The notes beneath the pieces were generated by a model. The model searched no databases and was not told the origin of the DNA. It saw only the letters and a program-made list of their open reading frames with translations. This document shows positions 1-64,000 of a stretch of DNA of 64,000 nt, piece by piece. Every line of letters begins with the position of its first letter. The first letter of the stretch is position 1. The translations under genes were made by a program, and so were the position numbers. Source of the DNA: Acidobacteriaceae bacterium KBS 83 (GTDB lineage Bacteria > Acidobacteriota > Terriglobia > Terriglobales > Acidobacteriaceae); contig KB906739.1 of NCBI GenBank assembly GCA_000381585.1, forward strand, positions 248,001-312,000. The letters run 5' to 3'.

Positions 1-1608
1 TATCTCATGCAGTGGACCGGGCAGAAGATCATGTACGACATGCGCTCCCAGATCTTCCGTCATCTGCAGCGCATGCACGTTGCCTTCTTCGATCGCAACC
101 CTGTCGGCCGCCTCGTCACCCGCCTCACCTCCGACGTGGACGCCCTCAACGAGATGTTCACCTCCGGCATCTTCGAAATCTTCGGGAATATATTCATCCT
201 GCTCGGCATCGTCTTCGTGATGCTGCGCATGAACTGGTGGCTCGCCCTCATCGCCTTCTCGGTCCTGCCGGTCATCATCTTCGTTACCCGCATCTTCCGT
301 AAAAGTGTCCGTGACTCCTACCGTCGGATCCGCTCCGCGATCGCGCGCATCAACGCCTTCACGCAGGAACACGTCACCGGCATGAGCGTGGTCCAGCTCT
401 TCAATCGCGAGCAGCGTGCCTACAACGACTTCGAGGCCGTCAACCGCACCCACATGCTGGCATTTAAGGACGCCATCTGGGCTTACGCGCTTTACTATCC
501 CGCGGTGGAAATACTCTCCTCCGTAGCCATCGCGCTGGTCATCTGGATCGGCGGACGCGGCGTCCTGCGCGGCACCGTCAGCATCGGCATCCTGGTCGCC
601 TTCATCCAATATTCGTTGCGCTTCTTCCGCCCCATCCAGGAGCTTTCGGACAAATACAACATCCTGCAGGCCGCCATGGCCGCCAGCGAGCGCGTCTTCA
701 AGCTCCTCGACACACCCACCGAAGTCACCGCACCCGCCGGTCCCCTGCCCAGCCCGCGCGCCGGCCGCATCGAGTTCCGCAACGTCTGGTTCACCTACGA
801 GCGCCTCACTCCGGAACAACTCTCGACCATCGCCGCCGCGTCACCTGAAGACCTCGAAGCCATCGGCGTCGAGTGGGTCCTCCGTGGAGTCTCCTTCACC
901 ATCGAGCCCAATGAGACCGCCGCCATCGTCGGCCACACGGGCGCCGGCAAGACCACCATCATCTCGCTCATGATGCGCTTCTACGATGTGCAGCGCGGTC
1001 AGGTGCTCATTGATGGCATCGACGTGCGAGACCACGAGCTCACCGCTCTCCGCCAGCACTTTGGCGTCGTCCTGCAGGATCCGTTCTTATTCACCGGCAC
1101 CATCGCCGAGAACATCCGCCTGGGGACGAAATCGATCTCAGATGCCGACATGGAGCGCGCCGCCGAGGAAGTCAATGTGCTCGACTTCATCCGAACTCTG
1201 CCGCATGGCTTCAACGAGCCCCTGCGCGAGCGAGGCGCCGGCCTCTCCACCGGCCAGAAGCAGCTCATCAACTTCGCCCGCGCTCTTGCCCATCGTCCCC
1301 GCATCCTCATCCTCGATGAGGCCACGTCCTCGGTCGACACCGATACCGAGATGCGCGTCCGCACCGCACTCGACCGCATGATCACCGGCCGCACCTCGGT
1401 CGTCATCGCGCACCGCCTCTCCACCGTGCAGCGCGCCGACGCCATCCTTGTCATGCACAAAGGCCAGCTCCGCGAGCACGGCCCGCACCAGCAGCTCCTC
1501 GCGCACCGCGGCATCTACTGGAAGCTCTACCGCCTCCAGTACAAGGACCAGGAACTCGAGACCGCCTCCGGTATCGCCACCACTCCGCTTGCGCTCGGCA
1601 CCGACTGA
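1..1608 (+). CDS. ABC exporter, fused permease/ATPase (5' end outside window)
   Basis: The frame is open from the first base, so the start lies upstream of the window and about 535 codons are visible. It is a type IV (MsbA/lipid A or multidrug-type) half-transporter of the inner membrane. The remaining permease domain (about residues 1-240) keeps the coupling-loop motif FFDRNPVGRLVTRLTSDVD. The ATPase domain follows, with Walker A GHTGAGKTT, Q-loop VVLQDPF, signature GLSTGQKQL (LSTGQ instead of LSGGQ), Walker B ILILDEATS and H-loop VIAHRLS. Oddity: about 24 residues (around 260-285, RLTPEQLSTI to GVEW) are inserted between the A-loop Tyr and the first strand of the ATPase. The substrate cannot be told from sequence. 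It may pair with another half-transporter upstream of the window. Confidence 0.93.
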   Translation, partial: YLMQWTGQKIMYDMRSQIFRHLQRMHVAFFDRNPVGRLVTRLTSDVDALNEMFTSGIFEIFGNIFILLGIVFVMLRMNWWLALIAFSVLPVIIFVTRIFRKSVRDSYRRIRSAIARINAFTQEHVTGMSVVQLFNREQRAYNDFEAVNRTHMLAFKDAIWAYALYYPAVEILSSVAIALVIWIGGRGVLRGTVSIGILVAFIQYSLRFFRPIQELSDKYNILQAAMAASERVFKLLDTPTEVTAPAGPLPSPRAGRIEFRNVWFTYERLTPEQLSTIAAASPEDLEAIGVEWVLRGVSFTIEPNETAAIVGHTGAGKTTIISLMMRFYDVQRGQVLIDGIDVRDHELTALRQHFGVVLQDPFLFTGTIAENIRLGTKSISDADMERAAEEVNVLDFIRTLPHGFNEPLRERGAGLSTGQKQLINFARALAHRPRILILDEATSSVDTDTEMRVRTALDRMITGRTSVVIAHRLSTVQRADAILVMHKGQLREHGPHQQLLAHRGIYWKLYRLQYKDQELETASGIATTPLALGTD

Positions 1609-1736
1609 CTCTCCTGTCCGGCCTGCGACACCGTCCGGCGGGACCAATCGCCCGCATCAAGCATCAAAGGAATGCGTTAACGGCTGCCCGGCTGTCGGGA
1701 TACCGTTGACGCGGCACTCAAGAAAGGGACACTGCC

Positions 1737-2168
<432 letters not shown>

Positions 2169-2199
2169 TCGCGGACAAGGGCCATCCGCCGCACTGGAA

Positions 2200-2246
2200 A
2201 CAAACAAAAAGTGCCTCGCTCGCAATGGTCTGCTTACGCGAGGCAC
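2200..2246 (-). terminator. Rho-independent terminator of the arsR-SRPBCC operon
   Basis: A perfect 9-bp stem (2211-2219 with 2238-2246, arm GTGCCTCGC). On the minus strand it is followed by a T-rich run (TTTTTGTTTGTTT). It lies 30 bp past the stop of the SRPBCC gene. The plus strand has no T-run after the stem, so it points to the minus-strand operon and not to trxC. Confidence 0.8.
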
Positions 2247-2276
2247 CGATTGACTACTTCGCGGCTCAACCAAAAG

Positions 2277-2666
2277 TCAGATCATGCCTTCCAGCCGGAG
2301 ATAGCTCGCTTCCATTCCATGTTCCATTCCGGTCGCAAGCATTGCGGTGCGCGTTGCAGCATCGGGCAGTGTCATTCGCATCGTCATCAACGTGCCTGTG
2401 CCGTCTGTCGGGTGTGGGATCTGGCAGGTGCATCCGCTCTCTACGTGAACGATCCTGCGGTAAGGCTCAAGTTCCAGATATTCGCCCCCGCCTGGTCTGG
2501 CCTCGTTGATGCAGCCCGGCATCGTCCAGCCTTCGGGGCCGAGCAACCACTTCTGGACTAACTTCGCATCCGTGTGCGCGCGGTACACGGCCTCCGGAGA
2601 GGCAGCGAAGCGCCTTGCCACCACCATGTGTGTATCGCCTTCCGTCTTCAGCGTCATCCTGCTCAT
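2277..2666 (-). CDS. SRPBCC (AHSA1-like) domain protein, compact form
   Basis: 129 residues of the START/Bet v1-like fold, activator-of-Hsp90-ATPase-homologue type. Family hallmarks are the N-terminal RRFAASPEAVYRAHTD helix, KWLLGPEGW, and the C-terminal TGMEHGMEASYLRLEGMI. Its start overlaps the stop of the upstream ArsR gene (ATGA), a standard ArsR-SRPBCC pair. Such proteins probably bind a hydrophobic ligand, and the ligand is usually unknown. Oddity: from memory of the family, roughly 15 residues between the Gly-rich turn (RPGGG) and the strand RRIVHVE are missing compared with usual homologues of about 145-160 residues, so one beta-hairpin is shortened in frame. Confidence 0.88.
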   Translation of the reverse strand: MSRMTLKTEGDTHMVVARRFAASPEAVYRAHTDAKLVQKWLLGPEGWTMPGCINEARPGGGEYLELEPYRRIVHVESGCTCQIPHPTDGTGTLMTMRMTLPDAATRTAMLATGMEHGMEASYLRLEGMI

Positions 2667-3010
2667 CGCGTTTCACCTTTCTTCTGTGGTTCCATAGCGG
2701 CCAGAATCTGGTCCAGCCGGTCGTAGTTCTTCTCCAGCGCTCGTCGCAGCATCCCGAGCCATTGGTCCATTGCTTCAATGCCGCCTTTCGCGAGACGGCG
2801 GGGACGCTTCGTGCCATCGACCCGGCGAACAATGAGTCCCGCATCCTCGAGCACCTTGAGGTGTTGGGAAATCGCCGGCTGCGTCATCTCAAAAGGCTCC
2901 GCGAGTTCCATCACCGTCGCTTCACCGCTGGCGAGACGGGCTAGAATCGCCCGGCGTGTCGGGTCGCCCAATGCGGAGAAGGCGGCATCCAGGTCCAGCC
3001 GTACATTCAT
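2663..3010 (-). CDS. ArsR-family transcriptional regulator
   Basis: 115 residues, a small winged-helix repressor. The helix-turn-helix reads EMTQPAISQHLKVLEDAGL, preceded by FSALGDPTRRAILARL, typical of the SRPBCC-linked ArsR subgroup. No cysteine metal site is visible, so a metal sensor is unlikely. I chose the ATG at 3010. A TTG 36 bp upstream is in frame, but it is part of a TTGACA promoter box, so it is probably not translated. Co-transcribed and coupled with the SRPBCC gene (4-bp overlap). Probably autoregulatory (see operator). Confidence 0.92.
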   Translation of the reverse strand: MNVRLDLDAAFSALGDPTRRAILARLASGEATVMELAEPFEMTQPAISQHLKVLEDAGLIVRRVDGTKRPRRLAKGGIEAMDQWLGMLRRALEKNYDRLDQILAAMEPQKKGETR

Positions 3011-3046
3011 AAGTAAACATTTATATAAGTAATTTACTATTGTCAA
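3009..3046 (-). promoter_or_regulatory. Promoter and candidate ArsR operator
   Basis: On the minus strand a perfect -35 box TTGACA (3041-3046) is followed after 15 nt by TATAAA (3020-3025). This leaves a leader of only about 5-8 nt before the ATG at 3010. The same interval holds a perfect direct repeat, ATAAGTAA, at 3009-3016 and 3025-3032 on the plus strand, 16 bp apart and covering the -10 box. Binding there would block transcription. The promoter is seen; ArsR binding is inferred. Confidence 0.6.
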
Positions 3047-3160
3047 CTACAAACAACGCCACACATGGATCCATGGAGCCATAAAACGGCACGACCGACT
3101 GCGGAGTGTTGCGTGGATCCCCTTGCGATTTCAGAGTTTGTACGTGGGGCACATCGTCTA

Positions 3161-3198
3161 CCCGCAAAAGAAAATGGCGCTCCTTCGGGCGGAGCGCC
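3161..3198 (-). terminator. Candidate terminator hairpin
   Basis: A perfect 8-bp GC-rich stem, GGCGCTCC/GGAGCGCC (3176-3183 and 3191-3198), with a 7-nt loop. On the minus strand it is followed by ATTTTCTTTTG. No gene sits directly upstream on that strand; the nearest is the ABC exporter ending at 3695. Confidence 0.4.
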
Positions 3199-3423
3199 GA
3201 TGCATTTCCAGGAGACGTCAACTTACATCACGCATCATGCCCCAACTGGCGCCCAATTACAAGAACGATTTTGTAGAGCATTTATGAATTTCTCAGCAAT
3301 GGCGTCCTACCTATTGCCTAAGCAATAACGATTTTTCTAGTCAAACGATTTTACTGGCCATGTGGAGGACCCTCGCGGCCAATTCCTGAATCGGAACCGC
3401 TGCTCTTCACACTAGCCGAGCTC

Positions 3424-3514
3424 TTGCCATTTTTCTCCCATCCGGTTGCTACACTAAAAAGAGAGGGCAAAAAGTCCGCTCCAGCAAGCCACGGCCGGTG
3501 CCGTGGCTTTTTCT
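3424..3514 (+). ncRNA. Candidate small RNA (promoter plus terminator, about 50 nt)
   Basis: An extended -10 box (TGCTACACT, 3447-3455) with a possible TTGCCA at 3424-3429 (20-nt spacer) would start a transcript near 3462. A perfect 10-bp stem with a CGGT loop (3486-3495, 3500-3509), followed by a T-run, would end it near 3514. No gene lies between promoter and terminator. The structure is seen; expression is inferred. Confidence 0.35.
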
Positions 3515-3560
3515 GTGTCTAAGGGAAGAAGATGGGGAGGGAGAAAAATTCAATTAGCCA

Positions 3561-3618
3561 GCTAAGTCCTTTGTTTGGACATTTTTGGCGCTAAGTCTTT
3601 TGGAATGAAATTTTTGCG
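3561..3618. repeat. Two-copy 29-bp tandem repeat
   Basis: Units at 3561-3589 and 3590-3618 share GCTAAGTC at the front and ATTTTTG near the end, with an AT-rich divergent middle. It is intergenic, upstream of nothing on the plus strand and downstream of the ABC exporter stop on the minus strand. Function unknown. Confidence 0.5.
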
Positions 3619-3694
3619 TACGGTATTGATCGTATCACCCTGCATCGAAAGGAGTTATACGGTGGCCCTCCTGTACCGGAGGGGGGAGGGTAGA

Positions 3695-5581
3695 TTACCC
3701 GATCGGCTCCATCACCGTATCTCCCTCGCCCGGCGCCAGGAATCGGTTCGCATCCAGTCCATGCTGGCGTGTGTACAGGTCGTAGTACCGGCCGCCCAGC
3801 GCAAACAGCGTCTCGTGCGTTCCGTGCTCTACGATTTGTCCGCCCTCCACCACCAGGATCTGGTCGGCGCGGCGGATGGTGGAGAGCCGATGCGCAATCA
3901 CAAACGTCGTCCGCCCCTGCATCAGGAAGCTCAGGCCATGCTGAATCATCGCTTCGCTTTCTGAATCAAGCGACGAAGTCGCCTCGTCCAGGATCAAAAT
4001 GCGCGGTTCGGCCAGGATCGCCCTCGCAATCGACAGCCGCTGCCGCTGACCGCCCGAGAGCTTCACCCCGCGCTCACCCACGATCGTCTCGTAGCCATCC
4101 GGGAAGCGCTCGGCGAACTCATCCACCCGCGCAATCGCGCATGCGTTCAGGAACTGCTCCTCGGTCGCATCCGGACGCGAGAACATCACGTTCTCCCGGA
4201 TAGAGCCGTCGAACAGGAAGGACTCCTGCAGCACCACACCAAGCTGGCTGCGATAGTTGTCCAGCCTCACCGTCGAGAGGTCGACGCCGTCCACCAGGAT
4301 CGTTCCTGAATCCGGTGCATGGAAGGCGCAGATCAGGCTAATGATCGTGGACTTCCCCGACCCCGACGATCCGACCAGCGCGGTCACTGTCCCCGGCTCG
4401 GCATGGAACGAGATGCCGTGCAGCACCGGCTTGTCCGGTTCGTACGCGAAACGGACCTCGTTGAAGCGCACATCGCCCGTCACCGGCGGTAGGTCCATGA
4501 CGCGCCCGGGCTCGTCATACTCCTGCTGTTCACCCAGTATTTCCGCGGTGCGGTCGAGGCCAGCAATCGCCTCCGTCAGTTGGGTGCCGACGTTCACGAC
4601 CTGAAAGATAGGAGCAACCATGAATGCCAGGAACATCGTGTACTCGACATAACCGCCCGTCGTGATCTTGTTGGCAAGCGCCTCCCGGCCGCCGAGGAAC
4701 ATCACCAGCGAGCCCATCAACCCCACCACGACTGTCGACGCCATCGCGAGCGCAGAAGTCATGGTCATCGACTTCATCACGTTATCCAGCAGCCGCTGCA
4801 CTCCGCCGGAGAAGACCCCCGCCTCCCGTGCCTCCGCATGGTAGCCCTTCACCACCCGGACTCCCCCCAGCGACTCCGTAAGGCGTCCGGTCACCTCGGC
4901 GTTGATCTTGCCGCGCTCACGGAAGATCGGCCGCATCACGCGCAGCGTCTTCTGCAGCACGGTGGCAAATATCAGGATGACGAAGAAAATGATCAGCGTA
5001 ATGATGGCACTGATCTTCATCAGCACCGCAAACGCGATTAGCGCGGTGATGATGCCGCCGACAAAGTCCACCAGTCCGGTGCCGATCAGGTTGCGCACGC
5101 CTTCAACGTCGGTCATGATGCGCGACACCAGGTTGCCCGTGCGATTCGCGTCGTAGAAGCTGACTGAGAGCCTTCCTATGTGCGCTTGCACCTGGCGGCG
5201 CAGGTCGGCGATCATGCGCTGCGCGGCCTTGGACAGTAGCTGCGTCAGCGCGAACGATGTGGATGCCTGGATGATGGTGGCGGTCAGCACGAAGCCGATA
5301 ATGGGTAGGAGCAACTGCCCGTTGCGCCTCGACAGCACGCCGTCGACAAAGGGCTTGGAGGAGTACGGCAGCACCAGGCCGCAGAAGCGATTGATGACCA
5401 TCAGCACGAAGCCGAGCGCCAGCAACCACCGTCGCGGACGGATCAGCCGCCAGACGTGGGGCCATACCTTGGTCAGCTTTGGCTTGGCGGGCTGGCTGGT
5501 GTCCCCGGCTCGGATCGCGCCGCGCGCCGAAGTGGTGCGTTCCGCCTTGGTCGAAAGGTTGTGGGGCCGCATGCTCTGCAT
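3695..5581 (-). CDS. ABC exporter, fused permease/ATPase (MsbA-like)
   Basis: A complete 628-residue half-transporter of the inner membrane. A basic 40-residue N-terminus leads into six predicted membrane segments (about residues 50-340), with coupling motif SFYDANRTGNLVSRIMTDVE. The ATPase domain has A-loop FAYEPDKP, Walker A GSSGSGKST, Q-loop VVLQESFLFDG, canonical signature LSGGQRQRLSIARAIL, Walker B ILILDEATSSLD and switch His in FVIAHRLSTI. All catalytic residues are present, so it probably works as a homodimer exporting lipid or drug. It is the last gene of a minus-strand run that starts at 10155, with only 12 bp separating it from the small membrane protein. Confidence 0.95.
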   Translation of the reverse strand: MQSMRPHNLSTKAERTTSARGAIRAGDTSQPAKPKLTKVWPHVWRLIRPRRWLLALGFVLMVINRFCGLVLPYSSKPFVDGVLSRRNGQLLLPIIGFVLTATIIQASTSFALTQLLSKAAQRMIADLRRQVQAHIGRLSVSFYDANRTGNLVSRIMTDVEGVRNLIGTGLVDFVGGIITALIAFAVLMKISAIITLIIFFVILIFATVLQKTLRVMRPIFRERGKINAEVTGRLTESLGGVRVVKGYHAEAREAGVFSGGVQRLLDNVMKSMTMTSALAMASTVVVGLMGSLVMFLGGREALANKITTGGYVEYTMFLAFMVAPIFQVVNVGTQLTEAIAGLDRTAEILGEQQEYDEPGRVMDLPPVTGDVRFNEVRFAYEPDKPVLHGISFHAEPGTVTALVGSSGSGKSTIISLICAFHAPDSGTILVDGVDLSTVRLDNYRSQLGVVLQESFLFDGSIRENVMFSRPDATEEQFLNACAIARVDEFAERFPDGYETIVGERGVKLSGGQRQRLSIARAILAEPRILILDEATSSLDSESEAMIQHGLSFLMQGRTTFVIAHRLSTIRRADQILVVEGGQIVEHGTHETLFALGGRYYDLYTRQHGLDANRFLAPGEGDTVMEPIG

Positions 5582-5593
5582 GGGGTGGGCCCC

Positions 5594-6001
5594 CTAGGCC
5601 CGCGCGCGCCGCGCCGCAATAAACGAGCGCACGCACAGCAAAACAAAAATCAGGCACAGCACGCTGGTAGCCGACTGTACCTCAGCCGCCAGTTTGTGCA
5701 CCGAAAGCGTTCCCACTTCAATGTGTTCGCTCGCCGTCTCTTGATGTGTGCCGGTGAGGAATCGCATCATCGCGATCAGCCCAGGGATGGTGCCAAGGAA
5801 GCCGAGCAACGCTACGGTGACCGCGATGTGCATCGCCAGCATGCGACGCTTCACATCTTCAGTGTTGGCCAGGAGTCCGAGAATGACCAGCAGGAATCCG
5901 AGTACGACCGGAATGAGTGCGTGCCAGAAGTGTGTCTCGATGTAGCCGCACACGCCGACCAGTGCAATTAGGACTCCGAAGACCATCGCAAGCTTAGCCA
6001 T
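5594..6001 (-). CDS. Small four-helix membrane protein, unknown function
   Basis: 135 residues, no family recognised. About four hydrophobic segments can be seen: residues 3-21, 26-44, 55-77 and 108-124. The last is followed by a basic tail (RSFIAARRARA), which suggests the C-terminus is cytoplasmic. I chose the ATG at 6001 (MAKLAMVFG). The upstream in-frame extension is Arg-rich, lacks protein character and overlaps gntK. It lies between gntK (31-bp gap) and the ABC exporter (12-bp gap), so it is probably co-transcribed; a role with the exporter is possible but unproven. Confidence 0.75.
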   Translation of the reverse strand: MAKLAMVFGVLIALVGVCGYIETHFWHALIPVVLGFLLVILGLLANTEDVKRRMLAMHIAVTVALLGFLGTIPGLIAMMRFLTGTHQETASEHIEVGTLSVHKLAAEVQSATSVLCLIFVLLCVRSFIAARRARA

Positions 6002-6032
6002 ATAGATCTTCAGGATAGATGAACCGGAGCGA

Positions 6033-6539
6033 CTATGGATTCGGCTTCGCTGCGCGCAATGCGTCCATGATCTCGCTGACCACCTGATCGGGCGGAAGAT
6101 CCGCCGCAACGCGGATCGCGTTGCGCGGTGTCTCGAGTGTCGCAATCTGGCTATCAAGCAACGCCGGGCTCATATAGTGGTTCTTGCGCTCTGCCAGCCG
6201 ATGCTCCAGCACATCTCGCGGCACCTCCAGAAGGACGAAGTGCATCTCGGAGTTGGGAATGCCCGCCGACAACTTGTCGCGATACGCCTGTCGCAAGGCC
6301 GAACAGGCCAGCACACCGCTCGTGCCACTGCGATACCAGCCCCGCAGCACCTCGTGCAGGCTGGCCAGCCAGGGGGCACGATCCTCATCGGTCAGCGGGA
6401 TCCCGGCATGCATCTTGGCTCTGTTCGCCTCGGAGTGGTAGTCATCCCCCTCGGCGTACTCCCAATGCTCAGAGGCCGCCAGCTTCCTACCGATGGTCGT
6501 CTTACCACTCGCGGTCACTCCCATCAAGACCAGAATCAC
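6033..6539 (-). CDS. gntK: Gluconokinase
   Basis: 168 residues. It phosphorylates D-gluconate to 6-phosphogluconate with ATP, feeding the pentose-phosphate or Entner-Doudoroff routes. The P-loop is GVTASGKTT (residues 7-15). The family motifs EGDDYHSEANRAKM, PLTDEDRAPWL and CSALRQAYRD are intact, and length matches GntK (about 165-175). It starts with GTG, which overlaps the stop of the SCO-family gene (GTGA). The overlap means translational coupling to the copper genes; no functional link is obvious. Confidence 0.95.
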   Translation of the reverse strand: MILVLMGVTASGKTTIGRKLAASEHWEYAEGDDYHSEANRAKMHAGIPLTDEDRAPWLASLHEVLRGWYRSGTSGVLACSALRQAYRDKLSAGIPNSEMHFVLLEVPRDVLEHRLAERKNHYMSPALLDSQIATLETPRNAIRVAADLPPDQVVSEIMDALRAAKPNP

Positions 6540-7438
6540 CCCTTCGTCCCCCCGCCCACCTTCTTCAATTCATCCAAAACATCTTCTGGCTTCCAGTCAT
6601 TCGTGGGATACCACTGCGCGATCTTGCCATCTGGACCAATTACTGCAGTGGACAAAGAGTGCGTGATGGTATGGTTTTCCCCGGGAGTCGCGCCCACATC
6701 AAAAAACTCCAGCAGCTTCGGCAGGTCCGTTTTGGCGGGTGCAGCGAAGTCCCAGTGATCGAACTTCTCTCTCGTATAGTTCCCTGTATACGCCTCGCCG
6801 TAGCTTCGCAGTACCGCGGGCGAATCGTAGGCGGGATCGAAGCTGATGCTCAGCAGATGCGTCCGATTGTAAAGTGCAGGATCGGCCTGCAGGCTTTTGT
6901 CGATGGAGGCGAAGTTGCGGCTCATACGTGGACAATAGTCCGAAAGCGGGCATCGCGTGTAGATGAAGGTCACCAGCAGCGCTTTGCCGTGAAATTGGCT
7001 GAGGTTGATCTTCCGACCGCTCTGATTTGTAAGCCGGAAGTCTGGTACCGCATCGCCAGGTGCAGGAACATGATACTGTGCCTGCGGCTTGTAGTCCGGC
7101 TGGACTTGCGCTGTGATCACGATCTGGTCGAGCAGCGTGCCGCTATCTGCAACCAACAGCATGCCTGTCATATGATCGCCTGGATGCAGGTCCTGGAGGA
7201 TGTTCGGATCCTTTACCTTGTAAGGCATGGTCATTGCATCCATTAATCCCGGGATTGCCTCGGAGTCGACTGTGACCTCGCTGTGTGGCGGATCCGTGCC
7301 TACGATAATTCCCTTCACCGCGTACTGTTTCACCTGACCGGATTGTACGGTCGCCGTCGGCATAGAGTCGCTGTGACAACCGCCCACCGACAATATAAAC
7401 ACCCACCCGAACAGCAGACTAAGCACAACGCTTCTCAT
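6536..7438 (-). CDS. SCO1/SenC-family copper lipoprotein with N-terminal CusF-like domain
   Basis: 300 residues. A lipoprotein signal ends at Cys in LSVGGC, so it is membrane-anchored in the periplasm. Residues about 38-115 resemble the CusF/copper-binding Cu_B domain (GIIVGTDP, VDSEAIPGLMDAMTMPYKV, LHPGDHMTGMLLV). Residues about 125-295 form the thioredoxin-like SCO1 domain (VPDFRLTNQSGR, LVTFIYTRC). The usual SCO CxxxCP motif is widened here to CPLSDYCP (C-x5-C), and the third ligand His is in THSLST. SCO proteins insert copper into cytochrome oxidase or manage copper and redox in the periplasm. A good Shine-Dalgarno (GGAGG/GAGG) precedes the ATG. It lies 32 bp after the TonB receptor in the same operon. 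Confidence 0.9.
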   Translation of the reverse strand: MRSVVLSLLFGWVFILSVGGCHSDSMPTATVQSGQVKQYAVKGIIVGTDPPHSEVTVDSEAIPGLMDAMTMPYKVKDPNILQDLHPGDHMTGMLLVADSGTLLDQIVITAQVQPDYKPQAQYHVPAPGDAVPDFRLTNQSGRKINLSQFHGKALLVTFIYTRCPLSDYCPRMSRNFASIDKSLQADPALYNRTHLLSISFDPAYDSPAVLRSYGEAYTGNYTREKFDHWDFAAPAKTDLPKLLEFFDVGATPGENHTITHSLSTAVIGPDGKIAQWYPTNDWKPEDVLDELKKVGGGTKG

Positions 7439-7470
7439 CCTCAGATCCTCCCTCTGATGATGCCACTTCT

Positions 7471-9744
7471 CTAGAAGTGAAACCGGTAACGCACCTCGAC
7501 CGAGAGCATGCGAGGATCCCCTACGTGGCTACCGCCGAATGTATTGCTCAGATCGACCTGATAGCGATTGTTGGTGATGTTGGTGCCGATCGCGCGAACC
7601 GTCCAGCTCTCGCCGACGCTCTTGTTCAGTGCGAGGTCGAAGGTCGTGTAGCTGGGCAGATGCTGTGGTCCATCGCCGTCTAAAAACCCTGAGCCGTAGA
7701 CGACGTCGAATGCTGCAGTCGTTCTCCACGGCAGCGAGGAATCAAAGCCAGCAGTCAGCGAATTGCGCTGATCGTGGTCGAGATAGAAACCACCCTCCTC
7801 GGGCGGAGAAAAATCGGTAAGGCCCCCGGTGACTCCCCCGAAACCCTCTGCCTGCTGGTTGGAGTAGATGAGATGCGCATGGGAGTGATACTTCAGCTCC
7901 GGAGAACGAATGTTGGCCTCCCAGCCGCGTATGCGTGCACGCTCAATGGTGAGTGGGAAAAACAAGTTGGAATTACCGATTGCGTCGTGGTCGAAGAAGT
8001 TGCGCGCGCTGGTACGGAAGTTGTCGAAAGATGCGATCCATCCACGATATGGCACGACCAGGCCAACGTCGTACTGCTCGTCACGCTCGCCGTGCAGGGG
8101 CAGAAAACCGAGGTCCTGCGTCTCTGCGAATTCAAGCACTGATCCCGATACCGTATCGAGGGGCGGAGCTTGGTAATAGCGGGAATAGGATCCACGTAAT
8201 ACCCAGGCAAGCCGCGGTAATGTGATGGCCGTGCCCACACGCGGATCCCATGCGTGCTCGCTGAAGCTCCCGTCAAAGTACGTGAAGCGCAAACCACCGT
8301 TCACCGACCACCAAGGCATCACCTTCCACTGCTCCTCCACGAACGCTGCATCCACCTGCCCGTGAGGGGCAATACTCTGGTGAAACGGTGTAACGGTGGG
8401 ATCTGTCGACGTCACGGCGAAACTTCGGTCGTCCTGCTGGGCAAAAGCGTAGACACCCGCACGAAAATTGCTAGGCCCTTTGACCTGGGAGAACACCGTC
8501 TGGCCGCCCTCATAGTAGGAGATCCGGTCATCCGTCGTACTGAGCGGATCATCTGGCCCGCCAACATATGCGGCACGGTTCGCGTGAAAGAAGGGCGACA
8601 CGGTGAGCAGGGTGCCCTGACCGACGGAGTGGGTCCAGGATCCGATCGCAAAGCCGTCCTGCTCGCGATCACGGTCGCGAATGCCCGCCGCCTGTTGCTC
8701 GGCGTCATTCGGTACTTGATAGAAGTCGGCGCGAAAACCACCATCCAAACGGAACTGATCCTGCGCTGTCTTGTTGAAGATGAGCGATGTGAAACCTCCG
8801 CCGCCATCGCCTGTGTTATGCAGGTTCTGGTACGTGGGCGGTGCAAGCGCATAATCTGTGCGGTTTCCGTTGCCGCTCGCATACCACGCCAAACGCTCGG
8901 AATGGTCGCCCATGCTGATCTGATCATTGGTCGTGTTGTAAGTCCCGTAGCTGGCGATCAGTTCTCCCTGCCGATCGCGCTCAAAGCCAGTGCGGGTCGC
9001 GACATTGAAGACTCCGTAGGTACGGTCGCCATAGTCCGCCGGGTAGCCGGCGGTGCTGGCCTCCAGATAGTCCATATCCTTGGGGTCGAACTGAGGCCCT
9101 ACGTTGGTGGCAATGTTTGTGTTTGGCAAGGGGACTCCATCGATGGCCCATGTAACCTGATGACCTCCGCGCACGTGGAGCTGATCATGCACAACATAGG
9201 AGCCCGGAACAAACTGTGTAATGACCCGCAGGCTATTGCTCTGGTCCATTCCGGCATAGCTCTCGATCTGCCGGCGCGCGATCGTTGTCTCCACCGTGGA
9301 AGTTGTGGTCTCAAGCGGAACCTCCTGATCACTGACCTGAACGGTCTCGTGCGGGCCAGCGGGAAGCAGCTCAAAGTGCAGCACCGGAGCGCTTCCGCTT
9401 CGCACGAGCAATTGCTCCTGATGCGTTGCGAATCCGGCCGCAGTGACAGTCAGCCGATACTCGCCAATAGGAAGTGAATTGACTTCAAAAGTTCCTGTCG
9501 CATCGCTCTCGACCTTGATGCTGTATTGCGATGCAACTGCAACGACTACAACACTGGCTCCCGAGATGGGCCGGTGTGATGTATCGTGCACCACACCCCG
9601 CACTGTGGCTATCACTATCGCGTTCGCGGTCTGCATCATGTAGAACAGTGCACACAGCAGCGCCATCAAAGCCGCGGCTCTTACGTCCCTTCGTCGCAAC
9701 ACGTCGCTCTCCCTCTTCGCATTGGCCTGCTCAGACATGCGCAT
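7471..9744 (-). CDS. TonB-dependent outer-membrane receptor, probably copper-linked
   Basis: 757 residues. The N-terminal signal is followed by a carboxypeptidase-regulatory-like beta-sandwich (about residues 48-130, VRGVVHDTSHRPISGASVVV). Next come the plug domain (about 145-260, with TWAIDGVPLPNT) and a beta-barrel ending in aromatic Phe (RYRFHF), typical for outer-membrane insertion. Such receptors import scarce ligands using TonB energy. Placement between an exported Cys/His protein and a CusF-SCO lipoprotein suggests copper or a copper complex as ligand; this is inference from context. The ATG at 9744 has its GAGG Shine-Dalgarno buried in a hairpin (see separate entry). Confidence 0.92.
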   Translation of the reverse strand: MRMSEQANAKRESDVLRRRDVRAAALMALLCALFYMMQTANAIVIATVRGVVHDTSHRPISGASVVVVAVASQYSIKVESDATGTFEVNSLPIGEYRLTVTAAGFATHQEQLLVRSGSAPVLHFELLPAGPHETVQVSDQEVPLETTTSTVETTIARRQIESYAGMDQSNSLRVITQFVPGSYVVHDQLHVRGGHQVTWAIDGVPLPNTNIATNVGPQFDPKDMDYLEASTAGYPADYGDRTYGVFNVATRTGFERDRQGELIASYGTYNTTNDQISMGDHSERLAWYASGNGNRTDYALAPPTYQNLHNTGDGGGGFTSLIFNKTAQDQFRLDGGFRADFYQVPNDAEQQAAGIRDRDREQDGFAIGSWTHSVGQGTLLTVSPFFHANRAAYVGGPDDPLSTTDDRISYYEGGQTVFSQVKGPSNFRAGVYAFAQQDDRSFAVTSTDPTVTPFHQSIAPHGQVDAAFVEEQWKVMPWWSVNGGLRFTYFDGSFSEHAWDPRVGTAITLPRLAWVLRGSYSRYYQAPPLDTVSGSVLEFAETQDLGFLPLHGERDEQYDVGLVVPYRGWIASFDNFRTSARNFFDHDAIGNSNLFFPLTIERARIRGWEANIRSPELKYHSHAHLIYSNQQAEGFGGVTGGLTDFSPPEEGGFYLDHDQRNSLTAGFDSSLPWRTTAAFDVVYGSGFLDGDGPQHLPSYTTFDLALNKSVGESWTVRAIGTNITNNRYQVDLSNTFGGSHVGDPRMLSVEVRYRFHF

Positions 9745-9751
9745 GGGTGCT

Positions 9752-9774
9752 TGCCTCGATGATGCAACGAGGCA
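9752..9774 (-). promoter_or_regulatory. Hairpin holding the Shine-Dalgarno of the TonB receptor
   Basis: A perfect 7-bp stem (arms TGCCTCG and CGAGGCA, 9-nt loop). On the mRNA the 3' arm contains GAGG, which lies 9 nt before the ATG at 9744. Folding would hide the ribosome site. The structure is seen; control of translation is inferred. Confidence 0.5.
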
Positions 9775-9798
9775 GCGACAACCAGCGCGAAACGAGTG

Positions 9799-10155
9799 TC
9801 AGGCGACTGAGGGAGGAGCGCGGGATCCTGGAAGGCCGGCCAGGAACGTAGACAGCGCCGCGAGCTCCGCAGAAGGAGTATCTGCGACTTCCGGGGTCCG
9901 AACAATTGGCGCGCCGGTAGTGGGCAGATAAAGCGCCGGCAGGACCGCCGCGTGCGTCATGTTGGCGAACGGACAGCCTTCTGCGCGCCAGGCAGGAGCA
10001 CTGCCTTCACGTGTTGTGCCCATGCAATGATGTGCGCCGTGAACGCGGCAGCAAGCAGGCAGCAGTACCTGCGGTTGAACCAGATCGAGCGCTGTTGCGC
10101 CAGGAACAAGCAGCAGCATCCAGTACATCAACAGGTTGGCAATGAGACGCTGCAC
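9799..10155 (-). CDS. Small exported Cys/His/Met-rich protein, putative copper-binding
   Basis: 118 residues with a hydrophobic N-terminal signal (MQRLIANLLMYWMLLLVPGA). The mature protein carries a dense metal-ligand cluster, ACCRVHGAHHCM (about residues 34-45), and a second patch, EGCPFANMTHAAV (about 59-71). The C-terminal half is Pro/Ala-rich and probably disordered. I know of no named domain. From memory, similar short proteins with a CCRxxGxHHC core occur in Acidobacteria. GTG start; it heads the operon with the TonB receptor (54-bp gap) and the CusF-SCO gene. Cys, His and Met ligands plus these neighbours point to periplasmic copper binding, as DUF2946 proteins may do beside copper receptors elsewhere. 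That role is inference. Confidence 0.72.
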   Translation of the reverse strand: MQRLIANLLMYWMLLLVPGATALDLVQPQVLLPACCRVHGAHHCMGTTREGSAPAWRAEGCPFANMTHAAVLPALYLPTTGAPIVRTPEVADTPSAELAALSTFLAGLPGSRAPPSVA

Positions 10156-10294
10156 CTTTGCAGTTTAGAGCATTTCTGGGGAGGGTGAGCGGCTTCACGC
10201 TGAAAATCAGCCTCTTGATCCAGCATGTTGTGTGGCGGCCACCATTACACTGAAGGGCGTGACGGGCCTACGCGGAACTGGATTGTCGGTAGAA

Positions 10295-13000
10295 ATGCGT
10301 CAGTTGCTGGACCGGGGCGGCGTGATCCTGACCGCGAACGCGCGCGCCGCCCGTGCGCTGCACCTTCGTTATGCAGAGAGCAGGCAGGCAGAGGGAGCGG
10401 TCGCCTGGCTGACACCTCAAATCATCGACCTTCATTCGTGGCTGAGTGAACAATGGAAATCTCTGCTCCTTACGGGAACGGAAGATCGCCTGTTGCTGAA
10501 CGAATTGCAGGAACTCGTGTTATGGCAGCGCGTCATGACGCCGACGCTTGCCGGCCGCACCCTCATCGAACCAGCGCACATGGCCAAGCTGGCCCAGCAG
10601 GCATATTCCCTCCTCGCTACACACAACGCCCTTGCACGCGTCAACGATCCGCTTTGGATGGCGGAGCAGTCCGCCGAGCCCGAAGTGTTCCGTCACTGGG
10701 CGCGCGGCTTTCAGCAGGAGTGCACGCGCCATCGCTGGATCGCGCGCTGTGAACTTACAGAGGCTGTGACCTATGCTTTGCGGTTCGGGGCAATGGCACC
10801 CCCAAAAGAAATTGGATGGCTCGGTTTCGATCGCCCAACTCCTGCCGAACAAGGGCTACAGGCAGCACTCATAGCGCGTGGAACCGCGCAGCAGATGTTG
10901 GCCTGGAGAATGGAACAACGTGTGCCGCCCGCGCTCTATGCTGCAAAAAATGACAAAGACGAGACAGTGGCATGCGCTACGTGGGTCCGAAATCGACTGG
11001 AGGCGAATCCCAAAGCGCGTATTGGCATCCTTTTGCCTGACCTCGCGAACCGCCGATCACAGCTCGAGCGCGACCTGTCTACCCTGCTGAACCCGCAGCA
11101 ATTTGCCATTACGGCAGGAGCGGCGCCGGCGCTGTCCTTTGAGTTCTCGCTCGGACAGCCCCTTGCACAAGTGCCTTTGATTCATGCGGCTCTCCTGTTG
11201 CTGCGCTGGCTACGCCAGCCGCTTCCGCAGCAAGAGGTTTCCTGGCTATTACTCTCCAGCACGCTCGGCGCCGCGCAAGGCGATGCCTCCAGGGACGCAC
11301 TGGCGCATCTGGACACGAAACTGCGAAACGCGAGGTGCGCGCCGCCAGAGATAACTCTGGAGGCATTCTTGCATCGCCCGCAAACGGGTGTCCCAGCAGC
11401 TCGTTCACTGCATCACAACTTGACCGCTATGCTTCAGGAGCATCGCCGCGCTGCGCGTCGCGCCACCGGTGGCCAATGGGTGCGCCACATTACAAGCTTG
11501 CTGCTATCGGCACGATGGATCGACCAATCCAATACCTCGAGCCTCTTATTTCAAGCTCGCGAAACATGGGACCGAATGCTCGACAACGTTGCTTCACTTG
11601 ATTTCGCGAATGGTCTCTTTTCTTACCAGGATTTCCTCGCGACGCTGGAGCGGGCGGCACAGGAATTGATCTTTGCCCCAGAGTCGGGGGATGCACCTGT
11701 CCAGGTAATGGGAGCCTACGCGGCGTCCGGACAGTCATTTGACAGTGTCTGGTTTCTCGGGGCGACAGATACTGCATGGCCCACCTACAACCGGCCTAAT
11801 CCACTCTTACCTATTACGCTGCAACGCGAGTTCGACATGCCGCATGCATCTGTGGCGGACGACCATGCGGTGGCTCGACGGGCAATGGAGCGAATTGTGG
11901 AGGGTTGCGGCGAGATTGTCTGTTCCTATGCACAGATGTCCGATGATGCTTTGCAGCGTCCTTCTTCGCTGGTCAGCGACTTTGCTTCCGTAGAGATCGC
12001 AACCGAAGCTGATACGTCGCTCCCGATACGACTCGAGACCGTCGCCGACGATCATTGGATCCCTTTTACGCACACCGGCGTTGTACCCGGCGGCCATATG
12101 CCGTTAAAGCGACAGGCAGAGTGCCCGTTCCAGGCATTCATCTTTCACCGACTGCACGTGCGCGAGCTCTCCATCGCAGGGCGCGGATTGTCACCAGGCG
12201 ATCGCGGCACGCTCGTCCACAAGGTAGTGGAGGGAATTTGGTCGAAGGACCTTGGCGGCTACACGCACCTCACCAGTCATGCGGATCTGCTCAGAGCAGC
12301 GTCCGAGGGAATGCTTCGACCGCTCGTTGCGGAACATGCGGCGGCAGCGATTCGTTCCATGGGCGCGGAAGATACAGAACGGTGGGAGCGCGCATACCTC
12401 AAAGCAGAAGAGGAACGCACCGTCGATCTGGTGATGGACTGGCTTGCAGTGGACTGCGCTCGTCAACCGTTCGAGGTGCTTACTGTGGAGGAGAAGGCTA
12501 CGATCCAGGTCGGCGATCTCGTGCTGAACGTGCGAGCAGATCGCATCGACCGGATTCCGGGCGGTGAGCTGCTCATCGACTACAAGACAGGCGAGGTTTC
12601 AACAACAAGCTGGGAAGGCTCACGCCCCGAGCAACCGCAGTTGCCGCTCTATGCGGCGTTTGGCGATGCGAAGGCGCTCATTGGTGCGGTCTTCGCGCAG
12701 GTGCGCTGGCCGAAACCACTGTTCAAAGGACGGGTGAGCGATGCACGCGCAAACCTGTCAGACGCGCTCGATGCCAAGGACCCGCTGGTCACAGCGCCGT
12801 ACACCGAAGATGTGGTCGAAGAATGGCGCAGCACCCTGTTAAATCTCGCGGAAAGCTTCGTGCGTGGCGAAGCGCGAGTGGACCCGCATGTATATCCGAA
12901 GAGCTGCCAGTACTGTCCTCTGGCTGGAGTCTGCCGTGTGGCCGAATGTCGCGGCACCCCTGTGCGCGGAGATTCCGCCGAGGAAGAGGAATCAGAATGA
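10295..13000 (+). CDS. AddB-like PD-(D/E)XK nuclease with iron-staple
   Basis: About 901 residues, resembling the 'probable DNA repair protein' family that partners UvrD/AddA helicases. The N-terminus (ILTANARAARALHL) resembles a degenerate helicase region with no Walker A. The C-terminal nuclease has RADRIDRI and LLIDYKTGE (PD-(D/E)XK core). Four cysteines fit an AddB-type 4Fe-4S staple: one in AECPFQAF and three in CQYCPLAGVC (C-x2-C-x5-C). I chose the ATG at 10295. The frame also opens at a GTG (10232), but a -10-like TACACT at 10246-10251 would put the transcript start after it. The gene overlaps the next by 4 bp (ATGA), so the two products are probably one complex for double-strand-break end processing. 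Confidence 0.87.
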   Translation: MRQLLDRGGVILTANARAARALHLRYAESRQAEGAVAWLTPQIIDLHSWLSEQWKSLLLTGTEDRLLLNELQELVLWQRVMTPTLAGRTLIEPAHMAKLAQQAYSLLATHNALARVNDPLWMAEQSAEPEVFRHWARGFQQECTRHRWIARCELTEAVTYALRFGAMAPPKEIGWLGFDRPTPAEQGLQAALIARGTAQQMLAWRMEQRVPPALYAAKNDKDETVACATWVRNRLEANPKARIGILLPDLANRRSQLERDLSTLLNPQQFAITAGAAPALSFEFSLGQPLAQVPLIHAALLLLRWLRQPLPQQEVSWLLLSSTLGAAQGDASRDALAHLDTKLRNARCAPPEITLEAFLHRPQTGVPAARSLHHNLTAMLQEHRRAARRATGGQWVRHITSLLLSARWIDQSNTSSLLFQARETWDRMLDNVASLDFANGLFSYQDFLATLERAAQELIFAPESGDAPVQVMGAYAASGQSFDSVWFLGATDTAWPTYNRPNPLLPITLQREFDMPHASVADDHAVARRAMERIVEGCGEIVCSYAQMSDDALQRPSSLVSDFASVEIATEADTSLPIRLETVADDHWIPFTHTGVVPGGHMPLKRQAECPFQAFIFHRLHVRELSIAGRGLSPGDRGTLVHKVVEGIWSKDLGGYTHLTSHADLLRAASEGMLRPLVAEHAAAAIRSMGAEDTERWERAYLKAEEERTVDLVMDWLAVDCARQPFEVLTVEEKATIQVGDLVLNVRADRIDRIPGGELLIDYKTGEVSTTSWEGSRPEQPQLPLYAAFGDAKALIGAVFAQVRWPKPLFKGRVSDARANLSDALDAKDPLVTAPYTEDVVEEWRSTLLNLAESFVRGEARVDPHVYPKSCQYCPLAGVCRVAECRGTPVRGDSAEEEESE

Positions 13001-16000
13001 GCACAGCACATACACCGCCTTCAGTTACCGACGCAGCAGAACGGGCGCGGGCACTCGATCCTGGCGCTTCGTTCCTGGTGCAGGCCCCTGCGGGTTCCGG
13101 CAAAACCGAGCTACTTGCTCTTCGCTATCTCGCCCTGCTGCCCTATGTGGACGAGCCCGAACAAGTGTTGGCGATCACCTTTACACGCAAAGCAACGGCG
13201 GAGATGCGCATCCGCGTTCTTCACGCGTTGGAGAAAGCCAGCCACGGCGAAGATACGTCAGAAAATGAGCACGAGCAGGAAGTTCGCCGACTGGCAAAAG
13301 CTGCGTTGGCTCATGCGCAAACACGCGGCTGGCAGATTACCGACCAGCCACAGCGACTCAATATCCAGACGATCGACTCCCTCGCACTCTCTATCGCTTA
13401 TCAGACACCGTTGTTGTCTCGGCTGGGTGGGGAACTGACTCCTGTCGAAGACGCAATGCCGCTCTATGCGGTGGCCGCGGAGCGTACGTTGGCGCATCTT
13501 GGTGACACAACGGAGGTGGAACTTGCCGAGGCTCTGGCCGATATCCTCAAGCTGCGCGACGCAAACCTGCGCGATTGCGAATCGCTGATCGCAGGCATGC
13601 TGGCGCGTCGGGACCAATGGCTGCTCCTGCTTCCCGGCATTGTCCGAGAACATCCGCCTTGGGAGGAACTACGAGCAAGACTCGAGGAGCCCTTCCAGCG
13701 GGAGCATGCAACTTTGACTCATGCTGTTCGGGCAGAGTTCGCGCGCACCCCCGATGTGCTGCCAGAGATGCTCGCCCTCGCATCTCTTGCTTGCGACTGC
13801 GGTGTGGATGAGGCCCATCCGCTACGAGAGGCGCGCACACCAGACGACCTTTGCGATGCCGCGCATTGGCAAGCTTTGTGCTGTCTGATCCTCACAAAAT
13901 CAAATGATTGGCGAAAGCGCAGCATCATTCCAGCCAGGCAATACCCTAACCATGCAGCGCGTATGACCGCACTGGTCAATCGATTAAACGGGAACGACAC
14001 CCTTCTGGCCCTGCTCTCGAGTATCAGAACAATCCCACCCAGTACCTACAGTGCTCAGGAATGGCATACCGTCCGCAATATTTTCATCGTCCTCCGTCAT
14101 GCCATCGCGCAGTTACGCGTGGTCTTCGCGGAAGAAAACGTCATCGACTTTGCCGAGGCTGGCATCGCGGCGCATGGGGCAATTGAAAATCCCAGCGTGT
14201 TGATGCGGTTGGAAGATCGCGTGCAGCATTTGCTTATAGACGAATTTCAGGACACGTCACGTCCGCATTTCGCTCTTCTTCGCTCTCTCATTCAGGACTG
14301 GTATCCGGGCGATGGTCGTACCTGTTTCCTAGTAGGCGATCCGATGCAATCGATCTACCTCTTCCGGGACGCGGAGTCGCGACTTTTCCACCAGGTCCGC
14401 GAGCATGGAATGGAAATCGGAACATCGCATCTCGCATTGACGCCACTACAACTCTCGACAAACTTCCGCTCCGCCCCGGCGATCGTTCAGCCTGTGAATG
14501 AAGTCTTCCAGCGCGTGCTCGGATCAGAAAGCGACGATGAGGTGCAATACGCCGCTTCCACATCAAGCCAGCCTAGAGCCGTCGACGACGACGCCATGCA
14601 TCTGCATGTACAGACCTTCGAAAGGGACCGGCAATCTCCGGATGAGCTGGATGCTGCCGAGGCTGATGCGATGATTGCGGTGATCCGCTCTCACATGCGC
14701 GGCATGGAAGAAGCCCAGCGCCTGGGGTGCAAGCATCGAGTTGCAGTGCTGGCTCGGGCCCGTCCCCATCTGATCGAGATCATCCGGAGATTACGGCAGG
14801 AGCGGATTCCCTTTCGCGGGGTCAAAATCGATCTGCTGCGTGACCGGCAGGAGATTCTCGATCTGCTCTCCCTGTTTCGCGCTCTGCTGCACCCGGGGGA
14901 TAGAATCGCGTGGCTTGCAGTGTTGCGCGCGCCTTGGTGCGGGCTGACCATACCAGCGCTGCATACGATCTGCGGCGATTCTGAAGACGCAGTGCGCGAG
15001 CGAACGATCCCGGCTCTCATTCGCTCACACGAAGACCATCTAGATCCGGAAAGCCGCAGGCGAGTGCTCCACGTGCTGTCCATCTTGGAGCACGCACAAG
15101 CCAGCTACGCTGCGGGAGCGCTCGCCGCTTCTCCTGCTGGACTGGCACTGTGGCTCGAGCGAACATGGTCCGCTCTCCGTGCACCGCAGTTTCTCGACGC
15201 CGAATCAGTTGCTAACTGCCAGGCGTTCTTTGCAACTCTTGCGCAGATGCCGGCCAGTTGCTTCGGAACGCTGGATGAAGGCCTGAACCAACGGCTGGAG
15301 GAGCTATACGCACAGCCGGATCCCAATGCTTCGGAAGACTGCGGCGTGCAGCTTATGACCATTCACAGTGCGAAGGGTTTGGAGTTTGAAGTAGTCCTTG
15401 TGCCACAGCTTCAGAGATCTGGGAAACGCGATGATCCACCCCTCTTTCAGTGGATGGTACGAAAGCAGCCCGGAGGAAAAGAAGACGAGCTCCTGCTTGC
15501 TCCGATCGGTTACAAGCACGGTGACAATCCTCGCCTTTACGATTGGGTGAGTAAAAAGTCTTCGCGCCGTTTGCATCAGGAGGAGAAGCGACTGCTCTAC
15601 GTAGCGTGCTCGCGCGCTATCAATGAATTGCATCTCTTCGCAAACGTCGAGCGCAAACCAACAGGTGAACTTGCACGGCCTCGGAAGGGTACTTTGCTTG
15701 CGGCAGGATGGCCCGGATTGGAGCGGCGCATTGCAGAGGCGACGCAAGCGGTACCGGACTCCAATGTCCTAGTGATGCCTCGCACTTCCCTCTCGCCCTT
15801 ACAAGCTGGAAATGGCACGGTGGAAGCGCTGGCCGCCGCTGCGAATGAACCACTGCAGGTACTCCGTCGATTGCCGTTGAACTGTTTCTCCGATCCCGAG
15901 CCGGGGATGAGGCAACCCCATGCGACAGCTACGAGCACGATGAGCGCAAGGGAGGAAGGCGGCAGGGACAGCCGACTCGCCCGCGTCCAAGGAATCGTTC

Positions 16001-16569
16001 TTCATGCTCTGCTGGAGCAACTGGCCGTGGGCACCAGCGGTGATCATCCTGACTGGGGTCGGCTTGCGCACTCACTTCTGCGACAGCATGGACTTAGCCG
16101 TGCAGACGCGCAGTCGGCGCACGACGCCGTCATTCGCGGGCTGCAAAACGCTCTCGGGCATGACGAAGGCCGATGGCTGTTAGCGGCGCGGAGCGTCATC
16201 CCGGTCGAGCAATCCGGGAATGAAAGCTCATGGGATGTGACATCCTGGAATGAAACATCGTGGACCAGCGCCAGCAATGGACGCATGCTGCGCCAACGGC
16301 CGGACCGGGTCTTTTTCGGTGGCAGGTCGCCTGGCGCGCCCGGCGCTGAGTGTCTGTGGATTGTCGACTACAAGACCGGTCCGCTTCCCGAAGGTACGTC
16401 TCGCGAGAGCTTTCTTACGGCGAGCCGAGAGCAATATCGCAGCCAGTTGGAATCGTATAGCGAACTCTTCCGCAAATTATCAGACTTGGATGCGGCGGCC
16501 GCGCATCGAGAGCACCGTCTGGCGATCTATCATCCTATGCTGCCATGGCTCGATTGGTGGGCTTCCTAG
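12997..16569 (+). CDS. AddA-like UvrD helicase/exonuclease subunit
   Basis: 1190 residues, superfamily 1 helicase fused to a RecB-type nuclease. Motifs in order: Walker A QAPAGSGKTE, Ia ITFTRKATAEM, II LLIDEFQDTS, III VGDPMQSIYLFRDAE, IV LSTNFRSA, V MTIHSAKGLEFEVV, VI LLYVACSRA. The C-terminal nuclease has RPDRVFF and LWIVDYKTG. It unwinds and digests broken ends for RecA loading, together with the AddB-like protein. The ATG at 12997 overlaps the AddB-like stop. A longer in-frame extension to 12823 lies wholly within the upstream gene and is not protein-like. The gene ends 18 bp from the convergent phoU. Confidence 0.92.
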   Translation: MSTAHTPPSVTDAAERARALDPGASFLVQAPAGSGKTELLALRYLALLPYVDEPEQVLAITFTRKATAEMRIRVLHALEKASHGEDTSENEHEQEVRRLAKAALAHAQTRGWQITDQPQRLNIQTIDSLALSIAYQTPLLSRLGGELTPVEDAMPLYAVAAERTLAHLGDTTEVELAEALADILKLRDANLRDCESLIAGMLARRDQWLLLLPGIVREHPPWEELRARLEEPFQREHATLTHAVRAEFARTPDVLPEMLALASLACDCGVDEAHPLREARTPDDLCDAAHWQALCCLILTKSNDWRKRSIIPARQYPNHAARMTALVNRLNGNDTLLALLSSIRTIPPSTYSAQEWHTVRNIFIVLRHAIAQLRVVFAEENVIDFAEAGIAAHGAIENPSVLMRLEDRVQHLLIDEFQDTSRPHFALLRSLIQDWYPGDGRTCFLVGDPMQSIYLFRDAESRLFHQVREHGMEIGTSHLALTPLQLSTNFRSAPAIVQPVNEVFQRVLGSESDDEVQYAASTSSQPRAVDDDAMHLHVQTFERDRQSPDELDAAEADAMIAVIRSHMRGMEEAQRLGCKHRVAVLARARPHLIEIIRRLRQERIPFRGVKIDLLRDRQEILDLLSLFRALLHPGDRIAWLAVLRAPWCGLTIPALHTICGDSEDAVRERTIPALIRSHEDHLDPESRRRVLHVLSILEHAQASYAAGALAASPAGLALWLERTWSALRAPQFLDAESVANCQAFFATLAQMPASCFGTLDEGLNQRLEELYAQPDPNASEDCGVQLMTIHSAKGLEFEVVLVPQLQRSGKRDDPPLFQWMVRKQPGGKEDELLLAPIGYKHGDNPRLYDWVSKKSSRRLHQEEKRLLYVACSRAINELHLFANVERKPTGELARPRKGTLLAAGWPGLERRIAEATQAVPDSNVLVMPRTSLSPLQAGNGTVEALAAAANEPLQVLRRLPLNCFSDPEPGMRQPHATATSTMSAREEGGRDSRLARVQGIVLHALLEQLAVGTSGDHPDWGRLAHSLLRQHGLSRADAQSAHDAVIRGLQNALGHDEGRWLLAARSVIPVEQSGNESSWDVTSWNETSWTSASNGRMLRQRPDRVFFGGRSPGAPGAECLWIVDYKTGPLPEGTSRESFLTASREQYRSQLESYSELFRKLSDLDAAAAHREHRLAIYHPMLPWLDWWAS

Positions 16570-16587
16570 CGCAGCGACTTGATGGCT

Positions 16588-17265
16588 TCAGGATGCGGCG
16601 TTTTGCGACTGGCTCTGATGGTGGCGGACATCTGCACCGCGCACCCAGAATATGACATCCTCAGCGATGTTCGTGGCATGGTCCGCGACCCGTTCCAGGT
16701 TGCGCGAAATCACCAGTGCATTCAATGCCTGTGCGGTAAGAGCAGGTTGGTCTTTGATGAGGAGAGAAAGCGAATAATATGCTGCCTCATTCATCTTGTC
16801 CACCTGATCATCCATCGCGAGCACGGACTCCGCGAGTTCCGCATCGCCTTCGATGAAGGCTTGCAAGGCCTTGCGAACCATGGCAGATGCCACGGAAGCC
16901 ATGTGGGGAATATCGATCGGCATCTCAGCCGCGGCAAACGCATTGAGGTCACATACCCGTTCAGCGATGTTTACCGCCTGGTCGCCGACGCGCTCCAGGT
17001 CGGCATTGATCTTGATGACGGCGAGAATAAAACGGAGATCAATTGCCATGGGCTGCTCCATTGCCAACAGGTCCAGCGCCATCTGATCAATCTCGCGCTC
17101 GAGCTTGTTAATCGCCAGCTCGCCGTGCATCACGAGATCGCAGATCGACGTATCCCGTGTGCGATAGGCTTCGATAGCGCGCTGGATCGCCTGCTCGGCC
17201 ATTCCGGCCATCACGAGCAGTTTCTCTTTCAGATCATCCAGGCTTTGATGGAAACGTATCCGCAT
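16588..17265 (-). CDS. phoU: Phosphate signalling protein PhoU
   Basis: 225 residues, all-helical, two PhoU repeats. The repeat signatures are LERVGDQAVNIAERV (about residues 76-90) and LERVADHATNIAEDV (about 190-204), which carry the metal-binding acidic motif. PhoU dampens PhoR signalling and Pst uptake when phosphate is plentiful. Start: ATG at 17265 with AGGAG 10 nt upstream; the TTG one codon earlier has a spacing of 7 and is equally possible. The Shine-Dalgarno lies in one arm of a perfect 13-bp inverted repeat whose other arm begins at the pstB stop codon. Last gene of the pst operon. Confidence 0.96.
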   Translation of the reverse strand: MRIRFHQSLDDLKEKLLVMAGMAEQAIQRAIEAYRTRDTSICDLVMHGELAINKLEREIDQMALDLLAMEQPMAIDLRFILAVIKINADLERVGDQAVNIAERVCDLNAFAAAEMPIDIPHMASVASAMVRKALQAFIEGDAELAESVLAMDDQVDKMNEAAYYSLSLLIKDQPALTAQALNALVISRNLERVADHATNIAEDVIFWVRGADVRHHQSQSQNAAS

Positions 17266-17381
17266 CAATGCGTTTCTCCTGACGACGTGGCCCAGTTCTG
17301 GCGACGTGAGGGCCAGCCTCTCTTGACGGAAAAGCTGCGTTCGACTTCTCTATGTGGTCGGGATGGATAGGAGAAACGCAT
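17266..17381 (-). promoter_or_regulatory. pstB-phoU inverted repeat enclosing the phoU ribosome site
   Basis: A perfect 13-bp inverted repeat: ATGCGTTTCTCCT at 17268-17280 and AGGAGAAACGCAT at 17369-17381 (plus strand). In the pst mRNA, one arm begins with the last base of the pstB stop codon and the other contains the phoU Shine-Dalgarno. The 88-nt interior includes a copy of a dispersed repeat (ACGGAAAAGCTGCGT, 17326-17340). It could be a translational-coupling stem or a small inserted element with terminal inverted repeats. Confidence 0.6.
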
Positions 17382-18139
17382 CAGCCGAACCGTCCAGTGA
17401 TGTAATCTTCCGTGCGCTTGTCACGAGGATTGGTAAAAATCTTGTGCGTGGAGTCGAATTCAACCAGTTTCCCCATCAGGAAGAAACCAGTGTTCTCCGC
17501 CACGCGCGCCGCCTGCTGCATATTATGAGTCACGATCACGATCGTGTACTGCGATTTCAGCTCGAAGATAAGATCTTCGATCTTCGCGGTGGAGATGGGA
17601 TCAAGAGCCGATGCGGGCTCATCCATCAGCATGACTTCCGGATCGACTGCGAGAGCGCGCGCGATGCAGAGCCGCTGCTGCTGGCCCCCGGAAAGGCTGG
17701 CGCCCGACTTCTTCTTCAGATCGTCCTTTACCTCGTCCCACAGCGCTGACTGCCGCAACGATCGCTCGACTACCTCATCGAGGACGCGCCGGCTTCGAAA
17801 GCCGTTGAGCTTCAGCCCGGAGGCGACGTTGTCGTAGATCGACATGGTGGGAAATGGATTTGGCCGCTGAAAGACCATGCCTACCCGGCGGCGGATCTCG
17901 ACCGGCGAACTCTCCGCGTAGATATCGACCTCGTTGATCAGCACCTTGCCAGTGACCCGTGCGATAGGGTTGGTTTCGTGCATGCGGTTCAGGCAACGCA
18001 GGAAGGTCGATTTACCGCAGCCGGAGGGACCGATGAGGGCAGTCGCGTGATTCGCGGGGATATCCAGTTGAATTTCCTGCAATGAGTGGTTGGTGCCATA
18101 CCACGCATTCAGGTCGCTGATTTTAATGCCGACGCCCAA
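17381..18139 (-). CDS. pstB: Phosphate ABC transporter ATP-binding protein PstB
   Basis: 252 residues. It energises high-affinity phosphate import by PstSCAB. Walker [10 protein letters not shown], the PstB-specific [10 protein letters not shown] and [18 protein letters not shown], signature [16 protein letters not shown], Walker [14 protein letters not shown] and switch His in VTHNM are all present. TTG start two bases after the pstA stop (MGVGIK), so it is probably coupled. The stop codon forms the edge of the inverted repeat that overlaps the phoU ribosome site. Confidence 0.97.
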
Positions 18140-18140
18140 G

Positions 18141-19031
18141 CTAACTTGCCCCCTTCAACATACCGCGGCTGGTAACGTAACGCACCAGCGCAACTGACGC
18201 CATTATGAGCACGATGAGCACCAGCGCTCCAGCCCATGCCAGCCGGTGCCACTCATCGTAAGGCGAGACCGCGTAGACAAAGATCTGCAGCGGCAGTGCG
18301 GCAATGGGCTCATTCAGACTGGTGCTCTGAAATGCGTTCCCGAAGGCGGTGAAGAGGAGCGGTGCGGTCTCCCCCGCCACCCGGGCGAAGGCGAGCATGC
18401 AGCCGGTGACGATGCCCGCAGATGCGGTGCGCACGGTAATGGTGAGCACTGAGCGCCATGCAGGCACGCCGAGTCCGAGGGCGGCCTCGCGAATGGCGTG
18501 TGGCACCATGCGCAGCATCTCCTCGGTGGTGCGGGTCACAGTGGGCACCATCATGATGCCCAGTACAACGCCCCCGGCAAGGGCGGAGAAGTGCTTCTGC
18601 GGCAGCACTATCAGGGCATAGATGGCGATGCCCATAACGATCGACGGCACGCCGTTCAGCACATCTGCCGTAAACCGCACCAAGTTGCCCATGCGAGTGC
18701 TTCCGGCATACTCCGCGAGATAGATACCGGCACCGATGCCAAGCGGAATACCGATGAGACTGGCCAGGGCGAGCACTACGCCGGATCCGACAATGGCATT
18801 CTCCATGCCGCCACCGCTTTCGCCGGCCGGCACGGGGATCTTGGTGAAGAAGTTCCAGTTCAGCGAGGTTATGCCCTGCTTCAGCAGATAGAAAAGGATC
18901 GCGATCAGGGGCGCGATGACGATGATTGTCGCCAGGAGAGCGAGTCCACTTACGATGTTGCTCTTGATCCGGCGGCTGAAGACATTTACGTTCGACGCCC
19001 GCAGCGGTGGGCGAAGGGATTGGCTTGCCAT
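18141..19031 (-). CDS. pstA: Phosphate ABC transporter permease PstA
   Basis: 296 residues, six predicted membrane helices. It forms the inner-membrane channel with PstC. The binding-protein-dependent transport signature is in [30 protein letters not shown] (EAA loop, about residues 182-211). The motifs [16 protein letters not shown] and [14 protein letters not shown] are typical of PstA. ATG start, one base after the pstC stop, so the genes are tightly coupled. Confidence 0.97.
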
Positions 19032-19032
19032 C

Positions 19033-20088
19033 TCAGGCCACCCTTGCCGGCGCGCCGCGCGTCACCGCCCAGACCAGCATGCGGGCGCAGGCATTCACCA
19101 CAATGGTGACCAGGAAGAGCGCGAGGCCGATCTCAATGAGGGCGCTCAGATACATGTCGCCGGTGGCTTCGCTGAACTCGTTGGCGAGGACGCTAGCCAT
19201 GGTGTACCCGGGGGCAAGGAAGGACTTCACGATCTCGGGGCGATTACCAATCACCATGGTGACGGCCATGGTCTCGCCCAGGGCGCGGCCCAATCCGAGG
19301 ATGATGGCGCCCACGATACCGATGCGCGCGTTGCGCAGCACTCCGATGCGGATCATCTCCCAACGGGTTGCGCCCAGGGCCAGTACACCTTCGCGCTGGA
19401 CCATCGGAACCGAGGTCATGACCTCCCGGGTGAGCGAGGAGATGATGGGCAGGATCATGATGGCAAGGACGACGCCGGCGGCCAGCATGCTATAGCCGGC
19501 ATTCGGTCCGGTGAAGAAGCCCGTCCAGCCGAGAGTGAACATCAGCTTCGGGTTCACGTAGTCCCGCAGCAGGGGGATGAGGACGAATATGGCCCATAGT
19601 CCGTAGACAACGCTGGGGATCGCGGCCAGCAGCTCGGTAAGGAACGAGAGCGGGGCGCGGAGCCACTTGGGGCACATCTCGGTGAGAAAGATTGCCACCC
19701 CGAGGGCAAAAGGCACGGAGATGAGAAGAGCCAGGAACGACGATACGAGCGTGCCGTAAATGAAAGGGAACGCGCCGAAGTCGTTGTTGACCGGGTCCCA
19801 CGCGGAGCGGAAGAAGAAGCCGAGGCCGAACTTCGCCAGCGTGAGGTGCGAGCGCGAGATCAGTTCCCATGCGATCAGGATCACGATGCCGAAGATGCTG
19901 AGAGCGCAGAGAAAAACCAGGGCCTTGAAGATGCCGTCGGCAATCGCAGAGTTGCCCCGGCCGCGGAGAAAGGTACGCACCGCGGAGGGTTTTACCGGTT
20001 GCTTGGCGTCAGGCGGCGGGGTACTGGATTCAGACACAAATATCTTCGCAGGCTGCGTCACAGCAGAATCCTGTAGTCTTTCGAGCAC
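19033..20088 (-). CDS. pstC: Phosphate ABC transporter permease PstC
   Basis: 351 residues, slightly longer than usual because of a Pro-rich cytoplasmic N-terminus of about 55 residues. Six membrane helices follow. The EAA loop reads REGVLALGATRWEMIRIGVLRNARIGIVGAI, and FLTELLAAIPSVVYGLWAIFV matches PstC. GTG start with GGAGA just upstream. First gene of the pstCAB-phoU unit; pstS lies upstream but is separated by 415 bp with a terminator and a new promoter. Confidence 0.96.
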   Translation of the reverse strand: MLERLQDSAVTQPAKIFVSESSTPPPDAKQPVKPSAVRTFLRGRGNSAIADGIFKALVFLCALSIFGIVILIAWELISRSHLTLAKFGLGFFFRSAWDPVNNDFGAFPFIYGTLVSSFLALLISVPFALGVAIFLTEMCPKWLRAPLSFLTELLAAIPSVVYGLWAIFVLIPLLRDYVNPKLMFTLGWTGFFTGPNAGYSMLAAGVVLAIMILPIISSLTREVMTSVPMVQREGVLALGATRWEMIRIGVLRNARIGIVGAIILGLGRALGETMAVTMVIGNRPEIVKSFLAPGYTMASVLANEFSEATGDMYLSALIEIGLALFLVTIVVNACARMLVWAVTRGAPARVA

Positions 20089-20249
20089 TTCTCCGCAGAG
20101 TATCCACCCATAATGAATAGAAGATGAAACGACTTAGCGCGATCGATGAAGGTTAGAGCCCAGTCCGATTCGTGATTGGTTCTCCGGCGGCGAGCGGCGA
20201 TTCTCCCGAAGGGCAACCCTCCCCCTCCCCCTTCGGTGCCGGGGGCACC

Positions 20250-20278
20250 GTTATAACATGTTTAAAATCAATTGTTTA
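20250..20278 (-). promoter_or_regulatory. Candidate pstC promoter
   Basis: On the minus strand: -35 TAAACA (20273-20278), 17-nt spacer, -10 TATAAC (20250-20255) preceded by an extended TG. The transcript would start about 155 bp before the pstC GTG. The spacing and match are good for a housekeeping-type promoter. Confidence 0.5.
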
Positions 20279-20295
20279 GATGCTGTTCCGAGACC

Positions 20296-20336
20296 TAAAT
20301 ATTTCTATCCAAAAGAGCTATCCGTAAATATTTCTA
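20296..20336. repeat. 12-bp direct repeat upstream of the pstC promoter
   Basis: TAAATATTTCTA occurs at 20296-20307 and 20325-20336, 29 bp apart. It lies 18-58 bp upstream of the -35 box, where an activator such as PhoB could bind. It does not match the E. coli Pho box, so the assignment is tentative. Confidence 0.45.
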
Positions 20337-20350
20337 AATAAACCACTTAT

Positions 20351-20386
20351 GAAAATCGAAAAAGCCCATTCCGAGGGAATGGGCTT
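20351..20386 (-). terminator. Rho-independent terminator after pstS
   Basis: A perfect 11-bp stem (20362-20372 with 20376-20386, arm AAGCCCATTCC) with a 3-nt loop. On the minus strand it is followed by TTTTTCGATTTTC. It separates pstS from pstCAB-phoU, which allows much more binding protein than permease to be made. Confidence 0.85.
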
Positions 20387-20503
20387 ATCGCTGATCTCCT
20401 GTAAAGAGATCCATCTATTTCCAGTGTAGCGAATCCGGCGAATTGGATTGCCAACTTTCGTTAAGCGCAATCCCGAAGTGGAACCGTCGCTACGCCGCTC
20501 GCG

Positions 20504-21508
20504 CTATTTCAACTGGCTGATCGTCGCCTTTACTTTGGTGGTCACAGCTTCAGGAAGCGGCGCATAGTTCAAGCTGGTCACCTCGGATTCGTGATCGAGC
20601 ATCCAGGTCAGGAAGTCCTTGATCACTTTGCTTTTCGCGCCATCCGGACCGGGGTTGGGAACCAGCAGCCAGGTGAAGCTGGAGATAGGGTATGCATCCT
20701 TGCCGGGTGCGTTGGTGATAGAGACACGGTAATCGGCAGGCATCTGCTTCATACTGGCGGCAGCCGCAGTTACAGATTCGATGCTCGCTTTCATGAAGAC
20801 ACCACCGGGGTTCTTGACAAGGCCGCTATCAATCTTGTTCTGCAGCGCGTAGATCAATTCGACGTAGCCAATCGCGCCCGGAGTCTGGCGGACCATGCCG
20901 GCCACGCCCTCGTTGCCCTTGGCGCCGATCCCGCGCGGCCAGCTTGGCGAAGTGCCCTTTCCCGGGCCGCCCTTCCAGTCACCGCTAACCTTGGAGAGAT
21001 AGTCGGTGAAGATGTATGTGGTACCGCTGCCGTCGGAGCGATGGACAACGAAGATTTCCGTGTTGGGCAAACTTACGCCTTGATTGTCTTTCGCGAGGCG
21101 GGCGTCATTCCAGTTCGTAATCTTGCCGAGGTAAATGTCGGCCAGCACGTCGGGCGAAAACTTCAAGCCACCGTTAACACCCTGCAGGTTGTAGATCGGC
21201 ACCACCGCCCCGAGCACGGTCGGAATATGCTGGATCTTTACCTTCGAAGTGGCGATTTGTTCATCGGTCATGGGGCCATCGCTGGCGCCGAAGTCCACCG
21301 TGCCGGCGGTTACCTGACGAATGCCTGCGCCGGATCCTACCGGCTGGTAATTGATCTGGATGCCATGGCTGGAGTTGTATTCGCTGAACCACTTGGAATA
21401 GATGGGGTACGGAAACGTTGCGCCGGCTGCATTCAGCTTTTGTGCACTTGCCACACTTGCCGACGCGCACACGACCAGCCCCGCTGTTATCGCTAGAAAT
21501 CTTTTCAC
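20504..21508 (-). CDS. pstS: Phosphate ABC transporter substrate-binding protein PstS
   Basis: 334 residues, exported by a Sec signal (VKRFLAITAGLVVCASASVASAQ). It binds periplasmic phosphate for PstCAB. PstS hallmarks are LNAAGATFPYPIYSKW, GSGAGIRQVTAGTVDFGASDGPM (phosphate loop), VHRSDGSGTTYIFTDYLSKVS and AIGYVELIYA. I chose the GTG at 21508 with GGGAGC upstream; the in-frame extension to 21631 would put 41 residues before the signal. It has its own terminator, so it forms its own unit ahead of pstC. Confidence 0.96.
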   Translation of the reverse strand: MKRFLAITAGLVVCASASVASAQKLNAAGATFPYPIYSKWFSEYNSSHGIQINYQPVGSGAGIRQVTAGTVDFGASDGPMTDEQIATSKVKIQHIPTVLGAVVPIYNLQGVNGGLKFSPDVLADIYLGKITNWNDARLAKDNQGVSLPNTEIFVVHRSDGSGTTYIFTDYLSKVSGDWKGGPGKGTSPSWPRGIGAKGNEGVAGMVRQTPGAIGYVELIYALQNKIDSGLVKNPGGVFMKASIESVTAAAASMKQMPADYRVSITNAPGKDAYPISSFTWLLVPNPGPDGAKSKVIKDFLTWMLDHESEVTSLNYAPLPEAVTTKVKATISQLK

Positions 21509-21664
21509 GGACTTGCTCCCTCGGAATGGATTGCAGCCGCGATTGTTTCGGGGTTCTGTGAATGCCGGTTTACGCGCCGGTGAAAAACCGGAGAATGGAA
21601 TGCCAATTCCCGCAGAGGGACGGCGGCGCACCTGGGTTCACAGAGACCGCACCGATGCTTTCTC

Positions 21665-23413
<1,749 letters not shown>

Positions 23414-23579
23414 TCAATCGCCCGTGGCAAGCTCCTGCTGACAGGTATAGACCAACCGGGACAGCGCTTGCCGTTTTTCTGCCGGACAATGCCGGATTTA
23501 GTCGCCTCGGTTGAGCGGCTCTACCGTTTTCACAATTGTTGTGAGCCGACCTGCTCCCACTATGTGCAGCAGCCTTCTT

Positions 23580-23672
23580 TCACGGAAAAGCTGCGTCGAG
23601 AGCACTCTGACGGCATAGGTACAGCAGGTCCCTCACTCCACCTTCGGTTACGTTTCAGGATGACAAGATTGC
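23580..23672. repeat. Dispersed-repeat remnants in the phoB-phoR gap
   Basis: The 15-mer ACGGAAAAGCTGCGT (23581-23595) is identical to 17326-17340 in the pstB-phoU gap, with flanking similarity, and forms a small GCAGC/GCTGC hairpin with the preceding bases. Downstream, 23626-23672 (AGCAGGTCC to TCAGGATGACAAG) resembles a degenerate copy of a widespread intergenic repeat that I recall from Acidobacteria and other GC-rich genomes. Confidence 0.45.
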
Positions 23673-23676
23673 CTGA

Positions 23677-24375
23677 TCAGCCAGCCTTCGGTACCTCGAA
23701 GCGATAGCCTGCGCCTCGCACGGTCTTGAGATAGCGTGGATTTTCAGGATCGCTCTCGATCTTTTCCCGGATGCGGCGTACATAGACATCGACCGAGCGC
23801 GGCGTAACGAAGCGCGCGTCTCCCCAGACTGCATCGAGCAGATGGTCGCGGCTGAAGACGCGCCCGGGGTGCCGCGCGAGATAGTCCAGCAGGCGGAACT
23901 CGGTCGCGGTCGTGGTGGTGAGCTCGCCGCGCACTTTGAGCTGCATCGCGCTGGCATCGATGTAGACCTCTTCGAAGCTGATGACGGAAGGCGCGGAGGG
24001 GCGCTCGAAGCGGCGCAACACTGCCTTGACCCGAGCAACCAGCTCGCGCATGGCAAAGGGTTTGGTGATGTAGTCATCGGCGCCAAGTTCGAGACCGAGG
24101 ACGCGATCATTCTCTCCCGCGCGCGCGGTGACAAAGATGATAGGCACGCTGCTGAGCCCGGGATGCGCACGGAGCTTGCGGCAGACCTCCAGCCCATCTC
24201 CGCCGGGAACCATGATGTCTAGGAGGAAGAGCGCGGGCGGCTGGCGCTCGGCATCCGGAATGAGATTGGCGGGAGTGGAGAAGCCGCGAACAGAAAAGCC
24301 TGCGGTTTCCAGCTGGTGCTGAACCAGCCGCGAGATATCTGGATCGTCTTCGAGAACGAATATGGTCTGGCTCAA
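23677..24375 (-). CDS. phoB: PhoB-like response regulator (OmpR family)
   Basis: About 232 residues. The receiver domain has TIFVLEDDPDISRL, phospho-Asp in FLLDIMVPGGDG, and the Lys in DDYITKPFAMREL. The C-terminal winged helix has TATEFRLLDYLARHPGRVFSRDHLLDAVW and TVRGAGYRF. It would activate pst genes at low phosphate. Start choice: TTG at 24375, six bases after AAGGA, gives the family length and aligns the N-terminus (SQTIFVLEDD). An ATG at 24486, 22 nt past a possible -10 (CATACT), is also possible and would add 37 residues. Longer extensions are not protein-like. Confidence 0.93.
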   Translation of the reverse strand: MSQTIFVLEDDPDISRLVQHQLETAGFSVRGFSTPANLIPDAERQPPALFLLDIMVPGGDGLEVCRKLRAHPGLSSVPIIFVTARAGENDRVLGLELGADDYITKPFAMRELVARVKAVLRRFERPSAPSVISFEEVYIDASAMQLKVRGELTTTTATEFRLLDYLARHPGRVFSRDHLLDAVWGDARFVTPRSVDVYVRRIREKIESDPENPRYLKTVRGAGYRFEVPKAG

Positions 24376-24660
24376 GAACCGTCCTTGTTCTGAAGCATTT
24401 TTGCTGTCGGGTGCAGACCGGCTCGCGACGGTTTCCGTGGCCCTTCGGTTGTGCAAGGCCAAGTCGAGAGTCGATGCGCCGGTCATAGTACCCGCAATGG
24501 TGGCATTCGCAAAAGTATGCTCTTTCCCGCTCAGAGTACATGGAGCAGAGGCCGCGAAATAAGAAAGGATGGTGAACGGAAGAAGAAAGAACGGTGAATC
24601 GCGGACGGTTTGGGGGACCAAGTGTGGCACGGAAGTGTGAGATGAAGAACAAATGGCGAA

Positions 24661-24669
24661 TGCTATACT
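24661..24669 (+). promoter_or_regulatory. Extended -10 promoter of the regulator/kinase pair
   Basis: TGCTATACT on the plus strand, a near-perfect extended -10 box. It would start transcription near 24676, about 40 bp before the GTG of the response regulator. No clear -35 box is seen, as is usual for extended -10 promoters. Confidence 0.5.
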
Positions 24670-24717
24670 CCGCAGACTAGACGACGGGTTCCTTTTGACC
24701 CAACGACGAGGTCCCAT

Positions 24718-25092
24718 GTGTCGCGGGTGCCGACAATTCTGTGTATCGACGATGAAGTACTCGGCCTCGAGATCCGCAAGGTGGTTCTGGAGCGGGAGGG
24801 ATATGTCGTGCACACGGCCACGGATGGACCTGCGGGCATCCGTATCTTCCGGCAGCAGCCAATTGACGCGGTAGTGCTGGATTTTGCGATGCCGGGGATG
24901 AATGGTGGCGCCGTAGCGACGGCTCTACGGGAGATCCGTCCAAATATTCCGATCCTCTTGCTTTCGGCGTATCTGACGCTTCCGCAAGAGGTGCAGCAGA
25001 TGGTCACGCTGGTGGCCAACAAGGGCGACGGTGCGCTGGCACTATTACGCAACGTCAAGAAGATTCTGGAGATCAGCGGAGAACCGTCATGA
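24718..25092 (+). CDS. Single-domain response regulator
   Basis: 124 residues, a CheY-like receiver with no output domain. Acidic pair D11/D12 (CIDDE), phospho-Asp D55 (VVLDFAMPG), Ser83 (LLSAY) and Lys102 (ANKGDG) are all in place. GTG start (SRVPTILC) with CGAGG upstream. Its stop overlaps the start of the histidine kinase (ATGA). Probably a phospho-acceptor for that kinase; with no DNA-binding domain, its output must be through protein contacts. Confidence 0.9.
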   Translation: MSRVPTILCIDDEVLGLEIRKVVLEREGYVVHTATDGPAGIRIFRQQPIDAVVLDFAMPGMNGGAVATALREIRPNIPILLLSAYLTLPQEVQQMVTLVANKGDGALALLRNVKKILEISGEPS

Positions 25093-26960
25093 CCGACTCG
25101 CCCGTCGGGCTGCATGAATTCAACCGGGTAGTGCGTACGACGCTTCTGGTGCCTGTTACGGTGCTGGCGCTTCTGGCAGGTCTGCTGGTGTGGCAGGTAG
25201 AGCAGGCGCTGGATCTGCGGCAGCATTCCATTGTGAATGCGCGGGTGAGCGATCAGTTGCAGACACTCGAACAGCGCGTCACTGACCAGGAGACGAGCCT
25301 GCGGGCCTACCAGCTGACCGGACTTCCATCGCAACTCGTTCCCTATAACAGCGGGGCCCCGGCGATCGAGGCAACACTGGCGCAACTGCACCATCTACCG
25401 GCAGTGAGCGGCATCTCGGACACTCACGTCAACAAGCTGGAACAGGACATCCGCGCCTGGCAGACCTGGGCGAGCGGCGTGCTCGAGCAACCTGCACCGG
25501 CACCCGAAGCCGTCACCGCCGCATTGACGCAGCAGGGCAAAGGCATTATGGACGGCGTGCATCAGGACTTTCAGGATGCATTGGGAGTCGCTGCACGGGA
25601 GCGGGAAGGCTACGATACAAGGCTCAACCAAAGGGTGAGCAGATTCCTACAATTTGTTCTTGCGTTGGCACTTGCAGCTGGGATAACGATCGGAATTTTC
25701 GCCAGCAGCCGGCTACAGCGCGTTTCCAGTACGTATGAGCTTGCGCTTGAGGAGTTACAGGAACGGAACGCGAAAGTGACGGCGAGCCAGCAACTGCTGT
25801 CTACCACGCTCGAGTCGATTGGGGACGCCGTGATCTCCGTCACCAAGGAGGGGAAAATCCGCTTCATGAATGCGGTCGCCCAGAAGCTTACGGGCTGGCC
25901 GCTGAGTGCGGCCACCGGGCAACCGATCGGTGATGTGCTTCGGCTCGTTCATCCGCAGACGCATCATCCGATCGGTGATGTTCTGGAGGAGCTGAATGGC
26001 TCCAGTGCGATGGGGGTTCACCAGGAGGGGACGCTGATTGCGCGAGACGGGTCCGACTATGCGGTCGATGCCAACCTCTCGACAGTCGTGGATGCGGACG
26101 GACATCCGGATGGATCGGTGGTGGTGTTTCGCGACGTGACCGAATTGCGCAAGGCCGAGGTCACTCTGATTGCGAACGAAAAGTTGGCGGTTACGGGGCG
26201 GCTAGCAGCGAGCATCGCGCATGAGATCCACAATCCGCTGGACTCGGTGGCTAACCTGCACTTCCTCATCTCGCAGGAAGCAGACCCGCAGCGTCGGAGC
26301 GACTACCTAAAGCTGGCACAGCAGGAACTGGGCCGCACGCTACAGATCAGCCGCGCCATGCTAAGCCTGTACCGCGAATCGCCAATGCCCGTACAGGTGA
26401 ACTTAGAAGAGCTGATCGGCAGCGTGCTGCTGCTGCTGGACCGCAAGATGCGGGATCAGAATATCCAGGTCGAGCAGAGCTTTACACATCCAGTGCACGT
26501 CTTTGGCTTCCCGGGAGAGCTGCGGCAGGTATTCACAAATCTGATTGCCAATGCGGGTGAGGCGGCAGGGCCGAACGGTCATGTGCGCATCTTGGTACGG
26601 CCGGCAAGCCAGCTCGATGGGCGCGCGGGCACGATTGTGGAGATTGCCGACAGCGGCCGCGGTATTGCGCCGCACGTGGAGAAAAAGCTGTTTCAGCCTT
26701 TCATGACCACGAAGGGCGAGCGAGGGACGGGACTCGGGTTATGGGTGAGCCTCGGCATCGTCCAGAAACACGGCGGCACGGTACGCATCTCGAACAGCAC
26801 CGAGGGCGACCTGCGCGGTGCCGTGGTTCGGGTTTATCTGCCGGAGAGATCGGCGCAGGCCAAGGCCGAGGAAGAAGACCATGACGCGCCGCTGATCGCT
26901 CCGCCGTTTGAGAGCGCCGAGGAGTGGGCCTTCACATCGAGGCCACCGGCAGTGACATAA
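25089..26960 (+). CDS. Membrane histidine kinase with CHASE3-like and PAS domains
   Basis: 623 residues. TM1 is at about 15-35; an extracytoplasmic helical region (about 36-180) resembles CHASE3; TM2 is at about 185-208. A coiled stretch (about 210-245, ELALEELQERNAKVTASQQLL) leads to a PAS domain (about 246-355). HisKA follows with RLAASIAHEIHNPLDSVANL, then HATPase_c with NLIANAGEAAG, DSGRGIAP and GTGLGLWVSLGI. The N-box is NLIANAGE. The signal sensed is unknown. It is coupled to the preceding single-domain regulator and its 3' end overlaps the convergent bshB1 by 29 bp. Confidence 0.93.
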   Translation: MTDSPVGLHEFNRVVRTTLLVPVTVLALLAGLLVWQVEQALDLRQHSIVNARVSDQLQTLEQRVTDQETSLRAYQLTGLPSQLVPYNSGAPAIEATLAQLHHLPAVSGISDTHVNKLEQDIRAWQTWASGVLEQPAPAPEAVTAALTQQGKGIMDGVHQDFQDALGVAAREREGYDTRLNQRVSRFLQFVLALALAAGITIGIFASSRLQRVSSTYELALEELQERNAKVTASQQLLSTTLESIGDAVISVTKEGKIRFMNAVAQKLTGWPLSAATGQPIGDVLRLVHPQTHHPIGDVLEELNGSSAMGVHQEGTLIARDGSDYAVDANLSTVVDADGHPDGSVVVFRDVTELRKAEVTLIANEKLAVTGRLAASIAHEIHNPLDSVANLHFLISQEADPQRRSDYLKLAQQELGRTLQISRAMLSLYRESPMPVQVNLEELIGSVLLLLDRKMRDQNIQVEQSFTHPVHVFGFPGELRQVFTNLIANAGEAAGPNGHVRILVRPASQLDGRAGTIVEIADSGRGIAPHVEKKLFQPFMTTKGERGTGLGLWVSLGIVQKHGGTVRISNSTEGDLRGAVVRVYLPERSAQAKAEEEDHDAPLIAPPFESAEEWAFTSRPPAVT

Positions 26961-27648
26961 GGTCCTCCACCAGGCCAACCTCTTTCTGCACGAACGGCTC
27001 CCCGTAACGTACACCTGCCAATTGCCCGTAGTGTCGCGCCTCCGCGAAGGTGCGCTCACGGATCTCCTCTTCCGGAACAAAGAGCGCGCTTCCCTGCTCG
27101 GCGTTCGAGTATTGGGAGCGATAGGCCATGAGCGACTGATTGCGCTGCTCGATGAAGGGCGTGATGTCCACGATGAAGGTGGGCCGAACATCGGTGTAGA
27201 GGCTGGCGTAGAGCACCTTGTAGGGACGATGCGGCGATGAGCCAGTTTCGACACGTGCCAGACCGCTCACGAAGCAGGCCTCATATCCCAGCGTGGAAGC
27301 GGTGTAGTGATCCGGGTGCCTGCCCTGCCAGTACGGGAGGATGACCACGCGGGGGCGCAACTCACGCAGCACGCGGACGATCTTGAGACGGTTCTCCCAG
27401 GAGTTTTCGATGCGACCGTCAGGCAGGTCGAGCGCCTGACGCCAGCGCGCTCCGAGGATGCGCCCGGCCGCATCGGCCTCTGCAGCGCGCTCCGCGGCTG
27501 AGCCGCGGGTCCCAGCCTCGCCCTGGGTCAGGTCCAGGATGCCAGTTTCAAGGCCCAGGGAGCGCATCTTGAGGAGCGTGCCGCCGCAGGTTTGCTCCAC
27601 ATCGTCACGATGCGCGGCGATGGCGAGGATGTCCAGGAGTGGTTGCAT
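26932..27648 (-). CDS. bshB1: Bacillithiol biosynthesis deacetylase BshB1
   Basis: 238 residues, LmbE/PIG-L family zinc deacetylase. It removes acetyl from GlcNAc-malate, the second step of bacillithiol synthesis. Zinc-binding motifs are AAHRDDVEQTCGG (family AHPDDxE; Pro replaced by Arg) and GRHPDHYTAS. LDLTQGEAGTRGS and DLPDGRIEN are BshB1 hallmarks. The ATG start and length match the family. It overlaps the kinase gene tail-to-tail. bshA and bshC are not in the window. Confidence 0.93.
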   Translation of the reverse strand: MQPLLDILAIAAHRDDVEQTCGGTLLKMRSLGLETGILDLTQGEAGTRGSAAERAAEADAAGRILGARWRQALDLPDGRIENSWENRLKIVRVLRELRPRVVILPYWQGRHPDHYTASTLGYEACFVSGLARVETGSSPHRPYKVLYASLYTDVRPTFIVDITPFIEQRNQSLMAYRSQYSNAEQGSALFVPEEEIRERTFAEARHYGQLAGVRYGEPFVQKEVGLVEDLMSLPVASM

Positions 27649-27775
27649 AGATGGGTCTGATTGGGCATGGGGCTTCGCCCTGAAGCATGATACCTGCTTC
27701 GACGACGGGTCTCATCGCTCAAACGAACGTAGCCCCGCGAAGTGAATTCGGGGAAGCCCCTCGTAGATGGGTGCT

Positions 27776-29191
27776 CTAGTAGGTCGTATTGTTGGTGTCC
27801 GTGGCGGCGTCCATGTAGGCCACATCGGAGACTGTGCCGGTAACGGTGACGTTCGTATTGTCCAACTCGGCGAAGTCGCTGGTTTGGTAGATATGCACCT
27901 GACCTCCCTCACCGACGTAGATCTTATGCAGACCCTCGACATCCGCGATGCCGGTAAGGTCACCGATGAAGCGATCCACGGTCACCGCTTTTGAGGACAG
28001 GTCAAACCGGGTCAGACAGCCGAACTGCACATTTTGCCCGGCATTGTTTTTGGCGAAGCGCTCGCCACTCTGACAATGCTGCGAGCCGATCCACAGCGTG
28101 TTGTCATCGGCGAAGCTCATCTTGTTGTGCGTGCCGTCGCTGATGGCGTACTGCGCGCTCACGCTATTCGCGGCGAGATTCACCACGCTGAGATAGCCGG
28201 CAAGCAATCCGTCCGGTTGTAACTGCTGGCCCGCGACATACAAGGTGGAGGCGTCCTGGAGGGCATTGGTGGCGCCACCCGGCACATGGAGAACCGAACC
28301 CGCCTGGAGGCTCAGTCCCGCCGGTCCTGAAGGATTCTCGTTCAGTGCCGAAGCGGTAATGGGGATGGCGACGATGCCGGCCTGGGTGCCCCCACATTCC
28401 TGCCCGCAGTTCAGCACGTAGATGTTCTGTCCATCGGAGGAGAAGATGGCCTTGGTGGGCCGGTCGAATTCGCCCTTGGGGTCGGCCACCCGGGTTACGC
28501 AGTACTTGGGCAAGGTCTGGGGCTCGCAGTCCTGGAATCCTCCTGCCATCCATCCTGCCGGTGTCGCGAATTCGGGCGATGTCTGCTGCGCGGTCGTGAG
28601 CTTGACCAGGCTGTAGACGTCGTTGCTGTCCTGAACGAAACCGAGCACCAGGCTGGCATTCGCGTTCATGGAGATGCGGTAGATGTTGGGTATGTTCATC
28701 AGCAACTGGCTGCCGAGCGCAACATCGAAGACCATCATGGCGTGCGAATTCTGCTCCGCCGCGACGAAATAATCCTGCTTACGGGAGCCGAAGATGCTGC
28801 TGGAGATGGCGCCGGAAGGAATAACTGTGCTGCTCAGCTTTTCTGAGGCATAACTGATGGACGCCAAGCTGCCATCTCCAGAAGAGTAAACAAGTCCGGT
28901 CTGCTCCTCGGGCAGGTTCTGGATGGTGACGGGATTCTGGCCGCTGAAGCCGCCGATCGAAAACTGCCCGTTGGGATTGTTGAAGGGATGGCGGATGTCG
29001 TAAAAGGCATCCATGAACTGCAGGCTGCCGGAGGGATTGTCCACCGCGACCAGTACACGCTGGATGACGCCGCTGGGCGGCAAAGTGCGGCCCGCGAAGT
29101 AGAAGTTCTTTCCGCAGCCGAGGAGGGTGAACGAAACCGCGACAGCGACGAACGCAGCAACGGCCAGGGACAGGCGACTTCTCTTCTTCAA
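27776..29191 (-). CDS. Lipoprotein with predicted beta-propeller fold, unknown function
   Basis: About 471 residues. The N-terminus is a lipoprotein signal (KKRSRLSLAVAAFVAVAVSF then TLLGC). The rest has repeated beta-rich blades with YVLN, VAIP, LYVAG and VVNLAAN patterns, like YncE or lactonase-type propellers. A CGQECGG loop is near the middle. No catalytic motif is recognised. Start: I chose the TTG at 29191, 10 nt after GAGG. The longer frame to 29251 includes a -10 box, so it is probably upstream of the transcript start. It stands alone. Confidence 0.75.
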   Translation of the reverse strand: MKKRSRLSLAVAAFVAVAVSFTLLGCGKNFYFAGRTLPPSGVIQRVLVAVDNPSGSLQFMDAFYDIRHPFNNPNGQFSIGGFSGQNPVTIQNLPEEQTGLVYSSGDGSLASISYASEKLSSTVIPSGAISSSIFGSRKQDYFVAAEQNSHAMMVFDVALGSQLLMNIPNIYRISMNANASLVLGFVQDSNDVYSLVKLTTAQQTSPEFATPAGWMAGGFQDCEPQTLPKYCVTRVADPKGEFDRPTKAIFSSDGQNIYVLNCGQECGGTQAGIVAIPITASALNENPSGPAGLSLQAGSVLHVPGGATNALQDASTLYVAGQQLQPDGLLAGYLSVVNLAANSVSAQYAISDGTHNKMSFADDNTLWIGSQHCQSGERFAKNNAGQNVQFGCLTRFDLSSKAVTVDRFIGDLTGIADVEGLHKIYVGEGGQVHIYQTSDFAELDNTNVTVTGTVSDVAYMDAATDTNNTTY

Positions 29192-29241
29192 AATGCTTCG
29201 GACCTCAACCTTCAAAACGACAGTTGCGTTCGGGAAACTGA

Positions 29242-29250
29242 AGTATAGCA
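29242..29250 (-). promoter_or_regulatory. Extended -10 promoter of the propeller lipoprotein
   Basis: TGCTATACT on the minus strand, identical to the box at 24661-24669. It lies about 50 bp before the chosen start at 29191 and argues against a start at 29251. Confidence 0.5.
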
Positions 29251-29502
29251 AAGGGTTTGGTGGTTCTGCCCCGGTTGGTCCGAAGCGTTTCTGCAGTTCT
29301 GCGGAGGAGGCTGGAGATGCAGGCGACCGCGCGAATCTCCTCCGATGCGTGGCGTCAGTTCCCGATTTTTCGACGAATCAGGCGTTACGCGCATCGACGC
29401 GGCGTAGACTCCGCGGCGATCGAAAAAAGCAGCACGGCTTGACGAGTCGTACACTCTGATTCCGCTAAGACATTTCACTTCTTGTCAAATTGGAGGCTCA
29501 AA

Positions 29503-29922
29503 ATGAACGACCTACAAAAGAAGGAGCAGCATCCTGGGGTGCGAGATCAAGAGATCCGTGCGGCACTGGATCAGCATTGGGCGGCGTCCGATGCCAACGA
29601 TTTTGAAACGGAGCACCACATCTATCACGAGGACGCGGTGCTGGAATACCCGCAGTCAGCCGAGCGAACACGCGGTCGACGCAATATACAGAACCAGCGC
29701 GCCAGTCAGCCGAGCAAAAAACGGTTTGCTATCCGACGAATCATTGGCAGCGGTGACCTTTGGGTCACCGAATTCATCCTGACATACGACGGCAAGCCGT
29801 CCTACACCGTGAGCATCATGGAGTTCAGGGACAACAAGGTTGCGCGGGAAACGCAGTACTTTGCGGATCCCTTCGTGGCCCCCGCATCGCGCGCTCAATG
29901 GGTCGAACGGATGGACACATAA
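29503..29922 (+). CDS. NTF2-like (SnoaL-type) protein
   Basis: 139 residues. The pattern ALDQHWAASDANDFETEHHIYHEDAVLEYP at residues 20-50, GRRNIQNQRASQPSKKRF and the C-terminal FRDNKVARETQYFADPF fit the SnoaL/NTF2 cone-shaped fold used by isomerases, hydrolases and ligand-binding proteins. No specific catalytic residues can be named. The ATG at 29503 has a perfect GGAGG; an earlier in-frame start (29482) would lose it. Monocistronic. Confidence 0.82.
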   Translation: MNDLQKKEQHPGVRDQEIRAALDQHWAASDANDFETEHHIYHEDAVLEYPQSAERTRGRRNIQNQRASQPSKKRFAIRRIIGSGDLWVTEFILTYDGKPSYTVSIMEFRDNKVARETQYFADPFVAPASRAQWVERMDT

Positions 29923-29992
29923 TCCTATAGACGCGGGAATTCGCTAACGACACCGCCATTTGCGGTTTTTCAGCATAATTGCCGAGAACAGA

Positions 29993-30096
29993 GATTAACG
30001 CCAGAGACCCGCTAAATCCTGATTAACGTAATCACCGGAACCTGACCCACTACCGGCGCTAGAGAGTACATGCCATGCCGCCAGAAATGCTCTAGC
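29993..30096 (+). promoter_or_regulatory. Repeat and hairpin in the leader of the methyltransferase/MTHFR gene
   Basis: The 182-bp gap before the gene at 30105 has a direct repeat GATTAACG (29993-30000 and 30021-30028) and a 7-bp inverted repeat GCTAGAG/CTCTAGC (30058-30064, 30090-30096). The latter ends 8 bp before the ATG, just ahead of the weak AAGAAG ribosome site. It does not match a SAM or SAH riboswitch that I can recognise. Confidence 0.35.
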
Positions 30097-30104
30097 ATAA
30101 GAAG

Positions 30105-31997
30105 ATGTCTCTCCTGTCGTCACTCTTCGGCAATCGAACGGTCCTATGCGACGGGGCCATGGGTACCGCGCTCTATGGCCGGGGCGTATTCCTCAACAAG
30201 TGCTTCGACGAACTGAACCTGACGCAGCCGGAGTTGGTGCGCTCAGTGCATGAGGAGTATCTGCAGGCTGGCGCGGAGATCATCGAAACCAACACCTTCG
30301 GGGCGAACAGCTTCCGCCTGCATCGTTTCGGCCTGCAGGACCAGGCCCGCGCTATCAACCAGGCAGGGGCGCGACTGGCGCGGGAGGCCGTGATCCAGCT
30401 TGCCGACAAGCAGGCGGGTAGCGCCTTTGTGGCCGGCTCGGTGGGTCCACTCGGCGTCCATCTCGAGCCGCTGGGCAAGGTCGCGCTCGAAGAGGCGCGG
30501 GACGCTTTTGCAGATCAGATTGAGGGGCTGGTCGCGGGAGGGCCTGGAGTGGGCGTCGACCTGCTGGTGGTGGAGACGATGCCCGCCATCAATGAGGCGG
30601 AGCAGGCCATCTACGCCGCTAAGCAGGTGGCGCCGGAGACCCCGCTGATGGCCATGGTGACGGTGGATGAGGACGCGAACTGCCTGGACGGCACCCCGGC
30701 GGACGTAGCGGCGGCACGGCTGACCGCTGCAGGCGCAGACGCGATCGGGTGCAACTGCTCGACGGGCCCGGTTACCGTGCTGACCGCGATCGAGCGCATG
30801 CGTGCCGCGACAGATCTTCCGCTGGTGGCGATGCCGAATGCAGGCATGCCACGCAACGTCGACGGGCGCAATATCTATCTCTGCTCTCCGGAGTACATGG
30901 CGAGCTTTGCGCGCAAGTTTGTGCGCGCCGGAGTGCAGTTTGTCGGCGGTTGCTGCGGCACAACACCGAACCACATACGCGCCATGAAGTCCGCTATCCG
31001 CGCCCTGGATGCGCAGCAGACTATGGCTCCGCGGGTGGCGCGCACGCCGATCGTCACGGAGACACCGCCCGCGGCGCTGGCCGAACGCTCGAAGATCGGA
31101 AGCCTGGTCGCCTCCGGCGAGTTCATCACGCTAGTGGAGGTTGTGCCGCCACGCGGGATTGATTGCACGAAGGAGATCGAAGGCGCGCGCATGCTGGCCG
31201 GGACCGGTATCCACGCGATCAACATTCCTGACTCACCGCGCGCCTCGGCGCGCATGAGCGCACAGAGCCTGTGCCTGCAGATCCAGCAACAGACCGGCAT
31301 TGAGACGGTGTTGCACTACACCTGCCGCGACCGGAACCTGCTCTCGATCCAGTCTGACCTGCTGGGAGCTTCGTCGCTGGGGCTGCGCAACATTCTGTGC
31401 CTCACCGGCGATCCCCCGAAGCTGGGAAATTACCCGGATGCGACGGCAGTGTTCGATGTGGACGCGATCGGCCTGGTGAATGTCGTGAACCGGCTAAACC
31501 ACGGACTGGACATTGGCGGAAACCCAATAGGGGCTTCTACGGGGTTCACGCTCGGCGTGGCCGCGAATCCAGGCGTTCCGGACATCGACAACGAGATTCG
31601 GCGCTTCGCATACAAGGTGGAGGCGGGCGCCGAATATGCGATCACGCAGCCAGTCTTCGATCTGCGGCTGCTGGAGGAGTTCCTGCGCCGCATTGAAGGA
31701 TTTCGCATCCCGGTAATCGCGGGCATCTGGCCGCTGACGAGTCTGCGCAATGCCGAGTTCATGAAGAACGATCTTCGTGTCTCGATGCCAGACGACATCA
31801 TGGCACGCATGGCGGCGGCGGAGACTCCGGAGGCGGCGCGGACCGAGGGCATCCGCATTGCACAGGAGATGCTGACTGCGGCGCGGCCCATGGTGCAAGG
31901 CGTGCAGGTGAGCGCGCCGTTTGGTCGCTACGGGCTTGCTGTCGAGATTGTCCGTCAGGTGCTGCCGGCAGCAGACGAATCTCTTCAGCCATCCTGA
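30105..31997 (+). CDS. Bifunctional homocysteine S-methyltransferase / methylenetetrahydrofolate reductase
   Basis: 630 residues, YitJ-like. Residues 1-300 are the homocysteine methyltransferase barrel with zinc cysteines in GCNCSTGP and GGCCGTTPNHI. Residues about 330-620 are the FAD-dependent MTHFR barrel (VEVVPPRG, CRDRN, LCLTGDPP, ITQPVFD). It would make 5-methyl-THF and transfer a methyl group to homocysteine, giving methionine. MTHFR fused to a cobalamin-independent-looking methyltransferase is a known arrangement in Firmicutes and Acidobacteria. ATG start; monocistronic, with a 182-bp leader holding a hairpin. Confidence 0.93.
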   Translation: MSLLSSLFGNRTVLCDGAMGTALYGRGVFLNKCFDELNLTQPELVRSVHEEYLQAGAEIIETNTFGANSFRLHRFGLQDQARAINQAGARLAREAVIQLADKQAGSAFVAGSVGPLGVHLEPLGKVALEEARDAFADQIEGLVAGGPGVGVDLLVVETMPAINEAEQAIYAAKQVAPETPLMAMVTVDEDANCLDGTPADVAAARLTAAGADAIGCNCSTGPVTVLTAIERMRAATDLPLVAMPNAGMPRNVDGRNIYLCSPEYMASFARKFVRAGVQFVGGCCGTTPNHIRAMKSAIRALDAQQTMAPRVARTPIVTETPPAALAERSKIGSLVASGEFITLVEVVPPRGIDCTKEIEGARMLAGTGIHAINIPDSPRASARMSAQSLCLQIQQQTGIETVLHYTCRDRNLLSIQSDLLGASSLGLRNILCLTGDPPKLGNYPDATAVFDVDAIGLVNVVNRLNHGLDIGGNPIGASTGFTLGVAANPGVPDIDNEIRRFAYKVEAGAEYAITQPVFDLRLLEEFLRRIEGFRIPVIAGIWPLTSLRNAEFMKNDLRVSMPDDIMARMAAAETPEAARTEGIRIAQEMLTAARPMVQGVQVSAPFGRYGLAVEIVRQVLPAADESLQPS

Positions 31998-32071
31998 AGC
32001 CATAGGAACAGCAATGCGATGACGGCGCTGTAGCAGGGTAGAATGCCGCTACTCCTTACTGAGGTTTGCCG

Positions 32072-33316
32072 ATGCGCATTGCGCCATTGCTGATGGCGGT
32101 CACGTTTGTTGTTCTTTCTGCGCTGAGTACATATCAAGCGCATGCGCAGTCGGCGAAGGCAACTGACGCTTCTGCAGCGAGGAAGGCCGATCCGGGCACC
32201 GCGGCGATACGCAGCTTCTATCGCGCAGGGCTCGAGCGCAACGGCATTGTGGGCAGCACGCTGGTGCTGGTCGATGACGGTCGCGTGGTGTTGAACGAAA
32301 TGTATGGCGAACAACGCCTAACGCCGCCACGGCCGGTAGATGAGAGCACCACGTATCACTGGGCGTCGGTCACAAAGACGTTTACCGGCATTGCCATCAT
32401 GCAACTGCGCGACCGCGGTCTGCTGGCGGTCGACGATCCGCTGGTGAAGTACATCCCCGAGCTGAACGCGGTGCACGATCCGTACGGGCCGGTCTCGGCG
32501 ATCACGATCCGCGAAGCGATGTCTCACTCGAACGGCTTTCGCGATGCGACGTGGCCGTGGCACGCGGGGCCATGGGAGCCTTACGAGCCGACGCAATGGT
32601 CGCAGCTCGTGGCCATGATGCCGTATACAAGCGTCGACTTTCCTCCGGGATCGCGGTATCGCTACTCCAACCTGGCGGTGGTCTTTCTGGGCGAGATCAT
32701 CGAGCGCGTCAGCGGCGACAACTTCGAGGTGTACATGCTGAAGAATGTACTGGGACCACTCAGCATGACGCACAGCTACTACGACCGCAGTCCAGCAACG
32801 CTGCTTCCCTATCGCTCGCATAGCTGGGACCGCAAAGACGGCAAGTTGACGGAGGACGAATTTGATTTTGACAGCGGCATTACCCGGTCGAATGGCGGGC
32901 TGAACGCGCCGCTGCCAGACATGGTGCGCTATCTGCGCTTTCTACTGGGAGACCCTGAACACCAGGCGGAGTATGACCGAATACTGAAGCGGAGTTCGCT
33001 TGAAGAGATGTGGCGGCCAATCCTGCCAGTGACGCCTGATGATGACTTCCCTTCCCGGCCGGGAGCAAAGGACGAAGTCGCGGCAAGCTTTTTTATCCAT
33101 ACGGACCGTGCAGTACGGCTGATTGGCCATCCGGGATGGCAGAACGGCTTTCGCAGCCAGATGAACTTCGATCCCATTGCGCGTCGCGGGTACCTCGCTG
33201 TCTACAACACCGATGCGCAGGATGCGGTGCAGAATACACGGCGCTTCAACATCGAGCTTCGCGACTATCTCATCGATCACTTCTTCACGCTGCCACCAGA
33301 ACAAGGCTTACACTAG
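32072..33316 (+). CDS. Serine hydrolase of the beta-lactamase class C superfamily
   Basis: 414 residues, exported (signal MRIAPLLMAVTFVVLSALS, cleavage near AHAQ). It has the three penicillin-binding-fold motifs: SxxK in SVTKTFTG, YxN in YRYSNLAVV, and HPGWQNG, the HxG equivalent of KTG. Family members are esterases, D-aminopeptidases or peptidase-like; the substrate cannot be told. The ATG at 32072 has GAGG upstream, preferred to the TTG six bases earlier. It follows the methyltransferase gene by 74 bp and precedes xseB by 47 bp. Confidence 0.9.
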   Translation: MRIAPLLMAVTFVVLSALSTYQAHAQSAKATDASAARKADPGTAAIRSFYRAGLERNGIVGSTLVLVDDGRVVLNEMYGEQRLTPPRPVDESTTYHWASVTKTFTGIAIMQLRDRGLLAVDDPLVKYIPELNAVHDPYGPVSAITIREAMSHSNGFRDATWPWHAGPWEPYEPTQWSQLVAMMPYTSVDFPPGSRYRYSNLAVVFLGEIIERVSGDNFEVYMLKNVLGPLSMTHSYYDRSPATLLPYRSHSWDRKDGKLTEDEFDFDSGITRSNGGLNAPLPDMVRYLRFLLGDPEHQAEYDRILKRSSLEEMWRPILPVTPDDDFPSRPGAKDEVAASFFIHTDRAVRLIGHPGWQNGFRSQMNFDPIARRGYLAVYNTDAQDAVQNTRRFNIELRDYLIDHFFTLPPEQGLH

Positions 33317-33363
33317 GGCTTGCTGCGAGGCTCGAATCCGAGACGCTCGGGCACAGGACTCCC

Positions 33364-33582
33364 ATGGCTACGTTCGAAGACTCGCTGAAGCAACTGGAAA
33401 CCATCGTCGGTCAACTGGAAAAAGGCGATTTACCGCTGGAGGAGTCGCTCAAACTCTTTGAAGAAGGCATGCGCCTTTCAGCGGTATGCAAAGAGGAACT
33501 GGAAGCGGCCGAAGGCAAGGTTCAGATCCTGCTGAAGCAGCGGGATGGGTCGATGAAGGCGGAGCCTTTTCCGCAGAAGTAG
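33364..33582 (+). CDS. xseB: Exodeoxyribonuclease VII small subunit
   Basis: 72 residues, helical. It matches the XseB core FEDSLKQLETIVGQLEKGDLPLEESLKLFEEGM. It forms the multi-copy arm of exonuclease VII with XseA, which degrades single-stranded DNA. Start: ATG at 33364; a longer in-frame extension to 33136 lies in the hydrolase gene and is a shadow. Unlike in many genomes, xseA is not next to it. Confidence 0.95.
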   Translation: MATFEDSLKQLETIVGQLEKGDLPLEESLKLFEEGMRLSAVCKEELEAAEGKVQILLKQRDGSMKAEPFPQK

Positions 33583-33809
33583 CATGCAGCCTTGCTCGGA
33601 GCGTACGATGCAGCGGGTTTTCCTGCAGACGCCATGCGAGGACCCCCGTTTTGGTTGCTTCGAGAAGCGTCGAATCTTCGATGCCTTCAAACGCACGGCT
33701 CTGAGCAGCCGCCCCTTTTTACTTGCTGCCACGTGCTCGGGTATAGAGTGAAAGTATCGGCGAAGGGCCTGATTTTGCGCCGCCCTCCGCTGCCAAACGG
33801 GAGGTGCGA

Positions 33810-34487
33810 ATGAGCGAGCAGAATCGCGATCCTGCGGTTCCCGAGAAGATTGTCACAGACGAGACAGAGCAGTCGAAAGAGAAGCCATTCGGGCATTTCA
33901 CTCGCCGCACTTTTATCGCACAACTTGGCGCAGCCGGAATTGCGGCTACAGCCACACCTTCGCTTGCCGCTGCCGCGACGCAGGAAGCAGCGGCTCCTTC
34001 CGCGCGTGAAGAAACAATCGCAGTCACGCTTTCGATTAACGGAAAGAAACAGACGCTCAACGTCGAACCGCGCGTTACGCTGCTTGACTGCCTGCGCGAG
34101 CGCCTGAACCTGACCGGCACGAAGAAGGGTTGCGACCACGGCCAGTGCGGCGCGTGTACGGTGCACATCAATGGACGGCGGGTGAACTCCTGTCTCACAT
34201 TCGCGGCCATGCACGAAGGCGATGAGATCACCACGATTGAGGGGATAGGCCAACCGGGCAACCTCCATCCAATGCAGGCGGCGTTTGTGGAACATGACGG
34301 CTATCAGTGCGGCTATTGCACATCCGGGCAGATCATGTCGGCGGTTGCGGTGCTGAAGGAGCCATGGGGTCCGGAGGACAAAGACGTGCGCGAGGCGATG
34401 TCCGGCAATATCTGCCGCTGCGGCGCTTACCCCAATATTGTCGCGGCGGTACACCAGGTGCGCGGCAACTCGCAAAAGAGCTCCTGA
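33810..34487 (+). CDS. paoA: Aldehyde oxidoreductase 2Fe-2S subunit PaoA
   Basis: 225 residues. A twin-arginine signal (RRTFIAQLGAAGIAATATPS, about residues 32-51) exports the folded complex to the periplasm. The plant-type ferredoxin cluster is in KGCDHGQCGACTV and the second 2Fe-2S in QCGYCTSGQ and NICRCGAYPN. The ATG at 33810 has GGAGG upstream; a GTG two codons earlier is less likely. It leads paoABC, with gaps of 10 bp and 8 bp. It passes electrons from the molybdenum site to FAD. Confidence 0.95.
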   Translation: MSEQNRDPAVPEKIVTDETEQSKEKPFGHFTRRTFIAQLGAAGIAATATPSLAAAATQEAAAPSAREETIAVTLSINGKKQTLNVEPRVTLLDCLRERLNLTGTKKGCDHGQCGACTVHINGRRVNSCLTFAAMHEGDEITTIEGIGQPGNLHPMQAAFVEHDGYQCGYCTSGQIMSAVAVLKEPWGPEDKDVREAMSGNICRCGAYPNIVAAVHQVRGNSQKSS

Positions 34488-34497
34488 GGAGGGCGAG

Positions 34498-35499
34498 ATG
34501 ATCGATTTTGCACTCAGCCGAGCCAGCAGCCCGGCGGAGGCTTCCGAGCAGGCAGCGAAGTCCAAGACCGCGCAGCAGGGAGCGCAGGTGCGCTACGTTG
34601 CCGGCGGCACGACGCTGATCGACCTGATGAAACTGGATGTGGAAACGCCGGTCCGCGTCGTCGATATCAATCGGCTCGAACTTGCGCGGACCGAGCGCCA
34701 GCCGGATGGGTCGCTGCGCATCGGCGCTATGGTACGCAATGCGGACCTTGCACATGATCCCAACGTGGTGCGCGACTATCCGGTGCTCTCTCAGGGCCTG
34801 CTTTCGGGCGCCACTGGTCAGTTGCGCAACATGGCCACGACCGGAGGGAATCTGCTGCAACGGACGCGGTGCAGCTACTTCCGCGACCTAGCGTACGCGG
34901 AATGCAACAAGCGCACGCCGGGCTCGGGTTGCTCCGCGATCGGCGGACACAATCGCACGCACGCCATTCTGGGCACGAGCGAGCACTGCATTGCCACCCA
35001 TCCTTCCGACATGGCGGTGGCCATGATGGCGCTGGAAGCGCGCATTCATATATTGAACGGTCAAAGTGAGCGCGAGGTGCCGATCGGTGAGTTCTACCTG
35101 TTGCCCGGCAATACTCCCAATCTTGAGAATGTGCTGAAGCCGGGCGATCTGATCACGTATGTGACCTTGCCGCCGCCGGTGGCCGGCGCCAGATCGCATT
35201 ACCTGAAGTTGCGCGACCGCGCGTCGTATGAATTTGCGCTGGCTTCGGCCGCGGTTGTCATTCACGTAGACGGAGAACGCATCCGCAAGGCGCGAATTGC
35301 ATTTGGCGGTGTCGGCACGCGGCCCTGGCGATCTCCCGAGGCGGAGCATGCGCTGGAAGGAAAAGCTGCGGACGAGGCCACGTTTCGGGCCGCCGCGGAT
35401 GCCGCGCTTCGCAACGCAAAACCGCAACGCGACAATGCCTTCAAGGTGGAACTCGCGAAGCGGTGCCTGATCCGCGCACTCACCACCGTCACTACATAA
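34498..35499 (+). CDS. paoB: Aldehyde oxidoreductase FAD/4Fe-4S subunit PaoB
   Basis: 333 residues of the xanthine-dehydrogenase FAD-subunit family. FAD contacts are in VAGGTTLIDLMK, the loop NMATTGGNLLQRTRC and SDMAVAMMAL. Four cysteines in the inserted loop (RCSYFRD, AECNK, GSGCSA, EHCIA) match the extra 4Fe-4S site of PaoB. The ATG at 34498 with AGGAGGGCG upstream is chosen; the frame extends to 34438, but that part lies inside paoA. No signal, so it is co-exported with PaoA. Confidence 0.94.
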   Translation: MIDFALSRASSPAEASEQAAKSKTAQQGAQVRYVAGGTTLIDLMKLDVETPVRVVDINRLELARTERQPDGSLRIGAMVRNADLAHDPNVVRDYPVLSQGLLSGATGQLRNMATTGGNLLQRTRCSYFRDLAYAECNKRTPGSGCSAIGGHNRTHAILGTSEHCIATHPSDMAVAMMALEARIHILNGQSEREVPIGEFYLLPGNTPNLENVLKPGDLITYVTLPPPVAGARSHYLKLRDRASYEFALASAAVVIHVDGERIRKARIAFGGVGTRPWRSPEAEHALEGKAADEATFRAAADAALRNAKPQRDNAFKVELAKRCLIRALTTVTT

Positions 35500-35507
35500 G
35501 GAGCGAT

Positions 35508-37760
35508 ATGGCGACGACTCCAGCATCGATCATCGGCCGCGCGGTTCCCCGCATCGACGGCCCGCTGAAGACCAGCGGAACGGCGAAGTATTCGTCCGAC
35601 CATAATTTCCCCAACATGGTGTATGCGGTGCCGGTGTGCAGCACAATCGGGAAAGGGCGCATTCGCCGGCTGGACAGCTCTGCTGCTGAGGTGATGCCAG
35701 GCGTGGTGCGCGTTTACAGGCACGGTAAGGTCCCCCCGATCTATCGGCCAATTCCGCACGATCGCACAGCGCGCATCGATGAATCGCGGCCTCCATTTGA
35801 AGACGAGAGGATTTACTACAACGGGCAATATGTCGCCTTAGCAGTGGCAGACTCTTACGAACATGCGAAGGCAGCAGCTGGTGCTGTGAAGGTCGAATAT
35901 GATGCCGAGACGCCGAATGTCTCTCTGGATCTAAGCGACGGATTCAACGACAGCATGCAGGAAGAAAGTAAACGCGGCGATGTGGATGCTGCGTTCGCAA
36001 GCGCTCCGGTAAAGATCGACGAGACCTACGTCACGCCCGTAGAAACGCACAACCCGATTGAACTGCACGCGTCCGTGGCGACTTGGGACGGCAGCCGTTT
36101 CGTGCTCTATGAGACGACCCAGGCAGTGATGAATCATCAGGCTGTGATGGCGCAGATGCTCGGCGTGCCGCGGGAAAATGTGCAGATCGTGATGAAGTTT
36201 TTAGGCTCCGGCTTCGGCGGCAAGTTGTGGCCCTGGCCGCAAGCGATGCTGGCCGCTGTTGCAGCCCGAGATCTGAATCGTCCGGTTAAGCTCGTCATCG
36301 ACCGTTCGATGATGTTCACCTGTGCGGGCCATCGCCCGCGAACGCAGCAGCGCATCCGGCTGGGGGCGACGCCGGACGGCAAGCTCGTGAGCCTGGAACA
36401 CGACTACGCCAACCATAGCTCTATTTCTACGGTCGGCCACTTCCGCGAGAACTGCGGCGAAGCGACGCCGTTCCTCTATAGCACACCAAACCTGCGGGTG
36501 CGCTCCAATGTTGTCGATCGTAATGTCGGCACGCCGACGCCGATGCGCGGTCCCGGCGCAGTCCCCGGACTGTTCGCACTCGAGTCAGGGATAGACGAAT
36601 TAGCAATTAAGTTGAAGATGGACCCGGTGCAGTTTCGGTTGATGAACGAGCCCAAGCTTGATGAGAGCAAGGGCATGCCGTTTTCCTCGCGACATCTCAA
36701 AGAGTGTCTGACCCAGGGCGCGGAGAAGTTTGGATGGTCAGCTTACAAGCCCGAGATCGGCTCGATGCGCAGGGGCGACATCACGCTCGGGTGGGGCGTC
36801 GCTTCCTGCTCTTGGATCGCTGGCCGCGGCGCGTGCAAGGCGACGCTCTCACTTCGCGACGATGGTACGGCGCGCATTGCGTGCGCAACCCAGGACATCG
36901 GCACCGGCACATATACGGTCTTCGCGCAGGTGGTCTCGGAGAAAACGGGCTTACCGCTGCACAAGATCGATGTCGTCCTGGGGAATTCCAGCCTTCCTCC
37001 GGGCCCAACGTCGGGCGGCTCGATGGTGACAGGCACGGTGATCCCTGCAATTATCCAGGCCGCCGATGCTGCGATCCGTCAACTTCTGACCGTTGCCACA
37101 ACCGCTTCGGATACCCCCTTCCAGAATCGAAAGCCAGAGGAGCTTGTTCTTACCGAAGGTCGTATACAGCTGAAGAGCGATGCCGCTTCCGCGGTTCCAT
37201 TCGAAACGATTCTCAAGCGTGCGAACATCCGCACCGCGGAGGGCGAAGGAAACTCTGGCCCAAACTCCACAGACCCTCAGCTCCGCAATTATTCCTTTCA
37301 TTCGTTCGGCGCTCACTTCCTTGAAGTGGAATGGGATGCGGGCATCGCGCGGCTGCGCGTGAGCCGCGTCGTTACAGTAATCGACGTGGGCCGGATCGTC
37401 AATTTGAAGGCGGCCCGCAATCAGGTGGAAGGCGCGATCGTGATGGGCGTGGGGATGGGGATGCTGGAGCGGACGATCTATGACCCGCGCAATGGCCGCC
37501 CGGTGAATAACAATGTCGCCGATTACCTGATGGCGACGAACGCGGACTGCCCGGAGATCGATGTGACATTCCTAGATTATCCGGACAAGCTGCTGAACGA
37601 GGTCGGCGCGAGGGGCGTGGGTGAGATCGGACTGGCCGGAGTGGCGGCAGCAATCACGAACGCAACGTATCACGCCACGGGCGTGCGGGTGCGTGAGTTG
37701 CCGATCCGGCTGGAAACGCTGATGGAGCAGGAGAAAGGTTCCACTACGCGGCGGGCGTAG
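35508..37760 (+). CDS. paoC: Aldehyde oxidoreductase molybdenum subunit PaoC
   Basis: 750 residues, xanthine-oxidase large-subunit family. Seen are the N-terminal GRAVPRIDGPLKTSGTAKY and the molybdopterin contacts GSGFGGKLWPW and GPTSGGSMV. The base glutamate is in GARGVGEIGLAG. It oxidises aldehydes, often aromatic, to acids with water as oxygen donor. The ATG at 35508 has AAGGAG upstream. The maturation chaperone gene paoD is not next to it. The gene ends 8 bp from the convergent FAH-family gene. Confidence 0.95.
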   Translation: MATTPASIIGRAVPRIDGPLKTSGTAKYSSDHNFPNMVYAVPVCSTIGKGRIRRLDSSAAEVMPGVVRVYRHGKVPPIYRPIPHDRTARIDESRPPFEDERIYYNGQYVALAVADSYEHAKAAAGAVKVEYDAETPNVSLDLSDGFNDSMQEESKRGDVDAAFASAPVKIDETYVTPVETHNPIELHASVATWDGSRFVLYETTQAVMNHQAVMAQMLGVPRENVQIVMKFLGSGFGGKLWPWPQAMLAAVAARDLNRPVKLVIDRSMMFTCAGHRPRTQQRIRLGATPDGKLVSLEHDYANHSSISTVGHFRENCGEATPFLYSTPNLRVRSNVVDRNVGTPTPMRGPGAVPGLFALESGIDELAIKLKMDPVQFRLMNEPKLDESKGMPFSSRHLKECLTQGAEKFGWSAYKPEIGSMRRGDITLGWGVASCSWIAGRGACKATLSLRDDGTARIACATQDIGTGTYTVFAQVVSEKTGLPLHKIDVVLGNSSLPPGPTSGGSMVTGTVIPAIIQAADAAIRQLLTVATTASDTPFQNRKPEELVLTEGRIQLKSDAASAVPFETILKRANIRTAEGEGNSGPNSTDPQLRNYSFHSFGAHFLEVEWDAGIARLRVSRVVTVIDVGRIVNLKAARNQVEGAIVMGVGMGMLERTIYDPRNGRPVNNNVADYLMATNADCPEIDVTFLDYPDKLLNEVGARGVGEIGLAGVAAAITNATYHATGVRVRELPIRLETLMEQEKGSTTRRA

Positions 37761-37768
37761 TCGTTTCT

Positions 37769-38626
37769 TTAAACTGGTCGCGTTGTCACGGTTTTGTTGA
37801 CAAGGCGCCCAATGCCGCTGATCTCGATCACGACCTCTTCTCCGGGTCGCATCCATCGCGGCGGCGTGCGGCCCAGGCCGACGCCGTGCGGCGTGCCCGT
37901 GCTGACGATGTCTCCTGGCTCAAGAGGGACGATCGCGGAAATGTAACCGAGCACCGCAGGAATATCGAAGATCAGATCCCGCGTATTTGCGTGCTGCATA
38001 GTTTCGCCGTCGATAGTGAGACGAACGTCGAGGGTGTGTGGATCAGTCAGTTCATCCGCGCTCACCACACATGGGCCGATGGGACAGAAGGTCGGAAAGC
38101 TTTTACCCAGTGTCCACTGCGTCGTGGCGAGCTGGATATCGCGCGCGCTGACATCGTTCAGGATGGTGTAGCCGAATACGCACTCACGCCAGTTGTCGCG
38201 GGTCACGTTGCGGGCGCTCCGACCGACCACAACGGCGAGCTCTGCTTCGTAATCCGGCTGCGTGCTGTTTGACGGCAACACGATGTCGCTATCCGGGCCA
38301 GTGATGGCGGATGGCAACTTCATAAAGATAGTCGGCACTGCCTGGACTGCCATCTTCGATTCCGCGGCGTGATCCAGGTAGTTCAATCCGACACAGAATA
38401 TGCGCGGCGGATGGAGGAGCGGCGACAGCAGCTGGACGCTCGAGAGGGGCACGGCGGGCTGTTTGCCGATAGCGGCTCGCGCTGATGCGAGCGCCGGCTC
38501 GCCGGCGGCGATGAAGCTTTCCGCGTCCCCATATCCCAGCGGCGCGAGAGGAAAAACAGCATCCTTCTGGAGCAGGCCCGCCTCTGGGGCTGCGACCGGT
38601 GTGCGACGAAAGGTGATCAGCTTCAC
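37769..38626 (-). CDS. Fumarylacetoacetate-hydrolase family protein, probable 2,4-diketo-3-deoxy-L-fuconate hydrolase
   Basis: 285 residues. FAH fold with CVGLNYLDHAAES, metal-binding acids in DYEAELAVVVG, and FGYTILNDVSARD. The C-terminal GDIVSTGTPHGVGLG matches the acylpyruvase and fuconate subgroup. It would split 2,4-diketo-3-deoxy-L-fuconate into pyruvate and L-lactate, the last step of the non-phosphorylating fucose route. GTG start (VKLITF) overlaps the stop of the dehydratase gene by 4 bp (GTGA). It ends the fucose operon. Confidence 0.9.
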   Translation of the reverse strand: MKLITFRRTPVAAPEAGLLQKDAVFPLAPLGYGDAESFIAAGEPALASARAAIGKQPAVPLSSVQLLSPLLHPPRIFCVGLNYLDHAAESKMAVQAVPTIFMKLPSAITGPDSDIVLPSNSTQPDYEAELAVVVGRSARNVTRDNWRECVFGYTILNDVSARDIQLATTQWTLGKSFPTFCPIGPCVVSADELTDPHTLDVRLTIDGETMQHANTRDLIFDIPAVLGYISAIVPLEPGDIVSTGTPHGVGLGRTPPRWMRPGEEVVIEISGIGRLVNKTVTTRPV

Positions 38627-39924
38627 GCGAGATCTCTCCAAACTTTGCCGTCAGGAAAACTGTAGTCCTTAAGCGTCTGTGGGTACATCTCCGCGCTGTA
38701 ACCGGGCTGGGTGGGAAGCAGATAGTGTGCGTTGCGGATGCGCACAGGGTCAACGAAGTGCTCGTGCAGATGGTCCACATATTCCGTGACACGGTTTTCA
38801 AGCGAACCAGAGACGGCAATGTAGTCGAACGCGGAGAGGTGCTGGACGTACTCGCATAGTCCAACGCCACCGGCATGCGGGCACACGGGAACGCCGAACT
38901 TCGCGGCCATCAAGAGCACGGCCAGGTTTTCATTGACTCCGGCAAGCCGGCAACTGTCGATCTGGCATACATCGATCGCGTTCGCTTGCAGGAGCTGTTT
39001 GAACATGACGCGGTTCTGGCAGTGCTCGCCGGTTGCGATACGCACTCCGGACTCACGGCGGATGCGCGCGTGGCCCAGGATGTCATCAGGGCTGGTGGGC
39101 TCCTCCATCCACCAGGGATGGAACGCAGCAAGCTCGCGGGTACGATCGATCGCCTCGTTGACACCCCACCGTTGATTCGCATCCATCATGAGTTTGCTGG
39201 AGCCACCGATTTCGTCGCGCACCAGTGCGGCGCGACGAAGATCGTCTGCCGGCTCGCTGCCGACCTTCAACTTGAAATGCTGCCAGCCTTGCGCGAGAGC
39301 CTCGTGGCATAACGAGCGGACCTTTTCATCCGAGAAGCCGAACCAGCCGACCGATGTGGTATAGGCGGGATAGCCGCTGCGCTCGAGATCAGCAATGCGC
39401 TCTTCCCTGCCCTTCCTCTGCGCGTTCAAGAGGGCAAGCGCCTCCTGCTCGGTGATGGCGTCGTCGATGTAGCGGAAGTCGACGAGACGGAGGATCTGGT
39501 CGGACGTCATGTCGGCGAGTAAGCGCCACAGTGGCTTGTTCTGCTGGCGCGCGTAGAGGTCCCACACGGCGTTAATCAGCGCCGCGGCGGCCAAGTGGGT
39601 CACACCCTTCTCCGGACCGAGCCAGCGAAACTGGCTGTCATCAGTGAGTTGGCGGGAGAAGGCCCGCAGGTCATCTGTCAGCGCGCTAAGACGGCGGTTC
39701 TGCACGAAGCCTGCGAGATACCGGGCAGCGCCTACACAGAGTTCGTTACCTCGACCGAGGGTAAAGGTGAGGCCGTAGCCCGTGAGTTCGCTGTCCGTGC
39801 GAAGAATGCAGTATGCGGCGGAGTAATCAGGGTTCTTGTTGACCGCATCGGAGCCGATACTCTCTCGCGACGTTGGAAAGCGGAGATCGAGCACCTCAAC
39901 ACGCGTGATGGTGGGATCAATCAA
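38623..39924 (-). CDS. L-fuconate dehydratase
   Basis: 433 residues, enolase superfamily (mandelate-racemase subgroup), matching the ENOSF1/L-fuconate dehydratase type. The catalytic Lys is in HFKLKVG, and the metal ligands are in MMDANQRW, WMEEPTSPDD and ATGEHCQNR. CPHAGGVGLCEYVQHL matches the family. It converts L-fuconate to 2-keto-3-deoxy-L-fuconate in the cytoplasm. TTG start, 30 bp after the SDR gene. Confidence 0.94.
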   Translation of the reverse strand: MIDPTITRVEVLDLRFPTSRESIGSDAVNKNPDYSAAYCILRTDSELTGYGLTFTLGRGNELCVGAARYLAGFVQNRRLSALTDDLRAFSRQLTDDSQFRWLGPEKGVTHLAAAALINAVWDLYARQQNKPLWRLLADMTSDQILRLVDFRYIDDAITEQEALALLNAQRKGREERIADLERSGYPAYTTSVGWFGFSDEKVRSLCHEALAQGWQHFKLKVGSEPADDLRRAALVRDEIGGSSKLMMDANQRWGVNEAIDRTRELAAFHPWWMEEPTSPDDILGHARIRRESGVRIATGEHCQNRVMFKQLLQANAIDVCQIDSCRLAGVNENLAVLLMAAKFGVPVCPHAGGVGLCEYVQHLSAFDYIAVSGSLENRVTEYVDHLHEHFVDPVRIRNAHYLLPTQPGYSAEMYPQTLKDYSFPDGKVWRDLA

Positions 39925-39954
39925 AAATGTGTCAGCTCCTCTTCTTGCTTGCCG

Positions 39955-40710
39955 TTAAGCGGCGGACCAGCCGCCATCGATGGTCACTACGGAGCCTGTC
40001 ATGAAATCTGCTTCCGGAGAACAGATGTAGTGAACCGTGGCCGCAATTTCCTCGGGAGTGCCCAGACGACCTATCGGCTGACGTGCGGCAAGTTCCACCC
40101 GCATTTTATCGATCTCGTGTGCATGGTGTTTCTGCAGATAGCCTTCGACGAACGGTGACTGCACGGTGCCTGGCGCAATGCAATTCACGCGCAGTTCCTT
40201 CGGATATTCAACGGCAAGCTGCCGCGTCATTGCGATAACGGCTCCCTTGCTGGCGCAATAGGCGAAGCGCTGTTTGACGCCAATGAGACCGGCGACCGAG
40301 GCGATGTTTACGATTGATCCGCGCACCGCGAGCAGTAGAGACAAAGCTGCTTTGGTGACCAGGTAGACCGACGTGGCATTCACGGTCATCAGGCGAGTAA
40401 AGTCTGTCTCCTCCGTCTGCGCAATGGTTCCGACCAGCCCGATCCCGGCGTTATTAACCAGGATGTCGAGCCGGCTCAATGGCTGTAGGACGGCTGCAAT
40501 CGAAGCGGTGCTGGTCACGTCCATGGCGACGCCCTTAGCTCCGGACAATTCGCGGGCGAGTGTATTCGCGGCGGGTTCGTTGAGGTCAGCGATGATCACG
40601 CTTGCGCCGGCTTGAGCAAGACGCCTGGCGGTTGCGGCCCCGATGCCACTGGCTCCTCCGGTGATGAGCGCTACTTTGCCTGTCAGATTGAACACTTTGT
40701 CTTCCTGCAC
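39955..40710 (-). CDS. Short-chain dehydrogenase, probable 2-keto-3-deoxy-L-fuconate dehydrogenase
   Basis: 251 residues. Classical SDR with NAD motif GGASGIGAATARRLA, NNAGIG, catalytic Ser (IVNIAS), and YxxxK in YCASKGAV. GRLGTPEEIA and FMTGSVVTIDGGW are standard. It would oxidise the 4-hydroxyl of 2-keto-3-deoxy-L-fuconate with NAD+. GTG at 40710 with GGAG upstream; an extension to 40770 would overlap the upstream gene. Substrate is inferred from the cluster. Confidence 0.9.
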   Translation of the reverse strand: MQEDKVFNLTGKVALITGGASGIGAATARRLAQAGASVIIADLNEPAANTLARELSGAKGVAMDVTSTASIAAVLQPLSRLDILVNNAGIGLVGTIAQTEETDFTRLMTVNATSVYLVTKAALSLLLAVRGSIVNIASVAGLIGVKQRFAYCASKGAVIAMTRQLAVEYPKELRVNCIAPGTVQSPFVEGYLQKHHAHEIDKMRVELAARQPIGRLGTPEEIAATVHYICSPEADFMTGSVVTIDGGWSAA

Positions 40711-40726
40711 TCTGTCTCCATACGGT

Positions 40727-41821
40727 TCATCGTGCGGTTTCCAACTGCGCGAGTGGTAACGGCTCGCCACCGCGCTCTGAGGAGAGATATGCGGCCTCTA
40801 CCACGCGCATCGTGTCCAGAGCATCTTCGACCCTGGTAGGCATGGTCCCGGCTTCGCCCAGGGCAAAGCGCTGAACAGAAAGCAGTGAGCCAAGAAACGC
40901 ATCCGGAAACCATTCACCCGCGATTGGCTGCAGACCGGGCGCGAATCGCTGGTCCGGCTCTCGGGAGTAGAACTCCAGCGTATCGCCACGGCCTTTCGGG
41001 TAATCGAGGTTCACACCCATCTGCGCGCGCATGACACCCGCACTGCCCTCCCACTGCACATAACTGTGTTGCAGCGCGGGGTACGGCACATCGAGCCCAT
41101 GATTGGTCGCGATGAAGACGCGCGTCCACTCATCGTAGTCCAGCACGATCACGCTGCGGGTGGCGGCGAGGTCTGGCGTGCGAGGGTTGCGTACTGTGCG
41201 CGCATACACACGCTGGGGATTGCCGAGCCAGGAGCGCACCAGATCGATGTAGTGGATGCTATGATAGACAATCTCCAGACGTGGCACTGTCTTCAGGAAA
41301 GTCCAGAGTTCCCATGGTGTGTGGGTGCTGACCTGGACCTCGATGTCATGCAGTGTGCCCAGCGCACCGGAGTCAGTGATGGCGCGCGCTGCGAGCATGT
41401 TGGGCGCCCAGCGTAATTGGAAGTTGACTGCCGCGCGGATCCCTCTCTCGTGGCAGAGAGCGACAATGGCTTCAGCTTCGGCCAGGGTTTCCCCGAGCGG
41501 CTTCTGGATGAGGACCGTGGCGCCTTGAGGAATGGTGCGCAAGACTTCGAGTACCGCGGAAGCCGGCACGGCGATATCAAAGATAGCGGGACTATGCAGT
41601 TGCGGTAGCACTGAAGGAAGCGACGCTCCGCTGATGCCGATTCCCCACTCTGACGCCAGTTCCTGCGAGCGGCGAGGATCACGATCGACGATGGCCACAA
41701 CGGGTAGACCACCTTTGCGATACGCGGGTAGATGGGCATTGCGCACAATGCCACCAGCGCCCACGAGCACAATCGACAGCGGCGTGCCTCGCAGGCCTCC
41801 TGATTGGTCGATTGAGCTCAC
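40727..41821 (-). CDS. Gfo/Idh/MocA-family oxidoreductase, candidate L-fucose dehydrogenase
   Basis: 364 residues. Rossmann motif IVLVGAGGIVRNAHLPAYRK at the N-terminus. The usual EKP is changed to QKP (VLIQKPLGE), with the catalytic Lys kept; YHSIHYIDLVRSWLG gives the active-site His. The family oxidises sugars or cyclitols with NAD(P). No dehydrogenase of the usual L-fucose type (SDR or AKR) is in the cluster, so this is the best candidate for fucose to fuconolactone. GTG start overlaps the fucosidase stop (GTGA). Confidence 0.88.
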   Translation of the reverse strand: MSSIDQSGGLRGTPLSIVLVGAGGIVRNAHLPAYRKGGLPVVAIVDRDPRRSQELASEWGIGISGASLPSVLPQLHSPAIFDIAVPASAVLEVLRTIPQGATVLIQKPLGETLAEAEAIVALCHERGIRAAVNFQLRWAPNMLAARAITDSGALGTLHDIEVQVSTHTPWELWTFLKTVPRLEIVYHSIHYIDLVRSWLGNPQRVYARTVRNPRTPDLAATRSVIVLDYDEWTRVFIATNHGLDVPYPALQHSYVQWEGSAGVMRAQMGVNLDYPKGRGDTLEFYSREPDQRFAPGLQPIAGEWFPDAFLGSLLSVQRFALGEAGTMPTRVEDALDTMRVVEAAYLSSERGGEPLPLAQLETAR

Positions 41822-43239
41822 GATGCGGGTTCCATGCGCAGAACATAGGCGTACTTCCCGGGCAATGTCGGCGGGAGTTGTACTTCGAGATCTGTGCCCT
41901 TTTGCGTCCAGGTGAGCGGCTTTGCATCGCCCAGCAGATGGACCTCGGATCCACTGGCTGGCTGGATTGCGCGTAAGAGGATTGTGCGGCCGTTCGGCGA
42001 GCCCATTAAGGTCGCGTATAGCTTGCCGGTCTTCTGCGTGAAGCGCACAGGGATGTTCTGATCGGTTTCGCCTTCAGCGCGGGACCACGGCTGAGTTCCG
42101 TAGATCGCTTCGCCGTTCTGATGCAGCCATGTGCCCAGGGCTTTCAGCCGGTCCATCTGGATCGGTGGAATCGTGCCGTCGGCTTCCGGGCCCACGTCGA
42201 GCAGCAAATTGCCGTTCTTGCTCACGATGTCGACGAGCAGATAGATCAGCTCATCGGGCGCGATGGTCTCCTTCTCACCTTCAGCGCGGTTGTAACCAAA
42301 AGAGCGGCCGAGGCCGCGGCACTCTTCCCACTTCACTTTACTGATCTGGCTGCGCTTCTCGTATTCGGGCGACTGGAAGTCCGAGTGCTTCACGCCGAAG
42401 CGGTCATCGATCACGCCATCAGGAATGGCGTTGTAGTAGTCAGCCATCACCCGGAGTGGTTTGCCCGTTTTCGGCCAGTCGATGTCATCCCACAGGACGG
42501 CTGGATGATACTTCGCAATCAGCTCTTCGATCTGGTCGAAGGCGTACTGTCCGTAGGCGATGGACTCTGGTTTGACGGTCTCCCAGTCATTGCCCGCGAT
42601 GATGGGGCCACGGTTGAAGGTCCAATCGTAACCGCCGGAGTAGTAGAGACCCATCTTCATGCCATCGCGCTCGACGGCTTCAGTCAGTTCGCCGACGATG
42701 TCGCGCTGCGCCTGGAGATGCTGCTGATTCGGATTTACAACCTTGCTGGGCCAGAGCGTGAAGCCTTCGTGATGCTTGCTGGTGAGCACGACATAGCGCG
42801 CTCCGGCGTCTTTGAAAGCCTGTGCCATCATTGCCGGATTCCACTTCTTTGCTTCACGATCAAAGATGGGCCCGAATTGGTAATAGTTGAAGTCGGCGCC
42901 GTAGTGTTCGCGATGGTAAGCCTGGGTCGGCGAACCGGGGATGCGCATGGTGTTGTAGTACCACTCGGCGTAAGCGTTCCACTTCGCTTCGTCCTCGCGT
43001 GGAATGTTCTTCGGGCGATTGACCTCCGCCCACCCCGGCACCGAGTAGAGGCCCCAGTGGATGAAGATGCCGAGCTTTGCATCCGCGTACCATTGGGGGA
43101 GCGGGTGCTGGTTGAGGGACTCGAGTGTTGGTTCATAATGTGTGGTCTGGGCAGCCGAGGTCGGGGCTATTGCGCCCGTGATGGCAACCATTGTCACAGC
43201 CAGCATCGAGGTCGCCTGCCTCTTTCGTATCGCGTTCAT
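41818..43239 (-). CDS. Alpha-L-fucosidase (GH29), exported
   Basis: 473 residues. Signal peptide MNAIRKRQATSMLAVTMVAI, cleavage near SAAQ. The GH29 barrel has WYADAKLGIFIHWGLYSVPGW and YVVLTSKHHEGFTLWPS. The nucleophile Asp is in VLWDDIDWP. NGNLLLDVGPEADGTI and a C-terminal beta domain follow. It releases terminal L-fucose from glycans in the periplasm or outside. The ATG at 43239 is preferred to an in-frame TTG at 43266 that overlaps fucP. Probably coupled to fucP. Confidence 0.94.
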   Translation of the reverse strand: MNAIRKRQATSMLAVTMVAITGAIAPTSAAQTTHYEPTLESLNQHPLPQWYADAKLGIFIHWGLYSVPGWAEVNRPKNIPREDEAKWNAYAEWYYNTMRIPGSPTQAYHREHYGADFNYYQFGPIFDREAKKWNPAMMAQAFKDAGARYVVLTSKHHEGFTLWPSKVVNPNQQHLQAQRDIVGELTEAVERDGMKMGLYYSGGYDWTFNRGPIIAGNDWETVKPESIAYGQYAFDQIEELIAKYHPAVLWDDIDWPKTGKPLRVMADYYNAIPDGVIDDRFGVKHSDFQSPEYEKRSQISKVKWEECRGLGRSFGYNRAEGEKETIAPDELIYLLVDIVSKNGNLLLDVGPEADGTIPPIQMDRLKALGTWLHQNGEAIYGTQPWSRAEGETDQNIPVRFTQKTGKLYATLMGSPNGRTILLRAIQPASGSEVHLLGDAKPLTWTQKGTDLEVQLPPTLPGKYAYVLRMEPAS

Positions 43240-43262
43240 CCGTTGATCTGTCCTTCCTGATT

Positions 43263-44582
43263 TCAATCTGCCGCGGGGCGCCTGACGCTTCGCCGCATGT
43301 GGTACCAGCTAAACAATGCAATGACGACATAGCTGAACAATGGCACCGAATACGCGTTCGCGATGCCGCTGCTGTGCTGCGAGATCCAGCCCATCATCGG
43401 AGTCAGCGCGGCACCGCCCACGATTGCCATGACGAGCAACGAGCCGCCAACCTTTACCAAGGGTCCTAAATCTTCGAGCCCGAGCGCAAAGATGGTGGGA
43501 AACATGATGGACATGAAGAAGCTGGTGAGAAAGACAGCCCACATGCCCGCCCAGCCCGGGTGCACGATGGCAACCGCCACCAACAATGAGTTGATCGCTG
43601 CATAGATGGTCATCAACTTCGCGGCGTCGAGGCTCTTGAGCAGGTAAGCCGCAGAAAATCGGCCCACGGCAAATGCGACGAGCGTTCCGGTGAGGAGCAG
43701 CCCGGCGCGCTTCTCCGGCTGGTGCGTGTATTCCTGTACGTACTGGATGAAATAGCTCCAGGTGCCGACCTGTGCTCCGACGTAAAGGAACTGCGCGAAG
43801 ACCGCCAGCAAAAAGTGCGGGCGACGAAAGAGTGCGCCGATGCCGCCACTCTCGACGTGCGAGGCAGCTTCCTCCGCATCGGATCCGACCTCGGGAAAGC
43901 GAGTCCGCATGAAGATGACGGCGAGTGTGAGCGCGATGGCGGCGAGCACAAGATAGGGCGCGACGACGCGCATCGTCTCGTGCTGAAGATAGGCAGCGTA
44001 TGTGCCGACGGCCTTTTGCGCGGCTATCTGAGCGGAAGTGAGCTCGATCCCGGAGAAGATGAAAATGGTCCCGGCGAGGACACCGGCGATGGCTCCGAGC
44101 GGATTGAAGGCCTGCGAAAAATTGAGACGGCGGGCCGCAGTAGAAGGGGATCCCATCTGCGTGATGAAGGGGTTTGATGCGGTCTCGAGAAACGAGAGCC
44201 CGGAGGCGATAACGAAGAGCGCGGCAAGAAAGAACCAATACCTCCCCACGATTGCCGCGGGCCAGAAGAGCGCCGCGCCGGTGGCGAACAGGAGGAGTCC
44301 GGTGATGAGGCCGGTCTTGTATCCCTTGCGGCGCATAATGAGTGCTGCAGGGATGGCGAGAAAGAAGTAGCCGAGATAGAAGGCCGACTGCACGAGACCG
44401 GCTTCGACACGGTTGAGCGCGAAGCTCTTCATGAACTGGCGGATGAGCACATCGTTGAGGTTGTTGGGCACGCCCCACATGAAGAAGAGCGATGTTACCA
44501 GGCTGAACTGCAACAGCTGCCCGCGTGCCACCAGTGGCTGACCGCTGCCTTCATTCTCGATCGCGATGTTCGAAGCAAGCAT
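43263..44582 (-). CDS. fucP: L-fucose:H+ symporter FucP-like (MFS)
   Basis: 439 residues, twelve predicted membrane helices. The FucP signature region is FFMWGVPNNLNDVLIRQFMKSF at the N-terminus, with QSAFYLGYFFLAIPAALIM and SFLETASNPFI. It would import L-fucose through the inner membrane. Start ATG, five bp after the UxaE-like stop, so it is the second gene of the operon headed at 45886. Confidence 0.94.
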   Translation of the reverse strand: MLASNIAIENEGSGQPLVARGQLLQFSLVTSLFFMWGVPNNLNDVLIRQFMKSFALNRVEAGLVQSAFYLGYFFLAIPAALIMRRKGYKTGLITGLLLFATGAALFWPAAIVGRYWFFLAALFVIASGLSFLETASNPFITQMGSPSTAARRLNFSQAFNPLGAIAGVLAGTIFIFSGIELTSAQIAAQKAVGTYAAYLQHETMRVVAPYLVLAAIALTLAVIFMRTRFPEVGSDAEEAASHVESGGIGALFRRPHFLLAVFAQFLYVGAQVGTWSYFIQYVQEYTHQPEKRAGLLLTGTLVAFAVGRFSAAYLLKSLDAAKLMTIYAAINSLLVAVAIVHPGWAGMWAVFLTSFFMSIMFPTIFALGLEDLGPLVKVGGSLLVMAIVGGAALTPMMGWISQHSSGIANAYSVPLFSYVVIALFSWYHMRRSVRRPAAD

Positions 44583-44587
44583 CTCGT

Positions 44588-45886
44588 CTAGCGCCTCAAG
44601 GCCTCTGCCGTGTTTGCGGTAGTCTCGACGCCGAGGAAGACCGGCTGGATGTGACGCTCGAAAAGGTTGCGTGTGACGTTTTCCGCAACTTGCGCTTTAC
44701 GGAGCTCGAGCATGGCGATGTATCGTGGCCCTAGCTTGGCTGCGATTTTGAAGGCGACATGCATGAGCTGTCGCAGGCTGCTGTTGTATGCGGGTGAGTG
44801 CGGATCGTGCCGCAACCCCGCAACCCATTGTTCCGCTGTCCATCGCTGGGCCGCGGCCGGGGTCGGTAGCGATGCAACATTGATGTCAATCACCGCGGCA
44901 TAGGGCACGCATAGCTCCTCACGATGAGCATAGGCTTCGGCGTAGATCTCCTTTACTAGCGCGAGGGCGTCCCCATTCGACCCGGCAAGCCCGATCACCT
45001 CTTCGAGCCAGGTGGTACCGGCGGTCTTCAGGTGCAGGCCGGTATCCATCTTCATCATGGCGTTATGCACGGCACCGTAGATCGAAAATTTGTCGCTGCC
45101 GGAATGCAGGCTCAGTTTGAGCTCGGAGGGGAGTCCGAATGCGTCGACGGCGTAGCGGACCACGGCCATGTCCTGCTCCAGCTCGCGCGCAAAGATGCGA
45201 GGGTCGCCGACGTAATCGACGCCCTTGTTGAAACGACCGGTGAACTTTGGCGCAATGGTCGCGAGTGGCACGCCGGCAGCCGCGAGAGCTGCGAGGATAA
45301 GGAGGAGTTCTGCGGGCGATTGCGGGATGTCGGTCTCGTCCATGGAGACCTCCGTGAGAAATGTGCCGCGCCCCCTGGCGTGCTCAATGTACCGGTAGTT
45401 CTCGGCCGCGCGGAGGGCGGCTGCCAGATACTTTCGGCCGACACGATTCAGATCGCCCTCAGTGATCCGGATTGGATCGGAAAGTCCCGGCAGATCGATT
45501 GCGCCGATGAGGCGGGCATGCCGTCGCGTAAAGCTCTCGAAGTCGGCCTGTGCGGCGGTGATGCCGATCTGGTCCGCAACGTCGATGGTAAAGAAGTCGC
45601 AGGGCTCCAGGAAGCGATCTACTGTTTGCAAGTTGATGTGATCGGCATCACAGAAGTACGGTTGGGCCCAGTGCAGTTCGTGGACCGCAGCATCTGCGGC
45701 CGCCCGCGTTTGCACGGGGTCAGAGCCGATGATGGTGTGCTCGCGATTGGATTTATTCCACACCGGCACTACCGGCACGCCGGCATCAGCGGCCTGCACG
45801 CAGGCCTGGAGCTGTGCGCATGCCTGATGGGCAAAGCGGTCTCCCACGCCTATCGAAAACCTGCTGAGTGAAAGCTGCTGCGGCAA
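44588..45886 (-). CDS. Tagaturonate epimerase (UxaE)-family protein
   Basis: 432 residues. It resembles UxaE, a C4 epimerase of tagaturonate/fructuronate, as recalled from the family. Conserved blocks are FSIGVGDRFAHQACAQL, PVWNKSNREHTIIGSDP, ITEGDLNRVGRKYL, IAPKFTGRFNKGVDYVGD, LSLHSGSDKFSIYG and LHLKTAGTTWLEEV. It looks intact but is somewhat short of the UxaE length I remember (about 480). First gene of the fucose operon, although no uronate genes are present. Its substrate here is therefore open. TTG start with close AGGA. Confidence 0.85.
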   Translation of the reverse strand: MPQQLSLSRFSIGVGDRFAHQACAQLQACVQAADAGVPVVPVWNKSNREHTIIGSDPVQTRAAADAAVHELHWAQPYFCDADHINLQTVDRFLEPCDFFTIDVADQIGITAAQADFESFTRRHARLIGAIDLPGLSDPIRITEGDLNRVGRKYLAAALRAAENYRYIEHARGRGTFLTEVSMDETDIPQSPAELLLILAALAAAGVPLATIAPKFTGRFNKGVDYVGDPRIFARELEQDMAVVRYAVDAFGLPSELKLSLHSGSDKFSIYGAVHNAMMKMDTGLHLKTAGTTWLEEVIGLAGSNGDALALVKEIYAEAYAHREELCVPYAAVIDINVASLPTPAAAQRWTAEQWVAGLRHDPHSPAYNSSLRQLMHVAFKIAAKLGPRYIAMLELRKAQVAENVTRNLFERHIQPVFLGVETTANTAEALRR

Positions 45887-45953
45887 AATTCCTGCGCCTC
45901 TCTGATCTGGGCCGTCTGGCGATCTCCCAGCCTAAGCCAATTGTTCGTTACAG

Positions 45954-45964
45954 TAAACGGTTTA
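45954..45964. promoter_or_regulatory. LacI-type operator between the fucose operon and its regulator
   Basis: TAAACGGTTTA, a perfect 11-bp palindrome centred on G, in the 168-bp gap between the UxaE-like gene (minus) and the LacI-family regulator (plus). The form matches the CG-centred operators bound by LacI-family repressors. Control of both directions is inferred. Confidence 0.65.
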
Positions 45965-46054
45965 GCAGAGACGAACCATGCAATGATAGAGCGCAGCGGC
46001 AGGCAGCGGTGCCGCGAGACAAATGAACTTCGGCAAAGGGATATAGTCCACCGT

Positions 46055-47125
46055 ATGACGATCCGCATGAAAGATATCGCCCGAGATCTGGGTCTTTCGG
46101 TGGTCACGGTATCGAAGGTGCTCCGCGACCACCCGGATATCGGCGAGGAGACGCGCAAGCGTGTGCTACAGCGCGTGAAGGAACTGGATTATGAGCCGAA
46201 TATCCTGGCCCGTAGTCTGGTCACCGGCCGCAGCTATCTGATCGGTCTCATCGTACCGGGCCTGATCCATCCCTTCTTCGCGGAGATTGCGAAGGCACTC
46301 TCGAAGACGATCGTGGACAAGGGTTACTCGCTGATCGTGTCTTCCTCCGAAGAGGATCCGGCACTGGAGGCACGTGAGATCCGCCACCTGCTGGCGCGAC
46401 GGCTGGATGCGCTGGTCATCGCTTCTTCAGGCCGGGATACACATCTGTTTCGTCGCATGCGCAGCCAGTCGCAGCCCTTTGTACTGATCGATCGAATTTT
46501 TGATGATCTCGAAGCGGACTTTGTCGGTATCGATGACGTAGCCGCCGGGCGCATTGCCACGACGCACTTGATTGAAATGGGACGGCGGCACATCGCGCAC
46601 ATCAGCGGCCGGGAGAACAGCACCGGTGTCCGCCGTAAAGAGGGTTATCTGGAGGCATTGCGCGCACACAAGCTGCCGGTGCGGGAGGACTTCATTCTGA
46701 GCCGCGACTTCGTGGACACGGATAGCCAGCGGCAGGGATCGGAAGCGATGCGCCAGTTGCTCGAAAGAAGCCCGCGCCCGGACGCGGTCTTCTGTCACAA
46801 CGATCCGATTGCGATCGGTGCGATGAACGTGATCCTCGATGCGGGGCTTCGCATTCCGGAGGACATCGCCCTGGTAGGCTGCGGCAACCTGCACTATAGC
46901 GAGTGGCTGCGGGTACCGCTGACCAGTATCGACCAGCGAAGCCACCTGATCGGCCAACGGGCTGGCGAGATTCTGCTGGCGATGATCGAGGGGCGGGAAT
47001 GGCCGGCGCCTGCGAAGGTGATCCTGGAGCCTGCGCTGGTGGTTCGGGCCTCGACCGTGGGTCCTGCCCCAGCGGCAAAGCCTCCGGGAAAGGCTGCGAA
47101 GAGAGCGGCCAGGACACACAAATAG
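46055..47125 (+). CDS. LacI-family transcriptional regulator, probable fucose-operon repressor
   Basis: 356 residues. Helix-turn-helix at the N-terminus (IRMKDIARDLGLSVVTVSKVLRDHP) and hinge PNILARSL. The periplasmic-binding-protein-like sensor follows (SYLIGLIVPGLIHPFFAEI to VPLTSIDQ). The C-terminal tail is Ala/Lys-rich (PPGKAAKRAARTHK). ATG at 46055; upstream frame to 45941 is not protein-like. Divergent from the fucose operon over a perfect palindrome. Effector probably L-fucose or a derived intermediate, by context only. Confidence 0.92.
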   Translation: MTIRMKDIARDLGLSVVTVSKVLRDHPDIGEETRKRVLQRVKELDYEPNILARSLVTGRSYLIGLIVPGLIHPFFAEIAKALSKTIVDKGYSLIVSSSEEDPALEAREIRHLLARRLDALVIASSGRDTHLFRRMRSQSQPFVLIDRIFDDLEADFVGIDDVAAGRIATTHLIEMGRRHIAHISGRENSTGVRRKEGYLEALRAHKLPVREDFILSRDFVDTDSQRQGSEAMRQLLERSPRPDAVFCHNDPIAIGAMNVILDAGLRIPEDIALVGCGNLHYSEWLRVPLTSIDQRSHLIGQRAGEILLAMIEGREWPAPAKVILEPALVVRASTVGPAPAAKPPGKAAKRAARTHK

Positions 47126-47147
47126 GCGGCATGCCGGAAGCTCGTTG

Positions 47148-48026
47148 TCAGAGCGAATACACGAGGCTCGCTGTGAGGCCCCAGATTGCCTCCTTCTCGC
47201 TTTGTGAGAGCGGCGCCACCCATTCGGTGACGATGTCCATCCATCGCTGGTAGCTGGCTGCGAGCAAGGCTACGGGCCAGTCGGAACCAAAGAGCAGACG
47301 GGTGGGTCCGAAAGCATCCAGAACTACGCGCCAATATGGTTCGAGGATGGCTGGCGTCCACTGCTGCCAGTCGGCCTCGGTAACGAGGCCGGAGAGCTTG
47401 CAGCTTACGTTGGGCCGCTTCGCCAGCTCTCGCATATGCGTGGCCCAAGGTTCCAGCAGCCCGACCGCGATGGGCGGCTTTGCGCAATGGTCGAGAACGA
47501 AGGGCTGATCCGGGTGCATATCCACGAAACGCAGGGTCTGCGGGAGATGGCGCGCGTGGATCAAGATGTCGTAGACAAGGCCGGTGTCACGGAGCATGCG
47601 GATGCCGCGATTGAATGCAGGGCTGAGGATGAACTGGTCATCTGCCTCGTCCTGGATGACGTGGCGCAAGCCTCTCAATTTTTTGTACCGACGGAGGTTT
47701 GCGAAAGTCTCCTGAAAATCAGCGCCGGCGATGGGGGCCCAGCCGACAACGCCCTTGATCCACGCGCTGCCAGCTGAGGTATCACCGTCAGCCAACTGCA
47801 GAAGCCAGTGGGTCTCTTCGAGACTTTGCCGAGCCTGCACCGCGATAGTTCCGGAGATACCGGCAGAATCGAGCAGCGGCTTGAGATCGTGCGTCAGGAA
47901 GTCCCGGCGAATCGTGCCCATATGTTCGTTGATCCAGCCAAAGTCGTCCGGCCTGTAGCGCCAAAGGTGATGATGGGCATCGATGCGATGAGGGATGTGG
48001 CTGGCACTCTGCATGTCTTGAGTCAT
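47148..48026 (-). CDS. Amidohydrolase, probable L-fuconolactonase
   Basis: 292 residues, amidohydrolase 2 (COG3618) family. RIDAHHHLWRY gives the HxH metal site, VLDHCAKPP and LLFGSDWPV the further ligands. It would hydrolyse L-fucono-lactone to L-fuconate. It is convergent with the LacI regulator (22-bp gap) and faces away from the GH51 gene, so it has its own promoter in the region with operator-like sites. Confidence 0.92.
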   Translation of the reverse strand: MTQDMQSASHIPHRIDAHHHLWRYRPDDFGWINEHMGTIRRDFLTHDLKPLLDSAGISGTIAVQARQSLEETHWLLQLADGDTSAGSAWIKGVVGWAPIAGADFQETFANLRRYKKLRGLRHVIQDEADDQFILSPAFNRGIRMLRDTGLVYDILIHARHLPQTLRFVDMHPDQPFVLDHCAKPPIAVGLLEPWATHMRELAKRPNVSCKLSGLVTEADWQQWTPAILEPYWRVVLDAFGPTRLLFGSDWPVALLAASYQRWMDIVTEWVAPLSQSEKEAIWGLTASLVYSL

Positions 48027-48080
48027 GTGCAGTTCCGTTTATACCGTTGTACGGGGAGAGACCGCGCGGGATCCGAGATA

Positions 48081-48120
48081 GTTCAAACGAACCTTGCTGA
48101 GTTGCGAGTGAATCGGTTTA
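48081..48120. promoter_or_regulatory. Operator-like sites between fuconolactonase and GH51 genes
   Basis: GAATCGGTTTA at 48110-48120 matches 9 of 11 positions of the palindrome at 45954. A second motif, GTTC-AAAC-GAAC (48081-48092), is a shorter palindrome. The 164-bp divergent gap could put both genes under the same repressor. Confidence 0.45.
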
Positions 48121-48190
48121 AATGGCGCATCTGGCAAACGTTCTCTAAGGCCGGTTGAATATTGAACAGAGCGGGAGGACATTCGTACCG

Positions 48191-50098
48191 ATGAAGATCA
48201 TGCAAGAAGGCGCCCTGTTGTCCGCATCGTTTTTTATCGTTGCCGCCGCGCTCGCGCAGCAGCCAGCTACGCTCGAGATCGATGCGCAGAAGCCGGTTGC
48301 TCATGTGAGCCCAATCCTTTATGGACTGATGACCGAGGAGATCAATCACTCCTATGACGGCGGCCTGTATCCAGACCTGATTCGCAACCGTGCATTCATG
48401 GATGACTCCTATGGCCCGCACGGGTGGGTGCTCATTGAACAAGGCAATGCGCGGGCCTCCATGGAACTGGACAAGAGCACCGGACCGAGCACGGCGATTC
48501 CGCGCAGCCTGAAGGTCACGATCCAGACAGCCGATGCGAAGAACCAAGCGGGCGTCGCGAACACGGGCTACTGGGGCATGGCGGTACGCGGCAACGAGAC
48601 GTATCTGTGCTCTTTTTATGCAAAGAGCGATGGCGGCATGACCGGACCGATGACGGCGCGGCTGGTGAGCGACCGCACGGGCGCAGTTCTGGCCGAGGCA
48701 ACTATTCCTGCAATCACCGGTGAGTGGCAGCAGTACAAGGTTGCGCTGAAGGCCGGCGCGGTACCTGTCGTTTCCGCGGAAAACCACTTCGAACTCGTAG
48801 CGCGTCACGCCGGAAATCTCTATTTGAGCCTGGTCTCCGTATTCTCGCCAACCTACCACGATCGCAAGAACGGACTGCGGCCTGATTTGATGGAAAAGAT
48901 GGCGGCCATGCATCCGAAGTTCTTGCGGCTACCGGGCGGCAATTACCTGGAAGGCGACCACATCCCGGAGCGCTTTGAGTGGAAGAAGACGATCGGCCCG
49001 TGGGTGGGCCGCCCGACGCACATCAGCCCGTGGGGTTATCACTCCTCCGATGGCATGGGGTTGTTGGAATTCCTGGAGTGGTGCGAGGACCTGAAGATTC
49101 AGCCAGTGCTGGCCGTGTACGCCGGCTATTCGATGAAGCAGGAACATGTGGAGCCGGGGCCGGAGCTGGAGCCCTATGTTCAGGATGCGCTGGACGAGAT
49201 CGAGTATGTGGCCGGCGACACGAATACGAAATGGGGCGCCGAGCGCGCGAAGGATGGGCATTCCGCGCCCATCCCACTGACCTACGTTGAAATTGGGAAT
49301 GAGGATTGGTTCGACCGCTCCAATAGCTACGACGGCCGCTACGCGCAGTTTTACAAGGCAATCAAGGCCCGCTACCCACAGCTTCAGCTCATTGCGACCA
49401 CTCCGGTGAAGAGCGTGAAGCCTGACATGATCGACGACCACTACTACCGAAGCGCAACGGAGTTCTTCAACGACACGCATCACTACGACAAGACAGACCG
49501 CAGCGGGCCAAAGATCTTCGTCGGCGAGTGGGCGACGCGTGAAGGAGCCCCAACGCCCAATATGGGGGCGGCTCTGGGCGATGCCGCATGGATGACCGGG
49601 ATGGAGCGCAACAGCGATTTGATCGTCATGGCCTCGTACGCACCGTTGCTGACGAACGTGAATCCGGGTGCTCTACAGTGGGATACGGACCTGATCGGCT
49701 ACGACGCGGTGAAGAGCTACGGCTCGCCAAGCTACTACGCGCAGGTGATTTTTGCCGAACACCTCGGCAATCAGGTGCTCGGCGCACAAGTGGCGGACGC
49801 CGGTTCGCGCTTTTTCGTCTCCAGCACACGTGACGCGGCGGCGGGAAAAATCTATCTCAAGATCGTGAATGGTTCGTCGCTATCGCAGACCATTCGCATT
49901 CACTTCAACGGCGTGACCCAGGTGCAGAACGAGGCGCGGTTGACGACGTTGCGCGGCAACACACCGGAGGAGACAAACAGCATCGGCGACCCCGGACGCA
50001 TTCTGCCGGTGGTCAGCACCATTCACAACGCCGGGACGAGCTTTGAGCACACGATGCCGCCCTATAGTATTCAGGCGCTTGACATTCAAGCGAAATAG
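48191..50098 (+). CDS. Alpha-L-arabinofuranosidase (GH51), exported
   Basis: 635 residues. Signal peptide at the N-terminus (KIMQEGALLSASFFIVAAALAQ). An N-terminal carbohydrate-binding-like beta domain (about residues 100-230) is followed by the GH51 barrel. Acid/base Glu is in VEIGNEDWF and the nucleophile Glu in FVGEWATREG. FLRLPGGNYLEG is typical. It removes arabinofuranose from arabinoxylan, arabinan or hydroxyproline-rich glycoproteins. ATG at 48191, GGGAGGA some 10 nt upstream; a TTG at 48155 is less likely. Confidence 0.93.
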   Translation: MKIMQEGALLSASFFIVAAALAQQPATLEIDAQKPVAHVSPILYGLMTEEINHSYDGGLYPDLIRNRAFMDDSYGPHGWVLIEQGNARASMELDKSTGPSTAIPRSLKVTIQTADAKNQAGVANTGYWGMAVRGNETYLCSFYAKSDGGMTGPMTARLVSDRTGAVLAEATIPAITGEWQQYKVALKAGAVPVVSAENHFELVARHAGNLYLSLVSVFSPTYHDRKNGLRPDLMEKMAAMHPKFLRLPGGNYLEGDHIPERFEWKKTIGPWVGRPTHISPWGYHSSDGMGLLEFLEWCEDLKIQPVLAVYAGYSMKQEHVEPGPELEPYVQDALDEIEYVAGDTNTKWGAERAKDGHSAPIPLTYVEIGNEDWFDRSNSYDGRYAQFYKAIKARYPQLQLIATTPVKSVKPDMIDDHYYRSATEFFNDTHHYDKTDRSGPKIFVGEWATREGAPTPNMGAALGDAAWMTGMERNSDLIVMASYAPLLTNVNPGALQWDTDLIGYDAVKSYGSPSYYAQVIFAEHLGNQVLGAQVADAGSRFFVSSTRDAAAGKIYLKIVNGSSLSQTIRIHFNGVTQVQNEARLTTLRGNTPEETNSIGDPGRILPVVSTIHNAGTSFEHTMPPYSIQALDIQAK

Positions 50099-50147
50099 AT
50101 GCGGTTGACTGGCGGCAGGAACGAAACGGGAGTCTACAATCCAACGC

Positions 50148-51110
50148 ATGGTGGATGACGCCTCTCACCGCAGAAGAGTGCGGGTCATCGATTCCCACAC
50201 CGCGGGTGAGCCGACCCGTGTGGTGGTCGCAGGCGGTCCGGCACTCGGCGCCGGCAATCTGCAGTCGCGGCTTCAGCTTTTTCACTCGCAATACGACACC
50301 TTTCGCACGGCGGTGCTCGCGGAGCCCCGGGGCTCCGATGTACTGGTGGGCGCCCTGCTCTGCGAGCCCCATGATCCTACGGCGGCTGCTGGTGTTATCT
50401 TTTTCAACGACGTGGGCTACTTGGGCATGTGCGGCCATGGCTCTATAGGTGTTATCAAGACGCTTGAGCATCTCGGGCGTCTTGCGGCCGGCACGCACCG
50501 CATCGAAACACCTGTGGGAATGATTGCAGCTACACTGCACGCCGATGACACGGTTTCGATCATGAATGTGCGCAGCTATCGCTACCGCAGCGCGGTAGAA
50601 GTGGATGTGCCGGGATGGGGCCCTATGCATGGGGACATTGCGTGGGGCGGGAACTGGTTTTTTCTGGTCGCCGATCATCGCCTTGAATTGCTGCCCCAGA
50701 ACCGAAACACGCTGATGGCAGCAACGATGGCGGTACGCAATGCGCTGGAGGCTGCAGGTATTCGCGGGGAGGGTGGCGCCGTGATTGATCACATCGAGTT
50801 CACAAGTGCTGCAGAAGATCCTGCAAATTCCGGCCGCAATTTTGTGCTCTGCCCCGGTGCAGCCTTCGACCGCTCGCCATGCGGCACCGGCACCAGCGCA
50901 AAGTTGGCTTGCCTCTATGCCGATGGCAAACTCGCGCCGGGCGAGACTTGGCGCCAGGAGGGAATCCTGGGCACCGTCTTTGAAGGCTCGGTACACGTCG
51001 CTGGCGAAGTTGTCATTCCCACTATCAAGGGATCGGCCTATGTCACCGCGGAGAGCACGCTGCTGTTTGATGAGCGTGATCCGTTTCGCGAGGGGATCAC
51101 TTTTGACTGA
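50148..51110 (+). CDS. 4-hydroxyproline epimerase (LhpA-type)
   Basis: 320 residues, proline racemase family. Both catalytic cysteines are present (MCGHGSIG and SPCGTGTSA), as required for 2-epimerisation. [13 protein letters not shown] at the N-terminus is typical. It turns trans-4-hydroxy-L-proline into cis-4-hydroxy-D-proline. First gene of a tight operon; the stop overlaps the next start. Confidence 0.95.
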
Positions 51111-52224
51111 CGCGTTTGACGTCGTGGTGGTGGGTGCTGGCATCGCCGGCTGCGCCTGCGCGCGTGAGTTGACGGACGCTGGAGTGCAGGTCGCGGTCGT
51201 GGAACACGATGCGCCCGGCGGCGGAGCAACCGCCGCGGGAATGGGCCACATCGTGGTCATGGACGATTCGCCCGCGCAATTGGCGCTGACGCACTACGCG
51301 CGATCGCTGTGGCAGAAACTCACGAGCGAATTGCCGGCATCCGTGGAGTACGAGGAGCGAGGGACTCTTTGGATCGCAGCGGATCACGAGGAGATGACGC
51401 AGGTGCACACGAAGCATGCCACCTGTACGGGCGACGGCGTTCGCAGCGAGGTGCTGGATGCCGTGGCCCTCAGTGAAGCAGAACCACGTCTGCGGACGGG
51501 CTTGGCCGGTGCATTGCTGGTACCGGATGATGCGATTCTCTATCCTCCGGCAGCTGCGCGATATTTGTTGCAGGCCGCACAGCGGGCGGGCGCGCGCCTG
51601 ATCCGCGGGACAGTGACGAGAGCGGGCAACGGCGCGGTGACGCTCAGCGATGGCACAATGCTGGCGAGTGACCATATCGTGATTGCGACCGGCGTCGAGG
51701 TGAGCATGTTCCCGTGGATCCGCCTGAAGAAACGGAAGGGGCACCTTGTCATAACCGACCGTTATCCGGGATTTGTACGTCACCAGCTCGTCGAGCTGGG
51801 ATATCTGAAGAGCGCACATGCAACAACATCCGATTCGGTCGCATTCAACGTTCAGCCACGGATGACAGGACAGTTGCTCATCGGGTCGTCGCGACAATAC
51901 ATGCAGGAGGATGCGACTGCCGATGCAGGGCTAGTTGACCGCATGCTGCGGCGGGCTTACGAGTACATGCCGCAGCTCGCTTCCCTTTCGGCGACGCGCG
52001 TTTGGACGGGCTTTCGGGCTGCTACTTCCGACAAGCTGCCCTGGATCGGACCAACGCACGACCCAACGCTGTACATGCTGGCGGGATTTGAAGGATTGGG
52101 AATCACGATGGCCCCGGCGGCTGCGCGGCTGCTCGCAGATCATCTGCTGGCCCGACAGTCGGCGATTGATCCGGGGCCTTATCTACCGGAGCGCATGGCG
52201 CGCGCGGAGACAATCCTTGTCTGA
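51103..52224 (+). CDS. D-hydroxyproline dehydrogenase FAD subunit (LhpB-type, DAO family)
   Basis: 373 residues. FAD Rossmann motif [18 protein letters not shown] at the N-terminus; [17 protein letters not shown] and the C-terminal [15 protein letters not shown] fit the D-amino-acid-oxidase fold. It oxidises cis-4-hydroxy-D-proline to pyrroline-4-hydroxy-2-carboxylate. TTG at 51103 with GGGG upstream, overlapping the epimerase stop by 8 bp. Longer frames to 50785 lie inside the epimerase. Confidence 0.92.
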
Positions 52225-52459
52225 CACAGTGACAATTACGCTCAATGGGCGCGCGTTGCGGGTGAAATCCGGGACCGTGGTCAGCGCAGCACTACTGACC
52301 GCAGCGATAGCCTGCCGCAGATCGACGACTGGGCAGCCTCGGACGGCGCTGTGCGGGATGGGTATCTGCTTTGAGTGTCGAGCGAGAGTGGATGGCGTGC
52401 CGCATCGCCGCACCTGCCAACTGCTCTGCCAATCCGGCATGGTTGTGGAAACCGAATGA
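52217..52459 (+). CDS. D-hydroxyproline dehydrogenase 2Fe-2S subunit (LhpF-type)
   Basis: 80 residues. Ferredoxin-like fold with LCGMGICFEC and RRTCQLLC giving the cluster ligands, preceded by VTITLNGRALRVKSGTVVSAAL. TTG at 52217 with GGAG six bases upstream; it overlaps the preceding stop by 8 bp and the next start by 4 bp. It passes electrons between the two flavin subunits. Confidence 0.9.
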   Translation: MSDTVTITLNGRALRVKSGTVVSAALLTAAIACRRSTTGQPRTALCGMGICFECRARVDGVPHRRTCQLLCQSGMVVETE

Positions 52460-53748
52460 GCCTGGATACGCAAGTGCTCGTCGTCGGGGCGGGTCCCGCG
52501 GGCATTGCAGCAGCGGCGACTGCCGCTACACATGGCCGTCAGGTATTGTTGCTGGACGATAACCTTGCGCCAGGGGGGCAGATCTGGCGGGAAGCGACGA
52601 CTGTTCAACAGGAAGATCCGGACGATGTGAGGCGAAAGACGCTGCTGGCGCTGCGCGTCTCCGGGGCACGGATATTTTCCGGTTGGCGTGTCTTTGATGC
52701 ACCCCGGAATGGAAGCCTTCGCGCGATCAACGACAGCGGTCCGGAGATTCACACCATCGATATCTCATATGAGCAGCTTGTGTTGGCAACGGGCGCGCGC
52801 GAACGCTTTCTGCCGTTTCCGGGATGGACGCTGCCGGGCGTCTTTGGCGCGGGCGGTCTTGAGGCATTGGCGCGCGGCGGATTTTCTGTCACCGGCAAGC
52901 GCATTGTGGTCGCCGGCACCGGGCCGTTGCTTTTACCCGTAGCGGCACACCTGCGGCAGATGGGCGGACGCGTCACGACTGTGGCGGAGCAGGCCAGCCG
53001 CGGGCAACTCGCGCGCTTCAGCACATTCCTGTCGCGACAGCCGGGAAAGTTGATCGAAGGCCTGCAATACCGCGCCGCGTCAGGCGGGAGTAAATACCGG
53101 CCGGGATGCTGGCCGCTGGCTGCTCTCGGAACAGACAAAATCGAAGGCGTGCGGCTGACCGATGGGCAGCGAAGGTGGGAGGAACCCTGCGAGTTGCTGG
53201 GCTGCGGCTTCCATCTGGTGCCGAATACTGAGCTGGCTTCTCTGCTGGGCTGCGCGACGCGCGAGAATGCCATCGAAGTAGATGATGTGCAGCAGACTTC
53301 CGTCTCTAACGTCTTCGCAGCTGGTGAGCCGACTGGGATTGCGGGGCTTGAATCCGCACTGCTGACAGGCACCATGGCTGGCCTGGCGGCGGCCGGAAAA
53401 CTGGAAGAGGCCAAGGCGCTGCTGCCTCGCCGTCAAAAGTTTGAGCGATTTGCCGAGCGGCTGAAGACGGCGTTCGCATTGCGCCCGGAGCTGCTGTCGT
53501 TGGCTGAGCCAGATACGATTGTGTGCCGCTGCGAAGACGTGACCTTCGAAGCACTCAAGGGCTATGAAGACTGGAACGATGCGAAGCGACAAACACGGTG
53601 CGGTATGGGGCCGTGCCAGGGCCGCGTGTGCGGTCCCGCGACAGAGGCACTCTTTGGGTGGCGCGCCTCATCGGTGCGACCACCGCTGTACCCCGTACCG
53701 CTTTCAGCGATGGGCGCGGGCCCAAGCCGCTCATCACTAGACGAATAG
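52456..53748 (+). CDS. D-hydroxyproline dehydrogenase FAD/NAD subunit (LhpE-type)
   Basis: 430 residues. FAD site VLVVGAGPAGIAAAATAA, second nucleotide fold IVVAGTGPLLLPVAAHL, and FAAGEPTGIAG. The C-terminus has a BFD-like 2Fe-2S motif (CRCEDVTFEAL, then RCGMGPCQGRVC). With the two preceding genes it would form the three-subunit D-hydroxyproline dehydrogenase. ATGA overlap with the 2Fe-2S gene. Confidence 0.93.
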   Translation: MSLDTQVLVVGAGPAGIAAAATAATHGRQVLLLDDNLAPGGQIWREATTVQQEDPDDVRRKTLLALRVSGARIFSGWRVFDAPRNGSLRAINDSGPEIHTIDISYEQLVLATGARERFLPFPGWTLPGVFGAGGLEALARGGFSVTGKRIVVAGTGPLLLPVAAHLRQMGGRVTTVAEQASRGQLARFSTFLSRQPGKLIEGLQYRAASGGSKYRPGCWPLAALGTDKIEGVRLTDGQRRWEEPCELLGCGFHLVPNTELASLLGCATRENAIEVDDVQQTSVSNVFAAGEPTGIAGLESALLTGTMAGLAAAGKLEEAKALLPRRQKFERFAERLKTAFALRPELLSLAEPDTIVCRCEDVTFEALKGYEDWNDAKRQTRCGMGPCQGRVCGPATEALFGWRASSVRPPLYPVPLSAMGAGPSRSSLDE

Positions 53749-53760
53749 ACAGGAGCTGCT

Positions 53761-54681
53761 ATGCAGTGGGTTGGAGTCATGCCGGCAATGACAACCGCTT
53801 TTCATCCGGACCTTTCGGTTGATCATGAATTCATGCGACGGCACGCCGACTGGATGTTGAGCAACGGATGCACCGGTCTGGTGATGCTGGGCTCGCTTGG
53901 CGAAGGCGCGACGCTGAGCGATGACGAGAAGATCGCCATCCTGCGCGCCATCGTGAGGAGCGTCGATGGCCGGGCTCCTGTGGTGGCGGCCATTTCTTCG
54001 CTGTCGACTGCCAATGCGGTGCGATTGGCCAAGGCAGCAGATCAGGCGGGATGCAATGGCCTGATGGTGCTGCCGCCTTATGTCTACTCCAGTGATTGGC
54101 GCGAGATGCGCGCGCATGTCTCTGCGATCATCGCCGCTACTTCGCTTTCCTGCATGCTCTACAACAACCCTGTTGCCTACAAGACGGACTTCCAGCCGGA
54201 GCAGATGGTGGAACTCGCGGGTGAGCACGAGAACCTGCACGCGGTAAAAGAATCGAGCGCGGATGTTCGTCGAGTTGCAGCGATCCGGAGCCTGCTTGGC
54301 GATCGCCTCAGCATTCTCGTCGGCGTGGACGATGCAATCGTGGAAGGAATAAATGCTGGTGCTGTGGGCTGGATCGCCGGCCTAGTGAATGCATTTCCCG
54401 CCGAATCGGTTGCGCTTTTCGATTTGGCGCGTAGTCGTAAACACGATGAAGCCTTTGAACTCTATCGCTGGTTTCTGCCGCTGCTGCGCATGGACACAGT
54501 GCCGAAGTTTGTGCAGCTGATCAAGTGGGTTCAGGAACAGGTGGGTGTTGGCTCGGCCCGAGTGCGGCCGCCGAGACTTGAAATTGGGGGTGATGAGTTG
54601 ACGGAGGCCCAGCGGACGCTCGAGAAGGCGCTTGCCGGGCGTCCTCATTTGTCGACGATCAGCCTTGGAGCGAACGCGTGA
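53761..54681 (+). CDS. Pyrroline-4-hydroxy-2-carboxylate deaminase (LhpC-type, DapA family)
   Basis: 306 residues, TIM barrel of the DHDPS family. The Schiff-base lysine is in HAVKESSADVRR; the Tyr and the sugar-acid motif are in MLYNNPVAYKTD. It would convert the cyclic imino acid to 2-oxoglutarate semialdehyde with release of ammonia. It is 12 bp after the oxidase subunit and overlaps the next gene by 4 bp. Not dapA: the context is hydroxyproline catabolism. Confidence 0.92.
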   Translation: MQWVGVMPAMTTAFHPDLSVDHEFMRRHADWMLSNGCTGLVMLGSLGEGATLSDDEKIAILRAIVRSVDGRAPVVAAISSLSTANAVRLAKAADQAGCNGLMVLPPYVYSSDWREMRAHVSAIIAATSLSCMLYNNPVAYKTDFQPEQMVELAGEHENLHAVKESSADVRRVAAIRSLLGDRLSILVGVDDAIVEGINAGAVGWIAGLVNAFPAESVALFDLARSRKHDEAFELYRWFLPLLRMDTVPKFVQLIKWVQEQVGVGSARVRPPRLEIGGDELTEAQRTLEKALAGRPHLSTISLGANA

Positions 54682-56249
54682 GTGACGCACTTGCACTTGC
54701 TGGTGTTTCGCTGATCGGCGGGCGCGCCGGTGACCGGCACGGTGAGACATTTCGTGCCTACCAGCCTGCCGACGGGCGCGCGATGGATCCTTACTTTTAT
54801 TCCGCGAGTGACGCAGAACTGGATGAAGCTGCGACGAGCGCAGCAACAACGGCGCCGGTGCTTGCGGCATCTAGTGGCGCCGACCGTGCGGGCTTGCTGC
54901 GGGCCATGGCCGACGGGATGGATCGCGCGACGGAGACGCTTGTGGAACGCGCGCATTTGGAGACGGCGCTTCCGCGCGCCCGGTTGACGGGAGAGGTTGC
55001 ACGCACCAGCAACCAGCTTCGGCTGTTCGCCGATGTCGCGGCGGAGGGCTCGTGGGTGATGGCCCGCATCGATGCCGCGGACCCCCAGCGTACACCCCCG
55101 AAGCCGGATATTCGCTCGATGCTGCGGCCGCTGGGACCAGTCGCTGTGTTCGGGGCAAGCAACTTCCCTCTCGCTTTTTCCGTCGCCGGCGGAGACACGG
55201 CGTCGGCGCTGGCCGCAGGCAATCCGGTCATTGTCAAGGCTCACCCCGCGCACCCAGGAACGAGCGAAATTGCGGGTCGTGTTCTGAACAGGGCAATCGC
55301 GGAATGCGGATTCCCTGCCGCCACATTTTCGCTGCTCTATGACGCGAGCACACGCATTGGCGCAGCACTTGTGCGTCATCCGTTGATTCGTGCGGTTGGG
55401 TTTACCGGTTCATTCAAGGGCGGACACACGCTGATGGGCCTGGCGGCTTCGCGCGACGAGCCGATACCTGTTTTTGCCGAGATGGGGAGTGTAAATCCGG
55501 TTTTTATTCTCCCTCGCGCACTTCTAGAGCGCGGTGAATCGCTCGCGGCGGGGCTGCATGCCTCCTTCACACTCGGAGGCGGCCAGTTCTGCACCAAGCC
55601 GGGGATGGTGTTTCTCGATACTGCAGAGACCGCATTTCTTACGAAGCTGCGAGCACTGACGGCGGAAGCTCCGGGATTCGCAATGCTCTCTCCCGGAATC
55701 GCCGGGGCCTATGAAAGAGGCCTTCGAGAGAGGGTCGGCCTTCGTACGACGGAGGGACAGCGCGCGGAAACAGGCTTTGCGGCGCAAGCGGCGCTCCTGG
55801 AAACGGATTACTCAGCCTTCGCCGGCCATCCAGCATTACACGAAGAGCTGTTTGGACCGTCCACATTGCTTGTGACGGGCACGGACCGTGAACGAATGCT
55901 TGCTGCCGCGCGATCTCTGCGGGGGCATCTCACGGCTACGATTCTCGGAACTGATGATGACTTGCGCGAATATGCGGAACTTATCTCTATTCTGGAGACG
56001 AAGGTGGGACGGGTGATCTTCAACGGCTTCCCGACCGGCGTGGAGGTGACGCACGCGATGGTGCATGGCGGCCCATATCCGGCAACCTCCGACGGCCGCT
56101 CCACTTCGGTGGGGAGCCAGGCCATTCTGCGTTTCGCGCGTCCTGTCTGCTATCAGAACCTGCCTCAGCATGCCCTTCCCGCGGAACTTAGGGATGACAA
56201 CCCGCGAAAGATTCTGCGGCTGTGGAATGGTCGATGGCAATCGAACTGA
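54678..56249 (+). CDS. 2-Oxoglutarate semialdehyde dehydrogenase (LhpG-type)
   Basis: 523 residues, aldehyde dehydrogenase family, KGSADH group. GPVAVFGASNFPLAFSVAGG forms the cofactor pocket, the catalytic Cys is in GGQFCTKPG and the base Glu in FAEMGSVNP. It oxidises 2-oxoglutarate semialdehyde to 2-oxoglutarate. GTG start overlaps the deaminase stop (GTGA). The C-terminal end overlaps the DUF885 start. Confidence 0.94.
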   Translation: MSDALALAGVSLIGGRAGDRHGETFRAYQPADGRAMDPYFYSASDAELDEAATSAATTAPVLAASSGADRAGLLRAMADGMDRATETLVERAHLETALPRARLTGEVARTSNQLRLFADVAAEGSWVMARIDAADPQRTPPKPDIRSMLRPLGPVAVFGASNFPLAFSVAGGDTASALAAGNPVIVKAHPAHPGTSEIAGRVLNRAIAECGFPAATFSLLYDASTRIGAALVRHPLIRAVGFTGSFKGGHTLMGLAASRDEPIPVFAEMGSVNPVFILPRALLERGESLAAGLHASFTLGGGQFCTKPGMVFLDTAETAFLTKLRALTAEAPGFAMLSPGIAGAYERGLRERVGLRTTEGQRAETGFAAQAALLETDYSAFAGHPALHEELFGPSTLLVTGTDRERMLAAARSLRGHLTATILGTDDDLREYAELISILETKVGRVIFNGFPTGVEVTHAMVHGGPYPATSDGRSTSVGSQAILRFARPVCYQNLPQHALPAELRDDNPRKILRLWNGRWQSN

Positions 56250-58060
56250 GGCCATGGAGGCGGACACTGAGCACCCGGACTGGCTCGCACCGACGTTTCT
56301 TTGCAACGCTGATAGCAGTATGTTTCGTCAGCTTAACTAACGGCGTCGCGCTGCCGTCAACGCAATCATCGACGGAACAGTTACGGAGCTTCTTCGCGGA
56401 CGAATGGGAATATCAGCTTCGCGAACATCCTGAGTACGCTACGTACGTTGGCGACAAACGATACAACGACCGTCTCAGCGATCAGTCGCCCGCGGGATAT
56501 GCGCACGATGCCGCACACACACAATCGCAGCTTCGACGACTGCAGGCTATACCAGAGACCGGACTCTCCGAGCAGGACGGAGTAAGCCGTCAGATGATGC
56601 TGCAGCAGATGCAATCGTCGCTCGAGTCATTCAGGTTGAAAGAATGGGAGATGCCGATCAGCCAGATCAATGGTATCCATCTGGACCTGGCGAGCATGTA
56701 TGCACAGATGCCCTTCCGTACAACGAAAGATTATGAGAGCTATCTCGCGCGCATGCACGCGATCCCCGCGGCATTGGATCAGACGATGGCCGTTATGCGG
56801 CTTGGCATGCGCGACCACATGATGCAGCCGCGATACCTGCTGGAAGAGGTTCCGGCGGAGGCAGAGCAGGTGGCCAATGCAGCGCCGGAGAAGAGCCCTT
56901 TCGCAGAGCCGCTGAAGAAGTTTCCGGAGGCTGTGTCGCGGCAGGATTGCGAGCGCCTGCGGACCGCGATTCTGACTTCCATTCGCACCGAGGTAGAACC
57001 CGCCTACGCTCGCTTCGCGGTCTTTGTGAAAACGAGGTATGCGCCGGCCGGCCGCGGGGAGCCCGGAGTGTGGGCATTGCCCGATGGCAAGGCGCTATAC
57101 CTGCATGATGTCCGTGTACACACGCAGACCACCGAAACGCCTGATCAGATATTCGCGACCGGAATGCAGCAAGTGCAGCAGATCGAGCAGCAGATGCTGG
57201 CACTTGCGAAGAGCCAGGGTTATTCCGACCTGCCCAGCTTCCACAAACACATTCGGGAAGACCGGGATCTTTATGTGAAGTCAGCCGATCAATTGATGAA
57301 GCTTTACTCTGAATACGAGGACCAGATGCGCGGTCGCCTTCCGGAGCTGGTGATGCGGATTCCGGCGATGCCGCTGGAGGTCGTGCCGATGGACAGCTTC
57401 CGCGCGCCGACTGCCGTGCCCGCGGACTACTCTCCAGGTTCGACGGCAGGTGGCAGGCCCGGCCGCGTCAATGTGAACCTGTATGACCCGACGAAGCGGC
57501 TCACATTAAACATTGAAGCAATTGCATATCACGAAGGCTTGCCCGGCCATCATCTGCAATTTGCAACTGCAGATGCACTCAAGGACCTGCCGCCTTTTCG
57601 CCGCTACTCCTCGTATGATTCCTACTCGGAGGGCTGGGCGCTGTACGCGGAGCAGCTTGCGCATGAGCTTGGTTACTATCGCGATCCTTACAGCGAGTAT
57701 GGACGGCTGCAGAATGAGATGTGGCGATCGGTCCGGTTGGTAGTGGACACTGGCGTGCACGCAAAGCATTGGAGTCGGCAGCAGATGGTTGACTTCTTCC
57801 ACCAGCACACAGCGATGGACGATCAGAACATCAACACCGAAGTCGATCGCTATATCTCCTGGCCAGGCCAGGCACTGGCTTACCGGCTAGGTGAGATAAA
57901 GATTGTCGAGCTGAGGGAACGCGCGAAGCAGCGGCTGGGCAGCCGCTATGACGTTCGCGAGTTTCACCAACATGTGCTGGACCTGGGCCCGGTTCCGCTG
58001 GATGTGCTGGATGCAAGCATTACGCGATGGCTGGACAAGGAGACGGCCGCCGGCCACTGA
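56234..58060 (+). CDS. DUF885 protein, metallopeptidase-like, exported
   Basis: 608 residues. A basic N-terminus with a hydrophobic stretch (FFATLIAVCFVSLTNGVAL) looks like a signal. The C-terminal domain has YHEGLPGHHLQ, then SEGWALYAEQLAHELG, a zincin-like His/Glu pattern (HExxxGH with a downstream Glu). Peptidase activity is likely but not proven for the family. ATG at 56234, overlapping the dehydrogenase by 16 bp, makes it the last gene of the hydroxyproline operon; a GTG at 56222 is possible. Confidence 0.88.
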   Translation: MAIELRPWRRTLSTRTGSHRRFFATLIAVCFVSLTNGVALPSTQSSTEQLRSFFADEWEYQLREHPEYATYVGDKRYNDRLSDQSPAGYAHDAAHTQSQLRRLQAIPETGLSEQDGVSRQMMLQQMQSSLESFRLKEWEMPISQINGIHLDLASMYAQMPFRTTKDYESYLARMHAIPAALDQTMAVMRLGMRDHMMQPRYLLEEVPAEAEQVANAAPEKSPFAEPLKKFPEAVSRQDCERLRTAILTSIRTEVEPAYARFAVFVKTRYAPAGRGEPGVWALPDGKALYLHDVRVHTQTTETPDQIFATGMQQVQQIEQQMLALAKSQGYSDLPSFHKHIREDRDLYVKSADQLMKLYSEYEDQMRGRLPELVMRIPAMPLEVVPMDSFRAPTAVPADYSPGSTAGGRPGRVNVNLYDPTKRLTLNIEAIAYHEGLPGHHLQFATADALKDLPPFRRYSSYDSYSEGWALYAEQLAHELGYYRDPYSEYGRLQNEMWRSVRLVVDTGVHAKHWSRQQMVDFFHQHTAMDDQNINTEVDRYISWPGQALAYRLGEIKIVELRERAKQRLGSRYDVREFHQHVLDLGPVPLDVLDASITRWLDKETAAGH

Positions 58061-58064
58061 GCAA

Positions 58065-59564
58065 TCAGGCGTTTTTTTTGCGGCGAATTGCGAAATATAT
58101 GGGCACGCCGCTGGCGACGATCAGCAGGCCGGGCCATGTTGTGGTAGTGCGATAGAAAAAAAGCACGACGAGAATGACCGTTGCACCCGCGATGTAGAGT
58201 GCCGGAAGCCAGGGATAGCCCCAGGCGCGGTAAGGACGGTTGGCATCCGGCCGCGTGCGGCGCAGCCGAAAGAGCCCTGCCACGGTGAGGATGTAGAACA
58301 AGAGAGCCGCCGAGATTACGTAGTCGAGGAGGTTGCTGTAAAGATTCCCATAAGCTCCAGTGACGGGGTCATGCGTTCTCGGCAGCACCAGAAACGCCGA
58401 CCAGAAGCATTGCATCGCGAGTGCCCACCCGGGGACAGCTGCTCGATTCAACACACCGGCACGGCGGAAAAACAGGCGGTCCTGGGCCATCGCATAGCAG
58501 GCACGCCCACCAGCCAGGGTCAGGGCATTGACGGTGCCGAAGGTCGAAACCATGATCAAGATGCTCATAGCCACACGGCCGACTCCGGGGAGAGCCGCGT
58601 CTACGGTAAGGGTGGCGACGCGATCCTGCGGGGCCGTCTGGATGGCGTGAAGCGGCAGAGCTGCGAGATAGCAGAGATTGCAGAGCAGATAAAGAATGAT
58701 AATGGTGGAGGTGCCTATGGCGAGGGCGAGGGGGAGGTTGCGCTTCGGATTGCGAACTTCTGCGGCGACAAAGGTGATGTCGTGCCAGGAATCGGCGGAG
58801 AAGAGTGAGCCGGTCTGCGAAACGCAGAGGGCAACGAAGAGTCCGAATGCGGTGGTCGCCTCCAGGCCGTGGATCGCGGTTACATTCACAGGATGCCACG
58901 GCGCGGAAAAGTTTGCGCGGAGCACCGCAGGATGCAGGAACGCCACTATGGCGCCCAGAACCAGCAGTGCAGCCATGCCGCCAAGCTTCGCAACGGTGAA
59001 GACGTTCTGGATGAGCTTGCCCCATTCCACCCCGTAACTGTTGAAGACTGTGATGAGAACAATGATCACGATGGCCAGCAACTGAGCAGTGGATAGCGAT
59101 ATCGCATAGCCCGGCACGAGGTGCACTGGCGCAATAAGATATTTGTCTTCGCGAATGGAGGGAAAGAGTATGCCGCTGAAGCGTGCGAAGGCTATGCCGA
59201 CTGCAGCGATCGTCCCGGTCTGGATGACGGTGAGCAACGTCCAGCCATAAAGGAAGCCCAACAGCGGCGAGAAAGCCTCCCGCAGATATACGTACATGCC
59301 GCCGGCTTCGGGCATCATGGCCGCCAGCTCGCCATAGGAGAGCGCACCGGCAACAGTGAGGACACCTGTGATGGCCCAGGCCACGAGCAACCAGCCAGCA
59401 CTGCCGACCTGCCGGGAGATCTCCGCGCTAACAATGAAGATGCCGGAGCCCACCATGATCCCGGCCACCACCATCACTGAGTCAAAAAGCCCTAGTGCGC
59501 GGTGAAATTCTGCGGGTGGGGTGGTTCCTTCTGCATGCTGAGCGACCGGCGTGGCGGGATGCAT
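58065..59564 (-). CDS. APC-superfamily amino acid permease
   Basis: 499 residues, about 12 membrane helices. N-terminal GIMVGSGIFIVSAEISRQVGSAGWLLVAW is the classical APC helix-1 motif; SADSWHDITFVAAEVRNPKRNLPLAL is the conserved loop. Substrate unknown; proximity to the hydroxyproline genes makes hydroxyproline or proline worth testing. It is convergent with the DUF885 gene (4-bp gap), so it is not in the same transcript. ATG start. Confidence 0.93.
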   Translation of the reverse strand: MHPATPVAQHAEGTTPPAEFHRALGLFDSVMVVAGIMVGSGIFIVSAEISRQVGSAGWLLVAWAITGVLTVAGALSYGELAAMMPEAGGMYVYLREAFSPLLGFLYGWTLLTVIQTGTIAAVGIAFARFSGILFPSIREDKYLIAPVHLVPGYAISLSTAQLLAIVIIVLITVFNSYGVEWGKLIQNVFTVAKLGGMAALLVLGAIVAFLHPAVLRANFSAPWHPVNVTAIHGLEATTAFGLFVALCVSQTGSLFSADSWHDITFVAAEVRNPKRNLPLALAIGTSTIIILYLLCNLCYLAALPLHAIQTAPQDRVATLTVDAALPGVGRVAMSILIMVSTFGTVNALTLAGGRACYAMAQDRLFFRRAGVLNRAAVPGWALAMQCFWSAFLVLPRTHDPVTGAYGNLYSNLLDYVISAALLFYILTVAGLFRLRRTRPDANRPYRAWGYPWLPALYIAGATVILVVLFFYRTTTTWPGLLIVASGVPIYFAIRRKKNA

Positions 59565-59680
59565 CCTTGCGGTTCCCTCGATTCTTGGACAACTTTGGGC
59601 GAACGCTTTAGCTTACGGCCTGACGTGGTGGTAAGCACACCAGAGATGATGGAGAATCAGAGGGGTCAAGGCGAGAGAAA

Positions 59681-60868
59681 TCAACGCTGCGGCGGATCGG
59701 ACAACACTCCGGGCGCAAGCTGTGACCTTTGCGCCTCGCGGCGGTTTTGTTCGTCCGCCATTTGGGTGGCAACTTTCAGCTCACGCTCCGATGCTTCCTT
59801 CTGTCCGGTCTTCGCCAGCGCGAGACCGTAGTAGTAGTGCGCCGGCTGATATTCGGGCGCAGCGGTAACGGCTGCCTGCAGTGACTGGACGGCCTCCTCA
59901 TACTGCTTCAAACGGAAGTTCGCAATGCCTACAACCGCCAGGGCGCCACCGTGTTTTGGATTGCGATCCAGGGCATTGCGCGCCTGCCGCTTGGCTTCAT
60001 CGTATTCGCCGTTATTGAGCGCGATCTGCCCCATCTCATAGTAGGACTCGGACTGGTTCGGCGAGAGCTCGATTGAGCGCTCGAATTCAGCCTTCGCCTC
60101 GGCGGGACGCTGTGCCATCTGCAGGATGCGACCGAGCCCGTAGTGCGCTGTCGCATCGTCCGGGCGCGCTTTAAGATATGCGCGCATGTCCTGCTCAGCT
60201 GCTGGTATATTTTGCAAATCCATCTTCACGCGCGCCTCTGCATAGAGCGCCTTCAGGTCTTCGGGCCGGATCAGCCGCGCTTCATGTAAGTCATGATCAG
60301 CATCGCGAAACAAACGAAGTTCATCTTCAAGGATGCTCAGATCCAGCAGTATAGGAAAACTGTGCGGAGCTTCGGCCTTGGCGGAGAGAAGTGTCATCAT
60401 GGCGCCATCGCGATCACCACGGGTGCGTTGTTCGAGAGCAGTGCCTTCGGCAGCGTGCACCAGCATGTCTCGAAGCTCAGTGTTCCCGCGATCACTACGC
60501 ATCGCCTCCGCGAGGTACGGAAGCGCTTCGGATGGACGGCTCTCATCCAGCAGCAGGTGACCGAGGTTCATCTTGGCTGGTACCAAGTGGGGTTCGATAG
60601 TAAGTGCTTTGCGGAAGCACTCCTCCGCCCTCGCAGACTCACTCTGCCGCGCGCGGGCGACGCCAAGCAGTAACCATGCATCCGCATTGCCAGGATACTG
60701 CTGCAGGAAGGACTCGAGCGTATGGGTCGCATCCGCGAGTTGACCGCGCGCGATAAGTCCGCGTGCGCGCTCGAGCGACAACGGCGTCTGAGACAGTAGC
60801 GCAGAAGGCGCTGACGCAAGCATAGCGATCGCGGAACATCTCAGCACGAGGCTGGAGAATCTGGTCAT
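59681..60868 (-). CDS. Tetratricopeptide-repeat protein, exported
   Basis: 395 residues. Signal peptide (RFSSLVLRCSAIAMLASAPS). About eight to nine TPR units cover the rest, e.g. ADAWLLLGVARARQSESARAEECFRKALTIEP and ATAHYGLGRILQMAQRPAEAKAEFERSIELSP. TPR proteins act as scaffolds; the partner is unknown. ATG at 60868; an earlier ATG at 60910 would place 14 residues across a terminator hairpin and is unlikely. Downstream of the TonB receptor, separated by the terminator, so it may be read as a leaky second gene. Confidence 0.88.
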   Translation of the reverse strand: MTRFSSLVLRCSAIAMLASAPSALLSQTPLSLERARGLIARGQLADATHTLESFLQQYPGNADAWLLLGVARARQSESARAEECFRKALTIEPHLVPAKMNLGHLLLDESRPSEALPYLAEAMRSDRGNTELRDMLVHAAEGTALEQRTRGDRDGAMMTLLSAKAEAPHSFPILLDLSILEDELRLFRDADHDLHEARLIRPEDLKALYAEARVKMDLQNIPAAEQDMRAYLKARPDDATAHYGLGRILQMAQRPAEAKAEFERSIELSPNQSESYYEMGQIALNNGEYDEAKRQARNALDRNPKHGGALAVVGIANFRLKQYEEAVQSLQAAVTAAPEYQPAHYYYGLALAKTGQKEASERELKVATQMADEQNRREAQRSQLAPGVLSDPPQR

Positions 60869-60908
60869 TCGAAAGAAGAAGGCCTGGGTCGTTTTGCGCT
60901 CCCAGGCC
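60869..60908 (-). terminator. Terminator between the Oar-like receptor and the TPR gene
   Basis: A perfect 8-bp stem GGCCTGGG/CCCAGGCC (60901-60908 and 60881-60888) with a 12-nt loop. On the minus strand it is followed by TTCTTCTTTC. It lies 25 bp past the receptor stop and ends one base before the TPR start. Confidence 0.7.
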
Positions 60909-60932
60909 ATGGTATCGCCGTTATGAGGGCAA

Positions 60933-63900
60933 TCAGAAGGTAATGCGTCCGGTGAGTTGGAGATTGCGAGGTGTGTTGACGGTATTCGTAGGTATGCCGA
61001 ATTGCAGATCGCTTGGTGTTGTGTCGACTTGACTGAAGGTATGGCGGTTGAAGGCGTTAAGAGCCTCTGCCTTAAAGACGAAATTCAACCCCTCGCGAAT
61101 TGGGAAGCTCTTGATGAGGCTGAAGTCCTCATTGAGGTAGTGATCGAAACGTGCATCGCTGTTTACACGGGGCACGTTGCCAAAGCTGTATGCGCCGCCC
61201 CCGCGATAGGCCGGCTGGTTTTGATCGAAGAATGCCGCTGCCGCGTCGTCTGCGGTGTACTGAGCAGTATTCGACTCGACGGTCAGACCGTTGAAGTAGC
61301 TGTTCGTGTTCGGGTCAGAGGCATTCTGGTTGATAAGCGGGTTCACGCGGTGCGATTTCGCGGCGGCGCTCATCACGCTCTTGCCTGTATAGGCAAAGCG
61401 AATGCAGTTATCCCAACCAGGGATGCCGCTGGCACAGCCAAAGGATGCCGGCGCTCCGCTCTGGTATCTCTGGATGCCTCCCACCTGCCAGCCACCGACC
61501 ACTTGATTCAGCCAGCCACCGCGATCGAGGAATCGCTTGCCCCTGCCGAATGGAAGCTCATAGAGATAGCTGATGACAAACGTGTGGGGAATATCCTGCA
61601 AACTGACGGACTTGTTGAGTTTGAGATTGGTTGGATCTTCGCCCTGCGCGATTGCGGCATTCGTGCCGCCATTGACGAAAGGCAATGAGCTGTCTGCGTC
61701 GGTAAGGTTCTTGGACCAGGTATAGGACGCGAGGAACTGCAGACCATTTGTGAAGTTGCGCTGAAGCGAGACGAGCAGCGCATCGTAGCTGGAGTGTCCG
61801 AGATTCTCCAAGCAGCAGTCGGCTGCGATGTAAGTGAATTGCGGGAAGGGGCGCAGAGCGCGTTGAACCTGTGCGCCGCCTCCCCACAATGCGTCGAAAC
61901 CGTTGAAAGGTTGCGTCACGCCGACAGAGTTATCGTCCACGGAATTCGTCAATTGGTCGCCCAGAGCAAAGTTGGCTTTGGGCATGTTGTTGTCATTCGA
62001 AAGAAAACCGGAGTGCAGGTGCGTGCCGCGGTTTCCTAGATAACCGATTGCGAGGACTGTGTTCGAGGTGACCTGTTGTTGCAATTGCAGGCTCCAGCTG
62101 TAAATCGTGGAGGGTCGGCCGAAGAACGGCTTGATGTATCCGCCGTTGACCGCGGCTCCGTCATAGATGCTTGGGTTAAGGTTCGGAGCCTTCTGATAGG
62201 CCGGAAAGCCATTATCGATGTTGAACGCCGGGGTAAAACCATCTGTACTCACAGGGTTTGGACTGACGGAATACCCCTGAATCATGGAACCGCCAAAGTC
62301 GCTGTACTGCAGGGGGCCGTAGAAGATGGCTGTGCCGCCGCGCAAGACGGTCTTGTTGTTCCAGATGGCTGGTGCATAGGCGAAGCCGATGCGCGGTGAA
62401 AAGTCCTTCCAGTAAGTATCCGCCCATTTTGTATTGCAGCCATTGCAATTGGACCCATACACTTCGGCGCCCTTGATGTTGAAGCGCGGATCGATAGCAT
62501 TGGGATCGAAATTAGAAGTGTCGTTAATGGCCTCGCTACGCGGCTGGTCCACATCCCAGCGCAGCCCAAGGTTGAGGGTCAGATCATTCGTGGCCTTGAA
62601 ATCATCCTGGCCGAAGAAGCCCCAAAACCACGAGGTCCACCGCGGTTGGTGCGCGTACTGCTGTGTGACTGCGTTGTCCACGGTGCCCAGCAGCAGACTG
62701 GCGAAGCCATTTCCCGAACCGCCGCCGACGCTGGGGTCGTTGGTCGCGGAGGTTTCCGCACGGGCGAAGTTGAAGGTTGGGTTGGGAAGATTGATCGGCG
62801 AGTATTGCTGGAAACGGACGTCGGTGCCAAACTTCAGCGCGTGACGCCCTTTCTGCCAGAAGATGCTGTCGTTCAGACGAAAGCCATTGTCGATGTTGTC
62901 ACCGTTGTGGCCATTGCTGAGGTTCACGATGGCATCTGGCTGGCCTACGCTGATGATTGGAAAATTGGTGGAATCGATGTTACCGATACCGAGTTGCGAG
63001 GAGTAATTGGTGTTTCCAAGCGCGGCGACGGTGAAGTTTTTCGAGTTGCTGCGGTTGGTCCCGAGGTTCAAGTGATTCAGGATGCTGGGCGAGAATTCGT
63101 AATCCCAGCCGAAACGGCCGAAATGTGTGATGAAATCCTGGGCCCACTGCTGCGGATCCACCGGATCAGGCAGGGTGCGATTCGCCTTCAGGCTTGTGTT
63201 TTCCCGCGTCGTATAAGAGCCATAGATCGTGCTGCGGCGAAACTTCTCATCGATACGGATGGTGTAGGTGGTGTTGTTGATGGGGTAGGGAGAATTGATT
63301 GTGTAGTTGTCGATTAGATTGCCGTTTTGGGGCGCGGGATAGTACTTGAGAAGATTGCTGGCTACGGCGCCTATGCGTCCGGTCGGGATGATGTTCCCAG
63401 GGAAAGCAGTGCGACAGGGGCGGCCATTCACAATACGCGCGCTGGATGGATCAAAGATCTGGCCGAAGTAGACCGGAGTGCCATCGCAGGGATTCGTGCC
63501 GAGCACTTTGCTGGTCTGAAGAAATTGGGAGAAGTCGCCGGTGCGCTCTGCAGCCGTGGGAACGGTAGAGGTAACGGGCTGGCCCACCGTCTGGCGAAAC
63601 TGCTCCCAGGAGAAGAAGAAGAAGGTGCGTTCGCGGCCGTTGTAAATTTTGGGAATCCAGACCGGACCGCCGAGGGTGCCGCCGAAGTCATTCTGGCGAT
63701 CGGGACCACGAGCAAAATTCGCTCGACACTCCGGGGTGTCATTGTCGCCAACGCACTGCATTGCACGGCGGCCATTGTTGAACCAGGTGTTGGCATCAAA
63801 TGCGCCGTTGCGGATGATATCGTAGGCCGTCCCGTGGAAGGAGTTCGTGCCGCTCTTGGTTACGAAGTTCTCTACACCGCCCGTAGTTCTGCCAAACTCC

Positions 63901-64000
63901 GCCGAAGGGATCGCGGTTGTGACCTTGAATTCCTGCAGCGCTTCGACGGATGGCGCCTCTTCGTCGAAGGAGGAACCGTTCTCGCTACGGGTCTGGCTTG
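60933..64000 (-). CDS. Oar-like TonB-dependent receptor (5' end outside window)
   Basis: The frame stays open to the right edge, so the N-terminus is missing; about 1022 residues are visible. The visible N-terminal part (SVEALQEFKVTTAIPSAEFG, then TTGGVENFVTKSGTNSFHG and NTWFNN) is the plug domain of large carboxypeptidase-regulatory/Oar-type receptors, found in dozens of copies in Acidobacteria. The rest is the beta-barrel, ending in LTGRITF with the terminal Phe. These receptors probably import glycans or peptides; the substrate is not shown by sequence. The TPR gene follows behind a terminator. Confidence 0.94.
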   Translation of the reverse strand, partial: SQTRSENGSSFDEEAPSVEALQEFKVTTAIPSAEFGRTTGGVENFVTKSGTNSFHGTAYDIIRNGAFDANTWFNNGRRAMQCVGDNDTPECRANFARGPDRQNDFGGTLGGPVWIPKIYNGRERTFFFFSWEQFRQTVGQPVTSTVPTAAERTGDFSQFLQTSKVLGTNPCDGTPVYFGQIFDPSSARIVNGRPCRTAFPGNIIPTGRIGAVASNLLKYYPAPQNGNLIDNYTINSPYPINNTTYTIRIDEKFRRSTIYGSYTTRENTSLKANRTLPDPVDPQQWAQDFITHFGRFGWDYEFSPSILNHLNLGTNRSNSKNFTVAALGNTNYSSQLGIGNIDSTNFPIISVGQPDAIVNLSNGHNGDNIDNGFRLNDSIFWQKGRHALKFGTDVRFQQYSPINLPNPTFNFARAETSATNDPSVGGGSGNGFASLLLGTVDNAVTQQYAHQPRWTSWFWGFFGQDDFKATNDLTLNLGLRWDVDQPRSEAINDTSNFDPNAIDPRFNIKGAEVYGSNCNGCNTKWADTYWKDFSPRIGFAYAPAIWNNKTVLRGGTAIFYGPLQYSDFGGSMIQGYSVSPNPVSTDGFTPAFNIDNGFPAYQKAPNLNPSIYDGAAVNGGYIKPFFGRPSTIYSWSLQLQQQVTSNTVLAIGYLGNRGTHLHSGFLSNDNNMPKANFALGDQLTNSVDDNSVGVTQPFNGFDALWGGGAQVQRALRPFPQFTYIAADCCLENLGHSSYDALLVSLQRNFTNGLQFLASYTWSKNLTDADSSLPFVNGGTNAAIAQGEDPTNLKLNKSVSLQDIPHTFVISYLYELPFGRGKRFLDRGGWLNQVVGGWQVGGIQRYQSGAPASFGCASGIPGWDNCIRFAYTGKSVMSAAAKSHRVNPLINQNASDPNTNSYFNGLTVESNTAQYTADDAAAAFFDQNQPAYRGGGAYSFGNVPRVNSDARFDHYLNEDFSLIKSFPIREGLNFVFKAEALNAFNRHTFSQVDTTPSDLQFGIPTNTVNTPRNLQLTGRITF

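Follow-up and report, generated by a model that had tools for sequence, protein, structure and literature searches.

What does a small Cys/His-rich protein do at the head of an operon that encodes an outer membrane receptor and a copper-type lipoprotein? The question arises from a window of 64,000 nucleotides from Acidobacteriaceae bacterium KBS 83, in which a sequence-only reading had placed three adjacent genes on the minus strand. These are an ORF of 118 residues with a GTG start (10155..9799), here called the leader, a TonB-dependent receptor of 757 residues (9744..7471) and a lipoprotein of 300 residues (7438..6536); the intergenic gaps are 54 and 32 bases, and the ORF beyond the leader (10232, plus strand) is divergent. 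The earlier assignments of the second and third genes agree with Pfam, which recognises a TonB barrel and a CarboxypepD_reg domain in the receptor, and CusF_Ec (7169..7324, minus strand; 44.2 bits, cut-off 27) and SCO1-SenC (6623..7045, minus strand; 61.5 bits, cut-off 22.8) in the lipoprotein, whose SCO matches in the PDB include 1xzo and 1on4. The copper motif of SCO1/SenC proteins is CX3C; the motif here is CPLSDYC, a CX5C arrangement found in all 10 SCO genes of the operons described below. A metal operon, probably for copper, headed by this small protein is well supported.

The leader has the appearance of an exported protein, with ACCRVHGAHHCM and a second patch, EGCPFANMTH, as had been read from the sequence. 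Its N-terminus, MQRLIANLLMYWMLLLVPGATA, resembles a signal peptide when judged by eye (putative Sec signal, residues 1-22, ...GATA/LD; 10090..10155, minus strand). That it belongs to no nameable family is borne out by Pfam and NCBIfam, neither of which gives a match at E<=1.

Conserved features of the leader and its receptor

A single-sequence scan of the genome contigs returned no relative; an alignment-based scan did. A family profile (A1) recognises the small protein in 189 genomes out of 300 from the same family, which argues that it is more than a chance ORF, and has a match in 43 of 79 sampled genera. Candidate relatives in the organism's own genome (L002-L004) are weak, L002 having no open matching frame, and Pfam matches of the family to 'Orexin' were taken as chance. 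We aligned 86 of the 94 copies, omitting eight, one of which (L101) reads CCQ. Residues C35, C36, R37, G40, H42 and C44 are invariant in this alignment; they lie in CCRVHGAHHC (10024..10053, minus strand; CCRxxGxHHC in the family), the proposed metal-binding head. The family is otherwise poorly conserved, with a mean column identity of 24%.

A second fixed element lies at the other end of the protein and was absent from the sequence-only reading, as were its invariance and the nearly constant distance that separates it from the second Cys motif. The window leader ends in ...SRAPPSVA, that is, RAPP (CGC GCT CCT CCC; 9811..9822, minus strand) followed by SVA and the stop. All 94 family copies carry R[A/G/S]PP within 11 residues of the stop, as do all 94 matches of a profile built from the N-terminal part only and all 64 additional copies. 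By comparison, the last 15 residues of 2635 other ORFs of 80-200 residues contain R[AGS]PP in four cases and any R.PP in 28, and shuffled tails contain R[AGS]PP in 85 of 18800. The proposed second ligand motif, Cys61-Pro62 (9970..9975, minus strand), precedes Arg112 by 50 residues; this spacing is 48-52 in all 91 copies (of 94) in which it could be placed, and 51 in 55 of them, unlike the distance from CCR to CP, which is variable. Some operons carry two leaders in tandem, and the idea that the second copies form one clade was rejected, as five changes would be needed.

The same tail is recovered when the search starts from the receptor. This protein, of a His-rich type (type 1) in which 14 of its 24 histidines are conserved in at least 90% of 41 receptors, occurs in 70 of 79 sampled genera; it has no PDB sequence relative at E<=0.001, and the OprC-type model TIGR01778 is absent among its NCBIfam matches at E<=1. 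Of the 30 best-matching receptor loci, 28 have an R[AG]PP leader as their immediate upstream neighbour (26 leaders identified by rule, L221 and L224 by inspection), against 8 of 282 control genes for any R.PP and 2 of 282 for R[AGS]PP. Sixteen of these 28 leaders lack the CCR pattern of the family, and in each of the 16 a Cys stands 44-51 residues ahead of the Arg. The leaders of homologous receptors thus have Cys/His heads that are built differently and the same tail. Among the 16 genomes concerned, only G029 had been matched in the 300-genome profile search; run directly on 33 frames, the family profile recognised 11 of the 16 leaders at E<0.01.

The small protein had been viewed as one link in a path of copper delivery from the outer membrane to the periplasm, and a mature periplasmic chaperone or storage peptide that passes metal to the CusF-SCO1 lipoprotein would suit its signal-like N-terminus, the CCRxxGxHHC head and the copper-type neighbours in its sub-group. 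Such a role would leave the invariant R[AGS]PP near the stop and the 48-52 spacing unexplained, and it sits poorly with the low conservation of the remaining sequence and with heads that differ before homologous receptors while the tail type is identical. We consider it very unlikely. The invariant tail, the near-fixed Cys spacing, the cis position before a transporter gene and the fast divergence elsewhere together point to a regulatory nascent chain of the CruR/CutF kind, so that the small protein probably carries no copper and is no link in the path; for the receptor and the lipoprotein, a part in delivery is still reasonable.

The leader as a proposed metal-sensing nascent chain

RAPP, RGPP and RSPP are reported to be motifs of the arrest type, and others have demonstrated in vitro that CruR arrests on RAPP. 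CruR of Bordetella pertussis has a Cys motif 45 residues before RAPP and a gap of 162 nt to the next gene (PMC9426467), and the Cys-to-motif spacing in CutF of Rhodobacter capsulatus is also 45 (PMC9973294). We therefore propose, at a probability of roughly three in four, that the small protein regulates in cis as a nascent chain, an arrest peptide of the CruR/CutF kind, whose arrest lets the operon be expressed when metal is missing and is released by copper. Once the ribosome reaches RAPP, the Cys/His motifs would be outside it, perhaps in the translocon. With metal absent, and by analogy with CruR, the ribosome would arrest with the third residue of the motif in the P site and the fourth in the A site, and the receptor and the CusF-SCO1 lipoprotein would be expressed, possibly through the opening of RNA that masks the ribosome-binding site of the receptor and/or by keeping Rho off. 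Copper, the presumed ligand, would bind the emerged head, so that folding or pulling of the chain releases the arrest and turns the operon down. The motif, its spacing, the signal-like N-terminus (by eye), the gene context and the conservation of all these are the observations from which we infer arrest, copper as the ligand, the sign of the switch and the RNA step.

The similarity to CruR-BfrG-Bp2921 (PMC9426467) includes RAPP, the TonB receptor as target and, in 11 family operons, a PepSY_TM gene after that receptor, in line with the published TBDT/PepSY_TM synteny of cruR homologues. The differences are the CCRxxGxHHC head plus CP in place of a single CXXC about 45 residues before RAPP (the window protein has CPFA, with no second Cys, at a spacing of 50), a CusF-SCO1 gene in third position, a gap of 54 rather than 162 nt, and a system known here from sequence alone. 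The window protein also has no match to DUF2946 (PF11162; cut-off 23.7 bits), which counts against the arrest model. In the family, DUF2946 matches at E<=10 occur in 35 of 86 members (best 4.2e-6), and one member (L197, that is, L051) passes the cut-off at 26.4 bits; matches of L194 and L195 were set aside as weak, L194 having no leader-like ORF in the list. The family thus appears related to DUF2946, the CruR/CutF family, by a weak homology, the window protein itself falling outside the model, and we read it as an acidobacterial branch of copper-sensing nascent-chain regulators of the CruR/CutF type.

CutF-CutO (PMC9973294) shares a leader with an export signal (putative in the window protein), a Cys motif, a C-terminal proline motif, a short gap and a possibly masked Shine-Dalgarno (SD) sequence, and differs in its CXXXC motif, its multicopper oxidase target and its activation by copper. 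The window leader agrees with three of the four filters used for CutF-like proteins (PMC9973294), being shorter than 150 residues (118), having a C-terminal proline motif (RAPP, then SVA) and preceding a same-strand gene within 1000 nt (the TonB ORF at 54 nt), with the signal peptide judged by eye. SecM, ApdA and ApdP are comparable, each being encoded by a leader ORF that bears a localisation signal and has its arrest motif close to the C-terminus, and SecM acts by SD unmasking, but what these peptides monitor is protein export or insertion rather than metals. A survey of 52,895 genomes reports signal-bearing RAPP/RGPP ORFs upstream of TonB-related genes across Gram-negative bacteria (PMC12992588), to which the present leaders are alike; its section 13 and the other passages drawn on here do not describe this family, the two-motif head, the spacing or the tandem copies, and the main text has 'acidobact' a single time, in the legend of a figure. 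Further points weigh against the arrest model: RAPP alone is insufficient for stable arrest, as stated in the part of PMC7897499 drawn on here; the proline motif of CutF gave no strong stalling in a reporter; and control by CruR needs no signal peptide, so that the putative export signal of the present family is unexplained by the CruR model.

Operon context, ligand and direction of the switch

The sequence-only reading had suggested a search for homologues beside TonB or SCO genes, and the outcome was positive. With downstream genes of 84 operon heads called by same-strand profile search, 78 heads have a TonB receptor as the gene that follows on the same strand; the same method gives 14 for 626 other genes, and a cruder one gives 11 for 703. 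For the remaining heads, a PepSY_TM gene is next in three, a PepSY_TM fragment and then SCO follow in one (L049), TonB lies only at a distance of 2967 nt in one (L099:15577), and no TonB receptor was found downstream of L074. Crude gene calls place a same-strand ORF within 150 nt upstream of the leader in 29 of 84 operons, which makes the first place in the operon uncertain for the family and counts against the model.

SCO genes occur in 10 of 84 operons, and neither SCO nor PepSY_TM stands behind the receptor in 59 of 84, a further point against the proposed model. Among 20 neighbours scanned with Pfam, the metal-linked ones are five PepSY_TM and one ZIP only; the others comprise a second TonB piece, members of unrelated families and genes with no family assigned. 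Given these figures, most of the case for copper comes from analogy and from the sub-group to which the window's operon belongs. The leader could instead sense zinc or nickel, thiol redox state or export capacity as SecM does, the link to copper being incidental; the 59 operons would fit, as would the ZIP gene (L073) and the VKOR gene (L048) behind the receptor in one operon each, and the histidine-only CutF-like proteins that adjoin HupE/UreJ nickel/cobalt genes (PMC9973294). We regard this as unlikely in view of the SCO gene downstream in the window and in eight other members of its leader group, and of the Cys-rich heads, which are found mostly in copper contexts (PMC9973294).

A regulator of the same class could also work with the opposite sign, metal prolonging the arrest and switching the operon on, for example in copper excess. 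CutF itself behaves so (PMC9973294), the N-termini are signal-like, and the leader-TonB gap is 0-222 nt in 77 of 78 operons (356 in the other), many being below the 162 nt of CruR. The target, in turn, is a TonB receptor, of the importer class as for CruR, oprC is copper-repressed (PMC9426467), and no multicopper oxidase or efflux gene was seen among the 20 scanned neighbours, a minority of all neighbours. We hold the CutF-like sign to be possible though doubtful.

RNA around the receptor start and wider significance

The true start of the receptor may be GTG 9702 rather than ATG 9744, as suggested by a stronger SD and a better-looking signal peptide. The likely SD of GTG 9702, GAGGGAG (9709..9715, minus strand), is predicted to pair with the RAPP codons over a 7-nt complementary run (pair probability 0.83), and the duplex of the RAPP segment with its own start region (-28.5 kcal/mol) is better than with that of any other operon (77 compared). 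CCTCC in these codons resembles an anti-SD core, and the Pro-Pro codons of R[A/G]PP show a strong bias to CCU-CC in the family. Receptor start regions are slightly more masked than those of control gene pairs (0.371 vs 0.421 unpaired, p 0.011), which would suit the CutF-like sign. A bolder and rather doubtful reading is that the arrest motif doubles as an RNA switch, CCU-CC pairing with the receptor ribosome-binding site until an arrested ribosome unmasks it; one kind of receptor would then be paired with fast-evolving leaders of differing Cys/His heads, some in tandem, that keep the 44-52 spacing and the R[A/G]PP tail.

Gene-specific masking of the SD by the Pro codons is unsupported by four comparisons. 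Native and swapped duplexes do not differ significantly (p 0.10 and p 0.058), the motif (-14.31) and a segment 12 nt further upstream (-14.25) bind their own start region equally, CCTCC is not associated with GAGG/AGGAG-type SDs in the same operon (p 0.46), and start-region opening is alike for a terminating (+0.055) and an arrested (+0.047) ribosome. The last result also speaks against the RNA step of the arrest model, as does the imperfect hairpin possible in the gap between the leader stop and ATG 9744 (9745..9798, minus strand), which at -27.5 kcal/mol over 9801..9725 is not significantly better than shuffles (z -0.86). If the double use were true, one stretch would encode both stall and lock, a codon-level prediction testable by synonymous changes that leave the protein unaltered.

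To our knowledge, copper-sensing nascent chains have two worked examples, in Bordetella and Rhodobacter. The leaders described here would add a branch of such regulators spread through much of an acidobacterial family; many acidobacteria may carry such genes unrecognised, part of them missed by profile searches. Their many natural versions of a single sensor, in which some features are fixed and others free, would also allow tests of how metal binding releases or holds a stalled ribosome.

The operon, its receptor and its neighbours

The operon layout of the sequence-only reading holds, with three minus-strand genes in the order it gave: a leader ORF of 118 aa (10155..9799), a TonB receptor (9744..7471) and a CusF+SCO1 lipoprotein (7438..6536), the last two named by Pfam. 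As that reading had also said, the leader, an exported-looking Cys/His protein, falls into no named family (no Pfam or NCBIfam match at E ≤ 1). The ORF upstream of it runs divergently, and the two long divergent ORFs at 10232..16569 (+) resemble by eye an AddB/AddA-type helicase-nuclease pair. The genome holds one copy of the leader by profile search, a CusF domain in this operon only (E ≤ 0.001) and three occurrences of SCO1 (E ≤ 1e-5). While the classical SCO1 motif is CX3C, the SCO1 domain carries CX5C, in the form CP-x-x-x-[YF]-C, in all ten SCO genes compared from leader operons (window 6536..7438, L042, L043, L044, L049, L077, L079, L080, L081 and L103).

A first set of 80 stretches, a non-random choice made by hand from the listed matches for genus cover and long contigs, gave together with the window 94 leader copies at 84 operon heads, ten of which carry two copies in tandem. 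Within 400 nt, the same-strand gene that comes first is a TonB receptor gene at 78 of the 84 heads and PepSY_TM at three; among other genes, a TonB gene comes next for 14 of 626 with this method and for 11 of 703 with a cruder gene caller. At the L049 head a PepSY_TM fragment and then SCO follow, at L099:15577 the nearest TonB gene is 2967 nt off, and no TonB receptor was found downstream of the L074 head. Behind TonB, PepSY_TM is present in 11 operons and SCO in nine; neither was found in 59 of the 84. Pfam scans of 20 neighbours, some of them antisense calls, returned five PepSY_TM, one ZIP and one TonB barrel piece, the remainder being unrelated (GH32, peptidase M23, BNR twice, cupin, a sugar-binding protein, VKOR) or of no clear family. 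The ZIP transporter (L073:6286-7185, -) and the VKOR-family gene (L048:4868-5293, +) each lie behind the receptor of a single operon and may point to other metals or to redox. Upstream of the 84 heads, crude calls place a divergent ORF in 37 cases, a same-strand ORF within 150 nt in 29, a farther same-strand ORF in 16 and none in two. The tandem leaders, each pair before one receptor (L055, L059, L060, L061, L062, L064, L067, L068, L089 and L101), all end in RGPP, and their second copies do not form one clade. In a leader tree of 91 rows, in which 37 of 88 inner branches are open and the bootstrap has not settled, the window falls in a nine-row group (support 87/89), all of whose members carry an SCO gene, which for L079 lies downstream beyond the operon; a further SCO operon, L077, branches outside it.

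The 73 receptors longer than 650 aa comprise 41 of type 1 (at least 39% identity to that of the window, itself counted) and 32 of type 2 (at most 22%), SCO accompanying the former (9/41) and PepSY_TM the latter (10/32). Beyond residue 44, the type-1 receptors keep 14 of 24 His at a conservation of 90% or more, compared with 170 of the 689 other residues (odds ratio 4.3, p 6e-4); these His are possible metal ligands and include those of HDQLHVRGGH in the plug region. The window receptor has no TIGR01778 match in NCBIfam.

A conserved tail at a fixed distance from a cysteine motif

With the window leader as sole query, 146 of the 300 genomes from its own family gave a match (E ≤ 0.01). A profile of alignment A1, built from 22 leader sequences with P33, C35, C36, R37, G40, C44, C61, P62, R112, P114 and P115 invariant, matched at least 189 of the 300 genomes and at least 43 of 79 genera (E ≤ 0.001), as well as at least 40 of 396 genomes of a phylum sample; these are lower bounds, because 11 (phylum) or 14 (family) candidates were scored per genome. 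The 40 comprise the genome itself, 37 of the same family, one of the same class and one weak match elsewhere in the phylum. Genomes G253 and G129 (L099, L100, L060, L061) have six and four matches. A relative is encoded by 111 stretches of a named collection, from which 79 loci were retained, all acidobacterial by label (e.g., Acidobacteriaceae, Granulicella, Edaphobacter, Terriglobus, Acidipila, Bryobacterales) except L151. The latter is labelled Nevskia soli, presumably a gammaproteobacterium going by the name, and holds a typical acidobacterial copy, through either a mislabelled bin or transfer. Alignment A2, which takes in 86 of the 94 and omits long-extended copies and one with CCQ, shows C35, C36, R37, G40, H42, C44, C61, R112, P114 and P115 as invariant.

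All 94 copies end in R[G/A/S]PP, a putative ribosome-arrest motif (RxPP), with 1-11 residues remaining after it. When the profile was limited to the N-terminal half it gave 94 hits, every one with the tail, and the second set, from the named collection, has the tail in 88 of 88 copies, 64 of which are new. The last 15 residues of 2635 other ORFs of 80-200 aa from the first loci contain R[AGS]PP four times and any R.PP 28 times, and shuffled tails contain R[AGS]PP in 85 of 18800 cases.

The distance from the CCRxxGxHHC head (CCR pattern) to the second Cys-Pro motif (CP) varies loosely, whereas that from the Cys of CP to the Arg of RxPP is 48-52 residues in all 91 placeable copies (51 in 55 copies, 50 in the window), a count that leaves out L074 and one L089 copy, both without CP, and the CCQ copy of L101. 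In the known copper-sensing nascent-chain regulators the spacing is 45, from CXXC to RAPP in CruR (PMC9426467) and from the Cys motif to the proline motif in CutF (PMC9973294), as opposed to 48-52 here; five residues added to the CruR spacing impaired control (PMC9426467). A metal motif at a fixed distance from an arrest site is expected for a sensor read on the ribosome, and the mature-chaperone role implied by the sequence-only reading is hard to reconcile with it.

Leaders found from the receptor, and the relation to DUF2946

A receptor search matched 122 of 150 family genomes and 70 of 79 genera. Among the best 30 receptor loci, our own included, 26 have a same-strand R[AG]PP-ending frame upstream within the rule distance; such a frame lies slightly beyond it in L221 and L224 and more than 1.1 kb upstream in L216, and L234 contains just 167 nt upstream of the receptor. 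For 282 other genes the counts were eight for R.PP and two for R[AGS]PP. By reading of the frames, the CCR pattern is present in 12 of 28 receptor-locus leaders and absent from 16 (e.g., ...HDCCRPLT..., ...KCPMDCC...); automatic labelling differs, scoring 18 of 28 as divergent, using a wrong frame for L207, counting L216 and passing over L222. In each of the 16 leaders that lack the pattern, a Cys lies 44-51 residues ahead of the Arg. Only one of their genomes, G029, had matched in the 300-genome A1 survey; applied directly to 33 frames, the A1 profile recognised 11 of the 16 at E < 0.01, and many are therefore distant kin. These results indicate a stable receptor preceded by a leader that evolves fast except for the Cys motif, the distance and the tail. 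One locus has a second leader-like ORF 3' of the receptor (L233:3732-4166, +; KCPM...SSHTDRGPP).

More copies of the leader family match DUF2946, the family of CruR and CutF, than match anything else: 35 of 86 at E ≤ 10, the best at 4.2e-6. Six hits at E ≤ 0.001 were found in 199 phylum genomes, five with an R[AG]PP-ending frame at the locus (L196-L200) and the sixth, L201, with none seen; L197 is itself a copy of the acidobacterial family and scores 26.4 bits, above the cut-off. The window leader has no DUF2946 match, and E 0.043 was the best value among ten receptor-locus leaders (L221 and nine that lack the CCR pattern). The window leader is classed as a relative of DUF2946 and not a member. 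It passes outright three of four CutF-like filters of PMC9973294; for the fourth, a signal peptide, its N-terminus looks like one by eye.

Proline codons and the nature of the leader

Of the 94 copies, 61 encode the Pro-Pro of RxPP as CCTCC, compared with 33 of 179 Pro-Pro pairs in the receptor and SCO genes (p 3e-14), and the first Pro is CCT in 61 of 94 versus 178 of 901 other leader Pro codons; the p values are overstated because the copies are kin. The bias recurs in 48 of 64 new copies and in nine of 13 further receptor-locus leaders (L221 and 12 of those without the CCR pattern). CCUCC is the anti-Shine-Dalgarno (anti-SD) core, and the codons may mask the receptor's SD. In the window the RAPP codons CGCGCUCCUCCCUC are predicted to pair with GAAGAGGGAGAGCG, 5' of GTG 9702, in a duplex of -28.5 kcal/mol, the best among 77 compared, with a pair probability of 0.83 versus 0.68 with synonymous codons. 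Across 77 of 78 operons the probability is 0.261 versus 0.185 (p 0.010), exceeding 0.5 in 19 versus 8. Intergenic folds are more stable than shuffles (mean z -1.40), with control gene pairs close behind (-1.05, p 0.035; 90 pairs drawn from 112, of which 84 could be used). A modelled arrested-ribosome footprint raises start-region access by 0.047 versus 0.007 in controls (p 0.001); a modelled terminating ribosome raises it by 0.055, which counts against masking. Access goes up in three of the eight SCO operons shown (window, L042, L044), stays level in L081 and goes down in four. Native leader/start pairs had no clear advantage over swapped ones (p 0.10; p 0.058), CCTCC was not associated with a strong SD (p 0.46), and the CCU preference may instead have a decoding-speed cause. 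Start sites were picked by SD strength, a choice that may have biased all these values. For these reasons masking by the Pro codons is kept as a bolder alternative, apart from our main claim. Titles and abstract openings among the 15 of 31 matches listed on arrest peptides with anti-Shine-Dalgarno or proline codons describe no such double use.

PMC12992588 reports RAPP/RGPP ORFs that carry a signal sequence and precede TonB-related genes in a wide range of Gram-negative bacteria, as well as arrest of CruR in vitro, so that this kind of leader is already known. Freely accessible titles and abstract openings on acidobacterial CruR and on leader/copper/DUF2946 gave no description of the acidobacterial family. 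As a copper-type operon the arrangement is ordinary. The gene at its head very likely encodes an arrest leader that senses metal in the manner of CruR and CutF, in an acidobacterial form that is fast-evolving and, as far as these searches show, undescribed.
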